Both the position numbers and the translations under genes were made by a program. Under the pieces are notes generated by a model that saw only the letters and a list, made by a program, of their open reading frames with translations, did not search any database and had not been told where the DNA came from. From Siniperca chuatsi (lineage: Eukaryota > Chordata > Actinopteri > Centrarchiformes > Sinipercidae), in the NCBI RefSeq assembly GCF_020085105.1, contig NC_058046.1, forward strand, positions 22,967,675 through 23,031,674: 64,000 nucleotides of DNA, read 5' to 3'. The stretch's first letter is position 1; the number at the start of each line of letters is the position of its first letter. Shown here piece after piece: positions 1-64,000 of this stretch.

Positions 1-104
1 ACTTTTCGTGCGTGTCGGTGCTCACGCTGCCCATCTGATGACCAAGTTGTGAAAAGTCGATCTGCACTGTCCTTGCAGTTTTTCAGCTCGAGACTTCGTA
101 TTAA
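1..104 (+). other. ghr: Possible non-coding first exon of ghr
   Basis: The first hundred bases end at a strong splice donor (GTAAGTGCG starting at 105), and no convincing reading frame crosses it. The next plus-strand gene with a clear coding start is ghr at 11686, and vertebrate GHR genes begin with an untranslated exon separated by a long intron from the signal-peptide exon. I infer that this is that leader exon. Its true 5' end may lie outside the window. No TATA box is visible. Confidence 0.4.
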
Positions 105-674
105 GTAAGTGCGTTTATGTTTTTTAAAGCGTGCAGGGCATCTTTTTTTGTATTCATCCACATCTCCAAAACTCCATGTTTCAAGCAGCTTACGCACGAC
201 TCAGAAAACTTTGCTGAAATAGCATTACATTTTGTTTTACATTTCAGGCTGCTCTTTGCAAAATCTTTTTGACCAGTCAAACATTATGATGCTGAGATAC
301 TGCCTGATAGAATGAGCACTGTTAGTGAAAGCCTAAAATCTTGAGGAAAGACTTGAGGTTGTCTAAAATTCCGCTGCAACTTGGTGTTGCAAAAGCAGTT
401 GGACACCCAGGGGATGGGATGAAGTGACACAGCCATGGTTGCTCTTGACGGATGTAGCCTCGTTACCTGCAAGTTATCGTCGCTCCCGTTAATGACAGCT
501 CTTGGGGAGTTTTATTTGGTGCGTTCCGGGCCGTGTTAAACATCAAACATCTGATAAATATCAAACTCAGAGGGAGAAATTGAGACATCTGAGTGAAATG
601 AGATAGAAATGCTGGCTCATTTTAAAAGGGAGCAAGCCTTTAAATGATAAAGTATACAGCTGAACCCAGAATTA

Positions 675-1052
675 GTGGCGGCTAGCCAATAGAGGGCGCT
701 AGGGCGCCGCCCTCCTTGAGCCACAAAAACCTCCATTAATAATAATAAATTAAACAAATTGTCTTTTATCTGTGTGTTTGAAATATGGAGTGCACTCAGT
801 CATATGTGTCAAATATGACAGAAAGTCATCTGTGCAACATATATGCTTTTCCTACACATCCCCTTTCCTGTCTGCATGTCTCAGCAGCTCTGGGATGATA
901 GAGAAATCGCCCACAGGAGGCAGGTCTGAATAGCAGTTTAGCCAAAGATATGAACGTATGACATAAAATTTAGCCAATCGGCGTCCTCAAATCTAATCCG
1001 AAAAGGGTGATTATTTTATCGCCCCAAGCGAGCCACTGCTAGTAGGTCAGGA
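675..1052. mobile_element. Possible short inverted-repeat DNA transposon
   Basis: The left edge reads TGGCGGCTAGCC followed by GGGCGCTAGGGCGCCGCCC. The right edge, read on the minus strand, begins TAGCAGTGGCTCGCTTGGGG. The two ends are therefore similar but imperfect inverted repeats rich in GGGCG. The interior is AT-rich and non-coding. This is what a non-autonomous DNA element would look like, but I did not identify target-site duplications and the family is unassigned. Confidence 0.35.
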
Positions 1053-1397
1053 CCTTCTTTTATACAGTCTGTGGTCAGGACCTCTACTGGCACCATTTAA
1101 ACTACATGACAATGGCGAGCATGATCACTAACTTACTCCTCCAAGACCCAACCCTAACTTGTTAAAATCTCTCCTCCGAGATCCATTTGAGAAGAGCACT
1201 TTGGCAGAGAAACTACAGATGAAAGAGCTGGGCCCAGATCAACCTGACCTCACAATTAGACAGCAGGCTAGCAGGTCAGCATTGGACAGTTATGGGAGTG
1301 AGGGGTATGAAGCACCTGTCTGAGAAAGTAAGGAAACATGAGAACACCAGGGCACACATGATAATTCCGTCAAGATAACATTAGCCATATTAGGCAG

Positions 1398-1520
1398 ATT
1401 AGATTAGATTAAATTTTATTGTCATTACACATGTACAAGTACAAGGCAACGAAATGCATTTTAAGTGCAATAAACAAGTGCAGGATATAAAGTGTGTGCA
1501 GAGTGAACATCGCTACGCAG
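1398..1520 (+). repeat. Decayed teleost retroelement tail (TTTATTGTCATT type)
   Basis: Starts with tandem GATTA units, then a stretch reading ATTTTATTGTCATTACAC and later GGCAACGAAATGCA. This block is widely dispersed in fish genomes. A second, more diverged piece occurs at 17284-17335 in the same orientation (TTTTATTGTCATTATAC, then CAATGAAATGCAG). Non-coding and decayed. Confidence 0.5.
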
Positions 1521-3058
1521 CTGGACGGCGGCCACAGGATCGTGGCCACAGGATCGCGGTGAGGAGACACAGTGAGGAGGTGGCTAAAAACAAACAGGCA
1601 CATTTTATCCAAAATAATCGATTATGTTCCCCCCACTGCCAGCTGGTGCTTGTGCTAAGCTACATCGACACCAACAGTAACATCCAACAGCAGTTTTTTG
1701 AGTTCATTACCAACCGCCAACACCATCGCTACAGCACTTCTGAAGAGGCTTAGCACCATACTCCCAAATGGACAATGAATAATCAGGTATCAAGCAGATG
1801 TAGTCAAACTTTGACTGGTAGTGTACATGTGTTAATGTTCAGCCCCAGTGTGTGTTTCTGTGCGATGTGCATAGAATTTAATTCAATTTAATCCACTTGT
1901 GAGAGAGTTTTGAAGCAGAAGTTTGCCGGAGTTTACTATCTCTACACCTCAGAGCACTTGACTTGCTATGCCCATTCAAGTGTCTGAATTGCATCTTAAC
2001 ACCACTAACTGCACTTCATGTTTACTTGTCCTGATTTTTACCTCCCTGTTGGTTTCCCCAACAAAACAAGGTCCATAGGGGCATCTCAATAGATAAACAT
2101 TTTCTATTACATGTTTTATATTATACTGAATTCACCTGCGTGTGTGGCCAAAATAAGATGTCCTGATGTGTTTGTCAAGGCGTTATTTTCGTTATTTTAT
2201 GTTGGAATAAAATAATTGTTAAATATTTAACTGCAAAGTAGTAATTCCTTTTTTGATACCTTCACTTTGTCTGCATTAAATCATACTGGGATGTTTGCTG
2301 AAATTGATTGGATGTGGCACAGCCCTACCTTGAAAGTTTTCCACCAGCCGCCACTGCCAAGAATGTTGACACAGCCTCCTGTATTGATCTGGATGATCTG
2401 GAACCAGCTAATGATTAGGATTCTTAGTGGATAAATTACTTTAACAGTTAATAAATATATTAAAAAATGTTCATTCATTTAGTGTCACACTAATACTAAG
2501 TATTGCCTGAAAGAGTTGGGGTTTTTTTCTATCTCTGTGTTGCATTTCTTCTCACTGCGTCAGCATTTATCCGTTATTAAAGCTTCTCCTCTGTTTGCTT
2601 GCTCTTCATCAGTGATTGGCAGACTGTTGTACTGACTACACTGACTACAGCAGAGCACCTTTGATCCTTTGCTGTTTTAATTAGAAAGCACACCACACTG
2701 TGCTGAGGTGCAATGTGCAAACTTACATGCCATAGAAGGCACGCACTACAGTGGGGTAATTGATTCCGTAAGAAGGTTTGTTTATTCACTTGATAACAAT
2801 GTTTTCCTGACAGTCTTCCGCTGTAATGGCTCCAGGTCATTCTTTTTATCTAAATCATATCACATAGCTGTATAAAATATTGCATTTTTATTACTCCACT
2901 GGATGCTGTTAGTTTAGAGGCCAATTTAGAAATAAATCAACAATCACTGACACTGATATGTGTGATATTATGCAATCTTTCTGCACAGAATATATAGCTG
3001 AACAATATTTAATGGGATTTATTGTTGCAATGGTTGCTCAGTAAGTATTAATGCAGAG

Positions 3059-3061
<3 letters not shown>

Positions 3062-3098
<37 letters not shown>
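3062..3098. repeat. (GA)n microsatellite
   Basis: Uninterrupted AG dinucleotide run of about 37 bp. Confidence 0.95.
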
Positions 3099-3102
<4 letters not shown>

Positions 3103-4470
3103 TAATGGCAGCCATTATAGCATCCACCAGGCAGCTGAAGTAAGAGATGTTTTATTAGATGAGGCGAGGAGTTTTAAGAGACGTTCCATCAGTTTCTGTC
3201 TCAGTTTTCACACTCACACTCCCATATACAGCATTAAATACAGCTGTTATGTTCTATACCCTTTGACAGCTCAACAGCTCTCTGGAAACCATTAGATTTT
3301 ACACACATGCATGTGCACTTGGTCTTCAGTGTTGTGCATGGTTGCCAGGATGTGTGTGTGTGTCTGACATAGAGGGAGAAACAGCAGGATTTAGAGGAAA
3401 TTAGAGAGACACATGCTACACATCTATACTTAGTCCTCCAAAACAACTAGTGATTTTGTAGAGATTGTTATTCATTCTTTTAAATAGGATTGAACTCTAC
3501 AACCTTAAGCACTGAATGTGTACCATTCAAAATGTAGTAAATCATTAAAACCAAAATCCAGATTAGTTCACATGTGACTGTCAATTCTGATTAGTTTGAA
3601 TGATTTGTATCTGAAATGACCAACCAGTGATTTTACCAATGTCAAGCAGCTGTAACAGATGAAAATGTTAGATTTGGGGACAACATTTTACTTAACAGCT
3701 TTGGTTTTAATGTCTTAGACAAACCGTTGCATGCCCATGCACGCACACACACCACATGGAATGCTGCAAAGCAGACATTTTCCACAAAGATCCATTTTCA
3801 GATCTGTGCAGTACACACTTTCTCTGTTTCTGTGGGACTGAGTCCCTTGCTTGAACTCTTTACCTTTCTCGTTCTCGCTCCGATACACACACTTGATTTT
3901 GTACATACACACATGCACATGTGTACACACAAACATCCACTCTTTCTTTCACCCGCCTCCCACACACACACACACACATACACACACAGACTGTAGCGGG
4001 GCTTGCAGATGTGTGTCCTGATCTGCTTCCAGCACAGGCTCTTCTCATGCCAGTGTGCTGACTCTGAGTTTTCCACTCTCTCTTATGAAATAAGAGTAGG
4101 AGACATTAGAGCCATCCAGTAGCCAGATCTGAATGCCTGAGAGCTCACACAGACACACATGCACACACGTATATACACACACTCTCAACACAGGTTAATG
4201 AATTCATGTAAATGTATCTAAAAGTTAGAAGCAGCTTGTTTGAGCTGCAGATTTCGGGCCCCACCTCTTGTCTGAGGGGCTCTTCCTCACCGGTGTAACA
4301 TGCAGGCTCATGTTGAAGTCTGTGGTATGTTTACTCAAATGTTGTTTATTTTAAAGAAAGAGGTTAGTGGTGAAGGGGAGGTTCGAGTGCAAACAATCTA
4401 TTTTCATGATTCTTGTGTAATTATTGAGAGAACAGTGGACCTTGAGCAACTTTGTGTATGTGTACTCACA

Positions 4471-4498
4471 AACATGATTATTTTGAAATAATCATGTT
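4471..4498. repeat. Perfect short palindrome
   Basis: Two perfectly complementary 13-base arms (AACATGATTATTT and its complement) flank a 2-base centre. AT-rich, inside the presumed ghr intron 1, with no gene association. Confidence 0.7.
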
Positions 4499-6341
4499 AA
4501 AATATAATAATTTCTGCAACAATATTTGTGAAATAATGTATAGTTGTCATGAAGCATAACCTTACCTTGTTGAGACGGAGTGATTAAAGATGCTTCATGA
4601 GATGCCAGGTGCTTGAGGTCTATGGATATACATTAAGTGAAAGGCCTGTTTTGTTGTTGCTGTGAAAAAGTGAATAATTACATAACTGTCAGGAAAATAA
4701 TAATGATCAGAGTGACTAGATGAGGTGTGTGGCCACCAGCATCTTTTCTAAATAATTGTCAATGTTTCAAAGCGCCTCAGGTGTTTCTTATGTGGGCATT
4801 TCCGAGTGCTTTGGGTTAAAATTTCAGATTACAACTTGTCAGAATTGCTGTACTTCACAATGATACTTTTCACAAACTAACAAGTCACATCAGAGGAGGT
4901 AGCATTTTAAAGTTGGATGATGTAAGAAAGCACATTGGCTGGACATCAAGTCTTGGTAAGTCTTTGCATGTATATCTTTTATATATGCGTGTTTTCCTGT
5001 GGGATCTGGCTAGTTAACATTAGCACATTTTAACTGAAGTGCTTGTTCCTCTCTGCAGTTTTACAGCCATTAAAGATTCCTTGTGGTGTCACACTCATGC
5101 TTTATTTATATGGGCTTTATTCCGTGATTAGAGTTGATTGCCTTTGGTTGAATTTTTGCCTGACTATCCTTGAGAAATAAGCCCCTGAATAGCTAGAGTT
5201 TTTGTTCTGTAGGTTTGGATAGTAATTCAGTGACTTTTAACGAAGTCATACTAAATTCATTCACATCTTCCTTTAAATCTCATATAACCCTCAATGAGCC
5301 CTGTGACAAAAGTACTTTGAGCTTGGAGCATCAGGGTATTTGTAGTGATAGATAGACATTGAATGAGAGAGACGGATTAAAGAAAGTACTAAAAAACACA
5401 AAGAAGAGTGGATAGTGAGTGAGCGAAAGAACAGGAATGCACTTATGGGGGGCATTACATTCATACTAATGCATTCAAAGACTTAAGGAGTCCTTAGCAC
5501 CTTAAAGTCACTGAAAAGCTAATGTAGTCTTGCATGTCTTATTATACTGAGTGATATTTATGAAACCCCAACTAACTGGAAACCAACCGTTATGAATATA
5601 GTGGAACAAAGTTGAATATCTCAATATATATCTTGAATATGAGTATCTTAGTATAAACACCAGTGTATAGATAGGGAACTTTTTCCTACACACCTGTCAC
5701 CTGAAACTATTTTAGATTTACAGAAATTCCTTCTTTTCTTTTTTTTTTTTGATAGAACTTATTACCTACCAGCCCACTAACTTGTGTATTTGTTATGCAC
5801 TTTCTTTGTAATGCACCCACATTTACATTTAATACATTTAAGTTACAGTCTTACAAGGAATTAATTATGAGTGAGCATGAAGGGGTTCCTTGTCTTAAGG
5901 CTCTTCAGGTACACTGTGCCACAATCTTGCAGGTTTATTGCATGTCACATTGTCTGAGATGGGTCTAATAAAATCTTAAGTCAGACTGTCTTTGGTTGCC
6001 AATGGTTGCTGCTTCTCTTAGTGCAACGTCAGACTATCGTTTTGAATTGATGATCATATATTTCACCACGTTTTTCTCGCAGTTGTGTACTTTCATCTTG
6101 GACAGCCCAAAATCGTTTGACTCCCCCTGAGGAGCTTTGTCCATGTTGCTTTTACCTCTGCCAGCATCTCTCTCACACTCTCTGTCTGCCTTACACTTTG
6201 TTTCCTCTGGACCGATATTGTCTGATATTACTGGAATGTTGACAGGGATAAATCAAGACAAAAAGAAAGAGAAGGAAAGAAAGACTGATGTTTATTATCC
6301 TAACCCTAAGCCACAGGAAACATCCCTGTCTTCTATCTTAA

Positions 6342-6344
<3 letters not shown>

Positions 6345-6402
<58 letters not shown>
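6345..6402. repeat. (GT)n microsatellite
   Basis: Continuous GT dinucleotide run of about 58 bp. It creates artificial valine-cysteine and threonine-histidine open frames on both strands. Confidence 0.97.
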
Positions 6403-6404
<2 letters not shown>

Positions 6405-7307
6405 CTGTTTCATACAAGTGTAACAGGCACACAGATTGAAGTTGACAACTCAGGGTTGTGAGTGTAGAGAGTCTATCACAACATGGGGTCATAATCCCAT
6501 GTAAGGCCGACCTCATTTTTCTGTGTGCATTTATGTTTGTGTATGGATGTATGTATTTGTATAATCATGTTAATGAATGTATGATGTCAGTGTTTACATG
6601 CCTACGTTCCACCTAAAAGTAAACATCCACACATTCCAGATGATAATTTCTCTTTTGTTTTTCAGGTTTTTCAGTCAGTCAAGTCAAAGACCATGGTGGT
6701 ATATTTGTAAATTATTACATGTGTTAATCTCAAATATTTAAACTTACCTTGCAGCGCAGTAAGAATACGAAAAGAAACACTAGTTTCATAAACCACAACA
6801 CTGTAACAGTATATAGTCCTGTATATTTAATTTAAGGTGCCAATTTTTTAATTTGTTTTCCTGAGAACAAAGAGTTTTGTTTACATACTCTGTTTCTCAC
6901 CAAAACGCATGTATCCTTGAGGTCTAACAAACATGTTGAATTAATTTTCTTCCTGATAAAACTTTTTTTTTAAATATTTTAAATCATGCACTGTTTTCAT
7001 CCATGTTTACGTGCTAGCAGTCTTCTTCTTCACTGCCATTGTTGGCACATTGCTATGCTTCCTGGAATAACGTGAAAGTAATGGCAGGACGGTGTAATGC
7101 TTCGCCTGTGTGTGTGAGTGTTAGTCCTCATGCATGAAACAAATGTAACGGGGAACTCGTAAAAACATTGCTCCATAGCAGGAGCACAGGGTACCTTTAA
7201 GGCCACTAAGGAAAAATCAGAAACCATTTTGTTATTCATCACAAAAGCTATAATTATAGAATTGCATTTTTGAGCAATCATGTAATGTTATTATAGATAA
7301 TCATATT

Positions 7308-7560
7308 CAGAATCAGAATCAGAAATACTTTATTGATCCCAGAGGGGAAACTCTTTTGTTACAGCAGCTCACTATCACGTCAATGCACACAGGAATAGAA
7401 GTACTAAGCAAAAAATATAATACACTATAATACAGGTCAGATAAATTAAGTACCAAGTGGGTATAAGTATAAAATTAAAATAAGTGTAAAGTTCAAAGTG
7501 GATTTACCAGTTGATGATAAATATGTATGGTATAATAATACAATAATATTGATTTCTGAA
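7308..7560 (+). repeat. Decayed retroelement tail (TTTATTGATCCC type)
   Basis: Begins with CAGAATCAGAATCAGAAATA, then CTTTATTGATCCCAGAGGGG and GTTACAGCAG. This signature is very common in teleost genomes as part of a dispersed retroelement. The remainder is AT-rich and lacks coding capacity. Confidence 0.55.
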
Positions 7561-9398
7561 ATACTGGACTAGTACAACACTGTCTCTTTGTTCAATAAAT
7601 GCATCCAGGCACTGGATCATTTATCTTTAGGGGTCCAAAACACAGTAACTCAACAAGAAAACATGGACTGACTGTATGTTATAATACTAAGAAAACTCTT
7701 TTGATTTCTGGAACCATGAAAATCTGTCATTGTCTCCCAACATGGTGTCAAAAGCTGTGATACTCATCTATATTCCTAATACATCCATTATGGATCTAAG
7801 CTACAGCACTGCAAAACAAAATGTATCGAAATGTTTCTGTACTTTAGTTCTGAAACTTAACTTTGGATTTTTGTCCATGGACATTTATGCCATTTAGAGT
7901 TGATCTCTTCACACACTGAGTCTCAAGCTTTTTTGTCATGCCCTATCAACCAATAACAAATTAATGTGCAAAAATGCAAACTAAGCTGCCCAAAACCTCT
8001 TCCACTATATTTATAGTGAATTTAAGAGCAAGACAACCATATTTCAGATATGACTGATGTATGACCACCGGTAACTAGATGTCATTCAATCCTGCAAACC
8101 TGATCTTTATTGCCTTGCAGAAACAGAGCACACTTGTTTCGTTATTGTTTTTTTTCATAAATCTGATTTTTTTTAACTTTACATGCTCTTCACATTTTTC
8201 CCCAGTGGTCATGTGTGCCCCTGCAATGACCCGCCACCCAACATTGACAACCACTGTCCTAGCAAAATTACATAAAAGAAAGTTTGTTTCTGAATGACCA
8301 TACCCCTCTCCTCACAAAATGTTTTTACCTCCCTGGACCACAGACGTACATAAAAAAAGGAACAAGGTAAATAAGTAAATTTAGAATATAAGATGAGTAG
8401 TGTCCACTAGCTGTGCAGAGAGATGAAAACAGAATATCAGAGTCTTTTTGCTTTCTCTTTGTAGGAACTTCAAACTAAACTTGCAACATTGCTGCGTGTG
8501 TGCATGCTTTTTTCTGCAGCTATAGAAGGGACTACAACAGAGATTATGTGACCTCTCACCCCCTAATCTTCCTTTTTCTTTTCACCCTTACACCGTCACC
8601 CCATCTACTCCTAACCTCTTCCTCCCTCTCTTGTCAGCTCCTTTTGAACAAACACAAATGATTAATAGAGATTTGAGGAAACATGGGAGAGGCATGGTGC
8701 TGGCAGTGGGGTGCCAAGTCAAGATGTTGCATGCATGTGTGTGTGTGCGTTTTAGGGCAGAGGTAGTGGGAGGAAGGTTGACTACAGAGGCCTTAAATGT
8801 TTACCAAGGGACCCCAGGAGGCATGGGCTGAGCCTCCCTCTTTTCTGATTGGCTTAGGCAGCCTTCTTGCGAGTCTAAGAGCCTGCAATTGGCCGAGAGA
8901 AAGAGAGGAATGGGGGAGAAACGTGCATGAGGTGGAGATGAAGCACCAGCCTTGCCAGGGCTTTCACAGACACTTTCACATGAGAGAGGGGGAGACTAAT
9001 GTTAGGATTAACATGAGGCCACATGTTGCAGTGGAGGGACTGCTGGCCCTCTTTTATAGTCATTTGTTTCCTCAACTTATTAAAGAATGTTACACTTTGA
9101 GAGAAAAGCCAATGTGGAAAAAAAGAAGAGCAAACAACTTAAACCCTCCCAGAGTCATAAAAAATGGTGCTTTAGTTTTTGATGAGGGGAGAAAAATTAG
9201 ATGTTTATAATTTGATTTTATCAAAACTGAAGGGAGACTGAGAATGAGTGGGTCTGAGAGGACCTGAAGATGAACTTCAGCAATAATTGATTGTAAATGG
9301 AGCATTTTAGTCAGGACAGATGAGCCTGCTGCTTGACAGCCATAAATTCTTGCATTGTATAACTTGGCCTTGTATGGTCTCTGACACTTGGAATTCAT

Positions 9399-9426
9399 CC
9401 ACACACACACAAACACACACACACAC
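9399..9426. repeat. Interrupted (CA)n microsatellite
   Basis: Short CA run broken by one AA step. Confidence 0.85.
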
Positions 9427-10494
9427 TTATGACTGAACATTTATATTGATGGAAAATTTTGTCGGTCAGTGCATCAGGGAAATTTATGTTGTGACAAATG
9501 TACGTAGTTACATTGTGAGTAGTCCAGTTTTACAAGCTATGTTCTTGGTGCATTGTTTTTGTTGTTTCTTTGTTTGATTCTACTGCAGTTGCATTTTATA
9601 TAAGAAATCTGCAGTAAATCTAATCCAAAGTAACTGGATGGCTGGCATTCTTACTGTAAATAGGTGTCAGTCTTTACTATGTGCTGTTATATGAACACTC
9701 TTATGAACTTTGCCCAGGCATTTTCTTGCCACAAGTTTTGCAATGCTCCATCCAAGCTTGTCAGTCTTGAAAATGTGCCTGAGGTGGCCACACTGTAGTT
9801 GTCACGCTATATACAAAAGTAAAAATGCTGTGAAAGAATTTATTTGGGTTACTATTTCAAGGCATGGAGCCCAAACATTTTTCCTGTAAAAACATACAGG
9901 AGAATTTGATATGCTGTATAGCTCACTGTAGGTATATGGCTTTAAGATCCTCTGTCCTCAGAGGATCACTAGAACTGGGGAAAATACTGGCAGTGTTGCC
10001 CTCAGAAACAAAGCCTCCACGTTTGGGGTTGTTGGCTGCTCAGCAAAGTTGTGGAGACACAGCTGTAAATAGCCAAGGGTGCGGACAGAAAGTTTGGCCT
10101 ATATTTAGAGGTTGAACTTGACTGGTATCTTGTCTGCCAACAACAGCTTATTGCTGATTGGAAGTAGTTTGTCACTGTTTTTCTATACCGCAGACCATAT
10201 ACTGTTTAAAAAAAATCTTATTTTAGTTGTAGGTAGATGGCCTGGATGAGAGAGGCAGTCACCACATTTCTGTGTTAAAGGTTTTGTTGGGAAATACAAG
10301 TGTAGTTAATCAGAAGGGGAGTCAAGCTTAGGGGAAATGTTACTGTGTTGGTGTGGTACACATTTTGCCAAGAAGTCTTTCTGGATTCTTCTGTATTTTG
10401 CTACAGCATGTGATGATTGGACACCTAAAGTCATACCTACTACAACTTGTTGATGTGGAATTGATTTGGTTTGGGATTTGAGAAGCTTAAAGCT

Positions 10495-10945
10495 TTTATA
10501 ATCAATATGTTTGCATTAACAATGGATCAAATGACTACGTGTAATGTGAAAGGTGTCTCTTGTAGTGATGAACACACAGATAGTTATCACCTGACTCTGC
10601 AGTTCCCTTCAGCTCTATGGAGCATTTTAGTTTCTTTCATTGTTTTGGTTTGACGGCCCACAACTTTATTGTTGTGGTTCACTCTCACCGCTCTCATCCA
10701 CCTCATTCGTACGACGTAGACGTAGCAGGCAGCTGTTTTGGCAGCTTTTTTCCCACTGTGTACACTACCTGCCCAGCATCAAACGACAGACAGACACAGT
10801 TCCATATGCTCCATATCTTCTGGATGTGTAAATAAGCAACTGTTTTTTTGCCATTTCAACTTTAAAGGTGATAATGTGTCAGTGTTGTATTTACAGCTTG
10901 TTTCTGCTGCCCCCCAAATATAAAAAAATAAAAACTGTTAATGCA
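10495..10945 (+). repeat. Unnamed 0.4 kb interspersed repeat, copy A
   Basis: Collinear with 47795-48165. Shared blocks in the same order include AATGGAT..AAATGAC, GTGATGAA..CACAGA, TATCACCTGACTCTGCAGT (CTAACTCTGCAGT in the other copy), TTTAGCTCTA-like, GGCAGCTGT and TGTCAGTGTTGTATTTACAG (one change in the other copy). No coding frame is conserved between copies. Both lie in introns or intergenic DNA, in the plus orientation. This is probably a short non-autonomous element; I cannot place the family. Confidence 0.65.
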
Positions 10946-11685
10946 GGTTTAATATTACCACATGTCGAGTTACTGTTATGCAGTTTTATTAATTACCGTT
11001 CATAAACCAGAGTTGTGTAACATGGACTAGACTAATGTGTAAAAAAAAGAATTTAGGCCTGGCATCACTGACTGGCTTCCAGGAGTAGCCGGCACAATGA
11101 TAAAAGATGAATTTACTATTTCATTCACTATTAGTTGGCACAATGAGAAGTAATAAGAGTGACTTTTTGTTTATGTTTCAAATTACTCAGATTACTTCCT
11201 GCTGTCATTTCTAAACCTACAGTTGTATAAAATCATGGCCAATGACAAAATAATTTGAAATGAGTATAACTTAGAGAAATTTTATTATAAGGAATGTCTG
11301 ATTGGGATTTTCTTTTGTTAAATAAAGAGTGAACATTTCCTAAATTGTTTCTAGGAACGTACACAAAAAGACAAACACACATATACACAGAAAAACATGC
11401 TTCATACATTCAACTTACAAATGCTGCAGCACCAACCTGACATGATAATTAATTATGCCCTGTTCCGTGTTAGGTTTCACATACACCAGCTGAAAATAAA
11501 TGGCACCCACAATTTGTGCTCACAGGGCAGAGAGAAGGAAAGAGAGAAAGAGCAAGGGAGGCAGAGAGTGGAGAGGGAAGGAGGGTTTTTCACATGGGCA
11601 TGTCATCCTGGAGTCCAACTGATAATTATAATAACTGTGTTTCTGTCCCTTTTTCATTCTCCCCTCTGTCTCTCTCTCCAGGATC

Positions 11686-27528
<15,843 letters not shown>

Positions 27529-28558
27529 AATGACAATGCCATTAGGCCTTTAGATGTAAGGTTAATTGACCAGGAAGTCCTCTGCGGTCACAAAAACCTG
27601 TTTCTACTTGATTCCTGCTGGAAACCAAATAACTCGCAGCACACAGTGTGGATAAGAGTGTACAGGTGTTTGTTTTCAGAGGGTGCTGAAATGGAGTTGT
27701 GAAAAGCTATAAGCTGTATTCTTGACTCTTTAACACCTGCTACATCAATTAATTTGATGCAGAAGCAGCCAAAACTAACCATCACAATCCCAATGCACTG
27801 TTTGCTCTCTTTGTTGACATCCACGCTCGAGACACACACAGGTAATAGGCTGAGACTGATTGTAATGAGTCAAAAAGCATTAGCTCACTGCTAAACTGCC
27901 TTGGATCGCATTACACCTCTGGCTAAATGTGTTTAGAGCAATGGCATAGTTGAAGTCTTAATCTTACAGAGAGATGTCACGTGTATGATGGGAGAAGACA
28001 AGCACATTCTAGTTATGTTTTTCACACCACACCAAGAAGAAGTCATTGCTGTTGTTGATATCTCTTGCTGGCAGAGGTCTTTTGCCGCTCAACTGTGGCT
28101 TATTTTATATTCTTAAATTTCTTATCTCAACATGTCATATTATTAGTACTTCAGTACTAAATAGAGATATATTTTTTATACAAAAAGGAATTAGCTAAAG
28201 GAAAAAATACACACCCTAAAATACAGTTGAAAACACAACTATGCAGTTTAACCTTGCATTCCTGGTTTCATTTTGTTTAATGGTATGAAGTTCTTATTTT
28301 CGCAAAATAAGTGGCCAAACATAGATTATATGATGTCAAGATATTTTTTCTCTACAGCTACAATAGAGTTTAATAGAAGGAATATGTTCAACAACTGAAA
28401 AAACATTCAGTACAAATGCACACACACACACAGAGACATGAGTAGTTGGGACAGAAAATACCATCAACAATAAAAGAAAGTCAGGAGAGTCCCTGCATAT
28501 AGTATTACTATTATATTTCCTTCCTTGGGGAATATTTAAAGGCATTCTGGGAAATAAA
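27529..28558 (+). other. ghra: ghr 3' UTR with candidate poly(A) signal
   Basis: No coding frame follows the ghr stop. The first canonical AATAAA on the plus strand downstream is at 28553-28558, with another shortly after at about 28594. Vertebrate GHR transcripts often have long 3' UTRs, so the true end could be further right; later AATAAA sites occur near 32186 and 32262. The end point is a guess. Confidence 0.35.
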
Positions 28559-31500
28559 GGAAATCATTAACTGAAGTAGAAGTAGAGGTGACGAATAAAA
28601 GGGAAATGTTCACTTCATCATAAACTAATTCCTGGAATGTATTGAATATCACAGACTGATTATACATGTCCCAGAATTTTCTTTAACCTGAGTTTATTTA
28701 TTTTCATTTTATTCCGGCATGCATACTGAGAACATGTCACTGACAGCGCTGAACAGCAGTTCTTGAAGTAAGAGGAAGGGTTTATTCAGATTCATTCACA
28801 GCTGGGAGCCGCTCAGTGCAAACAGTGCTGTAGTACACTGAGCATCCACCAAGTGCCTTGCTCAAGGGCACATAGTTATAGAACAGAATATAGAAGGGAA
28901 ATAAAACAAACACACACCCAGCAGTTCAGAAAAAACATATTGCATTTCATCCAGTAACAGCAGTCAAGTCTCACCTTTACAACCAGCACTCATAATCTAT
29001 CACTTAAACCGAAACCTTAATGAGCAAGTTTTCTTGCTTGGGTGTTGTATTCTTATCATGTTGCATTATTATTGCAGGGACAACAACTGGAACAAGTTAA
29101 AAGATTCTTGAAAGTATGTAATAGCTGTAATTAGCTAACATTTTATACTTATTATCTGCCAAGTACACTGTGTTAACAAACTGTGCCTATAATAGTGTTA
29201 TTGGCTTGCCATTTCTGTGCTAGTATGCTTACGTAATTAGGATTTGTGCATTTATGCATTGCTGTGTACAGGTAAGTACGGCTACGTATAGGTGAATAGG
29301 TGTAAAACCTCTGTGCATTGAAAAACCTGCACATGCATTAACACAGTAACATGCATGCATGCATATACACACACTACATCAAAACATTTGCCTTAATTGA
29401 TATTTAATTTTGCCTTCCTGATATAGTCGTAACATTTATGAGCTGAAAATTGTCTAAGAAAATAGTTGCAAGGGTGAAATTTTTCTGAGGCCACTAAACC
29501 GTGAGTTTCACATTTCCGATCATACTCGTAAAACTGACCACAATTTCCAAACCAAAAATGTTGATTAGGGCAAGTACTGAAAGACCTTGAGTTCCAAGTT
29601 CTAGTTTGATAGAGCAACAAATAGATAGATGTGAGTATTTTTCCCCAGAAAACCTGAGTCAGCTACAGTAGGCAATATGTGTGTAATTAGGCACGGATTC
29701 CTAGTTCCTTTGTGCCCATCCTTTACTTAGAATAACCAAATTTAAGACATTATTTAGGCAGAATATGTTGCTTAATCAATTATTTTGTCACATTAGCTTG
29801 TAGTGTAAGCTTGCCCTTGGTTCATTGACAGTGTAAGTTTTTTATAATGGCCTGTGTGGGTGAGAGGATAGCAGAGGAGACCTTATGTAAAGGTTTTAGG
29901 CTTCTCGTGTTTTTTCATCCTATGAATTCTATCATAAAGACTGTGACAAACACAGCAGCATAGCATACTGTATACAATAAGCTATTTAAGCTTAGGCCAA
30001 TAGACATTGTGCGATATGCATAGTTTTGTGATACAGCACAAAGTATTTTCAGTTCAACAAGTCTATGAATGAGTCAGATGCATTGTTATTGTATAATATC
30101 AAGGCAGCCTCCGAATGGTTAGATCTCACCATTAAAAAACATACTTCACAGTGCAAAGAAAACACATCATGCCTTTGAATTATGTTGATAGAATCATCCT
30201 TGAGATAAGCAGGCTAATGGATAGATAGAATAGGTCTTTTGTATCAGACAATCCCATAATGAAGAGAGACAAAGCAAGAGCCATTAAATGTCTAAAATTT
30301 CTAAAAATGTGAATATGATAAACGTGCCATATCTCTCTTTCTCTCTCTGTCTGTCTCTCTCTTTTTTTGAAAAGAGCTCAGTGTTCTGTTGTTGCTGCCT
30401 AGTGCTGATGACACCAGCAAGTCAATGCTGTTGCAGAAATGTCTTAATATATTTACTAGTGCTGTAAGATTACAAGTATATATTTTTTACATCATTAATG
30501 TTACTAATCACAATATATTGCTGCTCGGTACATGTATTTTTCCTGCATTCACCCTTACTGTGGTGGGAAGGGGTCTTTCAAGAGAGCACAACGATCACTG
30601 TATTGTGTCCAAATGTAAATGATACTGATATTTGAAAAAAAAAAATTTGAAAATGGTCTGTTGCCTGGGAGAAATGGGAAGGTATGATTTGGTTCAGTTA
30701 TCTGTTTGGTAGCAACAATAGGACAGTTTTGCTCCAAAGTCAAGCTGCAATACAATCAACTAGTGATGCTCATACAACTCTCACAGTGTTTACACCCATC
30801 CAAAGATCCCCCAGAAGGCACGCTATGTATATGAAGGAAGATCACATAATGAAAAAAAGTACTGTTAAGGTTCTGTTTCAGTTGTACCATGGTGATTGTG
30901 AATGTGTGCAAACAGGAATATGCAATGCAATTATATCGAGGAAAAGTTGTAAAAACGAAGAAAAAAAGGTAAATCACTGAAAGTGTTTTTAAAGGTTATA
31001 GCGAGGAAGATAAATTGGGAGGTGCTTTTTTGTTCAAGCTTACTGTACAGGTGTTTACTACATTGTGTCTGCAATTTTTTTGCCAGTTCACAATGAGCTC
31101 ATTCATAATGTAGTGTAAACGTTTGCAACTGTTATTTCAAGCTTAGAAATGTTACAGACACTTTAGAGAAAGCACTTTGTATACACATATATATATCTGA
31201 TGGTTAAAATAGTATTCAGATTTTGTATTTTGAACTAAATCAAGTCTATGAATTACTGTTATTATAAAACAGCATTATGTTTTTTATTCAGCACAATAAT
31301 CAGACGATGAGGAACCTTCAATATCAATAAGCTTCAGTTTTGTCCTACAGAGTTTATAGGACATATTTTACACTACCAGACTGACAGAATGATGTACTAT
31401 AATAGAGTATTTAATGTTTGCTATAAAATTTATGGATAGATAGAGCAGATGGATATAGTATTTTATGAAGTCATATCAAAATATAGGCAGAGTGAAACAG

Positions 31501-34500
31501 TTATACTGTAACTCTACACTCTTACATTTCTCCCACTATGTGATTTCAGCATTTCATTATTGAAAAGTGCATTTGAAGGGGCTACAGTGTTTTATAATGA
31601 TGTGTTTTGGCCTCCAGCTTGTTTTGCGTCGGTTCAAGGTTGGCTTTTGTCGCTCTGTTAAGCCTGAAAGTAATCTTGAGCTTGTTGGGAAAATAGTTTA
31701 ATAGAGTACAGCATATACACCCTGTTTTTTATGACTAAATTCAGTGGCTCCACTCTATATTTCTATTCATGTTATTTATTTGTCTGCTTAGAGCCCTCAG
31801 ATCACCCCACCACCTTATCTGACAATAGTGGTTGGAGCAGCATGAGTAATGTGTGCAGTTATTCTCTGACCTGTTTCATCCAGGCTCATAAAACTGGAAA
31901 TATTCTACATGTCAGAATTGGAAACAGCTGCATTGTGGTTGCAAGTGTGGAAAAACCCAGCACCATAATTTATCAGTTTGCATTGGCTTCATAAATTGAT
32001 ATGACTTTGCTCCATATTGTCCTGCTTCAATCATATTTTCAGACCCTCTTGACCTTGGAGCCACAGTCCTGGTCTGTTGCCTGCTGTTTTACTCAAGGCC
32101 AAGAACTGTGTTGATCTTTGTTGATTTGATATTGATGTCTTACCAGTTGAGCCTTTCTGTTGTTGTATGTGTGATCAATAAGCTTTCAACAAGTTACACA
32201 ATAAATGTATATACAGCATCTCAATCATCTTGTGCATGCATTTGTTATCAGTTGTCCTCGGAAATAAAAGAAAACATTTAACATTTAGCTGGTTATGTTT
32301 TTAATTGTTCATTTTTAACTTTCCAAAGAATTTTCATGTGTTTCTAAAGCTGAACACTCCTTCAGACTCTATACACCTTAAAATGGACCCAGTATTCAAT
32401 TTTAACTCATAATCTTATGTAAGTGTTGGAAATGCAAATATGAATGAAACAAATTAAATTTCACTGGGTTATCAAGATCATGTTACTGATTATGATTTCA
32501 AAATACTAACCAGAAATCCCAACTTGAAGAACGATACAACGCCAAGCGACTGCACGACAGTTAGCATGTTTGTACTCCCTCATGGTAGGGTTGTACAGCT
32601 CTGGAAAGGTCATCACAGAGGCGATCAGTCTCTCTTCCATCCTATCAGTTGCTCCGTAAACAGCGGAATTCTACAATGCTACATGTTCTACTTCCTGTGT
32701 TCTGATGCCATGGCTTACGTGATCGGCCACTGCAGCGTGACATCTTGTGTTTCTATAAAAGTTCATTCTGTTTCAACTTTTCACCACAGGCCCGCAGCCT
32801 AAACAAACTACCCACATCTAAATGAACGGGAAGACTGGCGTTTTCGCCGCAACGCCTGATTTGGTGTGAATACAGCCTAACTCACTGCCAACTGTCATTA
32901 AAAGTACACAAGCAGCATACTGCACAGTAAAGGTCAGCTCAGATCAGCACTCAGTGACAGTAAAGGATGTTAATGAAGAAAATGTACAGTGTATGTGTGT
33001 CTGAGAGAGAGGAAAAAAGGAACCGTGTGCATGTATATGTGGTGGCTGTAGGGTGGGGAGTGCGTACTTGTTTGTGAGAAACACAGAGGCACTTTGTGTG
33101 TGTGTGTGAATGTGTGTGATTCGCTCTCTCTCTCTCTCTCTCCCTCTCTCTCTGTTGCTGCTGGACTAAGTGGAGAGGAAACGGCTGCAGAAACAGTTGT
33201 GCATCATGGGGGGAGCATATCGGACAATTAAGACAGAGGCTGTGTATTGCACTGCTCAGTGTGGGGCTGATTGAATCAGAGAGACAGCCACTCACAGCTC
33301 TTCGTCTCAGGACATTGCAGGTAATTACCCATAACTCACTGTTCCACTGTATTGGATCTTCAGCCCAATTACACCCACACAAGCAGTCCACCCTGGCCTC
33401 ATTTATTACCTCCAGTTGCTTGGTGACCTTTTCAGACACACGGTCCGACAGGTGATTCAGATACATTACACTGAGCAGAGTGTTGCACTTTAAGTCTTGA
33501 AGACGATTTCACAGGTTTTCAGCTGTATCTTGACATCATTATGGAAGTGTTAGCATAGAAAAGTGAAAGATGCTTCTCTTGTTGATAGCACATTTGTTAA
33601 GGCCATTATAAATTCCACAACAACAAACCAAATGGACAGTTTTTATCGAAATAGAAAAAGCTATTTTCTTACTGTGTTTTCAATTGTTCTACAGTCTACC
33701 ATCAGTATTATCAATACAAAAAAAGAGATGGAACAAGAAGTGTATCATCAGTCCACATTATGTGTATGCATATACGTGACAAACCAGCTAAATAGTTGAG
33801 GAACCAAAATATGTAAAAGCACAACAGCTCACTTTCATTCCCTATAGCCTACTCCTGCAAATATTTCAAGCTGGCACTGGACATGTGATGTACGTGCTGC
33901 TCATGTGCATGCAAAATCAGGATAGTTTGAACCACTGGAATTGAAATTGCATGTGACGTGCAACAAAAGACAGCGAATGTGCATGATCCTTGAAAATGCT
34001 AGAGTAATTCTTCAGAATAAAAAAGTTGCCTTAGTTAATGATTTGAAGTGAAGAGGCACCCTGTTAAAAGCTCTTTTGGGTGGAGTTGAACGTGGTAAGC
34101 CTATACCAGGTCAATAAAGAGGACAAGCTCAATTAGTAAACTCACCAGTTTGCTGTTGAGAGTGTGGTGGTGGTTTATTGTGTAGACCTTCATCGCCATC
34201 TGCTGACAAATATTGGGCAAACCAGTTTAATAGCATTCTTTTATATAAATGTTCTCCCAAATATTTTTGTGAAAACACTTCTACACTATCTACTTAACAG
34301 CATAAGGGGCATAAAGACTCTGTTATTGGACTTTACTAGCATGCTACAGACTCTTATGAATATCATAAATGTACAAGTATTGTGGGTAATATGATCCCTC
34401 TGCTTTGTTGAAGTCACATGCATCCAACTTCTCAGACACGTGCAGGATAGCTGCCAACTACCATCAAGAGTCACTCCCCCCAGATATACAATCCATGGCA

Positions 34501-34637
34501 GACCCCACAGTTCTTCTTACACAGCAAATTTGACTGTCAGTATGCTTACATAAATACATTCACTGCCAACTACTATGTTGTAACTTTGACAAGAACACAC
34601 ACACACACACACAAACTAAAAAAGTAACTCAACCATC
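28559..34637. other. Intergenic interval without recognisable genes
   Basis: About 6 kb between ghr and selenop. Open frames are short and without splice or composition support. It contains a (CT)n tract at 33124-33153 and an (AC)n run at 34591-34612. In mammals CCDC152 overlaps this side of SELENOP on the opposite strand. I see no coiled-coil coding exon here, so I cannot support a ccdc152 homologue. Confidence 0.5.
33124..33153. repeat. (TC)n microsatellite
   Basis: TC dinucleotide tract with one interruption. Confidence 0.9.
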
Positions 34638-34643
34638 TTTATT
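34638..34643 (-). terminator. selenop: Candidate selenop poly(A) signal
   Basis: TTTATT on the plus strand is AATAAA on the minus strand. It is the first canonical signal I found downstream of the selenop stop, about 1.1 kb away. A 3' UTR of that size would leave room for the SECIS elements this gene needs. Variant signals such as AATAAG nearer the stop cannot be excluded. Confidence 0.35.
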
Positions 34644-35382
34644 CAATTCATAGTTTCCATGTTTGACTACCTTAACACAATACTGTTCTCTGTGCAAGCA
34701 TCAGGTTTTCAAGGTGACTGTTATCTTCCCGCAGAAACCATCATTAAGTACAGAGTGTATTCCAACAGTCATTCATTGCTTCACTCTCATTTTCCCTCTT
34801 CTTTTCTAAACAATAGAGCCTTGTTTTGGTTTTTTTGTGTTTTGCAAGCCTTGTATAAACGTGTGCAATTTGAAATCTACGTAGCAAATTTAGAAAATGC
34901 AAAGAAAAAATATACAGGAATGCCAAGTACTCAACATCGATGGTGTGCACGTTTGTGGTAAAGATACACCTGATGTATGTTTAAGCTTGTGGACTTTATC
35001 AACAAGTACAAGACAAAAAGAAAGTCATTCATGGTAGTTAGTGCTGTTATATGTGCTCAAGAACAATCAATAGCATACAGACAAACACATCATTGGTATA
35101 AATGTTTTTAGGTTTGCTTTTAAATGTTTTTAGGACTTGTACCAGTAATTGGCCAGTGCTTTCAGATTTCCCCTTCAGAGATTTCTGGTAATTACCTAAT
35201 TCACATAATCTGATGTACTGTAATAGTATCTTTTCTTATTCTTCCTTAATCATTTGTTTTTTGTAGTATTTGCAAATTCTATCTATTTTTTTGTTACTTC
35301 AAATATCCTTTGATACTGAACTTTGAAATATCATAAAGTGTTTATCATGTTCCTGAACTACCCTCTCCTCCTTCTCCTGCCT

Positions 35383-35434
35383 GACTTCATACAGACGCCA
35401 CTAGAGCATAGTTTCTGCGCCTGGTTTCATAAAG
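35383..35434 (-). promoter_or_regulatory. selenop: SECIS-like hairpin in selenop 3' UTR
   Basis: Read on the minus strand: ATGA at 35430-35427, 12 bases to an AAAC at 35414-35411, then 21 bases to TGA at 35389-35387. Arms CAGGCGC (35423-35417) and GCGTCTG (35398-35392) can form a 7-bp stem, including one G-U pair, that holds the AAAC in the apical loop. This spacing of ATGA, AA and NGAN fits the eukaryotic SECIS consensus. Two mismatches lie between the quartet and the stem, and I could not run a SECIS program. It lies about 330 bases past the TAA stop. Selenoprotein P mRNAs usually carry two SECIS elements; I did not find a second convincing one. Confidence 0.5.
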
Positions 35435-35759
35435 GATGGAGAGAGCAAAACGGAGGAGGCAATTTATGAACATGATAACCACATACACCAAAGGGTGAGA
35501 GCAACCCCCTGACAGACATGCTGAGACAGGTGAAACAGGACACGGACAACAAGCTGCCAATACATGCTTTGGTTGGTGTGTTATCTGCCTTATTTTGTCT
35601 TTATCAGTGTGATGTTGGACTGCACCTGTTCATCCATCCCACATCTATGCTGTCAGGAATTGCCCTGTCCTCTCCCAGGGTAATACTTGTTGGTAAAAAA
35701 GAGCGCTTGGCCCCGGTGTTTCTGGCTGGTATTAATATGAGGCTGATATCAGAGCCAGT

Positions 35760-37632
35760 TTACAGCTGCTCTCATCCTAAGCTCACACCTGGGGAACCGG
35801 CTCATTGGACTGGCTGAGGCTGCTGTCAGTCAGCAGGACGCGAGCGTCACTGTCAGGTCTCCCTGACATTAGTGGCTGCATCGCCTATCAGTCCGTGTCA
35901 CTGTCAGGAGGCGGGCAGTGCCTCATCACAGTGTCAGAGACCGACCGGCTGCTCACTCTCTGCATCACCAAACAGCCTGCGTCAGTGTCAGCATCAGCTG
36001 GCCTTAGGAGAGGCTTCATTGTCAGAGCCTGCTGTCCACTGTCAGCTGTGCTTTGACTTTCACCTAGCTTTCTCTGTCACTCAAGGCCTCACAGGGGCTC
36101 CATGGACCCTCTGTGTCATCTGGTGCATGTGCACTGCTTGCTGTATCTGGCCTAAATCTAAATGAAGTTGGCTTTGAGATACTCCACCACTTTGTCTACG
36201 GTCACTGCCATGGACAGCGTCATCATGATTTCCATGGTGATGACCATGGTTGTGATCACTGCCTTGACCAACGCCACGGGGGTGAAAATCATGATTATCC
36301 CCATGGTGGCCATGACCATGGTGATGTCCATGATGGTGACCACGCCCGTGATCATGATGGTGACCACGTCCGGTGTCTTCCTCTACAGGTGGGGTGCCAT
36401 CTGCATCAGGCTGTGCATCTGCTTTCTCTTTGCACTCCTCTGGTGTCTCAGTGCTCTGTGGAAAAAAAGCCAAAATAAATTTCAGTGTATGAGCTTATCT
36501 TTGATCAAATGTGTTACCAACACATTATCTGAGGACTAATATTTGTTTAAATTAATGTGTATTCTTGCAGTTATGTGTGGTCTATACCTCATGTGTGCAG
36601 TCCCCACATATGCGTTTGCAGTAGGTATCTTTGATAGCACCTTCAACATGGCCTTGTCCGATGATTGAGTATGGAAGTGAAATGTGATGGGTGAGACGGC
36701 CACACCTGATGGCAAAGGGATAGAAAAGCGTGGTGAGGAAACGAATAAATAAAAATATGTGCTCTTGATCCTTGCAAAATGTGAATGAACTATCCACTAC
36801 AGGTAACAAACCTGTCATAAATGAGAAAATCATCTTTCTCTCCGCTCAGTGTCTGCCAGACATCAGGCTGTTGCTCGTCCTGTTTGTAGAGTGTGATGTT
36901 CTCTGACAGTCTCTGTGCCAGCATGGTGTGCAGGTGCTGTGCTTGCGCCCCCTGGTGGTTAACAACCATGTAGACCACATCCTTCAGACCCTGACTCTCC
37001 AGCTTTTGGCGCAGGCCATCCATTCTGCTCAGATGAGGGAAATCAGAGACCATGAGTTTAAAAATCAGTTGTCAAGTAACAAAGTTTTTAATAAAGTTTT
37101 CCTGGATAGTCTGCTTAACAAACAAGAATGAACAGGATGCACTTCTTCGACATTGAACTTTGTAATTGTTGCATAAGAAAGACCAGTCTTAACTTGCTAT
37201 AAGTTGCTGCCAACTTGGCAAGCCTTACAGAATGGGCCATACAATTTAACTGACACTGTTAAATATCTGATACCATTTCTCTAATACTTCCTCACTAACC
37301 AAGCAGTGTGCATGTTTTGCCACAGATTTAGGACTCCTGGGGTGATGCAATGTAATGTCATGTTTTGTTTTGTTTTTTTAATGGACATGGGTCAAGGAGG
37401 GCAGTGGCTAACATGTAATGGGCACATACCTGGAAGCCTGCACCAAGCAGAACAATCAGCTGGCCTGGAAAAGTGCCACCACCGTCACCTGGCCCATCGC
37501 CCCCTTCATTGGCTCCACCTCCCCTATCTTCCAGGCTGGCGGCAGCTGACAGCGGGACCCACCCCCGTCACTCTCTGCCCCGCCCCCGTGGAGCAGGCAG
37601 AGAGTGATGAGCAGGCTGAGGCACGCCCACAT
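35760..37632 (-). CDS. selenop: Selenoprotein P with 15 predicted selenocysteines
   Basis: Secreted plasma protein that carries selenium from liver to other tissues, with a redox-active N-terminal domain. Coding exons on the minus strand: 37632-37430, 37024-36812, 36705-36588, 36455-35760; GT-AG junctions in phase, 409 codons plus TAA at 35762-35760. Seen: signal peptide starting [17 protein letters not shown]; a thioredoxin-like domain with QASULFC, where U is an in-frame TGA (residue 59) forming Uxx[20 protein letters not shown]; a histidine-rich stretch ([14 protein letters not shown], about residues 215-260); then a Sec-rich tail with TGA at residues 303, 310, 316, 332, 334, 336, 352, 362, 364, 379, 381, 388, 396 and 406. 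The tail segments [14 protein letters not shown] and ADUQQ resemble the human C-terminus. That tail, absent from the short fish paralogue selenop2, identifies selenop1. A naive scan would stop at 36081. Confidence 0.93.
35763..36083 (-). other. selenop: Sec-rich C-terminal tail hidden behind TGA codons
   Basis: This block is 107 codons in the selenop frame, with fourteen TGA, no TAA and no TAG, ended by TAA at 35762-35760. TGA codons have their first base at 36083, 36062, 36044, 35996, 35990, 35984, 35936, 35906, 35900, 35855, 35849, 35828, 35804 and 35774. Most are followed by CAG, CAC or CGC, giving repeated UQ, UH and UR pairs as in known selenoprotein P tails. In mammals this region is the selenium-delivery part of the protein. 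Confidence 0.9.
36210..36400 (-). other. selenop: Histidine-rich coding segment of selenop
   Basis: Imperfect CAC/CAT-rich tandem codons encode [19 protein letters not shown] and related HGHHHGN units. In selenoprotein P such segments bind heparin and divalent metals. The opposite strand gives long methionine- and valine-rich open frames purely as a mirror of the histidine codons; they are not genes. Confidence 0.85.
37456..37458 (-). other. selenop: In-frame TGA (Sec) of the UxxC redox motif
   Basis: In the first coding exon the frame reads GCC AGC TGA TTG TTC TGC, that is A-S-U-L-F-C. Both flanks match the conserved selenoprotein P N-terminal domain and the frame continues into two spliced exons. 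The TGA must therefore be read as selenocysteine 59 rather than stop. Confidence 0.92.
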
Positions 37633-37663
37633 CCTTGCTGTGCCTTCTCACTGCCCCAATCTC
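37633..37663 (-). other. selenop: selenop 5' UTR, part of exon 2
   Basis: A splice acceptor (GTGCTCAG then GAG) ends at 37664 on the minus strand, 31 bases before the ATG. The context AGCAAGGATGT around the start is adequate. This joins to the proposed leader exon at 38260. Confidence 0.6.
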
Positions 37664-38259
37664 CTGAGCACAGAGAGGAAGGGGATAGTGGTGGGAGGAG
37701 GGAGAATTTGGGGAAGGGAGCAAGGAGAAGTGAAAGAGGAGAAAGAGGGAGAAGAGAACGTCAGAGATTGGTCAAACTCAGCAGACAAAAGTGATAGGAT
37801 TGTACAAAAGGTTGGAGAAGGGTCATCATTTTTACATTCTCCAAATTGCATCCTAAGTATCCTCCCAAACTGTTACCTCTTTTTACTTAAGTGCTTGCAG
37901 GACTGGATATAGCTATAGAAGGGAGACTAGTGCAACTAGAGTGAACAAAGCAGTTTATTTGATGTTCCCAAATCTGTGCTCATGTTGTTTCTATACACAT
38001 TTATGTTCATGGATAAGTACAGTAAATACAAAGAAGTCAAAAAGAAAGCATGCTTGAATGTTGAAAGTCAGAAAGGTTGGCTGGTTAAAACTGGATGCAT
38101 ACACAATGAAAACATTTGCATTCAAGAAAGGTTAAAATATACTGTATTGCAAAATGCCCTTAGGTCCTGTCTCTTAGCATTGATCCATTTATTTATCTTA
38201 GCTGTAAAAAAGGAACACTTATAAATACATTATAAAATGTAATGAATTATGTTACTTAC

Positions 38260-38325
38260 CCTTTGTTTAAAAAGTTTCCTTCTTTCTGCTCAGCTCTGTG
38301 TCGCTGCAACTCTGTGAACAAAAAC
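38260..38325 (-). other. selenop: selenop non-coding exon 1
   Basis: On the minus strand an exon-like stretch ends CAAAGG before a strong donor GTAAGTAAC (from 38259), about 30 bases downstream of a good TATA box. It has no ATG. Spliced to the acceptor at 37664 it would form the 5' leader. The exact start is inferred from TATA spacing. Confidence 0.5.
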
Positions 38326-38351
38326 AAGTCTCTTACTCCACTGCTCCCCCC

Positions 38352-38358
38352 TTTTATA
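38352..38358 (-). promoter_or_regulatory. selenop: TATA box of the selenop promoter
   Basis: TATAAAA on the minus strand followed by GGGGGG, placed about 30 bases upstream of the presumed start of exon 1. TATA-driven initiation suits a highly expressed liver secretory protein gene. Confidence 0.55.
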
Positions 38359-41300
38359 CTCCTCCTGTTGTTTTTCTATCTGGAAGGAGGACAAAGTTCA
38401 GTCCCAGCTGTATGCTGATGCCTACACTTTTCACAAGTTAAAAAACTCACAGTGCATGAAATCCCCTTGTTGACAGGAGACAAATACTTTTTTTCATGGG
38501 AAATGTTTCATAGCAACTGGCAGTTTGACAAATTCCTTCAGGAGAAAAGTGTGAGGAGAAAAAGTTGCCTCTTTATTACAGCTGGTTAAGATATGTCAAC
38601 CCTGATTATAGTGTATGCATTTGCCTTGTAAATCAAATTGAATGCTTTTACATTATGTAAAGTAAATTATAGAGGTGTATTATGAGTCTCCAAGAACATG
38701 GAGGAACATTGTGCAATTCTGTTTTTTACTTTCAGTGCAGAGAGGGGAAGTGCAAAAGGACAGTCTCTTGTATGTGTCCATCATGTTTTAAGGCCCATAC
38801 AAACTCATTCAATATGTACAAGTGGCATAACTTAGTCTTAAGCATTCCTGAGAAAGTATCCTGCAGTTCAATACACACAGACAGTAAAAGTAGGGAAATA
38901 TTAACAGGGTATTGTGTAGCACTGAACATGGGAGATCATATCGTAGAAAAGGTTTCAGTCGTAGTCATCTGGACACTGTTTTCAGAATCAAGACGTTTCG
39001 GCTCCCATCCGGAAGTCATTCTCAATTGAGACAAAAACAGAAACAGTGTCCAGATGACTACGACTGAAACCTTTTCTACGACAGAACACTCCTGGACGAA
39101 TGAGGGACTACACCGTCTTATGGGAGATCATAAGTGAGCAAATTATATTCTTATAGTTCAGGGCAGACCAAAAAATGTGGAGTACAATTAGAAAAATGGA
39201 ATTTAGCTCACCAAAGCAACAGGGGAAAATTAAATGATGAACTTCATAATACAGAGATTTAGGAGGGATGAAAAACTGCAAAAGACAGTAACTTCAAAAC
39301 AATATCATTTAAAATTCAGCTGCTGAAGCTAATTAACAGCTTAACAGCTTCAGGTCCTTTACCCAATAATTCTGGAGACACATTGTAATTCTTGTTAAAA
39401 CTTGTTACCCAGTTTTAGGTGAGGGAGCAATGATTGCATAACACTGCATTAAAGAGACAGTAATCTATGTGACATCAACAGTTAAAGTATATAAAATAGC
39501 TGTAAACAGCCTCAAAGTTCAGTCAGGCAAGTGTGGTTATCTGTCTGCAGAAATAGGCCACTGAGCACTAAGGTCAAAGGCCAGTTTTAACTAGGGGTTG
39601 GGGTTTAACAAAGAATAAAATGCACAGTTAGAAATGTGAATATAAGCTATTATCTGAAACTATGATGAGCAGTAGAGCGGATGGACGCAATAAAAATAAC
39701 ACCTGACAATTTAATACAATAAACTTGCAGCTTGTTGTTATAACATTGGAAATGAGGTATTCGTTTTTCTCAGTTGTGATTTTTAAGCAGTATTTTGCAC
39801 TGTTGTTGGGTTGGTCTGCCAGTCTCGAAAGGTTGTTCCTGCGCTGTGTCCCCCTGCATATCTGTACAAGAGTCACCACTTTGAGTTCTCACAATTAAAT
39901 ATTTGAGATATAGTGAAGACAAGTGCTGCTTGTCCTAATTTCCGGAGTTCTGTTAGGAACACTTGCGCCACACACTGTAGCAGAGTTAGTATTACCAACA
40001 TGGAGGGAGCACTGCAAATAATCCCCCAAGTAGAAACTAAGAATTGAAGATCTACAAGAACACATACAAACAGAGTAGAACAAACACAAACACATGGAGG
40101 CTGTGGTGTAGCAGTTACAGCAGACAACATGCATCAGTGTACAGAAAAATGCAGGTATCAGTGTCTGTAAACACCATCTGATCAGTGCAGTGAGATGTGA
40201 CTGCGGCGTAGCAGTCAGATGATACAGCAGAGCACGACATGTGACTTGTAGTGTCCTGCCAGGACTAGCTTACTGTATGACCCAGTGTTACTCATTTACG
40301 GCGTCTGACACTGTGGTGTATGCTCTTTATCAGGGCACACTGACCTGCACATAATAATGCATATCAGTAAGTTTCAAGAGATCTGAATTGATAATATTCA
40401 TCTAAGCTAAACTATGCCAAATAACTAACACTAAAAGGTGATACAGGTGGCACAATATCTTAGAAACCTATGTCATGCACCACACTGTATGCCTCACACT
40501 CAATCTGCCATCGTTAAGTCCTTTTCTTATCATTTCTTATTATATCACACCCCCTACCTGTATGATGCACCCTTTCATACAGTTCATACATGTTTTCCCA
40601 TTCATACTATTTCTGCGCTTGTGATTTGCAACATTTGTAACATAGTTACATAGTCAAACAGAAGCACCATTATGCACAGTTATTCCCACTCCTTTGTAAT
40701 TTAGAACATTGCAACTGCTGCTCTGCATTTTCATTCATTCATTGCATCATCATTTGCACTTTGCACCTCCCTTTATTCTACATGTATATGTTATTCAACT
40801 TTAAATTTATTTCCCTATGGCTGTATATTCTATTTGGTCATGTGTGTATATACAGTATATACATTATCTGTATATATTATTTATTTGACTATATATATTT
40901 AGTACCTTTGGCACAAAAATGTCTTTAGGGATGAATAAAGTTCTATCTCATGTTATCTCTTCAGACTTCAACCTTGTGTAAAGATGGGTGATGCATGCTA
41001 AGACGTGTATTTGTTTTTTCAAAATATTCACACATTTCATGGTGATGATAAGTGAATGGTTTGCAAAAGCTGCAGTGTTGTGAAACTGAAATGGGCTTTA
41101 GTCTCAATGCTGACCTTGGTTTACAGCATACTGCTGCCTAATGAGAACTTACATTTGATAGGCTACTTTAAGTATTTTTTCCTGACAAGACTAGACACTA
41201 TGTGTACATAACATTATACATTAGACTACTTGAAGTGAATGTAACTTTCTGCATTCTGGCACATTATGAAAATTCTTGCTGTTATTTTGATAGGTAGGAG

Positions 41301-41448
41301 GCATTGGCATTCTTTTTACCATTAAAGAAATAATGATGAAAAAAATGAAAAAGCGATGTAAATTAAATCTGAATACACTTTTAGTAATTGTTCGTTTGCC
41401 TGATTCATTGCGGTTGATAAGAAGAACATGTAAACACTTGTCACTCAC
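38359..41448. other. Intergenic interval with no supported gene
   Basis: About 3 kb upstream of selenop. It contains the fold-back repeat at 38941-39081. Short minus-strand frames near 39.9-40.1 kb have weak splice context: an acceptor-like TTATTTGCAG precedes a 38-codon open stretch ending in TAA. They could be a second exon for the orphan exon at 41449-41559, but this is speculative. Confidence 0.4.
38941..39081. repeat. Fold-back element with perfect 41-bp arms
   Basis: The left arm (38941-38981) and right arm (39041-39081) are exact reverse complements over 41 bases, beginning TCGTAGAAAAGGTTTCAGTC, around a 59-base loop. The loop carries GTTTCGGCTCCCATCCGG. No coding frame. Perfect arms imply a recent origin or ongoing gene conversion. 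Confidence 0.85.
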
Positions 41449-41559
41449 CGCTGTCACTAAGCAACGCTCCTCGGCGTCCTTGACTTCGCAAGGGTTTCTG
41501 GGAATCTGAGGCCCAAGGGTTGAACGACCGCCCTTTTTGGAGTAACGAGAGTAGAACAA
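41449..41559 (-). CDS. Orphan first coding exon, divergent from znf131
   Basis: A minus-strand ATG opens a 37-codon frame (MFYSRYSKKGGRSTLGPQIP onwards, ending CLVTA) that stops exactly at a strong donor, GTGAGTGAC, in phase 0. Composition is GC-richer than its flanks, and the ATG is within about 70 bases of the presumed znf131 leader, so a bidirectional promoter is likely. I do not recognise the protein. Downstream exons would lie between here and 38.4 kb on the minus strand; the only phase-compatible candidate I saw is near 39.9-40.0 kb. It could also be a non-coding transcript exon. Confidence 0.35.
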
Positions 41560-41625
41560 CGGTACATGCGTCGAGGGAAATATTATCGCAAAACAACTTT
41601 CTGAAGCAGTGTAACCAAACGGAAG
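41560..41625 (+). other. znf131: Possible znf131 leader exon 1
   Basis: A short non-coding stretch in CpG-containing sequence ends at donor GTATGT (from 41626). The next acceptor on this strand with a coding exon is at 42921-42922, which is znf131. The 5' end is uncertain. Confidence 0.4.
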
Positions 41626-41722
41626 GTATGTATACCGATGGTTTTTAAATGTGTATTTTGACCCACATCGGTTATAATTATGAAATCTGTCTAGGAAAAG
41701 TGTATTTTAATGCGCGGTTTGA

Positions 41723-41859
41723 TGACGTAATGTTGATTGTCAAATGCGAAATGGCGAGCGTGCTAAGAGGCCTGTTACCTGCAACACTCTGGGGTCGTAC
41801 TATGTTTATGTCCTTTATTTTCCAGTATCGAAACCATTGCATAGGTATATCTAGTCTTG
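41723..41859 (+). promoter_or_regulatory. znf131: CRE/YY1-like start site with an alternative first exon
   Basis: TGACGTAA (41723-41730) is a CRE-like site, and AAATGGCGAGC around 41749 is YY1-like. An ATG at 41751 opens a frame (MASVLRGLLPATLWG..) running to a strong donor GTAAGT at 41860. Spliced to the znf131 exon at 42923 the frame would read past the znf131 ATG by a few codons and stop (TGA within GGCTGAGG). It would then act as an overlapping upstream ORF. Alternatively it starts a different, unseen protein. Confidence 0.35.
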
Positions 41860-42940
41860 GTAAGTTGGGCTTTGGTTACATGCATTTCTCGAATATGTTA
41901 AATTAGTTATTTTGTTCTTCTGCGGGAGGCAGGATTGTATGTTTGCTAGTCAACGTTAAGCTAACATCGAGCTGGACTAGCAAAGCTGTTAACGTTAGCC
42001 AAATGAACAACCATGTGTCGGAAATTTGTTGAATTTTATGCCCGTCTTCTCTTGTGGCACGTCAGGATCCGCTCTTAAAATTTAGCAGGGTGTCATTTAT
42101 ATGTCATATTTGTACAGTTTCGCAGTTTCTGGCAAGCGTGACGTTTAACCAAGTTTAGTAACGTTAGTGATGTGGTTCTCGTGGGCCCTCATCTTGACTT
42201 CCTCGCTCTGTGCAATGTTGTTGCCCTGTAAAAGCCCTTTCAGCTTTGAACCTCAGACAATTTCAACTCTTTCAGCCAAATACAATTTAATTACAGCATT
42301 CCTTCATTGTTCAGATGCAGGTCTGCCAGCTGTGCTCTAAAACTACAAATTCAGTGATGCATTGATCAAAATTTTAAATGTATTCACTTAACATTTAATG
42401 ATATCTGGTTCTCTTCAGACAATTGTCTTTATGTTTTTTTGGTCATATGGTTTGCAGAGCATTTGTCGCACAAACTATTTTATCCAAGGGGTCTGATCAG
42501 GGAGAATATCACTGTAGATGTGATGTAGATGAATATCTATAGCCTTGTGTAAATGACAGTCAGGATATGGTGTTGTAAACAGACTGCCCAAAATATTTTG
42601 TTAATTTTATTTTCAGTTTTGTTTATCGCCACTAAATGACTGCTGATGTGAACTTATGTGTTGGGAAAAAAAAGGTTGGTTGTCTTTTTTCTGTCTTGAT
42701 TAAGTTGTTTTTAGTGTAAACGATTGTCAAAACCACATCTTTTGTTGTGCTTTTGTCTAACAACGCATCAAAACAATGGAGAAAATTGTAACCAGGAGTC
42801 AAGGTCAATCAAAGTGACATTGTGATGGTTGCATGTGTGTGTGGGCAGTTCTGGTAATAGCTTTGATACTTTTCTAAAACAATACTAAGAATTGTATGTC
42901 CATCTGCCTCTGTTCCCAACAGAAAGGGATAAGGTCAATA

Positions 42941-45900
42941 ATGGCGGCTGAGGTGGAGGTGGAGGTGGACAGAGGCAGTGAGTACCCAGCACACTACAAA
43001 GTCATGATGGACAAACTTAATGAACAACGACAGCTGGACCAGTTCACAGACATTACCTTAATTGTGGATGGTGAGTAGGCACACATTATAGGTCATTTTT
43101 ATGATGTCTTAGTGAAATTCCTAAGCAGTGCTTTTCATTTCCATGCCTATTGTCTCTTGCAGGACACCAGTTCAGAGCCCATAAAGCAGTGTTGGCAGCA
43201 TGCAGTCAGTTTTTCCATAAGTTCTTCCAGGATTTTACCCAGGAGCCACTGGTGGAGATAGAAGGTACTCTGTGTTTTAATTGAATTTTTTTTTTTTAAG
43301 TAGTCAGACAGCAGACAGGGGACTGTAAACCTCTTATTTGCAAGCAAAAACAATGTGGATTTTAAGTTTATTACCCAAACTGTCAGTTGTCAACATCCAT
43401 TAGAGAGGTAGTTCCTGGATCAATTTTGTAATTACTTAAATGACTTTAGTTGTGTGCACATGTAGTTTTACAAAGCCATTAATGATTATAACTGATCTTT
43501 TACTGAAGTTTTTACTTTCAGGTAAATGGTTTTGAGAAATTTGGATTAACAATTGTTTTGTTTAGAGCATGTCTGATTGTCTGAACACATGTGTTGCTTG
43601 CTTGTCTGGAATCTACCCTCCACTGTTGCTACTTCTAGAAGAATCATCATATTCCCCAGCTCTCAGCAATGAAACGGAGTAAAATGTCATCATAACTGAT
43701 AGGGACAATGGCCAAAACTATGAAAATATGACCCAGGTTGAAAAATGTAAATGTCTTTTTAATATATAAAAGTAAAGGGGCATTATAAACATTGTAAATG
43801 TGCTTTATGTTCCAAACAGCTCCAGCTAAGAATTTGCTGCTACAGATATGTTTTCCTGTGTTTGTTACTATGTTATGTGGAACAACTTTTACTCACCACT
43901 GCTGCTCTGTCATACTCTGACAGGAGTGAGTAACACAGCTTTTCGCCAGCTGATGGAGTTCACTTACACAGCAACACTAGTTGTAGCTGGAGAAGAGGAA
44001 GCCTATGATGTCTGGAAGGCTGCTGAATACCTCCAGATGCAGGAAGCCATCAAAGCACTCAATAAGTGAGACTTGCATACAGTTGACCTGTCACCTTTCA
44101 CTGCTCGAGAAGCTTAAACTGCGTCACTAGAAATCAAAATATAACTATAAGAATTAAAGTGATGTAATTGACGAATGTAGTGGTTCACTGTTTTGTCAGA
44201 TAGAAAGGAATTTGTCTCAGGATTCCTTACTATAAACATTGTTGTCCCTCAATAAGAGCTCATCTTCTCTTGTAGGACAAATGAGAATCCCTCGCCGACA
44301 GCAAAGAGCAAAAGTAAAAAGAGGAAGATTGCTGAGACATCTAATGTGATTACAGAAACCCTACCTTCAGTGGAAGGGGAACAGGTTAGTATGTTCATGA
44401 TGGTCATAGAGATATAGTTCCTTGTAAAGCAGTGGACAATAAGATTGGCTGAAATTTCAGTGACTGGCTCTATTTTTCCACCACTAAGATCAATTGTTGG
44501 TGCTAAAATCCCCTAATGTATGAAGTGAACACAAGTGGCCCTTACTTTGTCCACGCATCATATTGTCAGGACTGAATGTTTTCAATGTTCTCCAGGTGGA
44601 GATTGAGTTGATAGGAGAGGGGGCCATTGAGGTGGAGGAGACTGGACTGGAGGAGGTGGTCGATGCTGCAAAGAATGCTCAGGCAGCGTCCGATGACTCT
44701 GCTTTGGCTCTTCTTGCTGACATAACCAGCAAGTATCAGCAAGGGGAACCTACGCTACAGGTCATTAAGAAGGGAGAAATAGAAGAGGTACATTGACTTG
44801 TATTTGTACAAACCTTAATTTAAGCTGAGTTTTGTGTTCTTTTGGTTTATTAATTGGTAAACTATGGATATAGGGTAAGAGTTGTAGATGTGAAAGGATT
44901 AACCCTGCTTTGCCTGTGTTTGTGCTTGGCAGGAGGTGGTGTATCAGGAAGAAATGGTGACTGCCTCCAAGGTACTGGAGAATGTCGAGGTCGTAGAGGT
45001 CCAGATTTCCCAAGTGGATAACATGTTCCGCTGCAACAAGTGTGATCGTAGCTTCAAGTTGTACTATCACCTCAAACAGCACTTGAAAACACACCTGGGC
45101 TCGCTGGAAAAACCCCATGTGTGCCACCACTGCGGTAAAGCCTACACGCGGGAGGGCGCCTTGAAGCAGCACATCAGCACGTTTCATTTTGATGCAGAAG
45201 AGCTGTCTCGAAACCAGAAACCCCAGAAGAAAGTGCATGTTTGTGAATACTGTAGAAAGCACTTTGACCACTTCGGCCACTTTAAGGAGCACTTGCGGAA
45301 GCACACTGGTGAGAATGGGAAAAAAAAAGCTGGTTGTGTTCAGTTTCTTAATATGCAAATTACTCAACTTAGTACATTCACAATTATGTATCGTTGACCC
45401 ATGTAGCATTGAAATAAGTGCTATGTTTTATATGTCTTTATATGTCTGTCTGTAGGTGAAAAACCTTATGAGTGTCCAGATTGCCACGAGCGATTTGCAA
45501 GGAACAGCACACTGAAGTGCCATATGGCAGCCTGTCAGAATGGGGCCGGAGCCAAGAAAGGACGCAAGAAACTCTATGAATGCCAGGTACAGTTTGTCCA
45601 GAATCAAGGCCACCAAGCGCTCCTAGACCAGTGCAATGTCAACAGTAGAAAAAGATGTTGCAAATGTTTTTTTTCACATTCTGTAAATGCATTTATTCAC
45701 TTAATGCTGAAAGACATTCTGATATATGGATCCTTTAGTGTGCAGACAGATGTATTGAATGATGTAATAATACTGTATGTACTGATGTATTGTCATACAG
45801 TTTCTTAGATTGTGGTGGTTTACTTTGGGAAATGTAGTTTAACAATTAATAGTTATTGCCAAGTATAAACTGTCAGTATGAAAGTGGTAACAACAGAAAC

Positions 45901-47088
45901 TGTTTTTACTATATATTCACATCTGATTTAATGTCAGGTTTTTTCTGATAATTGCCCTACAGTCGAGTGTTTGCACCTAATCTAAGTCATTTAATATCTG
46001 ATTATACTGGGTATTCGTAAACTACATAGGCCAGATATGATTGACTGGTGAATAATGTATTTCTGTATTAAGAAAATACAGTTTGCATCACAGCCTCCAT
46101 TAATGGTTGCAAGTTAACAAAGGAACAGAGTAGAGCTGAAAGAATTAGTTGATCTATCGGTTATTCGATAGATGAAAAATTAATCTGTAACTACTTACAT
46201 AATTGATTAATTGTTAAAGTAACTTTTCAAGCAAAAATGTCAAATAATTGATGGTTCCAGTTTCTGAAATGTGAGAATGTGTTGCTTTTCTTGGTCTTAC
46301 AGTAAATTTAATATTTTTTTGTTTTGGACTGCTGGGTTGTACAAAACAAGTGTATAATTGAGGGCATTTGTCACTTTTTTCTGAAGTTTTATAGCCCCCG
46401 CGATTAATCTTCCGATCTTCCATGGGGACATCCCTATCTTCTAGTGAATCTAGTATGTTTTATCAGTTCACTTCCTATGTTACTCAAAGGGAAGAATGCT
46501 GATGGTCCTCTCTTTTCTTCTATGACCGTAACATACTATTTTCTCCAACTCCTCCATCAGGTCTGCAGCAGTGTATTCAACAGCTGGGACCAGTTCAAAG
46601 ACCATCTTGTGAGCCACACAGGAGTCAAGCCCAACCACTGCACCATGTGTGACATGTGGTTCACCCACCCAAAAGAACTAAAGGCCCATCTCAAACATAT
46701 CCATTCCATTGAGGACAACAAGTCAACTGAAGAAGTGGTCATCACTGACTCTGCGGCTGCCGCCGCCCTCACCATCACGACACAGGGCATAGACGGAGCC
46801 GAAACGGTCCTGCTGGACGATGGAATCCAGGTGGAACACGTCACAGTGGAGCCTGTGGATGTGATGGAGATGGAGGAGACTGCAACAGTTGTGGTGGAGG
46901 ACGGAGGGGTGGCAGAGATGTGTGAGGAGGACGTGGAGAGATTAAAGCGGGCCGGGGTGCAGATCCAGGTGGTGCACGTGACCACGACTGAAGTTGACGG
47001 GCAGCAGGTGGTGAACTCTCAGGTAGAAGTAGAGATGGAGGGTGAAATTGTGAACGTTGAGGAGGCAGAACAAGCAGTGGTTGTATGA
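42941..47088 (+). CDS. znf131: BTB/POZ zinc-finger protein ZNF131
   Basis: Nuclear BTB zinc-finger transcription regulator. Coding exons: 42941-43070, 43163-43264, 43924-44065, 44276-44384, 44596-44787, 44933-45308, 45456-45586, 46561-47088; all in phase, 569 residues. Seen: N-terminal BTB domain (FTDITLIVDGHQFRAHKAVL, FxEFTYTATL, WKAAEYLQM); a basic stretch KSKSKKRKIAETSNVITE, a likely nuclear signal; a conserved DDSALALLADITSKY block; then six zinc fingers at about residues 257-443 (for example FRCNKC, VCHHC, VCEYC, YECPDC, YECQVC, HCTMC). The fourth ends HMAAC, so it may be a C2HC type. The tail is acidic, rich in V, E and T. Start ATGGCGGCTG follows the acceptor by 18 bases. Upstream splicing and the CpG-type promoter suggest housekeeping expression. 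Close in length and layout to mammalian ZNF131. Confidence 0.95.
46131..46330 (+). repeat. Decayed repeat of the CAACTA..ATCGATTAAT family, copy 2
   Basis: Lies in the last znf131 intron. Starts AGAGCTGAAAGAATTAGTTG, contains ATTCGATAGATGAAAAATTA and later TTTTCAAGCAAAAATGTCAA. Same orientation as 13075-13200. Non-coding. Confidence 0.5.
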
Positions 47089-47632
47089 GAATGTGAAAAG
47101 GACTGTGTCTTAAATGACCTGCAGGACATTCTTTCAGTCCTGAGCAGTTGCATTATCCTGTAGCTGACATCTTAGTTTCCATAAAGAACACTGCATGTGG
47201 GATAAAGCATGTTACTTCAAGATGTCCTGCTGTCTGCCATCACATTGAATGACTCGGTTCCCACCAACCTCACACATTGAACTCGGAGTTATGGACAGTT
47301 ATATAATTTCCTGCTAATGATCCTGTATTTATTATAAAGCTCTTTGCCATCATATCATATTCTCTGTGATTCTTCAGTGCTTCATCACTCTTCATCAATT
47401 TTCATGTGGTTTTTTTTTTTCTGTGTTCTTATTTTACCTCAAATGTATGTTATGTTATTTTAGTTTGGGTCACATGCCAAGACAATTTGACAATGAATGA
47501 AGTTTTCTTGTTGCAGCTCATTAAACAACTGATATATGGTGCTGATGTTCTTCAGTGCTAATGCTACAGTTTTGTTCAAAGTTCTTATTGACTTTTGGTG
47601 TTTTTGTAGGAAAAACTCATATATGGAATAAA
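47089..47632 (+). terminator. znf131: znf131 3' UTR and poly(A) signal
   Basis: Non-coding sequence after the stop. AATAAA at 47627-47632 lies 539 bases downstream of the TGA and is the most likely cleavage signal, as no earlier canonical AATAAA is visible. Confidence 0.55.
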
Positions 47633-47794
47633 ACTGGTTTCCAGAATGGGCTACAAGTCTTGCATCCATCTACTGAGATCTTGATCTTAAAATCCACTTG
47701 TTGCTTTGTGAGGGTATAGATAAATTGAGGGATGCTGTTGAGTTTATTATGCCTTCAAAAAAATGTTTTTCCTTAAAGCTGTCAATATTTTTAT

Positions 47795-48165
47795 ATTAGC
47801 AATGGATTAAATGACATAAATGTGTATTGTGAAAGAAGTTGCTAATAGTGATGAATCCACAGACTTATCACCTAACTCTGCAGTGCCCTTTAGCTCTACA
47901 GATGGGTTTGTTTTGGTTTTACAGCCACAACTGTTTTGATTCGGTCTCACCTGTCACATCAGCATCTTTCCAGATGCAGCAGGCAGCTGTCATCAGTGAA
48001 AAAAGCACTGATAAATAATTATCATTATCAATAATTATCATTTCTCATAATTATGTATAATTATATAATAACTTATAAAGTTTATAAGGTGACTATATGT
48101 CAATGTTGTGTTTACAGCTTGATTCCACTGCCCCCAAGTGGCTAAAAAATCAATGTAGTTTGAGT
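47795..48165 (+). repeat. Unnamed 0.4 kb interspersed repeat, copy B
   Basis: Diverged, collinear copy of 10495-10945: AATGGATTAAATGACATAAA, GTGATGAATCCACAGA, CTAACTCTGCAGTGCCC, GCAGGCAGCTGTC, TGTCAATGTTGTGTTTACAG. It begins soon after the znf131 poly(A) signal. No protein-coding capacity. Confidence 0.65.
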
Positions 48166-48730
48166 AAGTTGGTGTAATGCAGACCAATGCTCATAAACCA
48201 TACATTTTAGAGAACTCTTTTTTTTTCAAAAGAATATAATTAAGATGCTGGTTTAGCATTTGTGCTGGAAAAGTAAGTTATTAAAAGCAGTTGGGTAAAG
48301 TTAAAAAAAAAAATCCTCTGGACTGTAGTTTATTATCTAGTTCATCCAAGAGGCTTCATCAGCTCTACTGATGGAAGAGGGATCCCAGGGAGAAATCTCT
48401 CAGGGTTGTTCACAACAGGGTGTCTAATATGGATGAGTCCAGGTAGTTTCATTTTGACTTGACTGCAACCAATGAATATGTGATGAATCTATTACTGCCA
48501 TTAAAGCGATTGTATTCACAGAATATTAAACCATTGCATCCTAAGCTTATTATAACATCTCAAATATTCCACCGCCCATGGCAAAGACAGCAGGCTGTAT
48601 TACACTGAATAAGTCAAACTACAATTCTCTACCATATAGGCCTGTCAACTGGCTATAGACTAACTGCAATGTACAGCATATATGTGCTTTGTCAATTTGA
48701 TGCGGTTTTGGCGCAGGGAACCCACCTTCT

Positions 48731-48893
48731 TATATAAAACGTTCACATACACGCGAGGATAGTTAAGACATGGGACACCTCTTGGAATCCTGTTAGGGCC
48801 TCCTACTGGTCCTCTGACCCACCTTAAACCTCTGCTGTGCTAATAGCGTGGCCAGTGACCGTGGCGCGTGACAGACACAGGTTAGGTTACCTG
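48731..48893 (+). promoter_or_regulatory. TATA promoter and candidate leader exon
   Basis: TATATAAAA (48731-48739) is followed by about 150 bases of GC-rich sequence that end at a strong donor, CTG then GTGAGTC from 48894. No convincing ORF. This may be the start of a nim1k transcript or of a separate non-coding transcript. Confidence 0.35.
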
Positions 48894-48960
48894 GTGAGTC
48901 CCGCCGCCTCATACTCTGCACAGCTCTTTAACTGAAGTAAAGCCGTAATTCTTGCTTCTC

Positions 48961-49126
48961 ATTGGATAAGAGGAGCACGGTGGACTCCTCAGTCCGCCGC
49001 CGATTGGTCGTTTCACCCGCCAGTCAAGCGGATTTCCTTCACAACAGACTGAACTGGGGAGCAGCTGCTGCAGAACCAGTGCGCTCAATGTCACCAGGCA
49101 CCGGAGAAGATGATTTTACAGCAAGG
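48961..49126 (+). promoter_or_regulatory. Paired inverted CCAAT boxes and second candidate leader exon
   Basis: Two ATTGG motifs (48961-48965 and 49003-49007) lie 42 bases apart, about four helical turns, as in NF-Y-driven promoters. The following GC-rich stretch ends in donor-like AAGGTCGGTAAAG near 49125-49130. With 48731-48893 it marks a transcription start region between znf131 and nim1k. The open frame across it probably reflects GC content. Confidence 0.4.
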
Positions 49127-51463
49127 TCGGTAAAGCTTTTGGCCCATGAAGATATTCACTCAAGTAAGACTGATTCACAAATGTAACTCTGGTCTTTCAG
49201 TGCTGATAGGAGTATGATGAGAAATGCGCTGGCTCATAGGGAATGGCCTGCCGCGAGGGGATATGAACTGTTGACTGTCATTGAACACTTAATCGATGCA
49301 CTGTAAGATTTATTTACTTGAAAGCATGTTTGTGTTTGGAAGGCTAGCAAGTTTTTCGCAACAAAAAAAAAAGAATTAAAATTCTAACACATCACAGTCA
49401 CAAGACATAGCCTATACCGGGTACTCAGCAGTACCTTGAAAAATTATTAATGAAGGTATATAGAGCTCGTATTTATCTTTCATTATCTATTTTTTGTAAT
49501 ATTTCCGTCCTATTTTGCAATGATTGTAGTCGTTAAATTCAGTGCATCACTTGGCAGTTAGGCACGCACGTGACGCACGCACACGCGCAATTTAAGATCT
49601 CAACTTTGGGGATCTGTCTCATCGATGAACCTCCTTTACTGTTTTTGAGCACACACTGTACATGAAATCAGGCAAAGAATGGAAGAGTTGAACTGTAGCA
49701 CCTGTTGCACTCTGATGGGTTATCCATCATGTGTCCCATCACGGATAGCTGGACTGATAGTTTGATTACTATCATACTCTTTTGGGAGTACAGTAGTTCG
49801 ATTAACACAAAGATTTACACAGCCACAGTTCACAAATGTGTTTGTCAGAGAAAAGCAATACAAAAACGTGTCTGTGGCTCTAAGGAAAGGAAAGGAAACT
49901 GCCTGAAACTAGGACTGTTTATTGTGGTTATACACACTGACTGATTGAGATTTGAATGACTCAGCAGCCAGATTTGGATATCCCATTTACCCTACATTAC
50001 ATGTCTTATCGAACTGAGCCATCAGAATGCTCCATATTGTGATAGCTATGTGATAAAAGTTCCTAATTGCAAAATTAAGCAGGTAATCTTTAATGTATTG
50101 CATTACAAAAGTAATCTTGTCCAAACCTGCCTTAATCATTCTTCTCAGTGTAGACCTGGATTAGAAGTTGAACATATTTCCATATTTTTGAAGCAAAAAT
50201 AGCCCCTTTGGGGGTCTGTTTACGTCCGCCTGAATGAAATTTGTTCTTGATTTTTATTCTTTTGATGGTCAATCAGTCAGAGCACATGAAACATTGTGCT
50301 TCATGTGTTCTTGCTTTGATGCAAACCTCTTTGAAGTGCTGACAGTGAATAACAAGCAAACTCAGATGGCTCTATAAAGCAGGAAGAAATAAATAAATGG
50401 ACCAGAAAAGATTTTGAGTTGAACCCCCAGATGCTGGATTTACAGTGTCTTCTACATTATGTTATTGAGCTCCATGCACACAATGGTAACATGGTAACTT
50501 TGTTAAGGCCTCAGAGACCCTGGCTCTCTCTCCGAGATGTACTGGGAGCTATGCAGTAGTAGCTACATGTTTTGTATCGTCAGGCTAAGGGAATAACAGT
50601 GTGTACTGCACAACTACAGTAGTAATAGGCTAGCATTGACAAATAAGACAAAGTCATGCTACATAAAAAGATAAAAGTAAAGCAAAATATATATAAAATC
50701 AGTGGTGAAAAGAGTAGCATTGTGTCCTACTCATTTGCAAAGCCAGGCATTGTGTCTGAATTATTTCCAAGTGCTTTAGTTTTAGTGCATCCATAAAGGC
50801 CTGTGCAGCTTTGCTTTGGACTCTGTGTGTACGTGTGTCAGGGGGAAGGGATTTAGTCAGTCTGTTTTTTTTGGAAATGTGAAATATTTGCCCCATAGAT
50901 TCCAGAGGGGCCTGCCTCTCTGTTCCTAGGGCCCACAGTCTTCATTGTCGCAGCTCTTTCACTGTTGAGCTCTTTATTCTTGTCAGCCGTGCATCTCAAT
51001 TAACACACTAGGGGAGCTTTGTGTGGAGAGAGCTCTCTGTCTGTGTGCATGCACATGTATGTATTTACATGAGTGTGCTTGTGCATGTGTCTGTCTGCTG
51101 TCTGAGGAAAGGGTGTGTGAATGTCTGTGCATTGGCGCGTGCGTTGTCTTTGTGCCTGAATGCATAACGGCAGTGAAAAAGAGAGAATAGGATACAAGCA
51201 CAGGCGGAATGAGGGAATGGGAGGCAGAGTAAGGAGCTTTTTTAGAGACAAAATAGAGAGGAGGAACTCTTTTACAGATAGACGTTACATAGCTTATGAT
51301 GGGAGAAACAGCTCCTCTGTTCTCTTACCTTGTCTAACTACAGGCACAGACAGGCGTTTGGGAAAGAGTGTCTAATTCTTGATCCACAGCTGCTGTGGAT
51401 GGGCTCTCGTGTTTTTTTTTCTTTGTTGGAGTGTGTGAAGAGGCCGCTGATGCTAGCAGTGTG

Positions 51464-51511
51464 ATGAGCAGCAGAGCGTTAGGGATCCTCAGACAAATGA
51501 TTGAGTGTCTG
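51464..51511 (+). other. Possible small coding or leader exon
   Basis: ATG opens a 16-codon frame (MSSRALGILRQMIECL) that ends exactly at a consensus donor, GTGAGTAAG, in phase 0. With the exon candidates at 52386 and 55563 it makes a continuous phase-0 frame. I do not recognise the protein. It may simply be an upstream ORF in nim1k leader exons. Confidence 0.25.
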
Positions 51512-51689
51512 GTGAGTAAGGACCCGTACTGGGCAAAGCTGACAGTGTTCGCACATGAAGTGCTGGCTATTTGCAGACTTATAAACCTGTATGTGGTAAG
51601 CAGTGTACTGTATTAATTGAGTGAGTTTTTGAATGGTACATCTGTCGGTAATTTGTACTTGAAACAGCAAAGTTGGGCAGACTGGATAC

Positions 51690-51962
51690 ATTCATCCATC
51701 CATCCATTTTCTGCTGCTTATATTGGGCTGGGTCGCAGTGGCAGCAGGCTAAGCAACGTAGTCCAGAAGTTCCTCTCCCCAGCAACGTTTTCCAGCTCCT
51801 CAGATGCCCGAACCACCTCAACCAGCTCCTTTTGATGCGAAGAAGCAGCGGCTCCACTCCACACTCCCTTCGGATGTCTGAGCTCCTTACCCTATCTCTA
51901 TGGGTGAGCCCAGCCACCCTACGGAGGAAACTCATTTCGGCCGCTTGTATCCGCAATCTCAA
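51690..51962 (-). mobile_element. LINE 3' fragment
   Basis: On the minus strand the frame reads MRLRIQAAEMSFLRRVAGLT, then RDRVRSS, GVEPLLLRIKRS and LRWFGHL, the familiar end of a teleost non-LTR retrotransposon ORF2. The 3' boundary carries GGAT tetranucleotide units (CATCCATCCATCC on the plus strand at about 51693-51705), a typical tail. The fragment is truncated at its 5' end, frame-damaged and inactive. The clade is uncertain. Confidence 0.75.
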
Positions 51963-52385
51963 ACTTCAAAATTCTACTACAAACATCCCTCCAATACAGA
52001 CTTGCCGATTAATATTGCTTACTTGGTCTAACAAGGAGCCAAAAATGTTTTTAAAATTATTTCAGAGAAAAAAGCAAATCAAGCAATTTTATGAAGCTGT
52101 AACCAGTTACTTTTAATATTTCTCAACATACAGTATGATTAAAATTACTTTTACCAGTCGATTTCAGCTTTAATTCACAATCAGACAGGTATGAGCAAGG
52201 TACTGTATATTTGTAAGGTTTCTTATTCTTCCACTGGAGCTCTGGTGTGCTCTGTATTTGTGTGTGTGTTGGTGTGCGTATAAATCCATCAGTCTGTTCG
52301 TGCACATAATTAACGTGGGTACTTTGAGGCTCAGCACTGTATAACTGTAAACACGACACTGTGTGCTCTCTTTCTTGACACTCAG

Positions 52386-52466
52386 TGCCAGTTAATGCCT
52401 AATCCTCAGCATGAAAAAAAGACAAACAAAAACTCGCTCGGTCAGGGTCCATCTCCAGGCAACCAG
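52386..52466 (+). other. Possible small internal exon
   Basis: A pyrimidine-rich tract and acceptor (TTCTTGACACTCAG) precede 27 open codons (CQLMPNPQHEKKTNKNS..), ending at donor GTAGAT after AACCAG. Only one frame is open, and it is phase 0 on both sides. No known domain. Confidence 0.25.
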
Positions 52467-53474
52467 GTAGATCTGTTATCCAGTGGAAGCAAAGCACAAA
52501 GCAATGTGGGTAACTATTACTCATCTAAAGACCCTCTGTGGGGATGCTCTTCACTTAAAACAATTATTTAAGATTGCTATACTCAATATGGCAGGTGTCT
52601 CACTCTCTGTTAAACCAATTTTAGGAATATATTTATGATGATTAGAAATGTGATATTTTGGATGAAAAAGAGACAATAATTGCGGGATGTGAAACCGCAA
52701 ACAGGTGTCTGATAAGCTATTTGACATTGCACTGGCTATATTCTATGACATATTAACCAATCATTATCCAGTATGTAATACTATTACTAATAATACTATG
52801 TAAATAATTATCTATAATTAAAAAATACAATTTCCTGATGGTGATTTTGTCCCAAAACTCTTATTGCTCTCCTCTCATTACTGATGTGTTTATCTCATGC
52901 ATGGTTGTCCTTTAGTCCTTTTATTTACATACATAAAAGGCTGGTATTCAGGGCTTGTCGCTTTGTGCTGTAAAGTGGAGGCCTCTCCTTTCTTAGCAAG
53001 TCCTTTTAGGCTGCCTGAGATCAATGCTTAGATATTCATGGAGCGATGGCAGGAAGGTGTTTGAAGGCTGTGAGACTGTAGGCCTCACAAAAGAGAATTG
53101 CTTTGATTTCCCAGTGAGGCTTTAACATAGATTAATTAATCTTAAAATAGAGACGGATGAGATAACACCATCCAAACTACTAGTTTCTGCTCCTGCCTTA
53201 CACACACACACCACATTATGACACAATATCTTTTTCTGAACACCCTAACTCATTTAGGATCTGTTCTCCCCTGGATACCCTGTTAGAGTAAATAGTTTGA
53301 TTACTCAATTATAATCATGTTGGCAATTATTGTCAACAAATGCCATGAAAAGACCAAAATCAACCATTTGTTATTCTGTTTCTGACTTACTCCAACTTCC
53401 CTATCATGTCAGTCACACTCAGTACCAATCCCATTTGTTCCTACTGGAGATGTAAATCTTTAAAAATGGGTCAC

Positions 53475-54100
53475 AATAATAATAATAATGATGATAATAA
53501 TAATAATAATAATAATAAAACTTTATTTATAGAGCACTTATCAAAGTACAAAGTACAAAGTGCTTCACAACAAGAGAAATAAAGAGAAATAAAATATCAC
53601 AGTGAATGACGAAATATATAGACAGGAGACCCTTGCCAGAAGAGCTCAAACTACGTGAAGGTTCATAAGGGATTACAAGGTCTAAAATATAGCCTGGAGC
53701 CAGGCCATGAAGAAACTTAAAAGTAATCAACAAGATCTTAAAATCAATCCTAAAACCAACAGGGAGCCAATGTAAATAGGCTAAAACAGGTGTTATGTGG
53801 TTGTACTTCTTGGTTCTGGTTAACAGCCTAGCAGCTGAGTTTTGTACAGTCTGCAGTTGTGTCAAAGTTGAGCTGAAGAAAATTTATCGACATCCAAGTT
53901 TTTATGTCAGACAGGCAGTCCTGCAAAGAAGTCAGCATACTAAGGTCAGTGGGCTTGACAGGGATGTACAACTGTGTGTCATCTGCATAACAATGAAAAG
54001 AAATACTATGTCTGCGGATTACATCACCCAAAGGAAGCATTTATAAGGAGTACAGTATTGGTCCCAGAATTGAACCTTGAGGCACACCGTACTTGATATG
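53475..54100 (-). mobile_element. Truncated LINE (Rex1/CR1/L2-like) with (AAT)n tail
   Basis: Minus-strand frames encode MLPLGDVIRRHSISFHCYADD (YADD reverse-transcriptase motif), then LQTVQNSAARLLTRTKKYNH and YLHWLPVGFRIDFKILLITF, the usual post-catalytic region of fish CR1/L2-like LINEs. A frameshift separates the two parts near 53830-53870. The 3' end abuts an (AAT)n microsatellite at 53475-53519, which fits a retrotransposition tail. 5'-truncated and non-functional. Confidence 0.8.
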
Positions 54101-54789
54101 GGAAAAATATATAGTTTCATTTTATATAATACAGCTGGGCACTGTACTGTTTATCAAAACTTACTGAGTAGACAGGAGTAATTAGTGAATCAGGTGGGGA
54201 CTATTTTCAGGTGCAGATCAATACATATTTGGTGTGCTAGTGAGTATACGGCCCCAGAACTATTGATGTTAAAATTAACTACAGTGACCATGTTCGTCGT
54301 AATGGAAGAACATGAACATCCAGTGCAATGGTGTGGCTCATTTATTTGTTTTTAATAGTTTTTGGATCTTGTTGGTAGGATCAATTCATTCATTGGTTTT
54401 GAGCTTTTCTTGGGTTTTGTTGATTAAAAACATGTAAATAAAATACTGCCAGTGTTAGCCTTTAATGCAACATTAGACAGCTTAATTGCCACATGTGTTC
54501 AAACTCTGTTGTTGATTGTAGTACGGGTTAAGTATGTTTGTATATATTCCATTTACTGTGGTATTTTCCAAGATAATTCAAATCAGGTGTCATGTTCAAT
54601 GTTGAACAATTGACTTAAGCTGGTTGGAAGTATTAAGTGTGCACACTATTATTCTGTTAAACACTACTACTAGAAGATGATGAGATCAGATCACCTAAAA
54701 CAAGTTCAGGTAGTTCAGGCCAATCCAGTTGTGTTCAGATCCCAGAGTTTACACTAATAAAAATCAGCGTCAGAGACAAAACCATCAAA

Positions 54790-54822
54790 TTAAAGTTGGG
54801 CTCCGTTGGGCTCCGTTGGGCT
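54790..54822. repeat. Small 10-bp tandem repeat
   Basis: GGGCTCCGTT is repeated with a partial third unit. No other feature is evident. Confidence 0.7.
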
Positions 54823-55562
54823 TGATATAGGTCAATTTACAATGCAATTTTACAACAAAAAACAACTTAAAATTTTGGGCACAAAAAAATATTTGCCACA
54901 TTTCTTCTTTTGCCTAATATTGTGTCAATAAAATGTATTTTGAGTAATTAAACACCATAATTTGGTTATTTTATTTGCTGATTTGAATAGTTATTATAGA
55001 AATATATATTTCTAGATAATCAGGGCTGACCTTAACCTTAGATTCACCTTTTCTTTTCCCACTCATGGGACATTGTTAGAGCTTTGTTTTCTGAACAGCA
55101 TGCAATTATCATCAAATTACAAACTTACATCCACACATACTGTACCACACACACACAAGGGAGTGACAAGACATCACTCATACTCTCCATTAGAAATGAA
55201 ATAGGTTAATCAGGTTGTAAGTATTTTCTTGTTGGTAGAAAGTGACGAGGATCTCTGATTTGTTTATTTTGTCTCTCATGGCAACCTCAGCCTGCATCAC
55301 CCTTGGAACATGACTCAAGCACTAAATTAAGTAAGGATTACAATACGCATTAAAGGACACTCAAGCAGATACTGCACAGGCACACTTGTGTTGACATGGG
55401 CACACAAACTCTTTCACACAGAGGTTGGAAAAACATGTAGGTAAAAACAAACAGATTAAAACACAAGAATTAGACAACATAAAGCAAAGTGAGGGCTACC
55501 ATGTGCACCAAAATGAACATAAATGACATTTATTTTTGTATCTCTCTTGTGCTTCATTCCAG

Positions 55563-56113
55563 GTTAACTCACTATGGCTGTACCCTGACACTATCATCTG
55601 TTCAACCTCTTTCCTCCAACCCCCCTGTCCATCTCCTCTTTCCTCCTCCTCAACCTGTCACCTATTTATACCCTGGAGACTCAAAAGAGCCCATTAAAGC
55701 TCCACAGACCTCTTCAGCAAGAGACAACAGTGACCATGAGTCCGATGACACATGAACGATCTGATCTCCAGCCTCATCACCTTTTCTTCAAAAGCTACAA
55801 ATAAGGAAAACTAAGGCTTCAACCACCAGGAATTCTTGAAATACAACAAGACTACAACTGTGCCAAGCTTCAGATGACAAACTGACCCTGATATTTCATT
55901 GTGGCGAGGACAGTTTGCAGCTGCAGCAGATCTGGAAAATTTTGTATGCAGCATGTGCTTGGGTCCATGGACTGGAGGTTCTGTTTTATTTTGTTGAAAT
56001 ACAGGAAAACACTTATTCATAACGTGTTTATTGAGTCAGTTGTCTAAATAGCTATGAGATTTGGGCAAGGACACTGAAAGAATAAGACTTCTAAATGGCT
56101 TACATATCTGAAG
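55563..56113 (+). other. Candidate nim1k leader exon
   Basis: Bounded by a good acceptor (CTTGTGCTTCATTCCAG) and a consensus donor GTAAGT at 56114. One frame is open for about 63 codons with a proline-rich then acidic, serine-rich end (SARDNSDHESDDT), but it needs an upstream phase-2 exon that I did not find. The simplest reading is a long 5' UTR exon of nim1k; a terminal exon of an unknown small gene is possible. Confidence 0.35.
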
Positions 56114-56642
56114 GTAAGTAAAGGTTTTTTTTTGATAGTATAACAATGATTAATTTTCTGCATTAATGATAGTACAGTACATACATGGATGGATAATGAA
56201 TGTGTTGCTGCTAGCTATTTAGCTTTTGTGTGCTCTGCATGTGTGTGGGGTTGCTGTATACACATTATAAAAATGAGGGCTAATTCTTTATCTTATAACA
56301 GTCTCACAACGAAAATCATGTGTTGCACATCTGTGTATTGTTAATCTGATATGATTAGACAATGAAAATAGAGCATATATTGTAGTGGGCATAGAATAAA
56401 TGTTTAATACCTTGTCATGCAGTTAAATAGAAGTAGCACCAAATATATTACTAAACCATTTTTATTTAGATTTTACAAGGCACTGGCATAATGTAGTAGC
56501 ATCAGTCATTGTGCATCTGAACAAAGCATACTTTGTGCAGAATGCTGTCAAGAAATAAAAATGTCTCAAAAATGTGGGAAGATCTGAACCACAAAAATAT
56601 TTTTTTTCTTATTGTGCATCCAGTCCTCCACCACTCCCAGCC

Positions 56643-56651
56643 ATGAGCTAA
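56643..56651 (+). promoter_or_regulatory. nim1k: Minimal upstream ORF before nim1k start
   Basis: ATG AGC TAA lies in the exon that carries the nim1k start, 31 bases before that ATG. Very short upstream ORFs can lower translation of the main frame. It lies downstream of the acceptor at 56622-56623, so it is in the mRNA. Confidence 0.5.
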
Positions 56652-56681
56652 GCCAACGCCACCCTGGGCGTCCCTTGCAGG

Positions 56682-59600
56682 ATGACTGCTGTCTGCCCCT
56701 CCGAGAGCAGCCCAGAAGGGGCTGAAGCTGGGGCAGGGACAGCAGGCTCTAGGGGGTCGGGGGCAGTAGGCACCGCTGGGAGCATCTCAGTTTCTGGGGC
56801 AGAGAATGGGGAGTCTAATGGAGACTCTGTCGGAGGTTCAATTGGAGGCACAACTGTGGTCACTGGTGGTCAAAGGTACGCCCGCTGGAGCCGCCAGGAC
56901 AGCTCAGACATCAACACAGATGATGAGGGAGCCACCATCCGCCGCCTTACTCCACTGGAAAGGCTGAACCTTGATATGTGCCAGGATGACAGGTAGGGGT
57001 CAAGAGATGAAGCATTTTATAGATTCTTTGTGGTCATAAGTTATTTTAGAATCACGATTTGTTGTATTTTTTTTTCTTTTTTCAGCTTACCAGGAGGTGA
57101 AATTCTTACTATGGTGGCTCCACTGTAGTATATCATAAAGAATATTTAGTGTTACATCTTCTGTTATGTAATCTGGTCGCAGGGTGGTCCGTGAGCTAAC
57201 AGTGGGCAGAAGAATCGGCTTCTACAAAATTCGAGGAGAGATCGGCTGTGGAAATTTCTCCCATGTCAAGCTAGGAATTCATGCCCTCACCAAAGGTAAG
57301 AAACTACAAGACATCAGTGAAATGCAAAAAACACCTACACTCAAGCAAAGGAAAACATCAATCATACTGAGTATAATGATATTTTATAGATAGAAGGTCA
57401 CTAAAAGTCTAAACACATCCATCTTTAAAGATTCAAATCTTAGGTAAGCTGTTCTCTGCACTGGCTTTTTATTAGATTTAAGTGATATTTTGGCTGATGA
57501 ACTGTTTCCATCAGTGGGCTGCAACGCTAACAAATATGTCCTTGTGTACCAATTCACTAACAAGGCGATGTGTGCCTTGCCAGGGGGCTGATTCAGCCAC
57601 AAAGAGACTGACTGTCTGCTGCCCTTGAACAGATGGATTGATTAGAGATCTCCAGTTTCCTTAGCGACGGCTAAAATTGCTGCATGCCTCATCAAAGGCT
57701 AAAGGGAGGCAGGAGAATGAGCGTGTAGCTCTGTGTGTGTGTGTGTGCGCTCTATATTTTGTGCTTTACTGTATGCCTGTCTGTGCCATGCTATGTGTGT
57801 GCGTGCGCGTGTGCATGTAAGTGGTATCATTTAGTCCTCCAAAAACAATATGAGCTGCGATGCATTTTGAATGCTCCTATTGAAAGCTATGTCACAGCTG
57901 AAAGGGAGCCTAATACCAGCCTAAATAATGCATACTGACGCACAATTAGATATCTCAACACCATTTTGCCACTTAAGAACTTTTCTGTATTCAGTTACCT
58001 GAGGTCTATTTGACTTCTCTTTATGAATCATTTAACAGAATACAGTAAAGATATCAGTTGTTTGAATTTGATATATCTAAAATGTGTTGATCTTTATTGT
58101 CATTAAAATTGTGTACGTTTTGAAAGGTGCACTATATTTTCCCCTCAACACATTTTCAAAGGTGGTAAGTTAAATTTGATTCCAAGACAATGTAGCTAAC
58201 TCAGCATTCTGTGTCCCTGTCATATTTAATCTTCACCTTGACTTGACCCTCCATATCTGCTCAGACCTGAACTCACTGCAGTATGACAGAAAAAGAGCAA
58301 ATTACAAAAGCAAATTTCCTTTTTAAAATACGGCTAAAAGTGAGAATTGACCCCCTGGGAGAACATAATCAAGAAAATTGGTTTCTGAGCCCAGCTAATC
58401 CTCCATCAAATTATCTAGAGCAGAGCATCAGGCTTGGCCACTTCAGGAGCAATTCTGTGTTTGCTAGGTGGAACATTTCCTATCCTCTGTCTACATAAGA
58501 TTTATGTTAACACATCTAATGCTTCAGTTATCAAAAAGAGTTATTTTAATCATGATAGACACAATGGGAACACTTCAATTTATAAACATCAACATAGATT
58601 TTTTTAATTTTCATCTCCCTATCAAGTTTCTGTTTAAATGAAATGCCACTTTAAAGTATTTCTCTGCATGCTTTTAAATGATCTGCACAACTGACTTTTC
58701 TGTAGAAATGTGTCATTTGTCATCATCAACCTTAATCTTCTTCCTTGGCATCACCAGACAAAGTGGCAATAAAAATCCTAGACAAAACCAAGCTGGATCA
58801 GAAGACCCAGAGGCTGCTGTCCAGAGAGATCTCTAGCATGGAGAAACTACACCATCCCAACATCATACGCCTCTATGAGGTTTGACTCATACACACTTTC
58901 ATATTGATTAATATAAGAACTTTATCTCATCTCAAGGGCCTTTCTCAATGATCCGACATCTGGTATACTTCTTGGGTAATGCACTCTGACACTCTGGTCA
59001 CCCTTCTATCCTTCCTTTTCTTCTTTAGGTGGTGGAGACGTTGTCACGGTTACACCTGGTGATGGAGTACGCAGGGGGAGGGGAGCTCTACACCAAGATT
59101 ACTACAGAGGGGAAACTTTCTGACACTGAAAGCAAGATCGTCTTCGCTCAGATCCTCTCTGCTGTTAAACACATGGTCAGTACATGTAAGTTTAATTAAG
59201 TAAAATAATAGAAAACAAAATCTCAGTCTGAATGTAACCTATATAAGATTTAATTACAATATTAATAGTCAAATAACTGTGATATTGACCATTAAGATGA
59301 CAACCTGTATTGTCTGCTATATGTTAGTAATGAAATATACTTTCATATATACTATTGCCTATTCTCTGCTGCTACAATGACCTGGTTTAACCATGGGGGT
59401 CATTAAAATTTCATCTGATCTTCCAACCTAATTAATCTCATGTGACAATTTCTGTTAGCTCAGACTATTTACACACTGTTTTGATGCATCACATACAGAA
59501 CTTTTGACCAGCATTATCACGCCTTACATCGAAAGCTGTCTAGTCGGGATTCAGTCTGTTGACGTGGCAGTCACACGGTTGTGTCTCTTATCCTTAAAGA

Positions 59601-61119
59601 TACTTAAAAATACTCTGTTTGTAATAATGATTTGTGTCTGATGTTTTATGTTTTTTCAAAAAAAAAAAAAAAAAAAGATTACCAGGAATGCTTAAAATGA
59701 CATCTCCTCCTTCTCCCTCATTGAAAAATCCAGAATTAATGAAAATGTAGATATTGTTCATTTAAAAACTTTAACTGCTGGACACCAGATATCTGCTACT
59801 TCACTGAAAAGTCCATTCTCAGAGTATGTGCACTGGAGGGTTCAAGTTTCCACATCACACTTGTGTAAGTTGCGTATTGGATCATGCTTGGCTCCAAACT
59901 AGTTGTGATGTCACAAAATCCTGCTGGTACATACATGTCTTAAGCAGATGAATGTGAAAACAGCCTTCTAATGTCAAACTCTGTACATACGTCATTCTGC
60001 ACAGTGAAAGTTAAACATCCAAATGAAGTAACAATAAGCAAAACACATTTTTTGATGGATGGGCACTTTAAGCTTCTGCTGCCAATGTGACATTTATCCT
60101 CACCACCAGAATGAATCACTTGGATTCAAACCTAAGAACTCCCACATTTAACAAAATTAGTTTGTAAATGTTTTCTGACAGAAATCAAATTATTAATGAC
60201 AAAGTCCCATGTGTATTATTGTTAAACCTTGATGGATCAAGTATTTACATGCCATAGTTAGTTATGGTCCTGTATTATTAAAATCATGGTTTGGATCATC
60301 TTTAAGCAGCGAATTAACGTGAACGTAGGTGGCTCTTACATAATGCAGTTTCTCCTTGTTCTCCCACAGCATGAAAACAACATCATTCACCGTGACCTGA
60401 AGGCAGAAAATGTCTTCTACACCAGCAGCTCTTTTGTCAAGGTCGGGGACTTTGGCTTTAGCACGCTGAGCCGCCGTAGTGAGACACTGAACACATTCTG
60501 CGGCTCTCCGCCCTACGCCGCGCCTGAGCTCTTTCGGGATGAGCATTATGTTGGCATCTTTGTAGACATCTGGGCCCTGGGGGTGATGCTGTTCTTTATG
60601 GTGACAGGCACCATGCCGTTCAGGGCCGACACTGTGGCCAAACTGAAGCGATGCATCCTGGAGGGAGCCTACATACTGCCCTCGTGGGTGCCAGAGGCAT
60701 GCCAGAGGCTGATCAGGGGAATCCTCCAACCCATACCATCTGACCGCTGCACAGTGGAGCAGATGATGGGCTGTGAGTGGCTGCTTCCTGTGGACTTCCC
60801 GCGTGCCATGGAGCCCTTTAAACTAGACCCATCCCACCTAGCAGAGAGTACTTCACCTGAACTCGGGGAGGAAGAGATGGAGGTAAAGGCAGCACTGGAG
60901 ACACTAGGAATCACCTCAGAACACATCCTCAACAATCAGGGGAAAGACTGCAGGAGCTCCATCACAGGAGTCTATAGGATCCTGCTACACCGTGCTCACA
61001 AGAGACGGGCTGTTGAGAGCATGCCTGCAGTCACACAGGTAGTCAGACCTACTAAAAAGGAACGACTAAAAGTGTACCGTAGTTTAAGGCACACATCTAA
61101 ACTCTGTGTGATTCTGTGA
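56682..61119 (+). CDS. nim1k: Serine/threonine kinase NIM1
   Basis: AMPK-related protein kinase, in mammals activated by LKB1. Coding exons: 56682-56992, 57183-57295, 58758-58879, 59029-59175, 60370-61119; in phase, 480 residues. Seen: a low-complexity Gly/Ser/Thr N-terminus that looks longer than in mammals; glycine loop [14 protein letters not shown]; catalytic lysine in VAIK (K147); an [19 protein letters not shown] helix; HRDLKAEN (238-245); DFG (258-260); activation loop [14 protein letters not shown] with the likely LKB1 target T273; then the C-lobe and a conserved [13 protein letters not shown] segment. The protein ends CVIL, a CaaX-type prenylation motif. The glycine loop reads GCG where mammals have GSG. 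The start is the first ATG in good frame after the acceptor, apart from a 2-codon upstream ORF. Follows znf131 as in mammals. Confidence 0.95.
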
Positions 61120-61192
61120 CAAAATGCTCTGCTTCGCTCTGGAAATTAATCAACTTTATAGTCTGGGATGAGATTGCATGGATTTCATTAGA

Positions 61193-61198
61193 AATAAA
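61193..61198 (+). terminator. nim1k: Candidate nim1k poly(A) signal
   Basis: AATAAA 74 bases after the stop, followed at once by a second overlapping-type signal (AATAAAAG). Later signals such as one near 61863 could be used for a longer 3' UTR. Confidence 0.4.
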
Positions 61199-62498
61199 AA
61201 ATAAAAGTGCTTTTCAGTCCAGCAGTTTAAATTGAAATTGTGGTATATAACCCCACTCAGCTCCTGATATCTGGGATTTCTTATTTTAGTATCTTTCTTC
61301 TAGTAAGTAAAATTAGTCTCTGTGAGAATGTTGCTGCCGGTGAATCATTGTTGTCTCCTTTTTTGACAGGGACAGGGGACCTGTAATCCTCATGAGATTT
61401 GGAAATGTTATGAAATATAATTTATTTAAGTAAACATGATGACGATTATATGGCATACGTAACTTTTTATTTGGGTCATGCAGGTCGGATATTTAAAGCC
61501 CACACGCATTCTATGCTCAGTTGTGCCGGAACACCAATAAACCCTATGAGAGAAATCAATGTAGCATAAATCTTAAGGAAAAGAGTTAGAAATCCACAAC
61601 ATTATGCGGAAGTGATAATGGGGTGAAACATGCAGTCAATACATGAAATGTGGTGTCTCTAATGTATAATTGCACTTTTCTTCAATGCCTTAGTTTTCTA
61701 TCATGTTATGAAATCAGACAGACTGGTTTCATTATACTCCTTAATGTTTGTGATTATATGAATAGACATTTCCCATTTTACCTTCTTATGTGATGTATCT
61801 CTATGAGATGTTAGACTGATTGACCTGAATGACCTCACTCTATTTTATTGGCCTGAAAAAGCCAATAAATGTCATTAGGCTACAAATACCAACCACCAAA
61901 GTTATTAGTTGTTCATGTGGCAAAATCACTTTTCAGTTTTGACTCGGTATGAGTATTTTTGATTATCTGATGTCATGTTCATGCTCATGTGTTGATTAAA
62001 ATAAATTAAACATATAAATGCATCAGTCTTTTTTTATGGAATAATTTTAAAAGCGTATGATGCTTTTGTGTTTGTGTGCATGTTTTATAATTTTAACACT
62101 AAATACACTCTAAATGTGCATTCACTGGTATTTTGCAAGCAATTATTCATTGCACAGTATTTAGCTTTTTTGTTGTGTTTTACAGCAAAATATCGTAACA
62201 TAATATAACACAGACTCTAGTATGTGAGTGTGGAGCAAGCTACATAACAGCATCCAAGACACTTCAGTAGGGTATCTTTTTTATTTTATAAATGTATTTT
62301 CACTGCTTTACAAGCAGCTGGTCATTGCTTTAAACCATTTTTCTGTATTTTACGGCAAAATGGTATCACATAATAAAAAAAAGTAATCATTTAGGATCAT
62401 CTTCATCTTGTATTTCAATTTTCTGTATTTTTCTGCTGCCACTTATGTGTATCCAGAAAGCGGGACAATCACGAGTACGGCACATGGTAGGATACTGT
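61199..62498. other. Intergenic interval between nim1k and the next start
   Basis: AT-rich, no supportable ORF. Two similar short stretches near 62090-62170 and 62290-62360 share TTTTCTGTATTTTACGGCAAA-like and CAAGCA blocks, hinting at a small decayed duplication. Confidence 0.4.
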
Positions 62499-62702
62499 AC
62501 TACACTTCCCAGAAGCACCCAAGAAGACCACGTACTCATGTCCGCATTTACGTTATGACGCAATTTTTGCCATGTTGGAAGGTAGTTTCAGGAGGAAGCG
62601 CTGTGACGGTAGACGGTAGCAGCGAAGGAACGCTGAGTAGAGAAACCAAAAGACACCAGGACGCACTCACTCGAATGGTGTTTTGTCTCCTGTCGTCAAA
62701 CG
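62499..62702 (+). promoter_or_regulatory. Housekeeping-type promoter and spliced first exon
   Basis: ACTACACTTCCCAGAAGC (62499-62516) matches the ZNF143/THAP11 promoter motif. TGACGCAAT (62556-62564) is ATF-like and TTTGCCATGTTGG near 62567 is YY1-like. The following GC-rich stretch ends at donor GTAAGAAAA (from 62703), with an ATG at 62675 that would encode MVFCLLSSN before the splice. The gene body lies to the right, outside the window. I cannot name it. Confidence 0.5.
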
Positions 62703-63780
62703 GTAAGAAAATTAACGTCGACATTAACTGTGTTTAATGGTTTTCAATGTGTTTAATGTCACGAGGGACCACGCCCTCGTGGCAATAAAGATCAAGTTAA
62801 CAGGATTATTAAGCTAACATGAACTAGCTAGCTCGTCGATGTTGGCCTACGACATTTCCTTCTTTCTGCCATTGACGATATATTATGCAGTCATTTTTTC
62901 AGCCTGTTAAATCAAAATCTCATGAATCATGTTGCTCGTATGCGTTCACTGCCACGTTAAGTAACGCTAGGTCATTTCGTTTGTAATTTAATGGCTATGC
63001 TGCGAGACAATACTTTTATTTTGCAAGACAATAAAGACACCCTGCATCCGGACTGCTTTCATATATTTTTTTCTCCTCGGCAAGCAATGCAGCATAGAAA
63101 TAGTCCTTTGCTGGAATTAACTAAAGGCTACTCATCTGATTTGTTTTGACACTTGATATTGTATTCAGATCTCCTGACAAAGACATGTGGGGGCGGGGCT
63201 CAATATAAGATGAGGTCATGATGGGAGCGTGGCAATGATGCAATATGAAGCTGTTTACTTGGCACTTCAGTATACGTGTTATTAACCCATTGACGGGGAA
63301 GTGTAATCTGTCATACTTTAGATCCCACCCTAAATATTGTGCCTGCTGAGGTTAATGACCTCCTTACAGTCAAATCAGTATGAACTTGCAGCCTCCACAT
63401 GGGGGTCAGCGTGTGGGGCAAACTACAGAACAGAACCCAAGGAATCAGACACTTAAGCCAGGTGGAAGCTTAGTGGACCATCACTCCATTTACTATACCT
63501 TTCTGTTGTCCTGTGACACAAATATCACTGTAATACCATCACAAATTCCATAGCAGGGTGATACTGAAAAAAGGAAATTCTACTGCAGCAACATTTGACT
63601 CAATATTTTGACTGCATATCTCAAATGTAATGATTTCTGGGGTATGACTACTGGGACTTTTATACAACATTTAGTCATAGTTGAGGTGTGTGGTAGCATC
63701 TCAGATAAGCAATCATATGATCGTCAAGAATGTAGAGGCATTCAACGTTTTCAGTCAGCTAGAACTGTCAAATTAGTTCA
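62703..63780. other. Probable intron of the gene starting at about 62.6 kb
   Basis: No coding exon visible. The sequence just after the donor contains ACGAGGGACCACGCCCTCGT, a short perfect inverted repeat at 62761-62780. Confidence 0.35.
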
Positions 63781-64000
63781 TAGGGCTGCAACTAACAATT
63801 ATTTTCATTATCGATCTGTCTTCTTTTTTTATTTTCACCACAAGTTCCCAGAGCACAAAGTGATGTCTTTAAATTGCTTGTTATTTCCAATCAGCAGTCC
63901 AAAATTGAAAGATATTTCTGTAAATTTACAATGGTATAAAACAGAGAAAAGCATCAACAACCAGTTATTTTTGCCATGTTTTAAAAAAGAAATTGATTTT
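63781..64000 (-). repeat. Repeat of the CAACTA..ATCGATTAAT family, copy 3 (cut by window edge)
   Basis: Starts AGGGCTGCAACTAACAATTA, then TTTTCATTATCGATCTGTC, and later CAGTCCAAAATTGAAAGATA. This is a well-known teleost interspersed repeat with a GCTGCAACTA terminus. Orientation is opposite to the copies at 13075 and 46131. It runs off the end of the window. Confidence 0.6.

Follow-up and report, generated by a model that had tools for sequence, protein, structure and literature searches.

Selenoprotein P is a selenium-carrying blood protein, and its TGA codons are read as selenocysteine (Sec, U). The fish SelPa proteins annotated by 2015 carry 15–17 Sec, according to PMC4699779, and up to 37 Sec are cited for fish in PMC12822975. 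Zebrafish SelPa has 17 Sec (PMC2397514) and salmonid SelPa has 16–17, as against 15 in the gene described here, while human SELENOP has 10. The initial annotation of this DNA had remarked that the predicted Sec outnumber those of the human protein, which is correct, yet 15 is the low end of the fish range of 15–17 and is not high for a fish. It is already known that selenoprotein P genes appear truncated to simple gene finders, and the misannotation of vertebrate selenoproteins has been the subject of a published survey. The fish Sec range and the misannotation have both been published, so that the Sec number and the annotation problem of this gene were each known before.

The locus, found in a 64-kb window (the whole stretch of DNA that was analysed), is read from its sequence as a bony-fish selenop (SelPa) gene in which 15 UGA codons would be recoded in the ordinary SECIS-dependent way, a reading to which a probability of about 0.96 can be given. 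The coding strand is the minus strand, no strand having been given with the coordinates of the initial annotation. The features of the gene, by position in the window, are as follows.

38353–38358, minus strand: TATAAA, a possible TATA box (putative role), lying 5' of a predicted first exon that is likely non-coding
37430–37632, minus strand: coding exon 1, with a predicted signal peptide, the start of the SelP_N domain, and the U-L-F-C motif
37456–37458, minus strand: UGA1, the codon for Sec59 in SULFC, at 26 nt from the end of the exon
36812–37024, minus strand: coding exon 2, SelP_N
36588–36705, minus strand: coding exon 3, SelP_N
35760–36455, minus strand: coding exon 4, with the His-rich region, all C-terminal Sec codons, and the terminal TAA
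35760–36083, minus strand: Sec-rich tail, 107 codons with 14 in-frame TGA, then TAA
35376–35438, minus strand: SECIS 1 candidate, with AUGA/UGA core, AAA, and small apical stem, 321 nt after the stop
34689–34754, minus strand: SECIS 2 candidate, separated from the stop by 1005 nt
34638–34643, minus strand: AATAAA, a candidate for the poly(A) signal, which follows SECIS 2 by 45 nt

Splicing the four coding exons by eye, across three introns with GT...AG borders, yields one open frame of 409 residues with 15 U, so that this spliced model recovers both the product length and the Sec number, N-terminal site included, that had been proposed. The 26 nt between UGA1 and the intron is a distance termed highly conserved in PMC5133445. 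The five-exon layout given for the human and mouse selenoprotein P genes in PMC2397514 would be matched here if the putative non-coding first exon is real. On the plus strand, frame 1 of 35760–36530 was considered and rejected, as it has 3 TAA/TAG and 1 TGA and gives no sensible product.

From the first C-terminal TGA (36083–36081) the minus-strand frame runs for 107 codons with 14 TGA, 0 TAA, and 0 TAG before the TAA stop at 35762–35760, exactly as had been claimed, and with the N-terminal TGA (37458–37456) the gene has 15 TGA in total. The tail is 26% of the product (107/409), in agreement with the earlier suggestion that automatic annotation would cut the protein short by a quarter, but a naive ORF finder stops already at the TGA at 37458 and not only at 36081. 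In dinucleotide-preserving shuffles of the tail, at least 14 in-frame TGA are seen in 0/5000 (mean 4.3, maximum 13), while TAA and TAG are both absent from 1491/5000, so their absence is not by itself unusual. Frames that hold 8 or more TGA but neither TAA nor TAG occur five times in the window, once in selenop and four times elsewhere. Among the latter, 35479–36552 on the plus strand is antisense to selenop and has 19 TGA over 358 codons, while 46395–47303, also on the plus strand, has 13 over 303 codons, their TGA densities of 5% and 4%, respectively, comparing with 13% in the selenop tail. The first is most likely a by-product of the selenop coding sequence on the opposite strand. The number of TGA codons is suggestive and would be no proof by itself, and it is the homology and the SECIS pair that carry the case. 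Under the standard code the frame stops at 36081, and it might be proposed that the protein truly ends there, the frame downstream being untranslated or a decayed tail; against this, the frame is free of TAA and TAG until 35762.

Both ends of the product match selenoprotein P families in Pfam. SelP_N (PF04592) covers residues 23–255 with an E-value of 1e-91 and 306.9 bits, over profile positions 1–232 of 234, and has a single Sec in the UxxC of this domain. SelP_C (PF04593) covers residues 308–396 with an E-value of 1.2e-12 and 48.4 bits, the cut-off being 28.8. The domain order is the same as in human SELENOP, and the identification of the gene as selenoprotein P, made at the outset from the sequence, is borne out by the two matches.

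Because the search programs read U as Cys, the composition of the tail might mislead its match, and shuffled and U-masked tails were run as composition controls. Not one of 9 shuffled 148-residue tails matches SelP_C, and when all U in the tail are masked as X, SelP_C is the sole family matched, at an E-value of 9.7e-4 and 19.6 bits, which is below the curated 28.8. Against a human SELENOP tail that is an approximate query, the local alignment score is 147, compared with 45 ± 8 (maximum 82) for 2000 shuffles. This approximate human tail aligns in segments, for example ETUQUR here to ESCQUR in human, and several of its Cys columns are Sec here. A zebrafish-like SelPa, also an approximate query, has U in 14 of the columns occupied by the 15 Sec of this protein, and RPU, ASUCUHUR, LUHCDE-LPASU, and ETUQUR are segments common to both. 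The family-like character that had been attributed to the tail therefore stands, as judged from the SelP_C match and the shuffled tails, and on these comparisons its homology with the tails of selenoprotein P proteins extends as far as approximately residue 396. The last 13 residues, including Sec406, have no support from the SelP_C profile, as the match ends at residue 396, position 112 of 133 in the profile. This unsupported end would be in keeping with a protein that stops at 36081, but the SelP_C match itself lies downstream of 36081, and 0/2000 shuffles score as high as the alignment to the approximate human tail. A search of solved structures by sequence returned three matches with E-values of 0.096 to 0.64, at the His-rich region or its edge, none of which is credible.

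There are no Rfam matches at the gathering threshold in the whole 64-kb window, and SECIS elements were therefore sought at lower scores. The SECIS 1 and SECIS 2 candidates score 23.8 and 20.3 bits against Rfam SECIS_1, for which the gathering score is 35, with weak E-values of 0.29 and 2.5 in a search of 5 kb with the whole Rfam library. When the window was scanned in three pieces at an E-value of 10 or less, the single SECIS_1 match was the SECIS 1 candidate (E-value 1.2), the SECIS 2 candidate being too weak for an E-value of 10 at that search size. A hand-made filter for an AUGA...AA...UGA core with inner and outer stems, the thresholds of which were set by hand after both elements had been seen, finds three candidates on both strands of the 64 kb, these being SECIS 1, SECIS 2, and a weaker one at 58902–58862. 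This filter reports only outer-stem energies of −5 or below, and SECIS 2 lies exactly at its inner energy limit (−6.0). The canonical SECIS core is absent from plain minimum-energy folds of 96-nt stretches. No SECIS elements had been mentioned in the initial annotation.

Two SECIS in the 3' UTR are a feature of SelPa, and here there are two predicted elements with core motifs and stems, found computationally. With the filter, both have a small apical stem, which agrees with PMC5133445, where the two SelP SECIS of fishes are each assigned to type 2. They are 621 nt apart, longer than the mean of 334 nt between the two SelP SECIS of vertebrates given in PMC3316567. In the model published in PMC5133445, SECIS 2 mainly serves UGA1 and SECIS 1 the later UGAs. 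The presence of two SECIS-like elements also speaks against an end of the protein at 36081, which is altogether very improbable.

The preferred reading, a SelPa gene with 15 recoded UGA codons, does include one mild departure from the described pattern. The motif UQUR, at residues 379–382, is presumably the counterpart of the ApoER2-binding site, as judged from alignments with approximate sequences, and three Sec follow it (388, 396, 406). Five Sec past the ApoER2-binding site are described as conserved across vertebrates in PMC4699779, and several Sec of the extreme C-terminal region as nearly 100% conserved in PMC2397514, with low C-terminal conservation and variable Sec content also being stated in this SelP literature. 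The regularity of five Sec after the site, which does not define membership of the family, is not seen here, where there are three. Two C-terminal Sec pairs are each down to one Sec in comparison with approximate human and zebrafish sequences, the pairs near the C-terminus of the approximate zebrafish sequence being single Sec here. A search of the literature for sepp1a with 15 Sec listed PMC4699779 alone.

It could be that three Sec after UQUR is an ordinary trait of the clade to which this fish belongs. It might also be suggested, tentatively and at rather less than even odds, that this lineage has lost two vertebrate-conserved C-terminal Sec to residues other than Cys, with the selenium load being locally relaxed beyond the receptor site in a SelPa that is otherwise Sec-rich. 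Within 35772–35804 on the minus strand, a TTA Leu codon lies two codons ahead of the last TGA and is one base from TGA. This codon might mark a Sec that has been lost.

In human the genes run GHR-SELENOP-ZNF131-NIM1K, and the neighbourhood here was scanned with 20 hand-picked ORFs of 577. The growth hormone receptor (GHR) region PF12772 is near selenop, at 26355–27525 on the plus strand, where two overlapping ORFs in different frames match consecutive parts of the Pfam profile (positions 1–76 and 64–304). A frameshift in GHR was considered, but an intron is probable instead, given the GT at about 26645. There are several C2H2 zinc-finger ORFs at 44903–47088 on the plus strand, which from the human order are perhaps ZNF131, and a SIK/MARK/AMPK-like kinase-domain ORF at 60262–61119 on the plus strand, for which SIK3 and MARK kinases are the nearest PDB entries and which on the same basis is perhaps NIM1K. 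Of the neighbouring genes sought in PMC6301783, none is named in its text. CCDC152 is antisense to human SELENOP, according to PMC8266573.

That the locus is instead a recent selenop pseudogene or an assembly artefact resembling a working gene is likewise very improbable, as the absence of two C-terminal Sec described as conserved, which would favour this, is set against retained introns with GT/AG borders and no frameshift, two SECIS-like elements with an AATAAA, and a nearby GHR as in human.

For the working gene that is preferred here, established SelP biology would suggest that ribosomes recode the 15 UGA of the selenop mRNA as selenocysteine, aided by the two SECIS hairpins of the 3' UTR, and that translation would terminate at the UAA. 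The product would be secreted. It would begin with a thioredoxin-like UxxC head, continue through a middle part rich in His, and finish in the Sec-rich tail, and it may carry selenium to tissues, with uptake via receptors such as ApoER2. The known recoding mechanism is unchanged by this gene, which offers a textbook example of UGA recoding at many sites of one mRNA and illustrates that the genomes of non-model vertebrates need selenoprotein-aware annotation. As the Sec count in SelP has been linked to the selenium requirement of vertebrates in PMC4699779, a correct full-length model may be of some practical use for fish nutrition.
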